Shown: piece by piece, positions 1-64,000 of the stretch
Layout: each line of letters opens with the position of its first letter
How positions within the stretch are numbered: position 1 is the first letter of the stretch
NCBI GenBank assembly: GCA_021399445.1
Contig: JAJTUQ010000002.1
Location: 1,054,001-1,118,000 of the forward strand
Length of the DNA stretch: 64,000 nucleotides
Direction: 5' to 3'
DNA from: Xylogone sp. PMI_703
Lineage: Eukaryota; Ascomycota; Leotiomycetes
Translations under genes and position numbers: made by a program
The notes under the pieces: generated by a model
What the model saw: only the letters and a program-made list of their open reading frames with translations
The model's database searches: none
Told to the model about the DNA's origin: nothing

Positions 1-3000
1 GCCGCGACGGAGCGCTCTGGAGTCTGTTGTGTCCTGCAATAACGTGCAGCAGCACAAGAAAGGTCTACCTTGCTTGCGGTAATCCCACTTGTCATTGCTC
101 TTTCCTCTGTTCGCCTCCAGCCATTTGCCATTTGTTGTCTTTGCGCACCTCGCAGGACCGTGGGACGTCCCGGCCTCCCGACTTACCGTTCCTGAGGAGA
201 GTTTTGCCCGTCTCTGGTCTTCTCGGTTGCGCGCCCTGCATATGGACCTCACTTGGCATTGGACCCTTGTCTCTTGGGAATGCTACGGCGGAATGACCGC
301 CATGGGTCCGGCTTAGACCCCCATTGGCGGGGCCTGCCGAGTGGCTCCAGATAGTGCTCGGAGGGCTTTGAGGAATATTGGGGAGCAGACCTTCGAGAAT
401 GTTTCAGCATGTATTCGAAGCCCACTCTAAGCTATTAGATCCGGCCGCGACCTTCTAGCGGGGTCCCACCGCTTCTCTCGACCTCACGACTCCCCATGGC
501 CTTTTGGAGACGAGTCTCATTCCCAGAGGTGGGGAAAGGTCGCGTTTCAGGCCTCGGGTTAGGTAAGTGTTGCTTCCCACGCCTTCTTGCTGTGGATATC
601 GCCATGCAGGTCAAGCCTGCATAATCTAGTGGACTGATGAAGTCTCTCACTCGTCCTCTCCTCCCAGGCGAGACTCACAACCCCTACACTCGCAGGAACT
701 ACTGTATGTGCCATCCAATGCACTCTCTCAAGGTGATATTTTGCAAAACCAAATCAAGCAAATGCAGTTTCCTGTTCGTGGTGGAGTGCAGCAGTTGATG
801 CAATTTCCAGTCCCACGCTGCTTTGCAGATGGGGAAGTGGCGAGGAAACAATCAACTTTTGAAACATGGCTGCGGAGAAGCGTCGCTGTTTCACATTTGG
901 ACACCTCCGCATACACAAGGCGACAACTTCTCGTCTTTGTTTGGGGATGTTCGAGTTCCTCCTTCTACAATACAGCTACTTGGCGAGAATGGAACGTGCT
1001 GCCGGAGTATCTTGCAGAGGGAATTCCTATTTGCTCGAAGCAATGGGAGATTTGTTAGCATTTTCCCGTATATTGTTATGCATCTCCCCGTATGTCCTTG
1101 CAGAACAAACCGCGCAGGCTTGCTCGTTTATCCACATTAGGACGGCATGTTCGGTTTTTTGCCTCTGTTTGCTATCTTTGGATACGACCTTTTTTCTTTT
1201 CCAATTTCCCTTTCAGTGGCTGTGTTTGAATTGGTCATCTGGAGTTAGACTTCCTCCATCCACGAGTCCTACGTCTAGTGGCAGACACAACCACGTCTTA
1301 TCTCGGTCGTTGTTATTGTGGTCCTACTGAATAAGCCATATTCTCTTGGGGTTGAGGGTTTCCCTTATTTGGGGCCGTGCCTATCACTAACTACGTTTCT
1401 AGACCTTTGCTTACTTTGCAAATAGAGACCTCGCCTCGGTGAATTGACATGATTCATGCTTGGAAGAAGCTATTGTGAACTATGGACCGTACGGATCTCG
1501 GCTCGGAGGACAGACTACCAACGGGCATCCACTTAGCGTGGATAATTGCCGTTTTAGATAAGTATGATGTTCAGATATACTGTATATGGAAGAACATGAC
1601 TTGAGAGATCCGTGTCTGCTCTGTCTGAAGCAAAATATCGGTTCCACCATTCCGCCGTGTGGACAGGTGCATCTGGACCCTGATCCATTTTGCTATTGTC
1701 TCGTTTTCGTTTTGTTAAGCGACTGCCGATGACTTCTTTTCGTACGGATGTACACTCTGACAAGAGCAGCTTAGACGTATGTGTATGATCATACACTTGT
1801 CGGTGCAAGACCGCTCTTTGTTTCCATCATGCTATAGGTACGATAGTAATAATATATATTTCGGCTTTACTATGCCGGCCGCTTACTCGCTTGTTCTCAC
1901 TCCGCTCTTTTCAACATCAAAGTCTACCGAGACAGAAGCGGTGTGTCTGAGCATTCCACCGAGATTTTTGTGTAGGGTTGATAACTTTATCTGGAAGGTA
2001 TTGCTGTAGATTGCGTGCGGAGAATCAATGCAGAGTTGTCTGTATGACTTTTACGCTCGATCTGCCGATTTTATCTTTCGTGCTTGTACATCTACCGACT
2101 TGGACATGTATTGCGATTTCGTAGGCGCAAGACTTCACCATCCCAGTGGCCCATCAAGTTAACATATCCGGTACACACTCCGTTAGCTTCTTGTCCCATG
2201 AAACTTTCTCTTTTTATGCAAAGACTGCTTATTTTTGGGTGCTAGATTGTTTTGCCGTGAATTACAAAATAACCTTGTCTTGGGCATTCTTATTCGGTAC
2301 GGTATTATTATTGCTTACATTTATCTGTACCCGTTACTTATTACTCTGCCGTTATCACCATGACGTGAGAAGCTTGGTACAGGCTGTTTTGCATACGGCA
2401 TGTGACAAGTGGCAAGTGACAGGTTGGGTTTTGATTTGATTTGAGGTCCTAGGCTTGGGATCCATGAGATACTGTGGTAATCATGGATCATCCTGTCTTG
2501 GGTTCGGAGCTTCTAGTTGGAGATTTCTTTTGTTGGTAGAGGGCAGTTTGTGTAGATTGGGAGCGTATTTGTTTTTTATTGTCCTCATTGCTGTGTGGAT
2601 GATTAGTTATTCAATTTGTTATGTCATGTTTACTCTATCTGTATTGGCGAAGTTATTAGATGGATTGTGAGAATTGGAAAAAGTGCTGTATATATCTTGC
2701 CAGTGATTGTAGTGAGCACCTAATATATCTATAATGTCCAAATGGAGGGGTGGATTGATTAAGTACCGACGGATAGCAGTTCAGCGGCGTGTGTGTATAG
2801 GAGTCTTTTAAATTAATAGTGTTGAATTTAATTATTACTCTTGGTAAATATATATTTCGTTACACGGAGTTAACCACATATATACCATGACAGTATATGC
2901 AGATTGCAGAGGGAATTGACTTTATCTGAGACAACAAGATTGGGAGACTGTATCTTTTAATGTTACCCAGAGTAAAGTGAATCCAACACTGCATCTGATC

Positions 3001-3621
3001 ATACACGCACGTTTTATATCTGTGGTGAACCAGCATATATAGGCACAACCCCAAGTGATGAGCAACTGGGATCGAAGAGTCGTGACGCCCTGGCTTCATA
3101 TATTTCCCAACGGGGATTATATGAACACGGAGAAGAAAAAGGAGTATGGTGAGTATGGTGAGTATGGATCCATCTTTTGTGTATCCCATTATCCAGATTT
3201 CCGGACTTAAGTTGGCTAAACATTTAAACATCCACTCACCTATTCCATCACTAATGTCCAGATATCTAGCAACTCCTAAACGAGTCTCCTGCACAGTCCT
3301 AGATTCTTACCAGCCGTGCCTAGAATTATGACGCCTACCTCTCCTGCGTATTAGGTTCTCGGTGCAGGGAGATTGCATGCTTGCTTCAATTTAACTCCTC
3401 TGAATTTCCAGAGCCCGGGCTTCCATACTTCCTGGATCCTCTTGTTTCTCTCTGTGTGCATCTTATCAGATATTGATGTCAGTCGGGACTGTAAGGGCTT
3501 ATGGAGGCTGTCTTTTATATCCAAATTTCATGGTGAGGCAATTAATCAGGTCAATACAAACTAGAAAAGTAATACATCTAAAAGATACTTCATCCGTGGT
3601 TATGAACTATAACTGCACTAT
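1..3621. other. Stretch with no supported gene
   Basis: Short open frames occur on both strands, the longest about 150 codons at 866-1330, but none matches a family I know and none joins to another through plausible splice sites. The left part is moderately GC-rich and becomes AT-rich after about 1.5 kb. It could hold untranslated regions of a gene off the left edge. Confidence 0.5.
3142..3167 (+). repeat. Short tandem repeat, 9-bp unit GAGTATGGT
   Basis: The unit GAGTATGGT occurs twice in full and a third time lacking its last base, head to tail. It lies in non-coding sequence and no function is suggested. Confidence 0.8.
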
Positions 3622-4251
3622 CTAAAAGAGGACTCCGCCCTTTACAACCGCCGATTTGCAGAACCATTTCACTAGCTGCATGTCTCTGGTCTGGATGGTG
3701 ACACGCTTGGCATGAATGGCGCATTGGTTGGCGGCTATATTTATTAGTATAAAATTGAGAATTCTATCTAGCTCAACGTACCTTCAAAGAAAGCACTGAG
3801 GTATGCTTCAGAGACTTCCTGGAGGGCGAAGATGGCAAGGCTCTGAAATCTTTTATCTCCACCTCCATCAACTCCCCGCGTAATTTCATGGACCAATCTC
3901 TGGAAGGGAAGTTTTGGAATCAAAAGGCTGGTATCTCTTTGATAATAATATATTTCCATCAAGGCACGTCCTATATCCAGGTTAATAATACATTAAACGC
4001 ATGTAAAATATATATAAACTTACGAGCTGGTCGCGAAACCAAGTGCGGATACTGCCTATTTGGATTCCTTGCCCTCCATATAGCTTTCTTCTTCTTGTAT
4101 TTTTCCAGGTTGATGTGCTGACGATCTCCACTGGAGACGTAAAGTAGTGTTCGTGTTCCTGTAATCACTAGTTAGTTATACAAAATATACCTGAAAGTGA
4201 AATTGACTTACTGGCAGCATTTCTAACTGGTTGACTTTTTACACGAGCCAT
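3622..4251 (-). CDS. Divergent histone H3 variant (CenH3-like loop insertion)
   Basis: Four exons on the minus strand: 4251-4212, 4158-4024, 3970-3782 and 3734-3622. The introns are 53, 53 and 47 bp, with donors GTAAGT, GTAAGT and GTACGT, and joining them gives 158 aa. The histone fold is plain: RPARRALMEI aligns without gaps to the alpha-N of H3, followed by [24 protein letters not shown] and [11 protein letters not shown]. The tail is longer than in H3 (canonical H3 is 136 aa), starts MARVK and lacks the usual K9/K27 contexts. Loop 1 has two extra residues, as many CENP-A proteins do. The C terminus replaces RRIRGER by an unrelated KWFCK-type end. An H3-like nucleosomal role is inferred. 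Whether it is the centromeric H3, an extra H3 variant or a decaying paralogue is open. The core looks closer to H3 than to fungal CenH3 (RFQS rather than WQSQ). The nearest neighbour is the oppositely oriented RNA unit starting near 4657. Confidence 0.85.
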
Positions 4252-4626
4252 TTTTCAGAATTCAACCCTATCAGACCGTATCAGTTCCAGTGTTCTAAAT
4301 AAATACTGCTACTCGATATTATTACTGTTGAACGGAACAATAAAAGGCATATGCAAACGGTCTCTCAGTGATGATATTGTAGAAGGAAGAATCGAAATAA
4401 GAGATGACACCTGAATACTTCGTACTCAGCATATAAATAAGAAAAACCTGCCCAGATTTCGTAAACTACGTAGGGATGAGTAGATATCAAGTAATTATTC
4501 TCCAACTGGATCTCCTTTCAAGCCGAGTATGGTATCATGAGCGAAAGTCCACGCCAAGGAAGTATCTCGAAAAAGGGGAAATATTGTGGCCCTCGACCTA
4601 GCGACCCTCTGCTTTCCCAACAGTTC

Positions 4627-4650
4627 TATATAGGCTCAAATAAGAAAGCA
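4627..4650 (+). promoter_or_regulatory. TATA box and AATAAG element of RNA unit A
   Basis: TATATA at 4627-4632 is followed by AATAAG at 4639. The same 12-nt offset is found in units B and C. By spacing, transcription would start near 4657. Confidence 0.5.
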
Positions 4651-4656
4651 CCTCAT

Positions 4657-4835
4657 AACACAGAGCGGCGTCATTATGGTATAATGTAATGGTCAGGACA
4701 AGCTCGTGTTCACAGGAGGGAAGGAATAAGTCTAATGGGTGAAGTGAATACTGACATTAGTAGAGATGTAGGCGACAGCTCGGCGGATCAGCTGTGGAAG
4801 TCCGAACTCTTTTGTCACCCAGATCTTTCTTTTTT
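4657..4835 (+). ncRNA. Candidate structured non-coding RNA, unit A of three
   Basis: The shared blocks in order are: an A-box-like TGGTATAATG at 4677; GGAGGGAA at 4715; a hairpin CTAATG/CATTAG (4732-4737 with 4755-4760); GAGATGTAGG at 4763; a hairpin ACAGCT/AGCTGT (4775-4780 with 4790-4795); GAACTCTTTTGTCA at 4804-4817; and a six-T run at 4830-4835. The same order recurs near 17.2 kb and 51.4 kb with different stem sequences that still pair. TATA at about -30, an A-box at about +20 and a T run resemble an SNR6-type Pol III gene. The ends are estimates from TATA spacing and the T run. A SINE-like repeat is the main alternative. No known RNA family was recognised. Confidence 0.6.
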
Positions 4836-6112
4836 ATATTCCTCTGGCTGTTGGATTTTTTTTTCTCTTTTTTCTTTTCAGTCTATATATATATTTAAAG
4901 ACCTCTAGAAAACACGAAGCATGCAACGAATGATGGCAAAGCATGGTTTTTTTGAGGGATATAGATTCCTCATTCAGCCAACTATAAAAGTCGCTAGTAT
5001 TAGCACTGAATAAAAGGAGATCATGGAAAGCAATGACAAGCAAAGCAAATTAAAGCAAGGGAAAGGGACGAGACACACAGAATGGTGTGGCCCATAATTG
5101 ACCCGCACGTGACAGGCGTATCTAGCTGTATCCTTCCACAGACTTGATACTCTCCTAGTCTCTCATTTCAATGATTGACTGAAGATAACTCCACGTCACC
5201 AAGTAGTACAAGAACGAGATTCAAATTCAAGTACATACAATTGCAGGGGAAAAGAGAACCCAAAGCCACTGTGCGAACTCACAAAGCAATCGTATCATTG
5301 CCTTCAAAATCATGCCGACTCAGCCTCATGCCCCAAGTCTGAGCTGTTGACGGCAGAATGAGGACAGGCAAAACGAGGCAAGAGTCAAAAGTAAAGAGCA
5401 CTAAAATATTCCTATTCTTTTTATATGAGTTAAACGGTCCTATACTTATATATAAAAAGATGATTGTTCACCCAAAAGAAAGGAAAGCAGAAAAGTAAAA
5501 ATAACGCCCATGACGCTTGAGAGACCAAAATACTGGAATCGAATCAAGGTATAAACAACGGCGTGCATCGTGTCCCAACTAATAGGGGATAAGTGGGATA
5601 ATTTAGGAAAATAGACACAGAAAAATGTACTACTACTCTCTTGCTTCTGCTCTTCAATTCTCTTCAGCCTCTCCTCATAATCAGATCCTATCGATCCTAT
5701 CTTACATGTTTCATCCTCAAAACTCTGGTTTTGCTTCTGTTGTCATCCCAACTCAAACCAACGAAATCAAAATCCACGCTACCTGAGCCGGAACTCCAAA
5801 AAGAAACGCCCGTGAAATAAAAAGGCCAGGCTAAATGATCAAGGAAATCAAAGGAAGAGAGAAACTAAATGGGAGTCGTCGTCCGTCATCCGGGACAGAT
5901 TTCTTTCAGAAGGATCTTCTCTCTTCGGCAGTCCGAAGTCCAAGTTTTAGGAAATACAAGTAATAAAAGAAAACATCGGGTATCATACATGCTCGACTTT
6001 CAGGAAAAAAACAATCAAATAAAGGGCGTAATATGGTCGGTGCCTAGAAAGAAGCAGAAGCAAAAGGGCGGCACACATTCAAGAGAAATGTATTTTATTC
6101 TTCCTCTTCTTT
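4836..6112. other. Intergenic, no supported gene
   Basis: A pyrimidine-rich tract follows RNA unit A at about 4855-4879. The remainder is AT-rich with only short, unrecognised frames. The part nearest 6112 probably carries the 3' UTR of the next minus-strand gene. Confidence 0.5.
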
Positions 6113-8143
6113 TTAGACACGCTGCAACCTCTTTCCAAGCGTGATTTCACCAAGGCTCATTGTCCTCACCGCCTCCCTCTCCTCCTGACTTCCCGTCCTC
6201 AGGTGCATGCCGAATTCCTCTCCTGTGAAATCCGGCTTTGCGTCTGATTGTGCCTGAAAGTCTTCGTTACGTTGATGATTAGCCTCAGCATCAATAAGAG
6301 CGGCGTTCTGCTCGAAGCCTGTGAAGTCTCTATCTTCTAGTCTCATACTAGGGCTTGGTTGAGGATATGGCGTGGATCCTGGTGGTTGCATGGCCCGGAT
6401 TTGAGCCTGGAGGTTTTCTACTATATTTTCAAGATGTCTCCTCGCTGCTTGCTCAGCTAGTATCATATTTACGAGAGCAGTGTAACGCTCCGCTGTTATG
6501 ACACCATCTTTGGGGAGAATAGGTAATGTTGGCGAGCTTGATGAGTGTCCACGAACGGTGGTCGATGTTGAAAGCGGCCGTGGTGCCACGATCTGTGGCA
6601 AGTTCTGAGCTGTAGGATCAAGGTAGGGATGACCTTGAAATGAGACCTCATATGGCTCGTCTGTTGATTTGGAGGTGGGACGTGTATTGCAGGGGGAGAT
6701 ATCTGCAGTATCAGGTCGAAGTTCAACAGATGGTTTCATCTTGGGCAAAGAAAAATCGGATGATTCTGTCCTTAATCCTGTCCGGAGGGAGCTATAATCG
6801 TTATCTGACCTGCGTCTTGCCGGATCCTGTAGTATGTGTGAGGCCTTGGTAGGAAGTTTACTATTCATGGACACTACCCTCTCCATTTCCACAAATCTTG
6901 CCTCGAGCTTCGACACTCGTGTCTCGAGACTGGCAGCCTCGGTGATCTTCATTCCAGCCATCTCACCAAGGGGTCCGAAGTTAAATGGTTGAGGTGGTGT
7001 AAGTACTTGTCCTTCGTCTTGTGGAGTTTCAATATTATCCCCTATCAAGTTGTCTTCGGCATCCGGTTTGTTTGAAGATAATGGTGAAAGAGGTCCTGGT
7101 TCATAGCTCTCTCTCCAGTATTTAATCTCATCACTCCGGCGCCTTACAACACCCCCTTGCTTGAGAGCAGCATTCTGGAGCTCACCAAGACTCCTAGACC
7201 GCCTATGAGGGTTACTACCGCTAGTTACTGCGTAACCAATCGATTCTGGATCCACAATGTCCGGTGTTGCTCTGCTACCTCTGACAGTTGCGGGCCGTGG
7301 TGAAAGACCCGCCCAACCCACATACCCAGGAGTTCTGTTAGGGGTATATAGTCTACTGGGTGTCGTAGCTCTCCGTGGTCGTGATTGTCCATCGATGTCA
7401 CTCAGACCACCAGTTGTGGCATTGTCGCCGTTATATATAGTAAATTGATCACCGTTGATTGCATTGGAGTGCAGCGCTCTATCAAGTTCGTTGATAGGTA
7501 AGGAATTGGATCGTTTCTGGTATAGACTACCCTTGGGACTTTTATTTACAGGCGGAACCTAAAGAACAGTAGCTTAGCAATTAGAAATATAATTGATAGT
7601 AATAGGTAGTAAACTCACGCTCCTGTGTTGTCCAGCCCATCCAGTATCGGGCGGACCATCCGAACTACCAATGGGCGATGAGATGCTAGTGCCCTTTTGC
7701 TTTTTCCCGAATATCCTCCCAACTACCGTTCTGAATGAGGATTTCTTTCTCTGTGGCCTTCCTCTCATCGATACAGATCGCCTGCTCATTGCTGAACTTC
7801 GACGTAGGACCTGTGATGTGTTTGACTGTTGGTGTTCTATCTCGGGAAGCGGTTCGTGAGTCGAAACCCCTGAGCGCTGTGATTGAGGCAACGGCTCTGC
7901 AGAGTATTGGGAGGAACTTCCGTCCCTATATGGAGCAAAGCGTGGTGCGGTAAAAGCAGAGTTTCGAAGTTGCACTTGCGTAGCATCATGTTCATTACCT
8001 AGAGTAGACGTCGCCACGCCTGATCCTGGAGTTCTGATAGGGAACCCATCCTCATCTTTGATTGGTATCGGTGCTGAGATCTTCTTTTCCCGCACAGATT
8101 TACTAGCGGTCACAGACCGTCGTGGATTCTTCCGAAGACTCAT
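6113..8143 (-). CDS. Unknown Ser/Pro-rich protein with C-terminal coiled coil
   Basis: Two exons, 8143-7619 and 7558-6113, flank a 60-bp intron (GTGAGT...TTTAG) with a phase 0 junction after AGC. The product is 656 aa. I do not recognise the family. The N-terminal third is basic and Ser-rich (MSLRKNPRRSVTASK) and includes a short basic patch RTVVGRIFGKKQK. The middle is low-complexity and rich in Ser, Pro and Thr. Two probable coiled-coil segments follow: one around LETRVSKLEARFVEMERVV, the other around AEQAARRHLENIVENLQAQI near the C terminus. No signal peptide, membrane segment or catalytic motif is visible. It looks like a cytoplasmic scaffold or cell-cortex type protein, but that is a guess from composition only. 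The start is the first ATG of the open frame. Confidence 0.8.
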
Positions 8144-10637
8144 TGCGTAGCTGTATCCAGTTGGCCTCCAGTGTGTGGACTGTGTTAGATTGTTTTTCTG
8201 TTTCTTTTTGTTTTGAACGAGTGTATAGAGTTAGAGAGAGGTCTTTCGTCCACGAAGCTATCCAATCCGGACCATGCTCGCGGGATCCCGGGAGACAACC
8301 AGTTGACACACTTAACGGCGCCAGCGGCACGATGACGACCGTAGTCATCTCATAGCTGGCAAGTATTGGAAGTTAGCGAATACATGTGTGTATAGATGTC
8401 AGCAATGTATGGTTGTCAGTGCCCGTTACAGCGGCGAGGCAGAGAGAGGAACTCGGGTCCTCTGAGAGGGGATAATACATATATCTTGCGACAACCCGCC
8501 AACAAAGAAGCGTAAGGGTGGGCCTTGAAACAGGAGACGGGCGTCGTGGTCGGTGGCTTGCAGGTGGAGAACCCCTGGCGGGAGTAGCATGGAGGCCGCT
8601 GGCTGGTCGATTTATTGGTAAATTGGCGCCGCAGGCACGTCTAGCTGAGTGTGGAGAACTTCCTCCAGCGGGCTGTCCAGCGCGAAATGGTACCTGAGCT
8701 GAGCCCTGTACGTACTGCACTGTAGCCTTTTAGCAATTGGAAGCTACTGATGGCTCGTTGAGGGGATGTATAAGGACGCGTTACCTTGAGTCGAGCTGAG
8801 CTGCCGCGGGAGCATCCAAACAAATGAACATGATTACCCCTCTGTTTCTTTCCTACTCGAAACCCAGCAGTAGCAGCTATTCTGCAGCTAATTACTGCTC
8901 GGTGTTTTTCCCGCTCTCGTACTTGTAAGCTAAAGCTGGCAGCTGCAGCTCTGGAAAGGGGCCTCAAGGCCGTGCATCTAGGACAGATCATTGGTTGGCG
9001 ACCGGTACAAGACCGTATTGTACCTCCGTACTGTACAAACGTCAGGGTCTCCACGAGGTCATGGCGCCAGCGGTCCGCTGTGATGGACCTCTGGCGCGCG
9101 GATGGCCCAGCTCAGTGGGAATGTTGGTATTTCACTTCCAGATCCACGAGGGCCTTCCGGACACGAACGAATCGTCGGGAGCGGGTTGCCTCCGGGATGG
9201 ACCCTTCTGGCATGAAATAAAAAAGTATTATAAGATCCATGGCTACAACGAAGGCGCAGTGTGTTGGATCCGAGTACGGTATCTTCGACTGCAAGGACGC
9301 ACTAGATCTGGAACATGCACGCTGCATACTTTTGTGCTATGTCGCGGATATCTGTACGTCGTATGCAAGCTCGTGGGGCACGTTCCTTCTCCCTGCTTCC
9401 CTCTATCCCTCTTTCTCTCTTGTCCCCTCCAGCGCAATCTTATCTGAAGGCCGAGCGCGCTTTCCGCTGCCGTACAGTCCGGGCATGTAGCTTTTAGTAG
9501 CTTTTTCGGGGTTTCGAGAGGATAGTTCGTCCGCGCACCGTGCCTATGAAGCATCAGTGCAGCGCGAAGAGACTGATGAATTGGCTCTTTGCTGAAAATA
9601 ATCGAGGCCGAGATCATGTACCGTATACGAATCCCATCGGACAGCGGAGGAAGCTGTAATTAGCGCACTGATGTTGCATTCGAGACCGCAGCTTCCCGGG
9701 CATGCAAGGGACCGTTTACTTGCAGATTGCTTCCATCCGCAAATAGCTCCGCTTGTAGATAATAAAAAATATTGGTAAAGCAACTGCGATTGACCCGGTC
9801 ATCATTGGGATAAGCACGACTGTGTCCCTGTTGCTCCCTGACAACATCGTTTGTGGATGAAAGAGTGTTCTCGTACGGTAGTCAACGATCATCCTCAGAT
9901 GCAACCGTAAGCAGAGCTTCGGCGTAATAATTCTAGACTCCCTATCCGAACCCTTCGAACCTTCTTGGGGTCTTCTGCCAATGAAATAATACAGTGCAGT
10001 AATGGATATTAATTGCTCGCATCGGGAGGATCCGGTCAGCTTATAGTACGGAAGTATTAGATGGTGTCATTAGGTTTCGTTTTTTCTTTTTCCTGACAAA
10101 CTGCGTCCTGAGGTAAAACGCATTTGAGACAGGAAAAGGGAAGGAGTGCACTCGAGTGACCAGCTCGAGTATATCTTCCTCCCGAGCATATATTTGTGAC
10201 TTGGTTGCTTTTAGCCTACTGCTTTAAAGCGCAACCTCCTTCGCCTTGTACTGCATCTATGCATTACTACACTTTAAGTGATGATACCTCTACTGCTTAG
10301 GAGAATGTTAACTTTCTAAGGCTTAGTGGTAACTTAGATATCCATCCCTAGTATGATAATAATCCAATCTATATATGCAGTGTTTGACATGATACCCTCG
10401 GGAAATATCATAGTTGAGCAATGACAGCTGCAACCTAGTCGATGTTCCAGTCACACTAGATACCCAGGCACAGGATCCCCTGAGAGTGAAAGGACCTGTA
10501 TGCTGAATAGTGGTACAAGGAGGGTTTGCTTAAAATTAAGGAAGGTAGGTTACTAGAGGAATTGGCAAGTCTTGAGGCTATCTGTTAAGTTATCACCACG
10601 TTTCGTTACCACCGGAGGGTCAGTGCAATTTCCTATC
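8144..10637. other. Intergenic, no supported gene
   Basis: This 2.5-kb stretch holds overlapping short frames on both strands, the longest about 150 codons at 8995-9447. None resembles a known family and none has a neighbouring exon. The left part should contain the promoter of the Ser-rich gene, which starts at 8143. The right part is probably the 3' UTR of the helicase gene. Confidence 0.5.
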
Positions 10638-13170
10638 TTATTTCGAGCTCAAAGACGTCACCGAGGGATACCGAAGATCCGAATTTTCCTCCAGGAAGTC
10701 CATCCAGCGTTTGAGGTAGCTACTACCTTTACTCACAGTTTCAGAATCCCCGATGATAGTCAATGATCGCCGAGGTCTGGTCATAGCCACTGGTGTTGGT
10801 TGCATGTGGTTAGTTTGCGTTTCAGAAGTCACCTTTTAAAGTAACCCGGGGCCATGGCGTAGCAAACAACGAAGCTTTCTTTTATCACAAGAAGCCACGT
10901 GCGTTGCGCCATAGATAGCGCCTCTGTATGAAATGAGGGAAAGAGACGGGGACAGCTTACCATTGAGTCTCCTCTTCTCACCAAGAAATCCAACTTCGTG
11001 TTCAGGGTTGCTTCTCACCAGGCTGACAATAACGGCCTCCTTTTCTCTTCCTTGAAATCCGTCCACGCTTCCTAGCTCTATTCCTGGAAATTCCTCCTTC
11101 AGAGAACGAGACATTAGGGCGAGCTTTTAGATCAAATATTAGCACGAGATTCAGTTAGCCTTTCATAGTTGGATGATGCTGTGTGACTTGCCTGAGCATT
11201 ATATGGTGTAATAACTGCAATGTCCTCAGCCTTTACACCGGCATCGACAAAATTTTGTACGTGCTGTTTCACAAGTAGAGCTTCCATCTCGTTACTCTTG
11301 CTCTCTCCCATCAGAATTCCCTTCCCTGGTTTCTTGTCGATTCCTTCCTCCTCGCTCTTCTCTGGGAAGTCTCCTCCTTGCGTATCAAAAAAGATTAGTG
11401 GCTCAGCCGTATCCTCTGATTCTTCGACCTCGTACGGTAGATCCTTTAGTAATCTCTCCTTGACAGCTTCAGCAGCAACAAGTTTTGACTCGTAGAGCTC
11501 GTCTGAAGGAAACCTCATGATCTTTTCATGCATACGATATTGGGTTGTGAGCATCCTTTTGATAGAAGGTCCATGCAAGGCTAACAATCGGTCGAACATT
11601 GTGGTTTCTAGCGTCATTCCCTTAATTATGCCTTCTTTTTCTATTGCTTTCAGCTTCGTCTTTGAGTTTAGTGACTTGATCGTCGGTGGCAATTGCAGGT
11701 GATCTCCTGCCAGAACAGCTTTCTTTGCTCTGAGCAAGGGAACCCAACATTGTGCTTCAAGCGCCTGGCTAGCCTCATCAATAATGACAACATCAAATTC
11801 ATCGTCCTTCAGTTGAAATCCACCAGCACCATGAAGAGTAGCTAAGACAACCTTGCTTGTCCCAATCAAGCTATCTACACACTTCCTTTCTCGTTCTCTG
11901 AACTCTTTGCGTAGCTCCTTCAAGTCTGCATAGATAGCTTTACGCTCCCTACCACTCTTTGTCTTTCGGATAGACGCTTGCTTCGTATCCATTTCCTTCC
12001 TAACATCCTTTACAATAGCAGCTGCCTCTGATGTCTGTGTCAGAACATCAAGAGAGTGATTTAAGACTGATGGGAGCAGCCTTGCTGGGTGACCAAGTCG
12101 GACAATGGGGACTTTGTGCGGAGCAAGACGCTCAACTATATTATCTACCGATATATTTGAAGGACCACAGACTAAGACTCGAAGTTTTAACTTGATCATC
12201 TGTAGAATTAGCTCAATTAAAGTATGGGTCTTGCCAGTCTAGTACCGTTAGTCAGTGAACCGGACTGGATTCTTAAAAAAAACTCACCCCGGGAGGGCCG
12301 TGAATGAGAGCGATCTCTCGTGACGCAAGTGCGAACTTAATCGCTTCCTTCTGAGAATCGTTAAGAGATGGATCAATCCACTCAAAAGGAGTAGCACTAT
12401 CTTCCTTGAGAGTGAGATCCTCGAGTCGTAGATCACTCGAGACCGGAGTTGGTGATGATAGCCCGAATACAACTCGGATGAAGCTGGAGTACTCCTCTTC
12501 TCTCATCTTCTGTAGCTTTGTGATGGTTTGGTTCATTCTATACTCATGGGATCAGTCCAAGTTCTTGCTGTCATGATTTCCTCTTGCTTGCCAATTTGAC
12601 TCCACTCCGCTTTTGAGAAGACCAAAAATGAAGATAATAACGGATGAGATAAAAATTCGACGTTAGAAAAGAAAGAGTAGCCAACCTTTTATAAGTGACC
12701 TCGTCCGCAAGCTTAACCACCCATCCCCTCTTCAGCCCTGCCACTTTATCCTCCTCTCCATCATCTTCCTTCTCAAGCGCAACACTGATCCCCGCTTTCC
12801 ACACCTTAACTATAACCCCTCGACTCCCCTTAGCCTCCAATTCCTTGACCTCTCTCTTCTTCGCACTACCGCCCGGCTGCTCAGCAAGTAACACAATATC
12901 CCCGACACGGATCCCATGCTCAGGAAGTTCCCCACTACTATGCACAGCGGGGTCCGGACCGAGTTCTACGACTGTCTTACCACCTAGACCAGTGCGCTGC
13001 GAGGATACAACAAGAGAAGTTATGGCAAGACCAGCACGGGAGAGGGATGCTGGCGTCGTGTTGTTGAGAAGGGCTGTGATATCTTGGAGTTCAGAGATTA
13101 GTTCTTGGTCGAGAAGGGCGAGTTGAGTTGTTGCCCAGGAGGGGACATCTACTGCGCCTTTTGGCGCCAT
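10638..13170 (-). CDS. HCS1: SMUBP2/Hcs1-type superfamily 1 DNA helicase
   Basis: Five exons (13170-12686, 12537-12288, 12238-11192, 11123-10961, 10789-10638) give 698 aa. The protein belongs to the IGHMBP2/Hcs1 branch of Upf1-like 5'-3' helicases. The N-terminal barrel-like part is followed by a Walker A, GPPGTGKT (about residues 242-249, rebuilt across an intron), then [14 protein letters not shown] (about 399-402), [28 protein letters not shown] and a final [10 protein letters not shown] motif VI that is also created by splicing. In yeast Hcs1 associates with DNA polymerase alpha. A role in replication or nucleic-acid metabolism here is by family. The third intron (11124-11191) begins GC, not GT. 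The last intron is long for this window (171 bp). The short C-terminal tail lacks the R3H and zinc-finger domains of the animal protein, as in yeast. Confidence 0.93.
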
Positions 13171-13493
13171 AGTTGAAGATGATTAAGCTTTTCCTGAATG
13201 AACTAGATCTTGGAATTTTTTAATTACATTTGTTTTTGGCGTCTCTTACTCTTTTGGAGGAAACTGAGGGGCATTAAGTTGGGTTTGAGTCATGTGAGTG
13301 TGGTGTATTGTCTGATATTTCAAGTTTTATAATTTTGTGGAGTGCGATTAGGCTACATCGATCATATGTCATTTTATCCATAAGAAAATTATAGGGCATT
13401 ACAACTCATTCCAAAGACGTGTCTTAATATTTTTTGATTATTACGAGTATATCCTAGCCTAATAGACATGCAATGGATTAGATAATATTTTAT
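13171..13493. other. Spacer between helicase promoter and PRP28 3' end
   Basis: 323 bp of AT-rich sequence. It should contain the promoter of the helicase gene and the 3' UTR of PRP28, both on the minus strand. No gene is seen. Confidence 0.6.
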
Positions 13494-15929
13494 TTACCAT
13501 GCAGCGCCGCCTTTCCCACCAAAACCAGAACTCTCTTCTATTTTCTTTTGGGCACCAGCCTTTGACGGCTTCTGTTGTGCTGCCTCGTGTTTCCTTAACT
13601 CCTCAGGAACACGGGAAATTGAGCTTTTTGTCAACATCTGCTTGAGATCGTACATAACATCCGCATCTTCGTTGCCTAAGAACGTGATAGCCACACCACT
13701 CTTGCCAGCACGACCCGTACGACCAATACGATGGGTATAGGCCTCAATGGTGTTAGCCATATTGAAATTGATGACCAAACTAACATCTGGTACATCAATA
13801 CCTCTCCCAGCAAGATCAGTAGCAACGAGTACATGCGCGGCACCAGAACGTAACGCTGCAAGAGCTGCTTCACGCTGTTCTTGTGTCTTGCTACCATGAA
13901 GAGCAACCGTAGAATAACCCATATGTTTGATATCTTTGGCAACAGTGTCGCAGTTCCGCTTGATGTTGACGAATACGATGATGGGAGGCTTGAATTCGCC
14001 CGAACTGAGGATCTCATTAAGACGTTTCTTCCTCTTATCTTCGCCGGCAACAAACTCGACACGCTGTTCGACAGTATCTACGGCTTCACCAACGTTACCG
14101 ATGGTGACAATCGCGGGCCTTCTCAAATATTTCTTCGCTATTTTCTCGACCGCAGGTGGCATAGTAGCTGTGTACATCATTGTCTGTCTGTATCGATCTT
14201 TGCCTCCGAGATGCCTGCTCATAACCTGTGCGTTTTCAGCATCATCTGTATCCGGCTTCTCATTGGTGACTGGGAGAGCATCTAAGATCTTGTTCACGGA
14301 GTCTTCGAAACCAAGGTCGATCATACGATCAGCTTCATCCATAATGACATAACAGCACTGGCTTAAAACCAAGACTCGCCGTTCGATACAATCTACTAGA
14401 CGACCAGGAGTTGCAATAATAATCTCGGCTCCATTGCGTAGATTATATGCTTGCTCCTCCAGAGAGTGACCACCTACAATACTGACACAGGTAAAGCCTA
14501 GGGGCGTGGCGAATTTTCGAGCCTCGGCTTCAATTTGTTGTGCCAATTCACGGGTAGGCGCAAGAATGATAGAATATGGTCCGTCGTTTTTGGTGAACTC
14601 ATTTAAAGCCGGCAGTTCTGAGATGTAGACTAGAAGAGGCAGTAAAAAGGCTGCAGTTTTACCTGAACCAGTAACAGCAACACCAATCAAATCTCTGGCC
14701 TGTAGTGCAATGGGTATTGCAGCTCTCTGAACTGGTGAAGGTTCGTCATAGCCAACTTGAGCAATGATATCCAGTAGACGTTTCGGAAGTCCAGACTCGG
14801 CCCAGTTTCGCATGGGATTTGGTATACTGCCGCCTTTAGTACTGATATTGAAATCTTCTTTGAAGATACGCCAATCTCGTTCTCGCATATGTTCCAGTTT
14901 CTTTTCGCTCCAATGCTTGTCTAGAGAATTTCTGCCTCCCTCTTCTCTTCTTCTTCGCTCCATCTCTAATATTTCCCTCGCGCGCGCACTTCCTGCTACA
15001 GTATCGCGCTCTTCTAATGCCTTTGCATATTTGAGCGCAACAGCTTCACTTAAATCATCAGCGAATCCACCCAATCTTCCTCTCCCGAAGAAGTTGGCTT
15101 CGGCACGAGCTGAGTATATAGGATTATAGTCCGGACTCGTATCTTCCTCAGCATTCCATTCAAAATTGAATTTCTTTTCTGTTGTTCGCCGCCTCTTCTT
15201 CTTGGCTGAGAACGTCGACTGATTTGTATCTGCACCCATATATCTCGTCCGTATTAAAGCAGCCTCGGTATCTTCACCATTGGCAGGGCGTTTCTCTCCT
15301 GCTAATGATGCCTTCCCGCTGGCGGATGAAGACCTTGTAGGAGTATCATTTGATGACTTGCCTGATTGGTCACCCCTTGGCCCAGTTGGGGGTTCGAAAT
15401 TTCGCATGGCGCGTGGTCCGGTTGGAACTGAATATCCATTCGTTTCACGCCTATCTTGAGCGCCTCTCCCATTTGGTATACCATCATGACCGTTTACACC
15501 ATTGCGCTCCCCTTCAATTCTCCTTTTTTGCTCTTCTACTTCCCGCGCCCTTTTCTCTAATGCCAACTTCTCCCGTGCTGCTTTGGATAGAAATTTTGGC
15601 TTTGCAGCAGCTTCATCCGCTTCTTTCTTCTTCTTTAGTATATCTTCAATACTAAGAGGCCCGCGGCTTGGCTGAGAGCCCCATCCTGCTTTCTTCTTCT
15701 TCACTGGTTCTTCTGGTGGAGGCGGTAGTGATTCCGATGGTGGAGGGGGCGGAAGTTCATCTGGTGGTGGTGGAGCATAGTTACTTGGAGGAGCTGGTAC
15801 TAGAGAATCAGGTGGCGGAGGGGGGACTGAAGAATCTGGAGGTGGTGGTGGGGGTGACGATGGCCGTCCATTTAATGCGCCATAATGTGTGGCATCGCCA
15901 TACGAGATACCATTTGAGAAGGTAGCCAT
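13494..15929 (-). CDS. PRP28: Prp28, DEAD-box pre-mRNA splicing helicase
   Basis: An intronless 811-aa ORF. Prp28 is the U5 snRNP-associated DEAD-box ATPase that helps replace U1 by U6 at the 5' splice site. The N-terminal ~100 residues are polyproline runs separated by acidic and Ser residues, followed by a Lys/Glu-rich helix. The helicase core has the Q motif (GYDEPSPVQ), Walker A (AVTGSGKT), PTRELAQQ, DEAD (IMDEADRMIDLGFE), a TAT motif III (YTATMPP), VFVNIKRNCD, and RGIDVPDVSLVINF followed by HRIGRTGRAG. The TAT form and the DEADRMIDLGFE wording fit Prp28 orthologues. The start ATG lies 173 bp from the mL59 start on the other strand, so the two genes share a short promoter. Confidence 0.96.
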   Translation of the reverse strand: MATFSNGISYGDATHYGALNGRPSSPPPPPPDSSVPPPPPDSLVPAPPSNYAPPPPDELPPPPPSESLPPPPEEPVKKKKAGWGSQPSRGPLSIEDILKKKKEADEAAAKPKFLSKAAREKLALEKRAREVEEQKRRIEGERNGVNGHDGIPNGRGAQDRRETNGYSVPTGPRAMRNFEPPTGPRGDQSGKSSNDTPTRSSSASGKASLAGEKRPANGEDTEAALIRTRYMGADTNQSTFSAKKKRRRTTEKKFNFEWNAEEDTSPDYNPIYSARAEANFFGRGRLGGFADDLSEAVALKYAKALEERDTVAGSARAREILEMERRRREEGGRNSLDKHWSEKKLEHMRERDWRIFKEDFNISTKGGSIPNPMRNWAESGLPKRLLDIIAQVGYDEPSPVQRAAIPIALQARDLIGVAVTGSGKTAAFLLPLLVYISELPALNEFTKNDGPYSIILAPTRELAQQIEAEARKFATPLGFTCVSIVGGHSLEEQAYNLRNGAEIIIATPGRLVDCIERRVLVLSQCCYVIMDEADRMIDLGFEDSVNKILDALPVTNEKPDTDDAENAQVMSRHLGGKDRYRQTMMYTATMPPAVEKIAKKYLRRPAIVTIGNVGEAVDTVEQRVEFVAGEDKRKKRLNEILSSGEFKPPIIVFVNIKRNCDTVAKDIKHMGYSTVALHGSKTQEQREAALAALRSGAAHVLVATDLAGRGIDVPDVSLVINFNMANTIEAYTHRIGRTGRAGKSGVAITFLGNEDADVMYDLKQMLTKSSISRVPEELRKHEAAQQKPSKAGAQKKIEESSGFGGKGGAAW

Positions 15930-16102
15930 GGTATTTTGAAGTTGATTAATAGAGGCGAAGTAGACAAGGCTGAAAGGCGGAGGGCGATTGTTTTAGCGAA
16001 ACGCCTAGATATGCATGCTGACTAATATAAATTTATTCCAGAAAGCCTCAACCTCGAAAATCATCTGAGCCTCGAACTTTAATTAGTCCGACCGTGCACA
16101 AC

Positions 16103-16712
16103 ATGGCGGGCACAACTCAGCAGTATATTAAACTCGCAGAGCGATTGCCTCCACGGTTGCTGCGTTTTTTTGCCCGCTATCCTCCTCAAGCTATTCTTCC
16201 CCAATCTCAATTGGCCCCATCAACCACTTCTAGTCCTTCTTCTACACCAGCTGCTGTAGACCCAGCAGCTTCCAATTCAAGCCAAACTATAGTCAATTCA
16301 ACGCCACCTTCACCATTCGCCTCACACAAACATCCAGTAACAGGGAAATGGCATGACCCAGTATTTTCTTTAAGAAGACAAGCGGAGCTTGTCAAGCTCG
16401 CCAGACAGTACGGAGTAGAAGAGCTTCTACCACCTACAACGAAGGGAACAGTCGAGAGACTAAAGCGGAGGGCAGAGAATGGGCTTAGAGTCAAGGGAAC
16501 CGGAGTTGGACAACGGGTGAAGGGTAAGGAAGCTGAGAGGACTTTGAAGGGAAGGTTGGAGATGCGCAAGAAGGCCATGTTGGAGATGCCAAAGATGATT
16601 CAACAATGGAAGGAGGTATGTTGTTGTTTAGTTATCACTAACAGTCAAGGACAGATGCTAATGCGTGTACCAGAGAGGGCATGGTCGTGGCTGGAAGAAG
16701 TGGCCCAAATGA
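16103..16712 (+). CDS. MRPL25: Mitochondrial large-subunit ribosomal protein mL59 (MRPL25)
   Basis: Two exons, 16103-16615 and 16674-16712, give 183 aa. The intron (GTATGT...CACTAAC...ACCAG) falls just before the last 12 codons. Reading through it gives a spurious 80-residue extension, whereas splicing gives the family's basic end RGHGRGWKKWPK. The N terminus (QYIKLAERLPPRLLRFFARYPP) and the central HPVTGKWHDPVFSLRRQAELVKLARQ region fit the fungal mL59/MrpL25 protein of the mitochondrial 54S subunit. The start is the ATG in AACATGG context at 16103. The frame is open for three more codons upstream but without an ATG. It is divergent from PRP28. Confidence 0.9.
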
Positions 16713-17068
16713 ACGATGCTTTATGGCACGAAGTATTACCCATCCAGAATGGATTCTATCTGTATAAACATTATTCTTGGGTTAAACAGCATGGAAAAGG
16801 CGTTTTTAAAGATTTCCCACCTCCGAACCATACGTTACTAAAATGTACGAATGCTTCCGAGGTCTAGAGAATACAATTACGGTACAAAATAACATGTGCG
16901 CGTATATTGTCATGTGTTTTCACTATGATCGATGCAAAGAGATTGACCGGAGTTGTTGAATCTTATATAGTCTAGGATCCTTGACATGGCCTTTCAGTGA
17001 GATTACAAGGCTCATCCCGCAATGGGAACCCCCCGGGCTCACCTTTGCTAGCAAAGCCATTTTTGTCC
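16713..17068. other. 3' flank of mL59, no gene seen
   Basis: 356 bp containing the expected 3' UTR of mL59 and the upstream flank of RNA unit B. Open frames here are short and unrecognised. Confidence 0.5.
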
Positions 17069-17092
17069 TATATAAACCTAAATAAGCAACAT
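17069..17092 (+). promoter_or_regulatory. TATA box and AATAAGCAA element of RNA unit B
   Basis: TATATAAA begins at 17069 and AATAAGCAA at 17081, the same 12-nt offset as in units A and C. The predicted start is near 17099. Confidence 0.5.
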
Positions 17093-17098
17093 CCTCGC

Positions 17099-17253
17099 AC
17101 CACAACAGGCATCTGTTATGGTACAATGTAAGAGGAGGAATGGGAATAAAACTCAACACCAAATCTGCAAGTGCAGATGTCAAGGGAGATGTAGGCATAT
17201 GTATGTAATGCATACATAGTGCGCGAACTCTTTTGTCACTTGAGCTGTTTTTT
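17099..17253 (+). ncRNA. Candidate structured non-coding RNA, unit B of three
   Basis: The same block order as unit A: an A-box-like TGGTACAATG at 17119; GGAGGAA at 17134; a hairpin ATCTGCA/TGCAGAT (17163-17169 with 17172-17178); GAGATGTAGG at 17186; a hairpin TATGTATG/CATACATA (17198-17205 with 17211-17218); GAACTCTTTTGTCA at 17225-17238; and a six-T run at 17248-17253. It is shorter than units A and C because the segment between the A-box and GGAGGAA is reduced. It lies between mL59 and MND1, same strand as both. The ends are inferred from promoter spacing and the T run. Confidence 0.6.
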
Positions 17254-17278
17254 ACTCTTGTTTTTATCTCTTCATCTT

Positions 17279-17302
17279 TCTCTCTCTCTCTCTCTCTCTC
17301 TC
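17279..17302 (+). repeat. (TC)n microsatellite downstream of RNA unit B
   Basis: About 12 TC dinucleotides begin 26 nt after the T run. A longer TC tract sits at the matching place after unit C. Confidence 0.9.
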
Positions 17303-18349
17303 TTTTGATTAGACAATGATGTTTTGTATTGTTATATTTTTTGTATACCTTTTTATCTGAATAAAGTGGTGGTCTTCAGGCCTGTTACTCGGTAGAGGCT
17401 TGGTTGTCTGTTTGATGATACCTACGATCTCAGCTTTCATCCAAGTCTCCTATTTTGTAGTTCAAAAAAAGAGTTTTGCAAACATACGTCTGACAGCAGA
17501 TCCTGGATAATGAATTAACTTCTGATTGCTACACTACAGTTTGGATTTTTTTGGCATCTGTTAACCCCTGTATACCCTCCGATTAACTGAGAAGTTGGTT
17601 AGAGATTAGAGGAGCCGCCGTACTTTGATATCAATCCCGTTTAAAATATCTCTGTGGATACTCATTGGAGATGGTTCAAGAGATTGTCGTTCCTACATTA
17701 CAAAATCCAGTCAGAGCCACGGCGCGTGTTGGTTGAGCTCCGTTCTGTAAGGCTAATAGTTAAGAAGATATTTGAGGGTAATTTGCCTGACTAATAGTCC
17801 ATATTGCCAGTACAGAATCCTACACTGCACGGGGATTGTTTCTTCTTAGACCAGAGTAAGGCATCGAAATATAGATCGTTCCGTTTCCCTGAATTGGCCA
17901 AGCTCTATAATAACCTGAACCGTGCTGCTCCGTGTTTGCTATTAGGATCTACATTTTGGCACCTCAGACACCCTCATCAGGTAAGATAGTTCGATTTGAT
18001 GCCAGAATTACTGTGGAAGGCCTTTCAATACTGCAAACAAATTTGTACCTATAGCTAGCAGTGAAATGCTACTGCCATTATCGATTGGGAGGGAAAAGAG
18101 GAAAGAGGAAAACGGGAAGAAGACGCGCTAGGTAATTATCTTAGGATTAATGTCTCGTTTACACGATGTACTGCTTATTACTTACTACTTAGGGCTCATA
18201 AAATGCCGGTATAAGTATGAGAGAATGGATTTGCTGCACGCGGAGAAACCCACAATCCGGCCAGCCCCCCCTTGAACTTCCACATCTTCCCATCAATATC
18301 AGTACATCAACTGCACCAACCTGAAAAATCCCATTTTTTAGAGAATAAT
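17303..18349. other. Intergenic upstream of MND1, no supported gene
   Basis: About 1 kb with only short open frames. It presumably holds the MND1 promoter. No recognised element. Confidence 0.5.
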
Positions 18350-19056
18350 ATGGTATTCATAAAGATAGTGAACATAATAGTTATGAAGACTAATAATCAT
18401 TATAGGCTCCAAAATCTCTACCACCGGCAGGCAAGCAGGCAAAGATTCTGCAATGGTTCCACGAATCAATGGGTGTGTACTCCTTCAAGGAGCTGGAAAA
18501 ACTTCTACCTTCCGTTGGATCCATCAATGGTATGCAAGTTAAAGATTATCTTCAAACTCTCGTCGATGATAACCAGATACGCGTCGAGAAGATTGGAAGC
18601 GGCAATTGGTATTGGTCCTTCATGTCGGATGTTAGGAAATGCAAAGAAAATACAATAACGAGCTTGATGACAGAAGAAATGAAACTCAAGTCTTCAATTG
18701 AGGAACTCGAGATACAGATAGAACAGGAGACAAGCAAGCGTATAGATGATGATGAAATGTTTGAAGAGGATGGAATGGATAGGAAAACACTTCTGGAGAC
18801 ACACGACGTCCTCCTAAAGGAAATTGAAGCTTTGGGCGGAGAATTGGCATGCTATAGTGACAATGATCCTACAGATGTACTACGAAAGTTGGAAGAGATA
18901 GAGAGATTGAAGGAGGTTGCTATGAAATGGACCGATAACATCGAAGCCGTGCAGTCCTTCCTACTGACACTGACTGACCGAGACTCTGTAGCAAGCATTA
19001 TGCAGAAGACTTGTGGTGATGAATACACTCTAGGGGAAGGACTGAAAGAGCTGTGA
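18350..19056 (+). CDS. MND1: Mnd1, meiotic recombination protein
   Basis: Exon 1 carries only the start codon (18350-18352). A 53-bp intron (GTATTC...GACTAATAATC...TATAG) leads to exon 2, 18406-19056, and a 217-aa product beginning MAPKSLPPAGKQAKILQWFH. Mnd1 pairs with Hop2 as a coiled-coil heterodimer that stimulates Dmc1/Rad51 strand invasion in meiosis. A winged-helix N terminus (SFKELEKLLP, VKDYLQTLVDDNQI, EKIGSGNWYWSF) is followed by a long Glu/Lys coiled coil from about residue 80 and a C-terminal segment with MKWTDNIEAVQSF. The start is set by splicing: without the intron the frame has no ATG before residue 23, and the N-terminal part of the domain would be lost. Confidence 0.92.
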
Positions 19057-20961
19057 TACGCGGATACTACTAAAGGGTTGGTGGACATGGCTGAGGAGAG
19101 GACGGAAGCCGGCGGCGGGCCACGAAAATTTTCTGGGGCAATCTCACCGCTGTTGTGGGGTGGATTAATAAGCTGGCTATAAAGTACTACGCATTCAAAA
19201 GAAACAATACTGCTTATGACTCAAGTCTGTGCCGTCTTTCGCTTTGACCTGGGCAGGATCAAAGTATTGCGTGTCGTTGAAATGGTGATGGTGGTTTACG
19301 GTGCAGTGCAGGGTTACATAGAAAAAAAAGCTTGGTGCCGAGTGTCTGCAATCGCCATTGATCGAAACCCAGAGGCCCCTGCAGGCTCCTCCCCCGGGCT
19401 TTGAAAGCGCGCCACATGGAGTCAAGCATGGAGTCAAGCTTTTCAAGTGGGATCACCGGGCGACCCGGATGGAGATCACAATGCTTTCACAGGAGCATTC
19501 TACGAGCGCCTATGTCCGCTCAAAAAGTCTTCCTCCCTTCTGGTCAAAAGATGCAGCCTTTGAAAGCTAGAAGTAGGCTCCAAAGTTGACGTGGCGTGCT
19601 CCATCATATCTCCCGATGCTGTACAGATCGGTCGCGGAGATACGGGTAGACATGGCGGCGACTCTGGAGACTGCTTTCTGGGGCCAGCATTGGCATGCAC
19701 CCGAGATCGTGGATCCGCTTGCTTGTTTTCCTTTCCATCCCACCGGTGGACTCTCGCTGGGCCGCCGTCGTGTGCTGGATGTTCAACACCTGTGCCACTC
19801 TTGCTTATGGGAAAATCTGGAGTATCAAATAGTAAGTGTGTGACCAGCTCTTGCCAATTAACGGTTTCGATCAGATGGACGGTTCAACGATTCCTCAAAG
19901 GCCGCAAGACCAAATTGATCAAAACGTAACCAGAGAAGAGTTGTCATGCACCTACCATTTGGTATGCGATACGAAATGCATAGCAAAAGGCTTGTCATGC
20001 AGAAGAGGCTTATTGGGGTCACTGTCTCGTAATGTCCTGCTGGTAACGCCGCCTGTCCAAGCACCCTGTAGATCTGCCAATAATTCGCTACCGGGTTGTT
20101 TCCGGAAACTATTGTATTTTGTATCTGTGTATTACTGCATCCAACCCAGCACCCGCCCATCGTGAGGGGCTTTTCTGTCGCCCAATTCCACCGCTGGAGT
20201 ACAAGTAATTTGTCAGGTGAGGCTGCTGCTGCATTATTGACGCCGGTCTCAACCGGCCAGCTGTCCGGCTCTGCCTCGAATCTTTACGGTGCAGCTGGAG
20301 TGCAGTAAGCCCGCCGTTGATTGGGAATCGCCAGCGTTGGCTGATATCTCGACATCATAACTTAGCCTCTATCCACGCCGCTCAGCTCATCGGATACCCG
20401 CTGGCTAACGGGAAAGGGCAAAAGGAAACGGCCAGAGTTAGGCTTGAGTACGGAGTATCGTCCTCCCAAAGTGCTTTGCCCCGTACTGACCGTCCTGAGG
20501 CACTCGCGTGCTCGAACACTGCTCAAACAAAACTTCTTGCCTCCCTCTTCTGTCTCTCCCTACCCCTCTCCCCTAAAAGACTTTACCCTCATCATGGCTC
20601 GATTTGACTCTCATTCTTTGCGTCCGTAAAGATTGTGCTGTGATCGCCGGCAAGAATGCTTGAAAGCCCTTAAAGACGCTGGGAACGCGTGGCCTGGCTC
20701 AGCCATCTCTGCACAAGACCCGAACGGTCCAGCCTCTGCTTGCAGCATCATTTCATCTCCTCTTTGCGGGTCCTGCCCCTCAACTAAGGCCCGTCGCAGT
20801 CGGCTCTCACAAGTCGGTGATCCTCAGTCTTGCGTTCGTATGTGCGAGGTGCTCCTGCCCAACAAATAGCACTTAGTAGCTGTTCGTTTCCAGCGGCTCT
20901 CTGCTGTTCCTGCCGTCTCGTGTGACCGTATGACACCCGGTTGTCCTTCATAGCTACGGTA
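19057..20961. other. Intergenic between MND1 and palF, no supported gene
   Basis: A 1.9-kb, fairly GC-rich stretch with many overlapping short frames in several phases, the pattern of non-coding GC-rich sequence. It probably contains the palF promoter and a long 5' UTR. No recognised domain. Confidence 0.5.
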
Positions 20962-20998
20962 CTTGGCACTTTCACGATCGCGGCCTCGCCCTCTTGGC
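20962..20998 (-). promoter_or_regulatory. Two PacC/Rim101-type sites upstream of palF
   Basis: CTTGGC occurs at 20962-20967 and 20993-20998, which reads GCCAAG on the minus strand and matches the PacC core GCCARG. Both lie within 100 bp of the palF start codon. The match is short, so occupancy is inference. Confidence 0.35.
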
Positions 20999-21061
20999 AG
21001 TCAAGTCCGCGCAAGCGCACAGCTTTCTGAACTCTCCCGTCCCAACGCCCTGAGGAAAGGC

Positions 21062-23565
21062 ATGTGTGCAGCACCCACGCCTGCGACCTCAACGTCTATC
21101 GCATCTGCTGGGCAATCATTGCTCTCGAGACTTGCGTTGCCGTTGAGGTCGCGGACGCGGAATCTTACAGATTTCCATATCCGCCTCGACGACCCCTACC
21201 GGAAATATTCCCCAGGCGATGTGGTCAAAGGAGCTGTCGTTATCACGGTCGTGAAACCGGTGCGAATTACCCACATCACGGTCTGCCTCCACGGGTTTGT
21301 GCGAGTCTTTAAGAACCCAAGCAATCGCAACGATCCTTTGCCCGAGCTGTTAAATTCCGCAAATCCTCGGAAGTCTCAGTATCTAGGAAATGGCCATGCA
21401 TCGCTCTTTCAAGATGAAGTTACGCTTTGTGGGGAAGGTCGGATCGAATCTGGAGTGTACGAATTTAATTTTGAATTGGAATTTCCCAGTAAAGGGATTC
21501 CCACTAGCATTGATGTAGGTTAATAATTTAGAATTGCTCCGTTCTCGATGCTAATGATTGAAAATAGTTTGAAAGGGGCACCATATCTTATTTAGTCACC
21601 GCGACGATTACTCGCCCGACATCAATTGCCGCTACGATGACTTGCGACCAAAAGGTGTCGCTAGTTGAGACTGTAGATGTTGGACCCATGCTTCCGCCAC
21701 GGGCTAGAACCATCTCACTTGAACCCATAACGAAACGGAAAAGAAGGAGGACTTTGAAGAGCGTGAAGAGTGTTGTAGCAGAAACCACCGACGGGAGCTC
21801 TGGAAGCGACGGCAGAAGAGCAGCATCAGTTTTCGCCGAAGAGCTTGTAAGCCAATCCGGATCAACGGAAGGAAATGTTCACCCACAAAGCCCACGACCG
21901 AGTGAAGTGCAGAGTGATACCAGTGCCGATAGCATGGCCAGTGGCAGCACTGATGGACGTAGCGTCAGCATGGAAGTAATGACAAGTTCGGCAAAGTTCA
22001 CAATAGGTAGTCAGGAAAGTGCGCTCAAGGAGTATGTGGCAGACAAGACCATCGTGGCCAACATTGAACTGCTTAAATCCGGGTGTCTACCTGGGGATAA
22101 CATCCCAGTGAAGATATATATAAAACACACAAAAGTCATTAAAAGCATGCATGGAGTTATCATCACACTTTATAGACAGGGCCGGATCGACTCGGCGCCA
22201 CCATTGTCTTTATTTACAGATCTTACTGGTAAAGAAGCCGCTCGGTTGAAACATGAGGATTACTACCCGAAATCAAGAACTGGCTTGGGCGGTTTATCAC
22301 TAATGTCTGCGGGAACTAGCAGTCTATTTCGGAAAGATCTTTCTCAGACATTCGCGCCGCTGATCGTCGACCCGAGTACACTTGTGGCTGTAGTGAATGC
22401 TTCTATCAGGGTACCGGAAGATGTATTTCCTACGATATCAGGAGTCCCTGGGGAAATGATCAGCTTCAAGTATCATGTAGAAGTAGTTTTGGATCTAGGT
22501 GGTAGACTAGCCGGTCAACAACGTCATATACCGCGAATAGGGGCAATGACCCTGCCATCAACATATGGGAACTCTTCAAGTGGCCGGGCAGACTCGAATA
22601 CTATAACTACGAATGCGAACATGTTGTCAGCTTGGGGTGGAAGTATTGTGGATACTGATCATATCAGGCGAGAGAAAAGTGTTGTTGCATGCCTTTTTGA
22701 GGTTATCGTTGGCACAACCGATAGTGCTCGCAAACGGTCGAAGATAACAAAGTTGAATGCAGAAGGAAGCACTGATGCACCAACAAGCCCAGGTGCCACA
22801 CACGATATACCAGCAGAGAATCAACAAGATGCAAACGCTGGGGAGGAAAGCTATGCCGAACATGACGTTTATGCAGACCAATATCACAATAGTCAATATG
22901 GAACAGAATACCATGATTATTACTCAGGGGATGCCTCAGAGTACGAACAGTACCCAGGATATTCCAATCATCCCGGACCCCAGGCGCATATTCCACCCCC
23001 AGAGGTCCCGGAAGAAAATGACCTTGGTGAAAAAGAGAGAATACGTCGAGCGGAGGAGAGACTACTTCCGAGCCAACCTCCCGTAGAAGGTGGCGAGGCG
23101 TCTTCATCGCGTGCAGCATTTATACCATCAGCACCAAACGCTTCATTCGATGAGCCCTCCGATGACATATACAATGCTGAAGATGCCCCACCTTCTCGAC
23201 ATCCGCACACAACTACTTTCCATCCAGACCAGCCGCCAATTATCTCAACTTCCTCCTCTAACAATACCTGGTTACCCTCCGCACCAACTCTTGAAGATCT
23301 TACACCGACAGGGGCTCGTCCAACGGATGACAAACAAGAATTAGAGCGCCAACGACTCATGGCTGAAGCGAGCGCACCTCTTGAATACCCTGAAGCTGAG
23401 AGTAGTGTCGCTGCCAGCAACAGAGGTTTTGAGCCTTCCGCACCTCTTTTGGTGGAGGGTGATGAGTATGGACCAGGACATGCACATGCCGATGCTCAGC
23501 CAGAGTCTTCAGGAGGGGAAGCTTCAGGACGCAGCGGAGATGTCTTACCTCGTTATGAACGCTGA
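21062..23565 (+). CDS. palF: PalF/Rim8, arrestin-like pH-response regulator
   Basis: Two exons, 21062-21514 and 21568-23565 (53-bp intron, GTAGGT...TGCTAATG...ATAG), give 816 aa. PalF/Rim8 is the alpha-arrestin that links the plasma-membrane sensor PalH/Rim21 to ESCRT and so triggers PacC/Rim101 processing at alkaline pH. The arrestin N domain starts at LPLRSRTRNLTDFHIRLDDP and includes PVRITHITVCLHGFVRVFKN. The splice restores SIDFERGTISY. The arrestin C part has CLPGDNIPVKIYIKHTK, EDYYPKSRTGLGG, RKDLSQTFAPLIVDPSTL and GGSIVDTDHIRREKSVVA, all typical of PalF. The acidic, disordered tail carries three PSAP motifs, the classic ESCRT-I (Vps23/Tsg101) ligand. The frame is open upstream of 21062 but without an ATG. 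Confidence 0.93.
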
Positions 23566-25079
23566 CCGATGCCACAATGGCAGGATGCATAAATATATAT
23601 CGGCATGGTCGTTTTTATCTGGACAGTGGGATGGCAGCAAGTAGATTGTTCGTGCAAGCATAATGCTTGAGAACCGCATCTCCTTATAACTGCCAGGCTC
23701 ACTCATAAAGATAATGGGTAATCTTGCATTGAGATGTACTCTACCCCAAAACGCGGAACCCCAGATATATGCCCCTCTCCAAATGGTCAGTTTCATCCGC
23801 GAGTATGAGTGAAACATGAGCATAGAGATAAGGCACATCACCGAAAATGCTGAAACGAAGACTGGATCTAGATATCTATACTTGACATGATGTCAGTGAA
23901 AGCATAAAACTAGGATAGATCCACCTAAGTCTGGGAGCAAGGAAATGTGGAAGAGAAGGACATGTAGCTTAGGCATAGATATATGCATCTGTACACCAAG
24001 TACGATGGAATATGGAGATAATTCACGTACACTCACCATCCTAATCCCAATTCGTCATCTGACCTAAAGATGATAAAACATGTCTAGAGCAGTTCCATTA
24101 TCGGCATCGCACAAGGCAAAAGCGACCGAGCCGGATCTGCCGGCTCCTTCTTTTGACATCGCATCGTACCACAGACTACATAGGAACTACAGTTGAAAGA
24201 GAATAATTTTCTATATCATTCTATAAACTCACATCCTTCCTTTCTACCCAGGAATCAACCCTCAAAAAAATTCTAAAACTAACACCAAACCCAGATTTAA
24301 AGCGGCATCCCTTTTTTCTAGTTGTTCTACATAGTCTCATGTGTAATGTGTAGGCCTTGGAAATGTAACGTTTTTACCCCGCCTTGCTGCTTGCTTGCAT
24401 GTCTCAGCTTCTCTCTTCGCGCGCCACCTTCCACCTTCCTCTGCGAGGAATCAACTCGGAACACGTATGAATTCAGAGAAAAGAAACAAAATTATGGACA
24501 GGTCGAAAATGCCCAGGGTGTGTTTTTTGGGAAGAAAAATATGGAACCGGAAAGTCGTGTTCTGAAAAGGCTGGTTTGTGGCATTTCCCTTTTGTCGCGG
24601 CATATTCTCCTCGCTCTTTCCTCTCATTCTTTCTCTCCCATTCCAAAACACACCGATTGATTTGAATGGTTCACTTCATTTCCTCTTCCTTGCTATTTTT
24701 CGCCTTTCGTTTCCTATATATGGAAATAGACCCAGGAAGACGGATGGTTGGCTGGCATGGTCATCTGAGGATGACGGATGTTCCAAGGTGTGGAAATCGT
24801 CCGGCGACATAATGAATTGGAAAAGAGACTCCAACTGTTGTCACAAACCATATTATTTCCTGGCTTCTTGTTTTCGATAGCCCCGGCTTGTTCCAGAATA
24901 AATCGAAGTGGTCTGAGACAGGAAAAGGTACCAAAATCACCGGGACACCAAAAGAGACACAACACGACGATCAGAGACCAGACGGAGTAGTAAGAAATCT
25001 TTGCTCTTTCTATTTAATATTCATTTCATATCATTGCAGTATTTTTTTTCCTTTTGTTTCTATGTTCGTTTTCTTCTAT
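23566..25079. other. Convergent 3' flanks of palF and desaturase
   Basis: 1.5 kb between two convergent genes. Only short frames are present, some antisense to the desaturase. It should contain both 3' UTRs. Nothing else is recognised. Confidence 0.5.
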
Positions 25080-26629
25080 CTACTGTTCAGCAACAGGCTT
25101 GAGCGCAAGTGGCTTAACGCCCAATCCGTTCCTGTTGCGGAAAAAGTAGACACCCTTGCCTTCGCCTCTTGCACCCTCACTCTCCTCAACCCACTGGCAC
25201 CATCGTGCACTTTTCCAGAGAGCACGAATGAAGCCCAATGGGCCACCCTCGGTGTCGGAGCGGTAGTGCTTACCCATAACGACCTTAATGGCCTCGCTGG
25301 CTTCGTCGGCGTTGTAGAATGGGATGGTAGAGACGTAGTGGTGGAGGACGTGGGTCTCGATGATTCCGTGGAAGAGGTGACGGCCAATGAAGCCAAATTC
25401 ACGGTCGATGGTTGCAGCAGCGCCACGGACGTAGTTCCAGCTCTCGGCAGTGTAGTGAGGGAGAGTTGGGTCAGTGTGTTGAAGGAAGGTGATGGCAACT
25501 AGAAAGTGGAACCTTGGGTTAGCAGGGAGACTCATATACAAAACAGGCTGATCTGAATTTCTAGGATATGCGGGGAATGGGGATGAACGGAAGAAGTATG
25601 TGCAGACATACCTAGCCAGTGGTTGACCCAGAGGTAGGGAGCAAAGTACCAAACGGCCATGTTTGCGAATCCGAAGGTCTGGCAAAGCTTAACAAGGATG
25701 GCGATGGCGACAGCAAGACCGAGATCGCTGACAAGGATCCATTTGGCATCTCTGTTCTCGTATAGAGGGCTGCTTGGGTTGAAATGGTTGACGCCGTCTT
25801 TGAGACCGTTCTTCTTGCCAACACCTCGGCCCTCGCGTTGACCTTCATGGTTGTTGTGTCCAGTCACGTTCATGAAGAGGTACAATGGCCATCCGAAGAG
25901 CTGTTGTCCGACGGAGTGTATCAGAGTAGCAATTGGGGTCTCCTCAGTCAATTCGTGCAATTCGTGGACAGCCTTTCCAAGGCGGCTAGCATATTCAGCA
26001 CGAGTCTTTGGGACGAACACCATGTCTCGCTCCATGTTACCGGTGGCCTTGTGGTGCTTGCCATGGGAGATCTTCCAGGAGAAGTAAGGAACCAAAAGAG
26101 CGGAGTGGCAGATGAGACCAACGGTATCATTGAAGACCTTAGATGGGGAAAAGGACTGGTGACCACACTCATGTGCTAAAACCCAGATACCAGTGCCAAA
26201 GAGACCCTGGACGAAGGTGTAGAGGAACCAGAGGACACCACGGAGAGCAGCTGAGGGAACGTATTCGGGAGTGAGATAGTTGTAGCAGAGAGTGAAGGTA
26301 ACGCCCAAGCAGAGAACATCCCGGAACACATATGACAAGCCTCGCAGGCCGGAACGCTGATAGCAGTGCTTTGGAATGGCATTGCGGATATCACCAATGG
26401 TGAAGTCGGGAACCTCGAACTCATTACCGTAGGTGTCGATTAGCTTTCCGAAGCGGTCTTCTTTGGAGAGTTCGATAGATGAGGCCATAGAAGAGAGAGA
26501 GGTGCTGGAAGGAGACTGGCGCGGGGTGTCGCTGGGAGAGGCGACGGCGGTGGAAGGTGAGGAGTCATTAGTGGTCGAGGTGATTGTCCTGCGCAGAATC
26601 TCCCGTTGCGGGAGAGCGGTAGAAGGCAT
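25080..26629 (-). CDS. Oleate delta-12 fatty acid desaturase
   Basis: Two exons, 26629-25612 and 25498-25080 (GTATGT...TTCTAG, 113 bp), give 478 aa. The enzyme converts oleate to linoleate in the ER membrane. The three histidine boxes of the membrane desaturases are present: HECGHQSF (about 153), HGKHH (about 189) and HVLHH (about 389). The junction restores the VNHWLVAITFLQHTDP stretch that typifies FAD2-like enzymes. Hydrophobic segments surround residues 105-155 and 300-345. The N-terminal ~55 residues are Ser/Thr-rich and cytosolic. The start chosen is MPSTALPQRE, as upstream codons in frame have no ATG. An omega-3 paralogue is less likely from the overall wording, but regioselectivity cannot be proven from sequence. 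Confidence 0.93.
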
Positions 26630-29600
26630 GATTGCAGAGTGGTTGCGGGTGATCGGCGGGGACGAGATAAGATATCTAGGATATCTCAAAGGTTGAAGTT
26701 GGTGTGTTGTTTGTTTTTGCAGGTGAGAGAAACCAAGTCAATTGGCTTCGCAGATGTGGAATTAACAGATATTTTAGCGTTGCAAGTGCGATCGAGAATT
26801 CGTTGTCGTGAACTATTGTAGTGTTCTCTCTGAACTTTTTTTGTTGAGTTCAACCGACAAACCGGCAATAATTTTTTGGAACGCTTTACCGCCAAATAAT
26901 TATATAGACAAAAGTCGAAACTCTACACACGGACAAATCGTTCGCGGTTCCTCGAAGTCAGATCAAGACTTTGAGCCACACGATGTGATCCTCAGAAGAG
27001 AGGAATTATCTACAACGGTTGAGGTTGTGTAGAGGGAGAGAAGGAAGGAAGGCTGAGGGAGGGAGGAGAAGAGGGAAGACGGAGGCCAGCACAGCTAGCT
27101 TATAATACTTTTAAACAACTCAGCGTCCGGAAGGAAAAGGGGGGCAAAGCCAGGATAAGGCCCACCGCCTATCTCCCCGGTGTTGGAGAGGCCAGGCCGG
27201 CGTCTGGATACACAAAAACAATTTCTGCTCGTGCTTCATGCTGCCGCGGAGCCAGGGGCAAAACAAAGATGGATCGTTGTTTTAGCGCGGGTGGAATTAT
27301 TTAGGCTCGGCACAAATCAGATGCTGCAGATTCCAAACGAGCAAAACGAACAGAGCACAGCAAACACAGCGATGCCCAAGACAACAACTAAAAAGGGTAA
27401 GAAAAAGAAATTTCTTCCTCTCGTCTATTCTGCCAGCAGAAAAAAAAGATCATGCACCGCCTCTGACTCGTCTACTCAGCTGCACCTGCATTACCACAAG
27501 GATACGACTGGATACGTACTACAGTACAGTACTGGCTGCTACCACCCCCGTACCCGAGAGGTGTCGGCGAGAGCGATTTTGAGGGGGAAGCAGCCTCGAG
27601 ACAGCGTAGGTAAAGGCAACGTCAAGACACAGCCGGCTCACCACAAACAGACGCAGATGATCGGATGGGGCAAGAATGGGATTCAGCGCTGACCTGTTTC
27701 GGGGAGTACATTTTTAAGGTTCGCACATACACCACGTACAATCTAGTTCTCCCCCCGGCTGGGCGCTACCGGCGATTGTGCCTGGAGATTTGAGATAGTT
27801 TCTGGATCTGCAATTTCTCGGATGATTTGCGCCCGTAGTGAACTGATTACTGGCGGTGGCCTTATTGCTGGAGCTGCTGCTTTGGGAAAGCAATCTCAGG
27901 CTGCGCAACAATGTCGGGATCTGCTTCTGCCAAACCCTCCACGTTTGGATGCCGCATCTAATTTCTCTCTCACTTTCGTTTCGGCTGTCTCTTACTCTCT
28001 ATGGTTGCAACGACTGCCACAGTTGTCACCGCTGACGCATCCTGCAATGTCATGTATAGTTTACCACGGTATGATCAAGACAATTTGCTGTCACTGCACG
28101 AGAAGGGAAGTTAAACAAAAAGGGTGGAAGAGCATCTGACAAAAGCACACATACGACATCCGTGCTTGGCCTGGGGGACTGTTTGAGATGCATCTAGCGG
28201 CAGAGATGGGTCTTCTCGTGACCACGGCGCAATTAACGTTATCTAAGCTCACTCGCTGGGGTGGTAGTCGTCATGATGAGTTTTTCTGGATGCTGTACCA
28301 CATGGGAAGACCATGCCGGTGCATTAACCTTCCTGGCACAGTACCTTTTCGTACGTGGTTCCCTCAACCCACGACCAAGTACGGTACGGATTCTGTAGCG
28401 ATACACAGAAATACCTACCACGCTCTTCCCGTCCTACTTTCACATGCAACCGCGGGAAATCGCCAGGCTCTCGTCATACCCAAGCACGACACGAGCCCTA
28501 GGGATGATGGAGCCGTGTGCCTACCACGAGTCGCAGCTGTGCAGCGTGGCCTCGAGGCTCTCTGGAGTCGAGGACTTGGGGACCTGAGGTTGAAGCAGCC
28601 AATCAGCGAGGAGGACCCTGAAGCGAGCGCGGCGCCCCTAGAGGGAAAGCGTTGGGGGACCAGCAATTTGTTGGGGTGCGGTGGGTCGCGCCTCCCGGGC
28701 GATGGGCGGCGGTTGGTCCATTCAGCGAGTGGCAATTCTGCGGGTTGAGGCGTCGCAAAAGCATGTGCGCGCAAGGTTGTCACGGGCACGCAAGGGCAAG
28801 CGCCACCAAGGGAACAGAAATTTATCTGCAGCTTTTCTGCTGCTTCGATGGACCCTTCGATCGCCATTCGTCTATGGTGGCCTGAGGATTGCATTCCCTG
28901 CCTAACACGGCTTAGCGGGGTTGACGATGCAAGGAGGCACTATCACCAGAGCGTGCACCTACAATCTGCCCGATGTGGATGAACGGACAGAACAGAGAAT
29001 AAAGGGTGTTTGCTGGCACTTCTGGAGGCTGAACTGTTTCCTCCGTCCACTATTGTACGATTCATCATGAGATATATCATGCTGTCCAGCCAAACATCAG
29101 CCAACTGGGGGCACCAGAGACGCTAGTTGAAATGCTCGAGGCCTCCTGTGCATTTTCGTGCGTCCTACTATTGCGGGTGCAGCACCATGGCGGTGAAGAA
29201 CGAGAAGAACAAGGAGAACCCACAGTACATTTTACGGTATCAATAATGTAACAATCCGATATGGAAGTCAATCTCAACCATGGCGGGGTTTTGATTGTGC
29301 GGGGTCACTGACTCGTCTTTTCTCCATCTTTTCTTTTTCCCTTAGATTCCTCACCCGCCTTGCGCCATATTCAGATGTACCGGTACTGTACCCATATCTT
29401 CCGCCATCTGAGCTTATTCTCCCTTGTGCTGTGCTGCACTGACACGACATCAATAATGGGCCCCGTAAATAGCAACCCGTCCTTGCGGGCGCTCATCCCG
29501 GCTGCCCCACGATGGCTATTGTCAACGTGCATGAACGTCTCGCATCATCGTCTTCGTCCCTGTTATCACATGTGAGATGCAGCAGCACACAGCCCTCTGT

Positions 29601-32600
29601 TTTTTCTGTACAACCACACTGTTTTCCCTTCTCGACCATGGGAATTCCCATCTCAGGACACAACATCGTAAAAGGAAGAAAGACATTGAAATACAACGGA
29701 AGCTGAACATTGCTGAGTATTACAGCTGAGGATCTTACTAATCTGGACTCGCACCCTTTACGTTCCCGCAGCCAATGATGGTCGTGCTGACGGTCTTGTG
29801 CTGGTCACGAATTTGCCCTACTTCGCCCAGTAATTAATGATAGTTCATCAGTCAGCTCGTCAAAGGAGAAAAAAAGTCTGTTCCAAGTCTGGACTGATAG
29901 GGGGGAAATTGGTTGGGAAGGCTTAGAATCACTGCTCCATAAACCGGAATCTGTTGAGGTTGCGGGGCTTGCATGTGATGTGATCGGGTTTGTTCCGCCC
30001 ACAATCACAGTTACGATCACAGTCACTTTCAAGTACACTCACATACTTCATGGTCCTGTGTAGTCCCACTCATCTGATGGCTGCATGTGGAAGTGCCGGA
30101 ATGGCGCGCAGTAGCCGCTCCAGCATGTTGACACTTCCTTCATCTGATATAGGAAGGAGGGTGCGTGTCCAAATGAACAAGGAGTTAGACAGAAATTGTG
30201 TTGAATATGCAGTTCTAGGTGGAACATGAGGCACCTCCGGGGTAGGAACACATTTCATAATGTGTGAGAGCCTTGAGACCCTGGTAGAGTATCTTAAGAG
30301 TGGAAGGTAGGTATTTTTAGGTATGAATCGCATGTCGCCAGAAATTACTTCATTAACTTGTGAAGTGCTCTCAAGTATACCTCCAAGTCATACCAAAAGG
30401 GTGAGCCTTGAAATCGAAGCCGAGTTTCTAGGAGGAAGCCCTGTGTCTTAAGTTGATGGAGGTCAGTGAGAGTCTCCATGATGTTACTTGAGGACCAGAT
30501 ACATTCAGACTGTTTCAACAAACAGTAAGAAGAAATATCTCGGAAAAGGTCAAGATTATCCGGACCACTGAGCAAGAAACAACTAGATCTGGATTCTGCT
30601 TGGTTCTAGGAATACCACTCCAGCAGATTCTCATAACACTCACTCACAGCCTAGCTGCTCTGCATTTCTGATCATGTTCTTTGGAACATCTCATCTAGAA
30701 GCAGAAGTTTTACGGCCATTACGATTCAATTGACAAGCTATACTAAACGTCCAGGATATTAGGAACTCGATGCATGATATGCCTACATAATAGAGCATGC
30801 TCATTGCACAAGTCCATGGCGTTCATTTTGTATCATGTTACTCTATTGTAGAACGAAACCGATACAGGGATGAGCCCCTTTTCGCGTAAGTGAGGTCATC
30901 TAAAACCCAGGGAGTGATATTAGATACGTGTATACACATAATTAATAGGGCTGGCAGATGGATGAACAAGTGGACAGCCAGTGTTACCTTGAATATATAT
31001 CCAACTCATCATATGTTCACCGCGTGTTGAGGCCTCAGACCAGCTTGACTGAGGAAAAAACACAACTATAATACTCGAGAGTAACACTCGACATTTCATA
31101 TTCCAAAACGTCTTTGTGCCAATAACCACCAGTGCACAGAAATTTACTCATCTTGAGACTGTGACACACTTTATATCAGATACAGCACAGCCGCGAAACT
31201 GAGCTTCTTTCTCTTCGTACTGTACTCTCTGGCCTGGTGCATATTGGTTCTGATTGGTTGGTTGATATGTATGTTTTCATTCCTAGCTATACATACAGGT
31301 GGAGAGAACGTAAACTAAACCATATCCCTCCCACCACTAGGAGCCGTCTTGGACCTCCTAATTGCTTACTTCCTAAATAATACAGCCATTAAACAATAAG
31401 CTTAATTTAAACCATGGTAGAAAAAGGTATGAAGTAGTAGATAGAAAGACACAAAATATCCATATGGAGCTCACGAGCAGGGTACATGTTACTCAGCGAG
31501 ATAAGATGCCATCACCGTAAGTGTACAGTAAAAGTCTCTTGCTGTCATCATAGATATATCAGTGCTAGAAAATGCATTCTTGTTTTCATTGACTGGGGTG
31601 TTTACTTTTATGGGATCTATATGTGGGATATAGCTTGCACCCTCCCCCCTCTCTGCATGTGTCTGCTATATTTCCTATGCCTCGGCAGATTGTGCAAATA
31701 CATCCACGTGGAAGGTTGAGGGTTATTAGTTCTAATTAACGTAGATACTATTCTTTAGGAGAAAGGGGGTTATGGATTTTAGTAACTGAGGGAAACATTT
31801 GCGTGAGTGGTATGTCGTCTGGTGATACCTGATGGGGAAAACTGGAATGAAAAGGAGAGACAAGGTACGGCATGGTATTGTAAAGTAATTTAGATGGAGA
31901 AATGACATTGAGTTATGTGGCACTGAGGTATAGACTTCCAGGTCATGTTTGTTCGGAGTTGATGGTGAAGGGGCACAGAAGAAAATTCGAAAAGGGGACT
32001 CTGGATGTTTTATATTTGCAAGATCGTTTCTGAGAATTTTCTTCCATGCTTTTGTAGTGCAGTATGATGCAGCTCAGGGCAGCACAGTGCACAGCTTTCT
32101 AGAAGGCAATTCCTTAAAACAAGCTACGATTTTGCACATTCATGATACATCTCTGATAAGAAATATGGCTTTGGAAATGATCAGAATTAACCCTAATTCC
32201 ATAAATATACCAAGGCTTTGAACTTCTACGAGTATAATTGCTCTTTGCAAGTTTACACTACATGACCTTTCAACAGAATATCAGGAAGATTATATCCTAG
32301 CCGGTATCAGCTTTATAATGCCTCCTCTCTTCTTGCGGGCGAGTACCTTCTCCGCGCGGAGGAGTGTTAGCTAATTTGTTCAGTTTCTCCATCTACTAAG
32401 AGGAACTAGGATGTCTGTAGAAGAGTTTTGTTTGAAGCAGGTACTATAAACTGGCAATTATGACTTTGGATAGAGTTGAGGATTGGCTTGCACGAAGGAG
32501 GGTGCAAGGTTTAATGTAAAGAGCATACTATATTCGATCTTTAGAGGCTAGGGGATTCTGAGAGTATTGACACGGGATTGCTATATCTCTTCTGAGAACA

Positions 32601-35600
32601 TTAAATTATGCTACACTGCTATTGCAATTAGAATGTTTGATTGGGCATCACATTTGTGTCATTAGTGTTTATTTAGTAATTCAATACTGTAGAGCTCATT
32701 GCTTAGCTCTACTGTATAGCGCAAGTATGGATATATGGGCATCTGTCTGCATCTGTGTATCCATGCTCATACTGGTTATTGGCATTGTAATGTTCCTTGT
32801 TCCGAGCAAAATTCCATACTTCATCAGAAAAATTGAAGAATATCTTATCTATGTCAGAAAACTTCGTGTTGATTAAGTGGCACTGTTCTTAGCGCCCACA
32901 TAGAATGGGTTAAGGCTAGCTCAACTTGAGTAATTCCTTCTCTCATCTCCACAGAACAGAGCGTTCCTCACGGGCTTGTATTGATAGAGCCGTCAAGCTG
33001 GTAGAGTTATTCATGACACAGGGGATAGTATGAGTTCCTCACATCACTCACTCCGTTCTTGCTATCCAAGCTACTAGGTACCACGAGGATATGTAAATGG
33101 CATTAAGATCAAGCAAGATGGGGTTGAAGGTATCTTTCTTTTTTTAAGCTAGTACGTCCTTATTGGTAACCTGTAGAGAGCGATACATATCATGGAGACG
33201 TATTGGAACTGGCCGGGTAGCCACGATAGAGATTGTTTTTTATCACTGGTCTCAATGGATCAAACTACGGGATTATCGAATTCACAGGTACTTCCCATCC
33301 TTATATGTATATTGTCTACACAAGAATAAGACAGACTATTCATATAACTTCTGTTTTAATCTTTAGTTATTTTATTAAAAAGGCACAGACAGATGAGTAG
33401 GGTGCATCAAGAGGGATCAACGCAGCCGTTAGTAAACTGATATTCTACCAAGCATGCAGATCGGTCTATATCTGGACGTTACGAAGAATATAAGGCCGAA
33501 GGAAAAGAAAGAAAGAATAAGAAAGTAAACAGTAAGAACGAATAGAAAAGATCCTAGAATTAAGAACTATCACCTAGGAACGACAAAAAAGAAAACATCC
33601 GTCTATCCTTTCCCCTCTCATGCGCACCGGCGTTAGATGTCTAACACAAAGAAACTAACTACGGCCCGAGCAACGAGACATCCCTATGGTTGCCCCGCGG
33701 CGTCTTCTCCGGCTACCTTCACTGCGGTCCGAGGCCGCATAGGAGAAGGTCTATGCGATCTACTATCAATTGTGCTGTGCAAGAGAGATATCTGGGAGGA
33801 GGAGAGATCAAAGTGGCTAAGGACGAAAGAGACAGATTGGGTGCCCCTCTGTCGAAAGGGGGATATTTAAAAATAACCCCTCCTTTATCCTGTCATCCCC
33901 CTTCTGGGATGGTTAGCAGACTCGCTGATGTCTCACGTTCTCGACCAGCCACTATCAACACAGCATAGCATACCACCGTTATTTTTTTTATTTCCCTTGT
34001 GTGGTTTATTTTTTACTTCTTATTATCTTTGCTTTCCCTCTCTCTTTTCCGTCATGCCGTGTGTGCGCATAAAGTTCTGATTCGTGGCTACTCCGTGGCG
34101 TTTCTCAGGGGGAGGGGCTTAATAATATCGGACATTTTATATCCTCATAGGGAGTACGGTACAGTTACCGTGTGAATGGTTTCCATGTAAGAGGCGGATG
34201 TAGACTATTTTAAGTTTGAGAATAGAGGTTCATTGTCCGCGATAGTGAGTACTACAGTAGTAATTAGGTCAATGATGAACAATCAATGGATGGCGGTACT
34301 GTCGCAGTGGCTGGCTGCCATCTGAAAGAGGCACTGGTACTGTGCCATCGACTTATCTGCTGACGACGGGCTTAGAGAGGAGACTTTATCGCAGATGGCG
34401 CGCATCGAGATTGGAGAAGCTTGGGGCTTCCAGCTGGCCCTGGCAGACGTTAGTGGAGCCGTCAGGACTGGAAGGTTTCCTTTTTGCTCCTCGCTCCGTG
34501 CCCTTTTCGAACCTTTTGGCTCTTTTTAGCTCTCTTGGCCCCTCTAGCTCCTCCCCCCTGGATCCCGCGCCGTGTCAGCCCAAGGAAAAGGGGCAGCCTG
34601 AGAAGAGCCCAGAGGAGAGCAAAAAGGTGCCACAGAGCAAAGGACCCCGAAGCGAACTGCCCGCTATCTCTATCGCGGACAGAGGCTTGAGAGGGCTCCA
34701 CTGCGCTGTGTTCTGGAGGGAATGGATTTGCGAAGGACTCCCCTTTCATAGGACGGACCGGACCACGCCCTGAAATTATCACTTTGGGCCCCAGGGAGGG
34801 GGAATGCCCGACTCGGCTAACCCATTTGCCAGACACAGCAAATCATCCAGCAATCATCCAGCTCCCAGCGACTCAGCATTGGACCATCCGGCAACAATGC
34901 CCAAGCACTTTAACTGTAATGGTACAGGATGCAGCAGCTGTGTGTGCCTGTACACCACAAGTAGCTGCAGTGTGTACCTGCAGGCGAGCACACTACTGCA
35001 CCCTGCACGCTGCTGCAAAACCATCCCAGCCAACCCCCAATAGTCCCCCGTGCATCAAACGTATGTCCAAGCGGTCGCTCCTCCTCATCACTCACATCTG
35101 CATGTATTTTTCTTTTTCTCCTTACCGTTACTGTCGTAACTTGTCGTGATTGTTGTTCTTCATTGTCGTTGCCGTTGCCATTGTTGTCCTCGTCGCCGTC
35201 GACTTTTCTCTCTGAACTTCTTTGTTGGCGTATCGTGGGTTTTTACGAGCTCCTGTCGTGATCCTCACTCAGGGTAGCTAGCTACGACGGTCTTTTGTTG
35301 CGATCCAAGCACAAGCAGCAACCCTCAAATAATTCTTCTCTCTTACTCGCCACTCGCGACTGCCGGTACTGCGACAGCATAATATCGAACAAAATCGCAT
35401 TCACTTGTACATGCTGGATATACACAACTTGTCACTTCTTCAGCACGATAACTGTCAATAAGCTTGAAGCCTTCACCTAATCGCACGAGCATTTGAGGAA
35501 CCTTTGATGCCGATCAATTGCACAGTGCCCTCTCGCACCACACATCCGATATCCACACATACGGCCCCGACCCGGTCGATACTGGATTGTTTGGACGGAA

Positions 35601-36444
35601 ACCGCAGTCAACGCTCGATTATCTGGTGTTTCGGGTCTCGACTTTCCATCCTGTTTTGACTCGCACGAAACTGGTTCCACGCGCATGAATAGAGCTTCAG
35701 ATAACCTTGTGAGACCATATACTACAAGGATATCGGGTACTTACGCTCTCAGCAGCCCTCCAATTCGCTATCGCAGGACCCTGATCCCGAAAGAAAAGGA
35801 ATTGGATGGCGAGACATTAATCCTCGAGGCCGACTTGCAACTGTGGGGTTGATGCTGGGTGCGTTACGTTCAGAACATTCATTTTCATAATATATTGTGA
35901 GTTGCACCGTTTGAAGTTTCTGCCATTCTTTGAAACTTGCAGAGGGAATACATTGTGCGAATGTCTTCCTGGACAAGAAAATAGAGGGGAAAAATTTGTC
36001 AATTGCACCTTCCTTGGGTGATATACCCCCTATGTGCCCTCGCGGGCCATAAGAGGCAACAAAAAAAGCTTGCGCACTGACATTCTGAAAAGATAAAACA
36101 TATCTGGGGTTCTTGGTCAAGATACGACGCTTTTTCATGATATCACGTTTTCACAATCTTCAATAAAGCACAGCTATTCACGTTGTCAAGACGCATTTAC
36201 ACTAGTAGCATCGTGGTGGATCGTCGGTCTCTTTGCAGCTGGGACCAGGTCCCCCAATTCCGTCACGAGCCAGTACGACTTTGCGACATTATTAACACCA
36301 CGTCCGATTCGGGTCACTTGTCGCCCCTTGTTTCATAGGCCCCGTACCCCAACTCGATCTGAATAACCTCAAGATCGCAGAGCAACTCTTTCCCTTCTTT
36401 TTTATCAGGTCGCATAGCTGAGATTGGAAATTTCAGCAATCGCC
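26630..36444. other. 9.8-kb region without a supported gene
   Basis: The part 26.6-29.7 kb is relatively GC-rich and should carry the desaturase promoter. Its long frames (27180-27692, 28188-28748) overlap frames on the other strand and resemble nothing known. The part 29.8-34 kb is AT-richer, with one weak two-exon candidate for a small secreted protein (31099-30988 plus 30899-30838, minus). The last 2 kb before the kinesin is CT-rich and likely its promoter and 5' UTR. An antisense 129-codon frame at 35749-36138 is unrecognised. A purine-rich tract lies at 27030-27090. Confidence 0.45.
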
Positions 36445-39400
36445 ATGGCTTCAGCAGCACCTGCTCTGCCCAGGCCAACGCGGCCGCCAACGACGGCATT
36501 GCCGGCAATTCCCGCCCCAAAGACGCGTAAAAGCACGGGCGGGCCAGACTCTAAGGAGGCAGGGTCCAACCTCCCAAAGAGCGGCCTGCGAGTGCCATCG
36601 CAATCTCAGCAACCAACATCCGCGCCTTCGTCTCCCATATCCACCACCTCGACTCTGCCCAAATTACGAACCACTCCAGGCGTCAATTCAGCGGGCAAGA
36701 CTCTACGAAAAACCATCAGCATCAATTCCTTCCCTCAGCCTCCCAAAGGCGGTGTAAGAACTTCCAGTTTGCCGCCGAGCCCACTTTCGGGTGGCTTGGC
36801 ACCTGCAACTCCTGGTAGGGGGGACGGCGGCGACGTCAGTCCGGGTCCAGGAGCTTCAAAACTTCGCAAAGTCACAAAGTCGACCTCGGGAGCAAGCCTC
36901 GCCCGCAGTTCTACACCAAGCCTGCTCAATGGGAGTGGATTCATATCGAGTGGACCAGGAGCACGAGGATCTGATGGTTTACTGAGTTTACCTTCTCCAC
37001 CGCAGAGTCGAAGTTCTTCAGCACAAGGCTCATACTCGACAGCAACATCCGTATACGACGACTTTGGAGAGGGGCCCAGAGGAAGAGAGGGAGTCGACAG
37101 TATGACGGACAAAGGGTCACCCAAGGGGGAGATGAAGGGAAACGTAATAGTGAGTGTACGTGTGCGCCCTGACGTTGGTACCAGTGAGCACAGCAAAACA
37201 GACGGGGAGTGGATGGTCGATGGCAGGAGAGCACTAGTTGCTTACCGGGGCAAAGAAGGGGGAGACTATTATTATGGTGAGTAATGCTTGCAAAGGAGAA
37301 CTGAAAAGGAGGCGCGTAACCAAGCTGACTTGTGCCCAGATAATGTTTTCACAACTCACGACAATAATGCTAAGGTATACGATTCTTGTGCGAAGAGATT
37401 AGTTCGGCGAGTGATGGAAGGATACCACGGGACCGTTTTTGCGTATGGTATGACGGGAACGGGAAAGACGTTTTCCATGCAAGGTACGGCCACATCACCG
37501 GGTGTAATTCCGCTGGCTATTACGGATATCTTCTCCTATATTCGAGAGACGCCATCACGAGAATTCCTGCTGCGAGTCAGCTACCTCGAAATCTACAATG
37601 AGAAAATTCATGATTTGTTAAACGCACCGGCACCTAATGCGGTGGGACCGGGGATGGCACAACAGGAGGAAATCAAACTTCGAGAGGATAGTAAACGAGG
37701 AGTCTATGCTACACCATTAAAGGAGGAGATTGTGCAGAGCCCAACGCAGCTGCTTCGAGTAATTGCTAGGGGAGACCACGCGAGGCGTGTGTCCAGCACA
37801 CAGTTTAACGCGCGAAGTTCTCGTAGTCATGCCGTTGTTCAGATAGTGGTTGAAAGTCGAGAACGGACGGCCGGCGGTGCTGCGATGGGAGAAAATAGAA
37901 GGACTGGTATTCTTCCTGGAGGCGTGCGAGTGTCAACACTCAGCTTGATCGATCTTGCTGGATCAGAAAGGGCAGCCGAGTCCAAGGAGCGCAGGACCGA
38001 AGGTTCTCACATTAACAAGAGTTTGTTAACTCTGGGTACCGTTATTGCCAAACTCTCAGAAACTAAAGACAAAGATGGAAAGCCAACCGACAAGGACGGA
38101 AAACATCTTCCTTACAGAGATAGTAAGCTCACGAGATTGCTCCAAGGCGCCTTGTCGGGAAATTCTCTCGTCAGTATCCTCTGTACTATTCAGATTGGAG
38201 CTGCAGGTACCTCGGCAGCAGTTCACACCCATACTGGTGAGACACTTAATACGCTAAAATTTGCATCGAGAGCAAAAAATAATATCGTCAGTCATGCAAA
38301 GAAGGCGGAGGAAGCTTTGGGTGCAGGAGGGGATGGTGGAGCACGAGTATTACTTGAGAGATACCGAATGGAGATTCTGGAACTCCGACAGCAGCTTGAA
38401 TCTCAGGCAAAGGCGAAAGACAAGGAGGAGGAGAAGGAGGAGGAAGATGAGGAAAAAGAGAAAGAAAAGGAAGAGAAAGAGGAGCGTGAGAAGGAGGCAG
38501 AACAGCGACATGAGGAGCAGATGCTGGAGATGCAACTTGCTCGGACAGCATTGAAAGAGCGAATCGAGCATCTCAACCGTCTTATCCTCAGCTCGAAGTC
38601 GATTGGCGTGAATGCAAGTGGCTCATACTCATCGTTAGGTATGAACCCACGCTTGTCAGGTAGAGCATCCAATGGCCACCTCTCGCAAGCATCGGTGCGG
38701 TCCTCCATTGCGCCTTCGACAATTGGTCGTAATTCTCTCGAGAGGACGTCATCGGTGACATCCACCTCGACTATAGGTCGAGAGCCCAGAGCTCATCGAC
38801 TTTCGGAGCCTGATAATATGTCTGTCGAAGACGATGATTCCCTAGGAGAATATGGGGATGGGACGGCTTCGCTTCAGGCTCAGGTCCGGGCCCTCCAGGC
38901 TGATCTTGCTGACAAGACTCGGTATTGTCAAACACTCGAGAAGCGACTACTTCAGGCACGGCGATCGAGTCACTCTCGAACCTCTGTCGGTTTTGCTACT
39001 GGAAAGGGAATAATAGTTGGGGAAGATCACAGCGTCTCGACCGTGCTTAAAGAGAAGGATGCAGAGATTGCCAACCTACGTGCACAGCTCGACGATAAAG
39101 ATCGAATGCTAGCAGCATTAAGAAGTGCTGCTAGGTTACGAGATACCGCAGAGAGGTCCGTATCAGGAGATATGCGGCATCTGCTATCACCCTCGCCGGT
39201 TCCGACTATTCCTAGTGGTCCTTTGGCTCCATTGTCCTCGCGCGCCTCCGCGTTACTGGATAATACCCCTATTTCTGCAGCCCCGAGTACACCAGCTCCC
39301 TCGCCAGCTGGAATACATCCCCCAAAATTGCGAAAACGCACCAAGAGTGTGGATGAGATGAGCCGGATGCTAGATGAAATGATCCAAGACCGTGTAGAGA

Positions 39401-39600
39401 GGGGTGAGATTGTGAAGGGATCACGGGGCAGTGTCCGCCTGGCAAGTGAGCGAAAACGAGCCAGTGACGCATTAGTCATGGGCAGCGGAACACCTTCGTT
39501 GGAGCAATTAAAGAATGAGGCGATGGTGAGGACGGATGACGTCGACGAGGACGTTGTTGAAGTAACTGCCCCTGTTCCGGAGGTGGTAGCTGAGGTGTAA
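36445..39600 (+). CDS. kipA: Kinesin-7 of the KipA/Kip2/Tea2 type
   Basis: Two exons, 36445-37276 and 37340-39600 (63-bp intron, GTGAGT...GCCCAG), give 1030 aa. These motors walk to microtubule plus ends and deliver polarity factors in growing hyphae. The first ~230 residues are Ser/Pro-rich and basic. The motor begins at VIVSVRVRP, has the P-loop GMTGTGKT (about 314-321), switch I NARSSRSH, switch II LIDLAGSERA, HINKSLLTLGTVI and RDSKLTRLLQGALSGNS. A coiled coil follows, with an unusual run of Lys and Glu (about 38420-38515) encoded by AAG/GAG repeats, and a Ser-rich tail containing KRTKSVDEMSRMLDEMIQDR. The start is the ATG in GCCATGG context; the open frame extends only slightly further without an ATG. 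Confidence 0.92.
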
Positions 39601-42544
39601 AGGCGCTGCTTTAAATGATGCGGCGGAAGAGGTAAGGGAATGATATGTCGGAGCTCGTTCTGCACGATATTCTGCTTGGATTGATTGCATCAGTGAATGG
39701 GTGGATGAATGATGGTTGGCCACTGCTACTACAAGCTGTCACTACTACAGCAGCAAGGCAAAGTGGTGGGAGGCAATGGCGTTTCGGATTTGCTCGAGCT
39801 TCTCCTTTTGGGCATTTGGGGAGCTGGATATTTCTTCTGTTTCATACATTATTTTTTTCTTTCTCTATACCCCCTGGCTGGTTCAGTCATCAATCAGTAT
39901 TATTCTCTTTTTCTATTTTACATCACAAACTGTATACATTGGAGCCCAACTGAGCGCCGTCATTGAGCCTATTTCAGCACACCTTTCTTTTATACTCGAG
40001 GAGACTCGTCTTTCTTCTTCGGTGTATACACATGTATTTTTAGAAGTCTACTTTTGCCTCTGAGAAGATGCATCCTCGATAGATGAGGCACGCAGCTTAT
40101 TTTGTCCGTTTTGTTGTTGCTGGGAAAAGTAAAGGGATAACATTGGTCTATAGCTACATGGACAGTGCAGTTAGTTTATGTAGATTGAACAGGATAAGGT
40201 AGCCTTGCTCCTTTGGAGTTCGGTGCTCCGAGATAATTGCTTATCATGCGCAAGTCCTTGAATGCTATGTGAGTGAGCTTGGTGACAGTACATACTATTG
40301 AGGTTGTATGAAGGATTCCAGGGCAGGTCGCACACTGTCAAGGGAATAATGATACACTGGTACAAACCGAATAGTCTACGCACACATATCAATGCGTGTA
40401 ACTCTTCCTCATGTCAAAATGTCCGGCAAAATTACATACACTTCCGTAAAAAGGATATCTTGTAGTAAGTAATTACACCACGCCTTACCTTATCAGGGGA
40501 CTCAACCAAAGGCGCACACATACACACATAAAAAGAGAGAAGAAGAGAGAGATAGGGAACCAAGGAGGCTCTTAATTTAAATCTGCTGTAAGAGCTTCGC
40601 ACACATTTCGCTACCATAGTTCATGTCCATGCCCATTCCCGAGGGTTCCACAGCGTTTGCATGCTCCATGCGATGCTATGCGATGCCGGTGCCGATGCGG
40701 CGCTGTGTAAAATGCGATCTGATCTGATCTGATCTGAGGCGATCTTTGCATTTGATGTGTTGCTGCACGGGTTAAATTTTGGTATTACATGTATCGTAGT
40801 ATGTACGTGTGTATGTGCGTGCCGTGTTTACGCATTTGACGATGTTGGTGGGTGAGATGTTTTGTGTAAATTCACTTTACGTGGTTTTGTTCATGGTACA
40901 AGTACAAGCACACCCTGAATTATTGTGAAAGATTGATGAACCAGAGTGTATCTTTTGGATGGATGAGATTGATATATTTATCAGACGCTGACTAAAAGAT
41001 ACTCTCATATGAAGATCACCTCATCTCATTCTGATCTGATATAAATACAAAAATAAAAACAGGGTTCTGGAAATTTTCAATGACATCATCGGGATTATGA
41101 TTGTCTACACAGTAATCATATTTGACGGGAGATTAAAATCTGTGCGTATCTTTTTGTGGCTCTGACATAAAAAAAGAATACCACCAAATTTGACATATGA
41201 GGTTACTTTCTGATGATTGGCCCCCGGTAGATGGACAAAAAGGGGGAAAGCTTAGCGTGTTTCAGGTGGTCGTGTGGCGCGGGCGGCTTCTCGGGGGGAT
41301 TTTCTTTTTTTGTTTTTATTTTTTTGGTCAAGAAGGAAACAACTTGCGAGATTGTGTGTAGAGATGGGAGTACGGTTGCTTTATCTGTATTGTAGTGTCT
41401 TTTAGCTGGATCTTTGAGGATTTATATTTTATATGGAGTGATCTAGATAACACAGTACCGCAGCCGTGGATGCTGGATGGATGTTTCCTGTAGATACGTT
41501 ACCATTGGAGAAATGCTGTGCACTCCGCACTGCACCCAACCGCAGCCGGGCCAATCGCGATGCTGCCTGTCGGGTCCAAGTACCTCTCGCAGCACTGGCG
41601 GCGGCCAGGTACAAATCAACCGATCGCCCGCGACAGGGTTTGGATTGAGCCACCAGTGCCACCCCGCTGTCTGCACCCATCCCATTGGGTGGAGGGGACC
41701 TCTGCCGGGCCTATAGCGGGACCTGGTGGCCTTACATCTCAGGTGCCCCGTCTCAGGAATGTTTGAGGGTTGGACGTTGCATCCACGGCCGTCCAACTCC
41801 ACTCGTCTGCCGCCTGCATCGTTCTCTTCATCATCTGGGTCCCTGGAGTGTTTCTCGTTTTCCCTCTTTTCTTTCCTTTTGACTTCTCACGGTCGTTGAT
41901 TGCTTGACAATTCAAGACCCTCTTGTATATCTTCTCCATCTTTTCTTTATTCTCCCCTGCATAAAACCCACCAGAGGTTCCTGAGGAGAATCCACTCGAG
42001 TCACCTTATTTTCTCCCACAGACAGACAGTCTGGTTTTCCCTGTTTCCGATCCCTCCGCATTCCCCATAAATGAGTGAATTACCTTCACGCCTTCCTCTT
42101 TCATTCGTGTGCGCCGCGTAGATCGTGCGCATCCCGCTTTGGCGCTCACTCTTCCTTGGTCGATCTTCGATCATCATCACCTCGTTCTCTTCCGTGACTT
42201 CATCCGCTTGCGCTTCTTCTTCAGCTTCTTAACGCTCTTCACATCTCTTCTTAATCGTCCCTCAGCGGGCTTCTTGTCCATACTTCAGCTTGGGCATTGA
42301 ACATCCAACCGTGTGCTCTTCACTCCCCTTTATTTTCCCCCGACTCTCCTTCGATCCTTAGCGTAACTGAACCATCACCATCACTACTGTGGATTCATGT
42401 CTTGATGCAATATCAGCGACATTATTCGTCTCTCATCAAGTGCAGGCACACGCTTTCTTCCATTCGTCTTGTGGCTGCGCCATATCTTTTTACATGTCTC
42501 CTCCCCATCTCCAACTCACGTCTTCTACCTTCGATTCTGCCGAC
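39601..42544. other. Intergenic, 3' flank of kinesin and promoter of next gene
   Basis: 2.9 kb with short frames only. The part 41.9-42.5 kb is pyrimidine-rich, as in many fungal promoters and 5' leaders, and contains several short upstream ATGs before the next gene. Confidence 0.5.
40716..40735 (+). repeat. (GATCT)4 tandem repeat
   Basis: Four exact copies of GATCT head to tail in non-coding sequence. Confidence 0.9.
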
Positions 42545-44397
42545 ATGATTCTCTCTTCTCATAATTCCCCGCGTCTCAGCTTGCGCAAGGCCGGCGCTTA
42601 CAATCCCAATGATCGAGGCCCACTATCTTCCACCTCTTCACGCTTCAATTTCAACCATCTGGTCTTCTCTCCGCCGCCATCACCCAGTCTACCTGCTCTG
42701 ATCCCACGGCATGGACGGCCTGCTCCCATCCGCACTCCACGCAGAATCGTGCGGGGATGCATCTGGCTCTTTGGAGTTGTAGTAATCCTGTACTTTGGCT
42801 TGCGCCGGGTCCAGCTCGATCATCCTGTTCGTTCCATCGGCTGGGCCAACAATGCTGATAAGCAATACGAAATGATTGGAGACGCAGATTTACCGGACTT
42901 CCCCACCCCAGTTGTGGTTAATGACCTGCGCGGCCGAGCCAAATGGACCATTTCCATCCCAGCAGGTCACTCCTTTCCATTGAAGCCTGCACAGTATGTT
43001 GAGATGTGCCAGCAGAGCATGGAGGTAGCTCATCACGTGGAGGATCTCCATGCTCATAAGCACAAGACTCATGCTGCTCATTACAGCTATTACCATGTGG
43101 ATCCGAATTTCCTGGACGTAGACGAGGCGGAGGAACATGGCTTGCTACCAGGAGGTAAAGCGAAGCAGCAGCATACCATGGTGGGGGAGAATACTGCTGG
43201 ATCCCTCGAGGCTCAAGTCTGCGAAAGGAGCATGACCTTTGTATTGGAAAGTCATGATGCAGGATTAGGAAACAGTTTGATGATGCTGTGGACTGCATAC
43301 GGTTTGGCCCAGAAGGAGAACCGGTCTTTCTTTGTTGATGACACCAACTGGTAAATTCCCAATCTTAAAATATTCTTTGCAGTATAAAAGGACAAGATGC
43401 TGACTCGTCATTCAGGGCCTATGGCAAGTACAGCTCCTACTTCCAACCGCCGCCTCTTCCCGGATGTCGCCCTCCTCCACGCCATCAAATACTACCATGT
43501 CCTCATCATGCACGCCATCTCGTTGTTTCCGCTGCTACCGTTCAATCCACATTTGGTGGGATGTTCAACGAAGAATTTGAAGATGCTAGGAAGATGGAGG
43601 TGTTTCGACTGAAGCCTATTTTCGAGTTTGCACGTGCCGGGTACGATGCGCTATTCAACCTCACCTTGGAAGACGCCTCCTACGTTAACGATCGCATTAA
43701 GGACTTGAAGTCTAAGGCCTCCACCGAGAATGGCAGGGGATTGATTGTGGGGGTCCACGTTCGTCACGGAGACCGACATCCACTTGAATTCCAGTATAGG
43801 GATAGTTATGTCCCGCTGGATCGGTACAGCGATAAAGCCGAAGAGCTTATTGACCAGTCAACCAATGATTCTGTTCTTAAAGAACACAGCATTATTGTCC
43901 TAGCATCTGATGACCCAGATGTCTACGATTCGGAGGAGTTTGGTTCAGCCCATAGAGCGCAAGAGCAGATTCGATTGGCTTCGAAATCGATTATATCTTC
44001 AGAGGAGACAGCTCCACGATCACCTGACGCAATCCATCCCTTTTCCGAAGAAACTGTTGGCTGGGAGGGAGGATTCTTCGCAGGCATGTTCTGGTCTCTG
44101 GGACGGCCATCCACACCAGGTACCGCCAATGCCGTTCAGGGGGAGCTGTACCGCGATGCAGCGCCGACGGAGGAATCCCTGAAACTAAGGGAATTTGTTG
44201 GACGCGCCTACCTGATGGACTTGGCCGTGCTGGGACATGTGAGTGACAGCGTCATCTGCACAGTGTCCAGCACGGGGTGTAGATTGCTTGGGGTTATGAT
44301 GGGCTGGGAAAAGGCCATTGTAGAGGCCAAAAAGAATAATGGAAAGGGTTGGTGGAATGTTGATGGAGATTTTGAGTGGAGAGGTATCAATTGGTGA
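42545..44397 (+). CDS. Putative type II membrane fucosyltransferase-like protein
   Basis: Two exons, 42545-43350 and 43416-44397 (65-bp intron, GTAAAT...TTCAG), give 595 aa. A cytosolic, Pro/Ser-rich N terminus is followed by one membrane segment (about residues 70-86, IVRGCIWLFGVVVILYFGL), the topology of a Golgi glycosyltransferase. The luminal part has ESHDAGLGNSLMMLWTAYGLA, then FFVDDTNWAYGKYSSYF (rebuilt by the splice), then IVGVHVRHGDRHPLEF (about 380-395). This order, an R-x-G-D motif after an NWAYG-type element, recalls alpha-1,6-fucosyltransferases (GT23) and protein O-fucosyltransferases. Substrate is unknown and activity unproven. An in-frame ATG at 42494 in poor context would add 17 residues; I prefer 42545. 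Confidence 0.7.
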
Positions 44398-46146
44398 TTC
44401 CCTGAGGGAGGACATGAGAGAAATATCGGGGTTTCGCTTCTCTGTCTATCGTTGATATCCTTTCCCCATTCTTGCAGCTACCAACCATCTTGCATATCTT
44501 GTAAGTGTACAAGAGAAAAAGTATCAGCATGCATATAGTTGAATGTTTGATTCATTGCGTTCCTTTTTGTTCATAGCGGTAGAGATATCATCAGTCAGCG
44601 CTGTCCAGCATCTATCAGGCGTTTTCTTTTTGCTTTTTTTCTTTGCGTTTCTGGAGCCGGTTGAACTCTCTGAGTTGCTTCTGCGCCATTAATTTTATAC
44701 TTTGTTTATAGTTCTATTTGTGTGTATATAGTTACACGCACCCAGACATGCATGCGTGTCTGCGGAGTGGATGCAGGAAGCTGCTCGACAGCTTCAGTGT
44801 ATATATGGTGAGAAGAAGAGCAGAGGTAGATATAAGGATACAATACAATCAATGAAGAAGGACCAATCTGAAAATGTACATCTGAATTCGAAGTGCCCCC
44901 ATTTCTCGTGATCACCTAAGGAGTTAAATTATGATTACGGAACATATTCTGCTCCGGATTTCTTCTACCTACCTTCGCAATTGGACAAACCAGAAGCACG
45001 ATGCGGAGAGCAGAGTAAAACGAATCGCTCCAGAACCGATGTCGCAGAACGGCACTCAAAACCGCAAGAAGCCTTCATACTGTGCTACGTATGTCTAGCA
45101 CAGTTATAATATCACGAGCTCATTGTTGACGCGAATAGAATCCGCATATGGAATAGCTTGGGGAGGGGCTCGAGGGGGAAAGGGTCCTTGACGTCACATG
45201 ATAAGCCTTACCCGATAGGCCCCGTATCGGGAATCACCAAAAACAGCTTCTCGGAGCAGCCGGAAATCAAATGATCCGGCATGTGAGCAGAAAAGAGGGC
45301 TGAAAGGGGAAGAGAAAGAGTGCTATTGGGCCATTACTCAGCTTCTCCAATCTCTCTTAGGCTATTCCCTCTTCTTTACGCGCTTCTCGCACTTCTCCTT
45401 CCATTTATCCCTTCTTTGCTGCGCTTTTGTACTGCGATTGAGTACAATAATAGCTGGAAGGAGTTTGTGTGGTACTGTACCAAAGGTGGCCACGATCGGG
45501 AAATCTACCGTACCATCGAAATCGTGCAGACAAAGGGTTTCGGGCTGCATCTGTCTGATCTGCTGCAGCTTCTGGTTCGTCCAACTTTGCCCCCCCCCCC
45601 TTCAAGCAAGAAGCAAGCCAGAAGTCTCGCCATTTATTATAGGTCCCCTTACAGAAAAGGGTCCCTGGGGGTCTAGCCAGTCGATTATCCCCAACAGAAA
45701 AAGAAAAAAGCAGTTTAGACTGAGAGGATCGATAGGCGCGAACGCACAACATTCTTTACCAATTGACATTGCTCTTTTCTTCTCGTGCACCCAGCATACG
45801 ACCATCTTTCTTTTCCTCGAAAATACTTACAACGTGACATATTATCACTACTACTTTGCTACTACCTTGGGCCCCGATCACGGTGGGAATCTGCAGATTC
45901 AACTTTTGCCATTCAGCCATTTCATGCTCCCACGTGCCGCCACTGCGTGCTCTCGCTGTCTTCAGGCACAGGCTGGGTCGCAGCTCTAGCCCCGCCACCC
46001 GCATCCCCAAACCAATCCAGCAGCCCACACGCAGCTCAGCGATTCGAGCGGCGAAAGGGAACAGACGCCCGGATATCAGAATCAGGTGAACCCGGTGAGA
46101 CACGAGTTGCAGCCACCTCTCGGGATATAATTAAGGGCATTGGGAG
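44398..46146. other. Intergenic, no supported gene
   Basis: 1.7 kb with short unrecognised frames on both strands. It includes a run of C at about 45590-45600 and presumably the promoter of the IZH3-like gene. Confidence 0.5.
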
Positions 46147-47841
46147 ATGTCCTGCTCACCATCACCGTCGTTGACGCTTGCGTCGTCTTCTTCGTCGTCG
46201 GCAGCATCATCTACATTATTCTTTGACGGTGTTGAGACAGAATTACGGCAAGCGAGGAATCGGCGGAGCAGGCGCCGGCATTCTTCTTTTCAACGACATC
46301 GTCGACGGCGGATAGGTAGTGACGGCTCCATGGAGTTTGAGGAGAGCTTGTTATTGAAGGTGTGTATTGCCTGTTTCTGTTTATATTTATCATACTTTTT
46401 GAAACTATAACTTTTTATTTTATTTTACATATACGTAGCTCGGGTTATTTGGTGCTTCTCTTTCGGATCATATAGAATATATGCAATATGGTGGTATTTG
46501 GAACTAATAAGAGTTTTATAGCTCGACATCTTCCTTTCTGAGTTGGAGCGCCGACTCACTGTTCTTGAATCTTATGGAAACTTTGATGACAGTCTCTCTC
46601 GCGCATATGCTACGCTACAGGCAGTACGGGCCCGGTGTTCGCAGGTCTCCGGAGAAGTAATAGGCACTGGGAGACGACGTGCGCGGGTCATGGTTGAGAC
46701 GGTCGAAGCGGCATATCAAGATGCTTTGGTAGCAAAGGAGAGTTTAGCTGATAAAGTCACTGAAGGGATGTGTCTTCTGGAATCGATGTTGACTGATTTC
46801 GAAAACCGTGCGTACAAGATGCGGGAGCAGGGTTTTGCGCATGCGGCAGGGACATTGATGGGCGAGGGGCGTAGAGTCGTTGATGAGGGTTTTGGACGAG
46901 CGAGGGAGGTGATTGATGAGGGGATTGAGAGGGCGATCAAAGCATCCGAGAATCTGGAGGAGCACATTGAGAAGGCGATTGCTCGTGCGCGAGAGCACGG
47001 ATTACTACGGTACGAAGATCTTCCTAAACCCTGGCAGGGCAATCCACATATTCTCCGTGGATACCGGTTCTGCGAATCGACAGTCGACTGCGTACGGTCT
47101 GTGTTTGGTATCTCAAATGAAATGGTCAACATCTGGTCACATGCCATTGGCCTCTGCATCGTTCTAGCCATCGCTTTCTACTTCTACCCTACCAGCGTCA
47201 ACTTCAGGCTTAGCACCAAATCCGATGTGTTCATCGCCGCCGTCTTCTTCTTCGCGGCATGCAAATGCCTGGTCTGCAGCACCATGTGGCATACCATGAA
47301 CAGTGTAGCGAACAAGACACTTCTGGATCGATTCGCCTGCGTCGACTACACCGGAATTTCCCTTCTTATTGCAGCCTCTATCATGACCACCGAATATACA
47401 GCGTTCTACTGCGAGCCAGTCAGCAGATGGTTGTACATCATCTCCACACTTCTCCTTGGAGTAGGTGGTGTCATCCTTCCCTGGCACCCAACATTTAACC
47501 GCACCGACATGGCCTGGGCTAGAGTAGCATTCTACGTGACCCTCGGTGCCACGGGATTCATGCCCATCGCACAGCTAAACCTGACGCGTGGCAGTGACTG
47601 GGCCTGGGAGTTTTACGCCCCGATTTTCAAGAGCCTAGCGGTGTACCTGATTGGCGCGGTGGTGTATGCGAGTAAGGTCCCAGAGCGCTGGTTCCCTGGT
47701 GCGTTCGACTACTGTGGTACGAGCCATAATCTATGGCATATGGCTGTGCTAGGTGGGATCCTGTTCCACTATTTTGCTATGGAAGAGTTCTTTTCCAGGG
47801 CGTTTGCCAGGGCCAAGACGGAGTGTGCTGCTATGTATTAA
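46147..47841 (+). CDS. IZH3: IZH3-like PAQR/haemolysin-III family membrane protein
   Basis: Two exons, 46147-46359 and 46522-47841 (162-bp intron with GAACTAATAAG before TATAG), give 510 aa. PAQR proteins are seven-helix membrane proteins related to adiponectin receptors. Yeast Izh proteins affect zinc and sterol homeostasis. The long soluble N-terminal part (about 250 residues, Arg- and Ser-rich, then helical) is the IZH3-type arrangement. The membrane domain starts at RSVFGISNEMVNIWSHAIG and contains STMWHT, a CVDYTGISLLIAAS segment and the C-terminal HNLWHMAVLGGILFHYFA, which holds the conserved histidines of the metal site. The ligand is not predictable. Confidence 0.88.
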
Positions 47842-48384
47842 AGGAGGCACTCGTCTTCGTTTCTTCTTATACCCCCCTTTTCTCTTTCCTCTTCACATAC
47901 ATAATATCTAAGTATCGAAGACTCTCCTCACGGAGATCTTTCATCATCATTTTTGGACTTCGAGCATGATAGATGGGGCGTTTTGTTAGGACGAAGGACT
48001 TCGTTTCCTTCTTGGCATTTTCTAGGGCATAGCGGTGGATTTTAGATTTTGGAAGGAGCATAATTAACCATTGATAGAGGTAGAATGAGTCGCATGTGTG
48101 AAGATACACATACTAGCATGAACGGATTCCCTTTGCTGATCATTACGATGGTCGGCATGATACAAGGGTATCTGATGGAGTAACGAAGAATGAAATGATT
48201 TGCAAGTAATGTCTTAAGTCTTCTTGTTCTATGTTGGCATACTTTTATTCGTGATGACCTTGACAAAGTGTATCCATACTTTATGTCCAAATATATATCC
48301 AAACCACATGGTATCATTCTAGCGTCTCCTTGATCCAAAAACACCAAAACTCCAATTCCAGTACCACTTAATAGAGTATTCCTG
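47842..48384. other. Convergent 3' flanks
   Basis: 543 bp between the IZH3-like gene and the STK19-family gene, which converge. Expected to hold both 3' UTRs. No gene seen. Confidence 0.6.
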
Positions 48385-49635
48385 TTATAAAGCTCGAACG
48401 CCTCTACCAATGCTTCTGGTATCAAAGACCTCAACCAGTCCTGCACCAACACACTCCTCTAACACATACTCAAATCTCATCCCATAGAACATCTTCCACT
48501 TCCTTGTCCTACCAGGCAATATTCCTGCAAACTCTCCACGGCTCCTCTTCGCCGCGCTCATCGCATTATCAACCTCCGAATTACCATCCCAACGCTGCCT
48601 CAACAGCGTCTCGGGAAGTTCACGAAATCTCGACTTCGACAGCAACGAGACGAGATGCGTACGTGCGCTAGCTAGAAGCTTCAGGAAAGGTCCCGTGCCT
48701 GGGAGAGCAAGTGAGAAATCACTTGTTCCAGCTAAAGCCTTCCTTCCACCTGTCCCTCCCACAGCATGAACGGCGCCTTCACCACCCACAGCCGCGAGTG
48801 TCCCGGAAGCGGCTTTCGAAATAGCATTCAGCGACGTCAACGTCCCCCTCGATCCATCACCAGGTTGAGAAAACACATCCGTCGATGTCCAGGCCGGAGT
48901 CGAAGCGGTTAAGAACCCTGCATGCATCAGGCTCTTCGCCTCGTCAACGCTAAAGAAAGACATTGAAATTCCCGTAGCCATTTGGTTCTCCCTCAAGTAC
49001 CCCAGGAACTTATCCCTCACCTCCTCATCCAGCCCAGAAGCCGCTCCAACAAGCTCCTCCAGATCCTTTACAAGCACCAGCACCTCTCCCAGATGCCCTC
49101 TCCCTCCAACGACAATCTTTCTGACTACTCCTTCCCTGATCAGCTGCGCGATCTCCCTCTCCACCTTCGTCGCACTGTTCAACAGCGCATGGACATGCGA
49201 CACCGTGACGATGGGCGGGAGCATTCGTCGGAAGTTGAGGACCTCAGCCGTGCGCGTGGAGTTCATTCCGCTGCGCTGTTCGGGGATGGCGTTCCATGTG
49301 TGGTCGCGGATGTACATGATCGCCTGGGCGACGTCGCGCAGCAGGAGGTCTGTAGCGAGGGCTTTCACGAGGCCGATGTCGTCGAGGCGGTCGTTGAAGA
49401 AGTCTTCTTCTCCTCCTTCTTCCCCATCCACTTCATCTTCTTCAGCGGCATTGGTATTACCATTATTCTTGTTTGATTTCGATTTCGAAGATGGTAGTTT
49501 CTGCAGGGGTTTTCGTCGCGGGAGAGAAGCGTAGGGAGATGGAGTGGAAGACGTTCGTTTGAAGATGGATGACGATGACTTGGTTCCTGATTTTCGGATC
49601 CGGCTGGAATGCGCTGCTGAGAATCTTAGACTCAT
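48385..49635 (-). CDS. STK19-family winged-helix protein
   Basis: An intronless 416-aa ORF. The N terminus is basic and Ser-rich, then acidic (EEDEVDGEEGGEED). The conserved core runs from about residue 85: DLLLRDVAQAIMYIRDHTW, PPIVTVSHVHALLNSATKVE, REIAQLIREGVVRKIVVGGRG and, after a long variable linker, FRELPETLLRQRWDG and a C-terminal YVLEECVGAGLVEVFDT. This matches the fungal STK19 family as I recall it. Human STK19 was once called a kinase but acts as a winged-helix, DNA-binding factor in transcription-coupled repair. No kinase motifs are visible here either, so a DNA-repair role is the better inference. It is divergent from the histidine phosphatase gene. Confidence 0.75.
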   Translation of the reverse strand: MSLRFSAAHSSRIRKSGTKSSSSIFKRTSSTPSPYASLPRRKPLQKLPSSKSKSNKNNGNTNAAEEDEVDGEEGGEEDFFNDRLDDIGLVKALATDLLLRDVAQAIMYIRDHTWNAIPEQRSGMNSTRTAEVLNFRRMLPPIVTVSHVHALLNSATKVEREIAQLIREGVVRKIVVGGRGHLGEVLVLVKDLEELVGAASGLDEEVRDKFLGYLRENQMATGISMSFFSVDEAKSLMHAGFLTASTPAWTSTDVFSQPGDGSRGTLTSLNAISKAASGTLAAVGGEGAVHAVGGTGGRKALAGTSDFSLALPGTGPFLKLLASARTHLVSLLSKSRFRELPETLLRQRWDGNSEVDNAMSAAKRSRGEFAGILPGRTRKWKMFYGMRFEYVLEECVGAGLVEVFDTRSIGRGVRAL

Positions 49636-50028
49636 TATTGTAAGGACAGGCTGATGATGAGGATGGTTGGTTTCCTCCTCATCTGGAAATGCGCAAAAGA
49701 GAATATTAGGCAGGCGACTGTTGTCTGATGGTGTTGGAGGATAAGGAAGGCAGAAAGTCCCTTATCGCTTGCTTGCTTTCAAATTGCGCCCCTTGCGCCC
49801 TTCCGGATTAAAGATTAGCCCCGCGGCTTATCCGCCTGCAGGAGAGCCCTGTCTTAGTCCTATTTCGGCTGCCCCTCCCTGGAAACTCGGGTCTGTGTTC
49901 CTGTCTAGATCCTATTTTGTACCTACGTAATTATTCAACTTCAACTTCGACACAGTCATACACATTTGATGCACATACAATAATATAATAGCACAATTAG
50001 CCGGAACAGGATTGAATACTACTGAAAT
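49636..50028. promoter_or_regulatory. Shared divergent promoter region
   Basis: 393 bp between the start codons of the STK19-family gene (-) and the histidine phosphatase gene (+). No specific motif is assigned. Confidence 0.4.
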
Positions 50029-50868
50029 ATGGCTCCAACAGTGATTCTAATAAGACACGCACAAGCCCAGCACAGTCCGTGAGCCAAATCTCGAAAAACA
50101 AAAACTTTCCCGATACTTTTGTGACTAACCAACCATCTACAGACGTTAACAATAAGTCCCCACCGCCCTCTTTTCTTGAAAAAAGAACAATAACAACCTA
50201 ACTTCCCCTCCGCACAAGACTACTCCCTACACGATCCCGCATTGACAGACCTCGGCTTCGGTCCCCAATGTCAAGAACTAGCCACGCACCTCCAGAATGA
50301 GCTCCCCCTCGCCCAAGAAATCGACCTCATAGTCGTCAGCCCCATGCGCCGCACGCTGCAAACCGCGCAGCAGGCTCTTGGCTGGCTGATGGAGCGCGGC
50401 GTCCCCGTCGTGCTGCGCGCAGAGTGGCAGGAGAACTCCGATAAGCCTTGCGACACGGGCACGGAGATCCCTGTGATGGCGAAGGAGTGGCTGCAGTTCG
50501 ACTGGTCGACTGTCGACCCAGTATACCCTTCCAAGACGGGGCTCTATGCGTTCACTGGGCCCGCCTTGAAGGCGAGAGGGGTCGCCGCGAGGGAGTGGTT
50601 GAGGAAGAGGCCCGAGAAGGTCATCGCCGTGGTGTCGCACTCCGGGTTCTTGAGGGCGAGCGTGAGCTATAGGAAATATGAGAACGCGGATTACCGGATC
50701 TTTGATTTTGCAGAGGGGGTGGAGGAGGAGGGCGGGAAGTTGGTGGAGAGGGAGATTACGGAGTCGAGAGGTGGTGGGTTGGGGAAGAGTCCGAAGGGGG
50801 TGTTTGGGATGGAGGATTGGGATTATCCTGCTGAGGTGGGGACTGAGGCTACGGAGGAGAGGCTGTAG
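50029..50868 (+). CDS. Histidine phosphatase (phosphoglycerate mutase-like) family protein
   Basis: The in-frame model is exon 50029-50074 joined to 50219-50868, 231 aa. The first catalytic motif is RHA (MAPTVILIRHAQAQH) rather than RHG. The second histidine is in VVSHSGFLRA. DLIVVSPMRRTLQTA and the WQENSDKPCDTG acid region fit the branch of the family found in fungi as small phosphatases. The substrate is unknown. The 5' structure is uncertain. Between the exons two good acceptors occur (ACTAACC...CTACAG at 50142 and CCTAAC...CACAAG at 50218), and the 13 nt 50143-50155 would encode the family-like HNVNN, but including them breaks the frame by one base. Both usable donors (GTCCGT, GTCCCC) are weak. 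Confidence 0.75.
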
Positions 50869-51279
50869 GAGGTGACTATTAGAGTGTTTTAGAGCATAGA
50901 TCAGCTAATTGAAAGAATGGAATAGAGTAGATCGGGCATTATTTCGCCAGCGAAATATGTCATGTTGACGATGTTCTGGTTTATATATGTCGCTGAATAA
51001 TTAGACATATATTCCATAAGCATTTCTGTAGAACCATCGTTACATCTTTCCATGGATATCACACGAGTCTTGTTGACTTCTTTCACGCTTAACTTTTATT
51101 TCTACGATATTCGCTCGAAAAGGAACACATTCCTCTCAAATGAAAAGCCGAAGAAGAAGATGAAAGCAGGCCAGTAGTAACAATGACCTGGATAGTTGCT
51201 ATTTAATCACTTTGATATACGTCCTTCTCTTAGCATCTTGCTTGTAGTAGGTTAGCGTCACTATGGACATGAGGTATTG
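50869..51279. other. 3' flank of the histidine phosphatase gene
   Basis: 411 bp of mostly AT-rich sequence leading to RNA unit C. No gene seen. Confidence 0.5.
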
Positions 51280-51304
51280 TATATAACCCCGAATAAGCAA
51301 GCAC
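51280..51304 (+). promoter_or_regulatory. TATA box and AATAAGCAAGCAC element of RNA unit C
   Basis: TATATAA begins at 51280 and AATAAGCAAGCAC at 51292, again a 12-nt offset. The predicted start is near 51310. Confidence 0.5.
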
Positions 51305-51309
51305 TCTAC

Positions 51310-51483
51310 CAAGAACAGTAAAAAGTGCCGTTGTGGCAGAACGTCAGGTCAAATTGCTGTTCCAAGAGCAAGGAGGGAATCAAGCCTAGCCGCCTTGATG
51401 CGACTAGGAGAGATGTAAGGCCTACAGCTGGGAAACTGGCGTAGGGCAAGAACTCTTTTGTCATCCGTGTCATACTTATTTTT
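51310..51483 (+). ncRNA. Candidate structured non-coding RNA, unit C of three
   Basis: The blocks are: an A-box-like TGGCAGAACG at 51334; GGAGGGAA at 51372; a hairpin CCTAG/CTAGG (51385-51389 with 51404-51408); GAGATGTAAGG at 51410; a hairpin CCTAC/GTAGG (51421-51425 with 51441-51445); GAACTCTTTTGTCA at 51450-51463; and a five-T run at 51479-51483. It lies between the convergent phosphatase and RAD60-like genes. The stems share no sequence with those of units A and B but occupy the same positions between the constant blocks. Confidence 0.6.
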
Positions 51484-51485
51484 GT

Positions 51486-51488
<3 letters not shown>

Positions 51489-51529
<41 letters not shown>
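51489..51529 (+). repeat. (TC)n microsatellite downstream of RNA unit C
   Basis: About 20 TC dinucleotides start six nt after the T run of unit C. Confidence 0.95.
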
Positions 51530-51533
<4 letters not shown>

Positions 51534-51798
51534 GTTATTTTTATTTGGAGTTTTTGTTCACATTGATAGGTTGAGGTTAGGTTAGCTTTAGTTTTAGTCT
51601 TTTCACATAGATACTATCACTGACCAAGTTCTGTAAGCAGTCTCAAAACTTTCCGAGGAATTCATTATTAGCGTATTACAACGAACGTCTAATACTATAC
51701 AAGATCGTATACTCATCATAAGTCTATATTAAAAAGGAGCTCATCCTTGGGGTATCTATATTTTTATTTCCTGACGCCTGCCACTGTCGAAGTCCCAT

Positions 51799-53237
51799 TC
51801 ATTTAATGTGCACTTCAACCGTGTCCATATCATCCAGATCCGTATCTTCAACCGTGGAGTCTGGATCTAACTTATCGCCGTCGAAGAAGATTGAAATTTC
51901 CTTGTCACTGGGAACGCTTCTCATCTTAGCAAAGGCAAGAATCATCCTCCCAATAGTAGTCGTCGGTTTGACCATCAACTTGTACGGTTCCATCTCTCGA
52001 GGCGTCATGATGATCCTGATTTTTCGTTCTTGGGGCTTCTCTTCTCTCGGCTCATCATTCTTGCTGTCACCCAGGTTTTGTTCGTGGTTGGCCAACTCTT
52101 GCTGGTATGACTTATACGACTCTTCGGTCCATGCTTCCAGGTGGATCCTTCCTTGTGCATCAAAGCCTTCACCATCTGAGTCTAAGACACCACTTGAGTT
52201 CACAGTAATGCCGAGGCCTTTGCATGTAGTGACATCGAATAATTTCTTACCCTTCCAAGTAAGGAACGTTGAAGCCTTCAACGTAGGTCCCAAAGGTTGA
52301 CCATCTACAAACTGTCTGTCGCACCAGCTTAACCGTACCTCCTTGAGTCTTTGGGACAACTTCCTCCGGACTATAAGGGGCCTTGTGCCTTCTATGGGGG
52401 ATGAAACAAGTATTTCAACGATAGGATCGGCATCAGGGGCTGGTGATGACTTTCCCAAAAAATCATCGTCCAAGTCATCAATTATGATTTGCCCTTTAGG
52501 ATACTCCTCATCATTCTTCGGCTTGGCGCGATCCAGCTCCATCTGCCTCTCCCGTTCCCTTGCCTTCAGGACGAGTTCTGGAAACTCCTCATCTTCAAGG
52601 CCAAACTCATCTTCAGGCTCAATTCCTTTTGCAGGCTTTTTAAGCATTTGTATCTCACCATCATCTTCGCTGTCACTCAACGCTATAATATTCTTGGACA
52701 TTTGTTCCTTGGCATTAAAAGCGTGTTTTTCGTGGACTGGTATTTGTTCATAAGGAGGCGAGCTGGGAAACCCCGGGGTGTTTTGACGGCTGTTCCTATT
52801 TGAAGTGGGCCGAGATATATGTTCTTGGTGTATAGAACCCGTAGAATCTCTATATACCTATTATAATATATCCACACATCTGAGGTTCGAACTACCCACC
52901 GTCTCACTCTTGTGTTATCATTCAATTCGACCTCCTTGGCAGGTTCTACCTCCTCAGCCTCTTCTGACGACAACCGCGTCTTCTTCCCATCTCGAATATT
53001 TGGAGCCTCCCCTTCCGAAACACTGCTAGATCTCTTGCGCGCTGGTCTTTGTGATTTCGCCTGCCTCTTGCGTTCGGCTTCTGCAACCCTGAGAGGGAAG
53101 AGTTCTTTCGATCTGCTGAACAAATCAACGTTGGCCTCTTCCTCTGTTGGAGCCGACCGTTTCGGTTTGTTGAAAAGTGAGCGCTTCTTAGGCGCACTAG
53201 AAGTCTGCGCAGACTGGCCGTCAGTATTCTGGGCCAT
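51799..53237 (-). CDS. RAD60/NIP45-like protein with SUMO-like C-terminal domain
   Basis: Two exons, 53237-52900 and 52795-51799, give 444 aa. The 104-bp intron (GTGGGT...AAATAG) has its junction inside an Arg codon. The last ~73 residues form a ubiquitin/SUMO-like fold of the Rad60-SLD type: IRIIMTPREMEPYKLMVKP, a central helix TTIGRMILAFAKMR, IFFDGDKLDPDSTVEDTDLD and a terminal VEVHIK without the GG of a conjugating modifier. Acidic stretches upstream (IIALSDSEDDGE, IIIDDLDDDF) look like SUMO-interacting motifs. Rad60/Esc2/NIP45 proteins assist Smc5/6 and SUMO pathways in recombination repair; that role here is by family. It is divergent from LSM6 by about 200 bp. Confidence 0.85.
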
Positions 53238-53441
53238 GGCTGGGATTGTGGTGGATTGGTCGGCCGTCTGATGATTATTTACTTTATCAGATGTTCCTAG
53301 CCTTGTCGCGTCGAGGGAAACCTTGATGTGCGGCCGCTAGGCACCCCACATCCGTTCCAGCCTTGCGCCTAATGTTACCATACACTTCAAGCTCAGCAGC
53401 AAAGCAACGGTTCAGTTGGAATTGCCAAACTTACAGACGAG

Positions 53442-53793
53442 ATGGAGAACGGAACAGCGACTCAGGGAGAAGGCAAAGACCCTTCCGGGTTTCTAGGCGA
53501 GATCATCGGTCAGCAAGTGCGAGTAAAGTTGAACTCGGGTGTGGTCTACAGAGGTTCGTCTCTGTTCAGTACTTTCTTTGTGATCTGTCTAATGTTTATT
53601 TCGTTAGGTGAATTGCAATCCGTTGATGGATACATGAATATCGCACTCGAGAAGACGGAGGAATATGTCAATGGTGTCAAGAAGAGGAGCTACGGTGATG
53701 CATTTGTGAGGGGCAACAATGGTAAGAGCCCTGGATCTCGCCATAAGTCCCTGATGCTCACTCTTAATAGTCATGTATATTTCCGCAGATTGA
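53442..53793 (+). CDS. LSM6: LSm6, U6 snRNA-associated Sm-like protein
   Basis: Three exons, 53442-53553, 53608-53721 and 53771-53793, give 82 aa. LSm6 is part of the LSm2-8 ring on U6 snRNA and the LSm1-7 ring in mRNA decay. Sm1 is seen as FLGEIIGQQVRVKLNSGVVY then GELQSVDGYMNIALEKTEEY, and Sm2 as FVRGNNVMYISAD. The last exon supplies just VMYISAD and the stop. Both junctions split a codon (G/GT and G/TC), and both restore residues that are nearly invariant in the family. The start ATG is the first in the frame, with a short tail before the Sm fold. Confidence 0.95.
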
Positions 53794-54035
53794 GTGCAAA
53801 ACTATCCTATCAATAGCATTCATGAAGGAATATGGCATTGGCACTGGAGTTCTGGAGTCAGAGGCACCACCTGGCAAGCAGTTACGACTGAAATCCTAGA
53901 TTCTACGAGATGAAAATGATATGAAGAAATGAATATATTTCTATTCAAATTAGCTGCAGGCTACTACTCTATACCAAGGCAGATCTAATTATAACATCAT
54001 CTCTTAGCAAAGAGAGTCAAGTCTAGTCATACCGT

Positions 54036-55026
54036 TCAAATTTTCGACGTCCATACGATATAGGTCACTCCGTGGACCGCGATTTCTCCTTTCTCATTAC
54101 GTTCCACGTCAGCACCTTTCAAAATATCAAAGACTTCCTGCTTAACCTCCGAGAATTTAGGCTCTTCCAATACTTGAATGTGACTGAGAGTAGTGATCCT
54201 TTGCCACAGTGCATCATCTGTAAGCCAGACGGTCCATTTGATGTTGTGTTCCTCAAGTGGTGCAAATAGTGGATGGCTACTAGCTTGCTGCTGCTCAAAA
54301 ATTGCTTTCCACTTTAGATGACGGAACCGTGGGTGGCTATCCTCAGTGGCCGCGACGATGTCCTTTACTTTCTGCTCCCATTGAGTTGTGCACTTCCAAA
54401 TCCGAGGGGCGTTATCTAATCAGTAGTAAGTATTTGCCTTCCATTACTGAAGATGAAGGATTCTATACAGTCTTCGGCATTCCAAATCATACCAAAGGGG
54501 GCGTTTGGCTTGGTAACTCTACTTATTTCTCTCAGAGATTCTTCTGTGTCAAACCTTGCATGCAATCAGTCAGGAAAGGGAGAAAATGATTGACAAAATG
54601 ATTGAATACCAATGAAACGCCTGGAAGTCTGTTAATATAGCTTTCTACAAGCTTATAAAAGGCGCTTACCTGAGCCGCAATGCAGGCATCTGCCCATCCA
54701 TCCTCTATGGGCATACTACTTGCATTCCCGTCTAATACCTTAACCCTGGCCCCTAAATTCTTGGCTTCTAACGTCTCTCGCATAGCTTTGTGTGGCTCAA
54801 CTGCAACGATCTCATACTCCTCGGGACGTGCTTCTAGTGAGACGGTAAATTTTCCCGTTCCACAGGCAAGATCAATAATTCTAGCATTCTTTTTTCCAGA
54901 CATTTTTAGAGCACTTAATAGTTTCTCCACCGCTTCTGGAGGATAAGAAGGCCTATTCTTATCGTAGTTGGACGCATTTTGAAAGCCATTGGCCGCGGGA
55001 TCTGCGAGAGCAAATTCTACTGCCAT
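54036..55026 (-). CDS. SAM-dependent methyltransferase (type 11-like) with a micro-exon
   Basis: Four exons: 55026-54670, 54620-54610 (11 nt), 54554-54469 and 54415-54036, giving 277 aa. The introns are 49, 55 and 53 bp. The class I methyltransferase fold shows motif I IIDLACGTGKF (about 50-60), EIVAVEPHKAMRE, VLDGNASSMPIEDGWADACIAAQ and, over the micro-exon, AFHWFDTEESLREISRVTKP, which is the usual wording of this family. The C-terminal half has WNAEDYNAPRIWKC, a WEQKV helix and TLSHIQVLEEPKF. The substrate is unknown; related yeast enzymes (Crg1/Tmt1-like) methylate small molecules. It converges with LSM6 (242 bp between stops) and is 256 bp downstream of STT4 on the same strand. Confidence 0.9.
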
Positions 55027-55282
55027 TTGGGGGTGATATTACTGAATCTACGCTCCAGAGTATTTATAATGGAAAAGAATACGGTCAATGGGAATAAATA
55101 AGATTAATATCAGAAGTTACATGCACGTCAACATCAGATCGGAAGTCGGCAAAGATCCGACAACAGCCTAGCGTGGGTGGCTCGAAGACGTGACCATCTG
55201 AAGATTTGATTTGACAATTGTAGATGCGCTGTACCGCTTTCAGATTAAATTGCAATATATAACTTAAAATGGCTATCAACCC

Positions 55283-58200
55283 TTAGAATGGAATACCATT
55301 GGTCACCTCCTGGAACTTGTCGTAGACTCCTGTTGAGATACTTGCATGACTTCTCTTGATCAATCCTTTCATGTACTCAGCAGCCTCCCTCTCTGATTTC
55401 TCTAGCACGAACCGACCCTTGAAATTTTGAATCGTCTCGGGTTTAAAGCATGGAAGTCCCGAATCCAACATACACAAAACCACCTGCGAAAGCTTCTCCA
55501 CATATTGTCTAGAGGCAAGGAAGGCTTTGATGCATAGTTCTTCAAACCACTTAAATGCCTGATGATCAGTGCTGCCGCCCATAACTGAAACCATCTCAGC
55601 TGTAAGCTTAAATGGTGCTCGCTCAAATTTGACGCCACCAGGAGCAATGTCGAAACAGAATCCAAAATCTATATGCAATATGTGGCCTGCATCGTCTATC
55701 ATGATATTACCGTTGTGTCGATCCTTGAATTGAAGAAGATAGGAGATGACGGAATAAGCTGCCATACTCTTGACAAAGTTGCTTCGTGCTTCTTGAAACT
55801 TCAATGAATCCTCATTTCCATATTTCGAGAGGAAGTATTCGTAAAGACCATTAACGGCTTCCCGACCAAGCATGTCTCGTGAGATCGAGTTCGGCAGAAC
55901 ATCAATTACACCACAGCCTGGAGCAGTTGCAGTGACCCGGTAAGGGAACACATAAACATCTAATCCAACATCATGGAAGATACCGCGGAATGCCGCAATC
56001 ATTTGTAATGCTAGCACATCTTGACGGCAGTCGTCACCAACTTTGAAGATAGCCGACTGCCAGATTTCAATTGAATTTTCTTCCTGGACTGTTTCCTCTT
56101 GCACGGTTTCTTCGAGCATCTCATTTACATCATCGAGGTTACCTTTATTCTTTTTGATTCTGAATGTGGCCATATATGGAGCTTTGGCATGACTTTGGAG
56201 AGGTTTGCCAGACTTTCGATCGATGCCAATCACCACACCATCTGGGTTACTCGGCAAGTATACTCCAACTTCAACCTTAATTTTGCGCAGCTCTTCTTCG
56301 ATCTTTTGTTTCTTCTCCGGTTTTGGTTTCTTAATGTAGGGCTTCAGCTTTCCAGAGATGCTAGTAACTTCATCGAAAAATGAGAACTCTCTTTCGTAGA
56401 ATTCTCTGTCCACGCCAGAAAAGCCAGCAACCATTTTGCCCATAACTTTATCAAGCGTCGGTTTCACGGAGTCAGGCTATGTTTTGGTTAGCACATTTAG
56501 TAATGAAACTTGGCAATACATTACTTACGATTTGCGAGTCTTCGTCCTTGTATGCATTTGCTTTCATATTCCAAATAATTTGGTGTGCAAACAGCTGAGA
56601 AAACTTCGCCGTCTCTAGAATATACCTTTCAACATAACCCAAAGAATCGTAACGCAGAGTCTGCACGATCTGAGGAACATAGAAGAATGTGACATCCACA
56701 GAATGACTTTCCAAGGTACGCATAGCATATTGCAATATATATGGGTCATTGCGATATGCAGGTTGGAAATAGGTAACGGCTGTGATTGGATTGACAGGTG
56801 CCCAGTAAAGAAGAAACTAGTGCTATTAGCTAAGTTAATTGTTAACAGATAAAAGCAAAAACGTACCTTTAGCTGGAATGATACATCGCTTGGAAGTGAA
56901 CCTCCAAGTAGAATTGGTAGTGCTTCAGGCTCTGAAATGGCTTTATCAGGAAAGTTCAGCAGGAGTGTACGAATCTCCTTGTGCAGCTTCACCGAGGGGA
57001 ATCGAGTAGCCAGTTGTACAGCGATAGACGGACTTTCCGCCCAAGCTGTCTTCACAAGGTTAAGGAGTGAAGCCTAAATTGGGTTAGATATGTTACAGCG
57101 GGTGAGACAGGGAACTCACTTCTGTGGCAGACTTCGATAGTTGCAGAGCTGATGCAGTGCCATCGTTAGGCTCACCTAGAGGATATAGCCATACTTGCAA
57201 CCTGATGCGTTCACTTTCAACTAGAATATTCAGAAGTGTCTCCTTCGACTGGATCTGTTTTAATAATGGTGAGTTATCCGTGCCAGTAATCGCCACACTA
57301 CGAAGTGCTATAGAGACATCGGAGAGTAGACGTGTCTCCGCCTTCAGCTGCAACCTGTTTCCACCAAAGGACCACATTGGAGCAAATGCGAACCAAGTCA
57401 ATGCTGCAGATAGGATCTTGTTCTTCAGTGCACACTTGGTAAAGAAGTCGAGAGCGGTAGTATGCTTTAGGACTTTCAACGCAAATAGGATGATTTGGAA
57501 TCTAATCTCTCTTGCAAGAGGATGGCCCGTTGCGTGCTTGAAACCGTCCAATGTGACATCTAAGAGTCTCAGAAATGCCATTTCTGTATGTTGATTACAA
57601 AGGCGAGTGGCATTGTAATGGCTCCCAAGGAAATGCAAGAGTCTCATGTGTGGTTTCATCAAATTATGAGCTATCTGTTGTCGCTTGGATGACCCAGCCC
57701 TATCGCTCGGAGCGAACTCTTCTTTGATATAGAATGGGTCAGGATGTCTACTATCGATTAGTAAAAGTCACGGCCATCAGGGAATTGTATACTTACAAGA
57801 AGTGACTGTTGAAAATACCTAGTCGTCGATGAACTGTAGCTTCCCATTGTTGAGCAACTTCCATTAAAATTCGAGATGCCATTCTGGGGTTTTCGTTGAT
57901 GATGCCCATCCATAAGGAGATACCCAGTCTAATTGTCTCTTTCGTAAAAATGATGAACGGGATGTCAACAAGGTGATGCACAATAGCACATTCATCCTTC
58001 GTAGAGCGACAGACTAATGCCGCAGCTCTTCGAAGGATATCCCGAAGCTCTCCAATCGGCACGTATTTGCGCTGTCGAGTTCGAGTGGCCAAGTGATTAA
58101 GCATCGCGAGAGTATCATCGCCGTCCTTTTCTATAATGGAGCCAATCGAGCTATGCCGCCCATCAAGACGCGTGAAGCCCAACCATTCTACATCGTGGTC

Positions 58201-61200
58201 CGGAAGGGCATCCGCGTACCTGTATTCTTGTCGAGTGGTATATTGAGCAATGAAGTCAGATGCTGTATTGATATTACAACCTATCTGTCGGTCCAAAGCA
58301 GCCAGCCTCTGGTCACTGCTAGGAATGACAGCCCCCATCTCAACAGCAAATGATCGCCCAAGGGAAATATGGCCGTATGCACCTTCATCATCATACTCTG
58401 ATAGATAAGTCTGTAGTAGACCTTTGATATCACGGGGAGCAACATTGATGACAGCAGTGACCCATGCCTTTGCTTTTTTATAGAAATTATGAAGAGTTTT
58501 TCTACGCAGATCGTAGTCATCTGAGAGTTCTATAGTAACTTTACCACGCGTCGAGGTGAAAGATGACTTCCACTCATATTCATCAGTCTCGGCAGCCAGG
58601 CAACTAGACCACATGAGAGAGAGCAATTCCAGAAGCGCGAACAGAGATGCTTTATGACATAGCGCAGATGGGACCGCTTTGATAATGTTATCAGCACAGA
58701 TCATGGCTGCCTGCTGGACCCGTTCAATCCGATAGCAACAGCCGTTGAATATAGAGACGAGTTGCCTGGCTACGTAACGCGCAGAGAATGTTGGGTTGGT
58801 CCCAGTTAGAGATTTTTGCAGATATCTATCCACAACAGCAACCGCAATAGCTTCCATGATACTGCTCATGTCACCCTTCCGCATGCTTGGTTCCAAGAAG
58901 TAGATTATTGCCTTTGTACAGTCACCACTCTCTGCTCGGAGACTCTCGACTAGGTATGCTGCTTGCAAAAAGATAACTTTGCCGTAGCTTAGGCCTCTGA
59001 TTTCGGATGCTTTTGAAGGCAGCAGAGCAGTGAGCCTCTTCTTCTGCATGGACTCATGCTCAGAATTCATTCCACGACGAAGTACCGTATTGAGTTCAAT
59101 GTCACTTTCCGTCTGCTCTGCCCGTTGTTCCGCGACAAGGGGAGCAGAATGGATGGCGAGAATGCGTAGCTCATTTATGTACTTCTTGCCACGATCAGTA
59201 CTAGTGCTAAACCCATGAATAACGATATTGAACCAAGCGTCCCGGAAGAGTGACAAGGTCTCTTCACTGAGGGTTTTGTCTTCGGCTAAGTCGTTACTAG
59301 AGACCAGGATAGAAAGAGGCTGTAAGAGCTGAGCGATCTCCTGTGCAGCTAAATCTACATCTACTTCATGAGTGTTTGCCTGGACATCACCTTGGCTTAT
59401 GATAGTCTCGAGAAGATGTTCTAGGTAGGTAGTGTACAGTGGGGATTCGTCGCGTAGATTGGCTGAGAGATAATTACGTCCCCTCATCACCTGATATGCC
59501 AATATCAGCGGAGAGAATATATTCTAGTTAAGGATCTACTTACTGCTGCTAAAATAGCATCGTCATGGTTCACTATAGCGTCGTGAGCAAGTCTAGAGTA
59601 CGTTTTTACCAGTGAGCGGAACTCTTGAGAGCCACCATTGAGAGCCAATGCAGCGGCTTCAGTAATGATTCGTGCATCGATCGACTTGTTGATTTTGCTA
59701 ATCTTTTGGGCCAACATCGACTGGGCCAAAGCAGTGATTTTAGGATCCTCGGAACTGCTAGCTATGGTGCATATCGCTTGTATCACATTTCCATACACTG
59801 CCGTGGTTTCTTCTTCTCCGGTAATTGCTAATGAGATAGCACTTCCAGTGATTTGCTTGCCAGCATAAAAGTTATTGCCGGAGGAGCCATCTGTCAGAGC
59901 ATCACCGTTGACAGTAGGATGGCCTCTTTCCGCGCTAGATCCACTGCTAATGACATTTCCAAGGGAATAGAGGGTGCTTATGACGGCATCTTCAGATAGT
60001 ATCTGAAGAACATAACCTAAACATGAGGATGCAACTTTAATTGTCTGGATAGGAGTACCACCCTGGACAATAAATCGCGGGAGGAGCTTAATGACATTAG
60101 GAGCAAATGCTGGGGAGAGCTGCGATACCAATGCCATTGATCTAAGAACCACAGTTGCCAGATGCTCGTCAGCCATTTGGACTGGATCCGCAAGCGTACT
60201 TTCCAACCATGTCATAAGCACGTCGGGCTCGGCCGCATCTTCATTAAGCAGTGCGCAGTTCAAATAACTGGTTAGAGCTCTAGCCTTTACAGAAAACGCA
60301 AGATGTTGTTGCCAAGCGGATCCCATTCTGACGTAGTCAGCACTGTCGTCAAGGAGACCCATCTCATCGGCCGCAATGTCCGCCATAGTTTTAATTGTTT
60401 CAAAATCGATATCCTGGCCAGTAGATCTAGATACCTTCGTTCCAGACATCAGGAGATCTAAAACATCATTGCCCCGGAGTGCATCGAAATCGGCAACAAG
60501 AAGTGATGAGGATGCTACAAGTAGTGACATAAAACCCCGCTGTAGGAGCATTGCACCGAGGGGCCGGCCAATGGCAGCATAATGGCGAGCATACCGCTTC
60601 CACTCCTTCACATTATGCTGATGAGAATGCGTATTGCGAAGTGTGGAAAAGGCTGTTTCAACGGCCACCGAGAAGGATTCAGACAAGATAATTTTGAATC
60701 GTTGGATCAATCTAAGCCTATCGGGAGCGGTCCAGAAAGTTGCATACGTCGCTGCAGCATCCAGAAAACCTAACATGGAAATTGTCACTGTCGCGATACG
60801 AATGGCCTCCTCTACCTCGGAAGAGGTTAGTCGTTCGGTATTTTGGCCCTGGATGGAGGAGGTTGATTGGGCTGCTTCGAGGCAGTTATCGAGATACGCC
60901 CACAGCTTGGCAGAAATAGTTTGTTGCAAACTTGCATGGCTTATTCCAAGTGATAATAGGGCTGCTGTAAGGTTATAGCTCAAAGCTTCGACAGGTGAAG
61001 GTTCAATTTCGCGAAAAAAGGGGGAAGCAACAAAAACCTGCAGATGAGCCTCAAGTACATATGGAGATAATTGTTCCACAAGTCTGTGTGCACTCTCGCC
61101 GGTCTTCAAGAATGGTGCAGCTTTACATAATGCCAGTAATACCTCGAACTCTCTGATGCTCTAGTTATATGATTAGCCTCTCCCTTTATTCCCCTGCACG

Positions 61201-61478
61201 TATCGAAAAGAAATGGAGGTCTTCTTACCATGGGAGAGCCCGCCATAGACGAGGGAGATAGCTTAGCAACCCCATTTACTGTGCCATTGCTCTTCTTGCC
61301 ATGTGTCCCTTCTTTGCATAGTCTATCCAAGTCGGAGCCCTCAAAGGGAGTCGATGACGTCGCGGACAAGGCCGCAATTTTCTGCAGCGCATTACGCCGG
61401 ATATTCCTCGCACTGGAGATACACATCAGTAATTTATCAAAATAATAGAAGATACTAAGAATAATCATACCCGTCCAT
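55283..61478 (-). CDS. STT4: Stt4, phosphatidylinositol 4-kinase (type III alpha)
   Basis: Eight exons (61478-61471, 61412-61229, 61160-59544, 59490-57797, 57750-57120, 57073-56867, 56816-56529, 56476-55283) give 1940 aa, close to yeast Stt4 (1900). The enzyme makes PI4P at the plasma membrane. All seven junctions keep frame. Exon 1 is only 8 nt and encodes MDG. A long helical-repeat region is followed by the PIK helical domain (FLLYWAPVNPI; YDSLGYVERYILETAKFSQL) and the C-terminal kinase domain: FKVGDDCRQDVLALQMI, the catalytic loop KDRHNGNIMI (about 1795) and HIDFGFCFDIAPGG (about 1813). A small tandem repeat, EETVQ twice, lies in the loop before the kinase core. It shares a 339-bp divergent promoter with PRE7. 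Confidence 0.95.
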
Positions 61479-61817
61479 CTTCTCGCCTGGAAATCTGAAT
61501 ATCTAAATGAAGAAGGATGTTTTAAACCTTTGAACTGAGGTTCATTTCGCGATACCGATTTTGGGCGAGGTTCTCGGTATTGCCTGGAGCTACCCCTGTC
61601 AAAATTGGGAAATCCGCGCTAGTAGGCCAAAACCACCACCAACAACGACAACCAGCGTAGTCGAAGGCAGCTAGGACTACGCGTGTTTCGAGAGCACAAA
61701 AGAAAGCCGCAAGCAAAACCTCAACAACCTCTTTCTCCAAACAAAACCTCACCTCTAGAAGAATTTGACTTACGAATTTTCTACATCTTATTTTTTAACG
61801 AATACCCTCACGCAACC
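61479..61817. promoter_or_regulatory. Shared divergent promoter of STT4 and PRE7
   Basis: 339 bp between the two start codons. I looked for a proteasome control element (GGTGGCAAA) and found only a loose CCAAAACCACC-like stretch, so none is claimed. Confidence 0.45.
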
Positions 61818-62719
61818 ATGGCTGCAATGTTCAGCCAAAACCCTCTAATGAACGGCCCCAACTACTCCTTCACCCAAACCCCAACCACAGCCTCAGCAGC
61901 AGCTGGAACTAGGGAACATTCATTCTATCCGTACGTCTTCTCAAGCTTAAACAATCTCCTTCCTTAATTTCAATCAACTGCCCCTCCAAAATAAACAAAA
62001 CAAAACATACATTCTTACAAACCCCCTCCAGATACACCGACAACGGTGGCTCCACCCTCGCCATCTCCGGCGCCGACTTCACCATCGTCGCCGGCGACAC
62101 ACGATCGACCTCTGGCTACAACATCAACACGCGGTACCAGCCCAAGGTGTACAAAATCGGCGGCTCCAGCGCCTCGCAGGAGGATGCCAACCTGGTGCTC
62201 TCCGTAGTCGGGTACGCTGCGGATGGCGAGGCCCTGAAGGAGCGCCTCGACGCCGTATGCAAGATGTACCGGTACCAGCACGGCAAGCCCATCACCGTGA
62301 ACGCCTGTGCGAAGCGGCTGTCGACGATCCTGTACAGCAAGCGGTTCTTCCCTTATTACGTGCATGCGATCTTGGGTGGGCTGGATGAGGAGGGCAAGGG
62401 CGCGGTGTACAGTTACGATCCCGTGGGCAGCTACGAGAGGGAGCAGTGTCGAGCTGCGGGCGCGGCAGCGAGCTTGATCATGCCGTTCTTGGACAACCAG
62501 GTGAATTTCAAGAATCAGTACGAGCCGGGTAGTGGGGTGGGGCATGATCTGGTGGAGAGGGAGAGGAAGCCGTTGAGTCGGCAGGAAGTGGAGGATTTAG
62601 TGAAAGATGCGTTTGATGGCGCGGTGGAGAGACATATTGAGGTTGGAGATGGGCTGCAGATGATGATTATTACGAAGGATGGGATTGAGGAGATCTATAA
62701 GCCTCTGAAGAGGGATTAA
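61818..62719 (+). CDS. PRE7: 20S proteasome subunit beta-6 (Pre7)
   Basis: Two exons, 61818-61930 and 62032-62719 (101-bp intron, GTACGT...CTCCAG), give 266 aa. Pre7 is the non-catalytic beta-6 subunit of the 20S core. The splice restores the domain start SFYPYTDNGGSTLAISGADF. It continues with VAGDTRSTSGYNINTR, the helix around GEALKERLDAVCKMYRYQHG, LSTILYSKRFFPYYVHAILG and GAVYSYDPVGSYER. The ~40-residue N-terminal extension is longer than in yeast and rich in Ala, Thr and Gln; as expected for beta-6, no catalytic Thr follows it. The ATG at 61818 (ACCATGG context) is the first in frame. Confidence 0.95.
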
Positions 62720-64000
62720 GGTTGGTGACAAATTCGGGAAAAGGGTTTTATGAGGAACATATATCTCCCTCTTTTCTCTTTGCGTTGTACTACTAATAGA
62801 GGGGTATGAATTTTCTCCAGTAACTCTTCGTTTATGGGGATGCCGTACTTCATTAGATGTATTGTTGTACATCTTATCTACTCGGGAAGAAATCATGCAG
62901 AGACCTCTCCTGAAAGAGGGAATTCAATGCCCTTAGAATTGATAGCTATCAACTGGGATGGTCTTACACTTTTGATGTTAGTTTACCTGTTTCCTTTCGT
63001 TGATGGCTTAGGTAATCACATCACGAGACCTTGCCATTAGGTAATTCCACGTGACTTGAACCTTAGCCCCTTTTCTAAGGACAACCCCTGATCAACATGA
63101 CATTTTAACCGTTGGGTAAAATCTCTTCGCTGCAGTCAAAATTATTAATTGGCGGTAGTGATCCCGAGTGTACGGATCCCCGATAACAAAACGCATGGAT
63201 ATCGGATTTAAAGAAGGCGTCTACGGACATTTTCATCAACGGTGGTCCGTAAAAGGGGCACCAATGAGTTGAAGAGATATCGTGTGGAGGACCCAGTCTC
63301 CAAACATGTATGACATAACACGGCACGGCACGGCGCTATTAATTCAGGATTAACTGACCCCGTACGGATCCAGACAATGCCATCTTTCTTAGCTTCCTTT
63401 TCAAGCACGTAGACTGGATGGGCAAGCCCTAAGCACCGGGTCGTATCCGAGGAGGATAAGCGATGGAATAAAGGGGGGTGCAGTAGCGAAGACTGGCAGT
63501 CCATACACCCACTAGGTGTAATAATGGAAGCAGCTTCAGCTTTTGTCAAAGATCAAGCCACGTGTATGGCGTGTGGCAGGTGTGTGTGTGCAGCCGTCTC
63601 CGAGATTATCTCGGATACTTTATCCGGGAAGAAGTGCAAATCATGGTTCGCACAATACCCGCAAAAACTTTAAAAAGTGTGGCTAGTGCACCGGTCATGT
63701 CGGATATCACTGTGCGCTTCAGGCCATTGAGCGAGCTGATTGGTAGGAAAGACTTAATGAGCTCGTGTTACCCAGGTCAAAAAGGGGGGGGGTTAACCCA
63801 TCTTCCTCTTTAGTGTGCCCTACTGAAGGTAAGGAAGGAGATGAGCATCCAAACACTTGTGGCTCAACGGGTAAACGACCTGCTCTAGCCAAGGAGCTGG
63901 TTGCAGGGCTCTCATATTGCATATAAAATGCAGGAACCAGTAATAGTGCGTAGGACATACTTCTGGAACGAGATTGCACGTTTCAGAAGCAGAACTGCTA
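62720..64000. other. 3' flank of PRE7, no supported gene
   Basis: 1.3 kb with short unrecognised frames on both strands. Near the right edge, 63860-63910 contains an A-box-like TGGCTCAACGG but no convincing tRNA fold or B-box. Confidence 0.5.

Follow-up and report, generated by a model that had tools for sequence, protein, structure and literature searches.

A dispersed family of putative RNA polymerase III genes for a structured RNA in Xylogone sp. PMI_703

tRNA gene families consist of many genes built on one scaffold, alike within subfamilies and different between them, with an internal A box. The units described here, which are dispersed through the genome of the leotiomycete Xylogone sp. 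PMI_703, share this organization but lack the B box and the cloverleaf of tRNA genes. They also resemble the dispersed 5S rRNA genes of filamentous ascomycetes, being scattered single genes with an upstream TATA-like box and a T-run. Unlike 5S genes, the units fall into subfamilies that differ by ~40% on average and carry CCNAAATAAG after the TATA box; the 5S genes of eight loci are not matched by our covariance models of the family (R1 and R2, defined below), and over the units scanned no Rfam family attains its curated score. The distance from TATA box to A box in the units (~50–57 nt) resembles that in the yeast SNR6 gene. Type 3 (U6-like) promoters of RNA polymerase III (Pol III) have a TATA box near −30 and a PSE at −50 to −60 (PMC7279448). 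The units are like these promoters in having a TATA box and an upstream element at about PSE range, but they retain an A box, and their upstream element is PSE-like in position only, with SNAPc or a true PSE unsupported. The U6 gene of this genome, unlike the units, has no AAATAAG as read by eye.

Short interspersed elements offer a different comparison. The AfuSINEs of Aspergillus fumigatus are tRNA- or 5S-related, and AfuSINE2 combines Pol III promoter features with target-site duplications (PMC5063351). Eg-R1 of Blumeria is reported to have neither A nor B box and to be made by Pol II (PMC6022598). The units are short and dispersed, as are these fungal SINEs (AfuSINE, and Eg-R1 and Egh24 of Blumeria), but have an upstream TATA box, no B box, and no clear duplications. 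We recognized no published family as this one among the open-licence papers listed, which were screened largely by title and the opening of the abstract. The best reading of the units is a large new family of structured Pol III RNA genes, with several subfamilies on one scaffold.

The window, a 64,000-nucleotide stretch of contig JAJTUQ010000002.1, contains three units on the + strand. A preliminary description had placed them near 4.7, 17.2, and 51.4 kb with shared blocks in a common order, and our reading of the sequence agrees: all three are present there, their blocks can be aligned in the same order, and the 14-nucleotide 3' block GAACTCTTTTGTCA is identical among them (4804–4817, 17225–17238, and 51450–51463). 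None overlaps an ORF of at least 250 amino acids, the length class compared. One protein encoded in the window has its named relatives in Halenospora, Cudoniella, Drepanopeziza, and Amylocarpus (78–80% identity; 85% for the closest relative, which carries no name), as would be expected of a leotiomycete. Beyond the blocks described earlier, each unit has a CTAGC/TAGCG-like element (near 4598, 17048, and 51253) and a set of helices, named P1 to P5. The features are listed below with scores from R1, a covariance model built from nine copies (eight of subfamily C and one of F), and R2, a model built from 64 units.

4598..4606, + strand: unit 1 upstream element CTAGCGACC, read in the sequence, ~28 nt ahead of the TATA block
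4626..4644, + strand: unit 1 promoter block, with CTATATA at 4626–4632 and AAATAAG at 4638–4644
4655..4817, + strand: unit 1 predicted RNA (R1, 44.4 bits, E 1.7e-8; R2, 93.1 bits over 4653–4817)
4657..4710, + strand: unit 1 P1 (4657–4666 with 4702–4710) enclosing P2, with the A box in the P2 loop
4677..4686, + strand: unit 1 A box TGGTATAATG, 51 nt after the C of CTATATA
4732..4760, + strand: unit 1 hairpin P3, CTAATG...CATTAG, with two-sided change at 9 of 9 pairs in both alignments
4763..4809, + strand: unit 1 3' domain, GAG-AUGUA-P4-GAA-CUC, with P5 closing P4 (from pattern counts and P5 exchange)
4804..4817, + strand: unit 1 3' block GAACTCTTTTGTCA (from window and genome pattern searches)
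4830..4835, + strand: unit 1 T6 run, candidate Pol III terminator (from T-run statistics)
17048..17086, + strand: unit 2 CTAGC (17048), CTATATA (17068–17074), and AAATAAG (17080–17086), read in the sequence
17107..17238, + strand: unit 2 predicted RNA (R1, 29 bits, E 1.1e-4; R2, 55.7 bits, E 3.6e-11)
17119..17128, + strand: unit 2 A box TGGTACAATG, 51 nt after the C of CTATATA
17248..17253, + strand: unit 2 T6 run, candidate terminator, read in the sequence
51253..51297, + strand: unit 3 TAGCG (51253), GTATATA (51279–51285), and GAATAAG (51291–51297), read in the sequence
51310..51463, + strand: unit 3 predicted RNA with P1–P5 (R1, 168.8 bits, being an R1 seed; R2, 130 bits)
51334..51343, + strand: unit 3 A box TGGCAGAACG, 55 nt after the G of GTATATA
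51479..51483, + strand: unit 3 T5 run, candidate terminator, read in the sequence

The start of the unit 1 RNA was placed ~28 nt past the TATA block and at the onset of conservation in the subfamily B profile. P1 of unit 1 is also present in its minimum-energy fold. The predicted unit 2 RNA is a short form without the 3' strand of P1, which is also missing from a few other units; GAGATGTA is located at 17186–17193 in unit 2 and at 51410–51417 in unit 3. A scan of the window with R2, whose training set contains all three window units, returned these units at E 2.4e-28, 8.2e-20, and 3.6e-11, with the next match (at 48261) having an E of 2.1.

Within the window alone, the 14-mer with up to three mismatches occurs at chance level (5 matches, 7.76 expected), and the evidence for a family beyond chance is therefore the comparison of genome-wide counts with controls. 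In the 50.1-Mb genome (25 contigs), GAACTCTTTTGTCA occurs 64 times and its reversed pattern not at all. With one mismatch allowed, there are 142 occurrences as compared to 19 for the control. Two further patterns are similarly enriched: GAGATGTA-N20-50-GAACTC (126 matches; control 6) and CTATATANNCCNAAATAAG with at most one mismatch (112 matches; control 4). The 64 occurrences divide into 36 forward and 28 reverse, so the shared + strand in the window reflects no rule.

R1 matches 63 of the 64 14-mer places, seeds included, as well as one further unit beside L027. Locus L045 is probably a chance 14-mer rather than a unit of the family (R1 E 0.14; R2 E 0.029) and was left out of the distance, flank, conservation, promoter, B-box, A-run, and direct-repeat analyses; in one analysis, additional deviant units were set aside too. 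Among 63 units, GGAG occurs in 61, GAGAYGTA in 59, and GTCAGGWCRA in 41. On 64 further loci, R1 yielded 48 distinct matches at E ≤0.01 (50 rows, minus one at E 0.083 and one duplicate place). These included all 31 loci chosen by GAGATGTA...GAACTC plus a family-like hairpin and 17 of 29 loci chosen by promoter; four U6 loci gave no new match, only one unit already counted. The 12 promoter-chosen loci without an R1 match include some broken copies (L110, L112, L115, and L117, by eye), some other sequences, and two loci (L119 and L124) that are matched by R2. One additional unit matched by R1 adjoins a 5S gene.

In total, at least 145 places were tallied by hand. This tally was typed from the matches listed, includes 45 places judged family-like by eye, and extends to broken copies and to places of the distant subfamily X2 that have no model test, so that not all of it is model-tested; R1 matches 113 of the places, the nine seeds included (64 from the 14-mer set, 48 from the further loci, and one beside the 5S gene). 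As the tally is a lower bound, the true number of places is greater, perhaps 150–180 by our estimate. The earlier suggestion of a possibly large family, which the absence of both further copies and transcripts would have undone, has thus been borne out as to copies. The family pattern had no match in viral contigs and one in prokaryote genomes. This single match lies inside a bacterial RecQ-like helicase ORF and is taken as chance, despite an R2 score of 18.7 bits (E 0.0099); scores of ~20 bits are consequently weak evidence for motif-picked places, and the X2 copy L124 (21.1 bits under R2) is borderline.

Promoter, A-box, and T-run statistics were compiled for 93 of 94 units. Promoter scores of at least 13 out of 16 were found in 87 of the 93, versus 0.7% of 1932 random stretches from the same loci. 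The A box has all six of its conserved positions in 61/93 units, every one of them 50–57 nt after the start of the TATA block, and at least five of six in 86/93. A run of at least five T follows the 3' block within 61 nt in 87/93 units, versus 7.5% of random stretches. Of the 77 units with enough upstream sequence, 49 have CTAGC, TAGCG, or CTAGT in the 75 nt preceding TATA, as compared to 11.6% of the 1932 random stretches, and 58 of 87 occurrences of this element are spaced 23–38 nt from the TATA block. The B box GWTCRANNC was found in 0/63 units in the 130 nt before the 3' block and in 0/63 in the next 130 nt; it occurs in 1/63 in the 130 nt beyond and in 1/63 in each of two control stretches. 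With a TATA box, an A box, a T-run, and no canonical B box, the units look like small Pol III genes. TATA-like boxes occur at about the same position upstream of the genome's U6 gene and of most of the eight 5S genes read by eye, which fits Pol III; AAATAAG was not seen by eye beside U6 or the eight 5S genes. The GTCA that follows the TTTT of the 3' block is strongly conserved, and a simple terminator does not account for this. Either the RNA would continue to the T-run and retain GTCA, or GTCA would aid termination.

Promoters of the same style are seen elsewhere in the genome. Three ~330-bp stretches on contig C12 (L120, L121, and L122) belong to a separate RNA-like family. Their promoter is similar (CTATATA..CC.AATTAAG), and they contain inverted repeats, a T-run, and TGGTTTAATGG, which is like an A box; they have no R1 or R2 match, and Rfam gives only a sub-threshold mir-5697 match on L120. 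At L104 (C19:3927720-3928060), a same-style promoter precedes unrelated sequence with a long T-run and no Rfam match at E ≤1. In L099, divergent promoters ~140 bp apart (L099:116-176 and L099:374-528) lead one to a full unit and the other to a weak partial match. By eye, the U6 gene L060 (C20:2705914-2706024) is apparently interrupted by at least one intron, and L061 and L062 resemble U6 copies that have diverged or been rearranged.

The structure in R1 was taken from the plan shared by the folds of chosen subfamily members: P1 surrounds the A-box hairpin P2 and is followed by P3 and then by P5, an internal loop, and P4. When 64 units were aligned to R1, 90.5% of cells were paired and two-sided change was observed in 31 of 38 pairs (240 cells), versus means of 78.8%, 21.2 pairs, and 69.3 cells in shuffles of this alignment. 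Sliding the partners by 1–3 columns reduced pairing to 26–60%. The 48 matches not used for R1, one of which is a weak partial match, gave 89.4% paired cells and two-sided change in 34 of 38 pairs (229 cells). None of 500 shuffles reached any of five pairing measures in either alignment, nor did any slid version; both alignments were fitted to R1 and hence lean towards the model. The five helices of the predicted ~150–170-nt RNA are supported by two-sided changes across copies, in keeping with the preliminary description of the units as apparently structured. The copies are paralogues of one genome, so that part of the covariation may be due to descent, and relatedness can lift copies above shuffles even where there is no structure. 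Single-sequence folding of the three window units is unremarkable (z −0.06, −1.80, and −1.74) and shows no structure on its own; the structural claim accordingly rests on covariation.

P5, which closes the 3' domain, is invariant in the 14-mer set by selection and fixed by choice in the 31 loci picked by GAGATGTA...GAACTC, and it was therefore probed with separate genome patterns. Only GAG/CTC (126 matches; control 6) clearly exceeds its control, as compared to AAG/CTT (41; 28), AAG/CTC (17; 14), and GAG/CTT (13; 19). By eye, 6 of the 41 AAG/CTT places listed carry the subfamily G hairpin, and, judged from the hairpin between the strands, one of 17 AAG/CTC and one of 13 GAG/CTT places are family-like. 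Of four X2 copies read, L119 and L123 have AAG/CTT in P5; one P5 pair is broken in L124 and one in L102. In two lineages, then, A-U has taken the place of G-C as the outer P5 pair, GAG/CUC in this helix becoming AAG/CUU, and intermediates are few. The most constant unpaired parts of the RNA are the AUGUA/GAA loop and the 3' block, which makes them the likeliest protein contacts. This loop may resemble a loop-E (bulged-G) motif.

The units are diverse in sequence, with a mean pairwise distance of ~0.40 over 63 units and at least 17 clusters at 30% distance. Nine subfamilies were told apart by eye, A to H and the distant X2. A genome pattern for X2 finds 14 places (control 0), and four of the X2 copies are matched by R2, with E values between 3e-6 and 3e-3. 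Conservation was profiled in chosen subfamily members. In subfamily A (17 units), column identity is ~0.2–0.45 upstream, mostly 0.88–1.0 in the TATA block, 0.5–1.0 in AAATAAG, and low in the spacer; over the predicted RNA as far as GTCA it is mostly 0.8–1.0, with 0.6 in the loop of P3, and soon afterwards it falls to ~0.3. Conservation is wider in subfamily B (14 units), extending from before CTAGCGACC to past the T-run. By eye, subfamily G (L015, L016, L032, and L090) has an ~80-nt insert in the P3 loop with CCTTGGCCCAGTGGTT, like the 5' part of a tRNA.

For the 45 most similar pairs, cores are 96–99% identical and flanks are mostly near the random level of ~0.75, a high baseline since the measure ignores gaps. 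Some of these pairs exceed the flank background near the unit (L021/L022 and L007/L030 in the first 100 nt). In most of 697 core-spanning pairwise alignments, homology is confined to the interval from about −240 to about +77 relative to the 3' block (limits given by the 5th and 95th percentiles), and near-identical subfamily G copies have nothing clear in common upstream of the TATA block or far past the 3' block. The alternative raised at the outset, that the units are parts of a longer transposable element, is not favoured: homology stops near the unit for most pairs, with exceptions such as L020/L055 and L044/L050, which are among the pairs sharing 400–750 nt at 75–83%. Uniform cores in differing flanks resemble dispersed Pol III genes, and selection, gene conversion, or mobility of a short unit can each produce this pattern. 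Short repeats escape RIP, which would fit a short unit. Two loci, L015 (second unit) and L033, have direct repeats of 10 and 8 nt, respectively, that resemble target-site duplications of the RNA part alone; a third case of at least 8 nt is probably spurious.

The units were also compared with known RNAs. Against Rfam 15 at gathering score, the window and 20 loci gave only two neighbouring 5S genes. At E ≤1 for 20 other loci (40 loci in all) and E ≤10 for unit 1, no family was found at its curated score; sub-threshold matches were mir-5697 on L120, mir-9193 on L101, and bxd_4, a CRISPR repeat, and FMR1-AS1 around unit 1. As to a tRNA origin, ARAGORN found no tRNA in the window or in 59 loci (apparently without an intron search). 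For a Y RNA, the Ro/TROVE domain PF05731 had no match in a six-frame translation of the genome, in which an intron-split domain could escape. H/ACA and C/D boxes were not seen by eye in the consensus blocks. A protein-coding repeat is not indicated: the longest ATG frame has a median of 25 amino acids (maximum 67), with 37 (maximum 64) on the antisense strand.

The main and serious rival to a family of RNA genes is a SINE-like selfish element, which would spread when a LINE reverse-transcribes its Pol III transcripts and the copies are inserted, the fold being kept for copying and not for a need of the cell. We consider this unlikely, though it would account for dispersed subfamilies with near-identical cores and mostly unrelated flanks, for the broken copies seen by eye, and for the tRNA-like insert in subfamily G. 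Among 90 units there is also a weak excess of direct repeats of at least 8 nt between the spacer before the start and the sequence after the T-run (3/90, 0.6 expected; 5/90, 1.2 expected, with a wider spacer window), but this signal was sought post hoc and one of the three repeats belongs to the consensus of its subfamily. Direct repeats flanking the whole unit are at background. TATA and AAATAAG precede the inferred start, so that retroposition of the RNA would not copy them, yet promoter scores of 13/16 or better are found in nearly all units (87/93). Since the 63 units found via the 3' probe all have promoter scores of 10–16, no 5'-truncated copy occurs among them. A-runs are few: in the 100 nt that follow the 3' block, A6 occurs in 7/63 units and T6 in 53/63. 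There is also no B box.

Two other explanations fit poorly. The units might act as DNA, either as a protein-bound site (e.g., a TFIIIC-type chromatin site) or as a Pol II promoter element that has spread. Blocks conserved at the DNA level would agree with this, as would the proximity of 4 of 28 5S genes to a unit within 2 kb (L128, L020, C1:7058477, and C12:2604027; simulated mean 0.34, with 10 of 20000 simulations as high), a post hoc comparison using hand-tallied unit positions and guessed lengths for two small contigs. However, two-sided change in 31 to 34 of 38 pairs and a T-run at the end are not expected of a DNA element, and we regard it as very improbable. Just as improbable is a known fungal RNA (snRNA, snoRNA, SRP, RNase P/MRP, 5S, or tRNA derivative) that has diverged beyond the reach of its model. 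An A box and a dispersed layout are held in common with 5S genes, and nothing more direct speaks for it. At least 28 5S genes were scored in the genome, and the eight read by eye have different flanks. Against this explanation, R1 and R2 match neither the 5S genes of eight loci nor the U6 genes, the matches at L128 and L062 being separate adjacent units, and Rfam gives no match to such families over the units scanned, consistent with the preliminary description, which did not recognize the family among snRNA, snoRNA, SRP, RNase P/MRP, or 5S RNAs.

We favour as probable the reading that each unit is a self-contained Pol III gene for a structured non-coding RNA of ~150–170 nt. At the level of sequence the case is strong in three respects, namely the size of the family, its covariation, and its promoter layout, and the sequence also shows where conservation ends; transcription, the polymerase, the RNA ends, protein binding, and a role are what we infer from these. 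In such a gene, the TATA box near −28 would position TFIIIB and the A box near +21 to +28 would position TFIIIC, with an upstream element often near −51 to −67 and no canonical B box. Pol III would initiate at the first strand of P1 and stop either within the 3' block, at its TTTT, or slightly further on, at the T-run. In the 5' domain of the RNA, P1 would surround hairpin P2, the loop of which contains the A box, and GTCAGGTCAA would come next; hairpin P3 would follow this domain; in the 3' domain, P5 (GAG/CUC) and the AUGUA/GAA internal loop would close hairpin P4. A protein may bind the near-invariant internal loop and 3' block, the RNA serving as the scaffold of an RNP. Subfamilies would be kept alike by purifying selection, gene conversion, or both, as in dispersed 5S and tRNA families. 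The variable hairpins keep pairing and not sequence, which makes one fixed base-pairing target across the family unlikely; base-pairing with a target within one subfamily is possible. More tentatively, and here we lean slightly to the other side, the units may represent an undescribed class of abundant structural RNA organized like tRNA genes, with nine or more uniform subfamilies on one scaffold, each having its own hairpins and numerous dispersed Pol III genes. The common protein-binding part would then comprise the AUGUA/GAA loop and the GAACUCUUUUGUCA block, the variable hairpins would set the target of each subfamily, and at least one further RNA-like family would have the same promoter style.

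If the units are instead SINE-like, they would be of an unusual kind that brings its upstream promoter along and retains a covarying fold. If the RNAs are made, at least 145 gene-like places in this genome would be devoted to an RNA absent from Rfam, a number on the order of a tRNA gene set. They would provide a new RNP to study and a source for unannotated small-RNA reads, and their combination of a TATA box and an A box without a B box would widen the range of promoters known in filamentous fungi.
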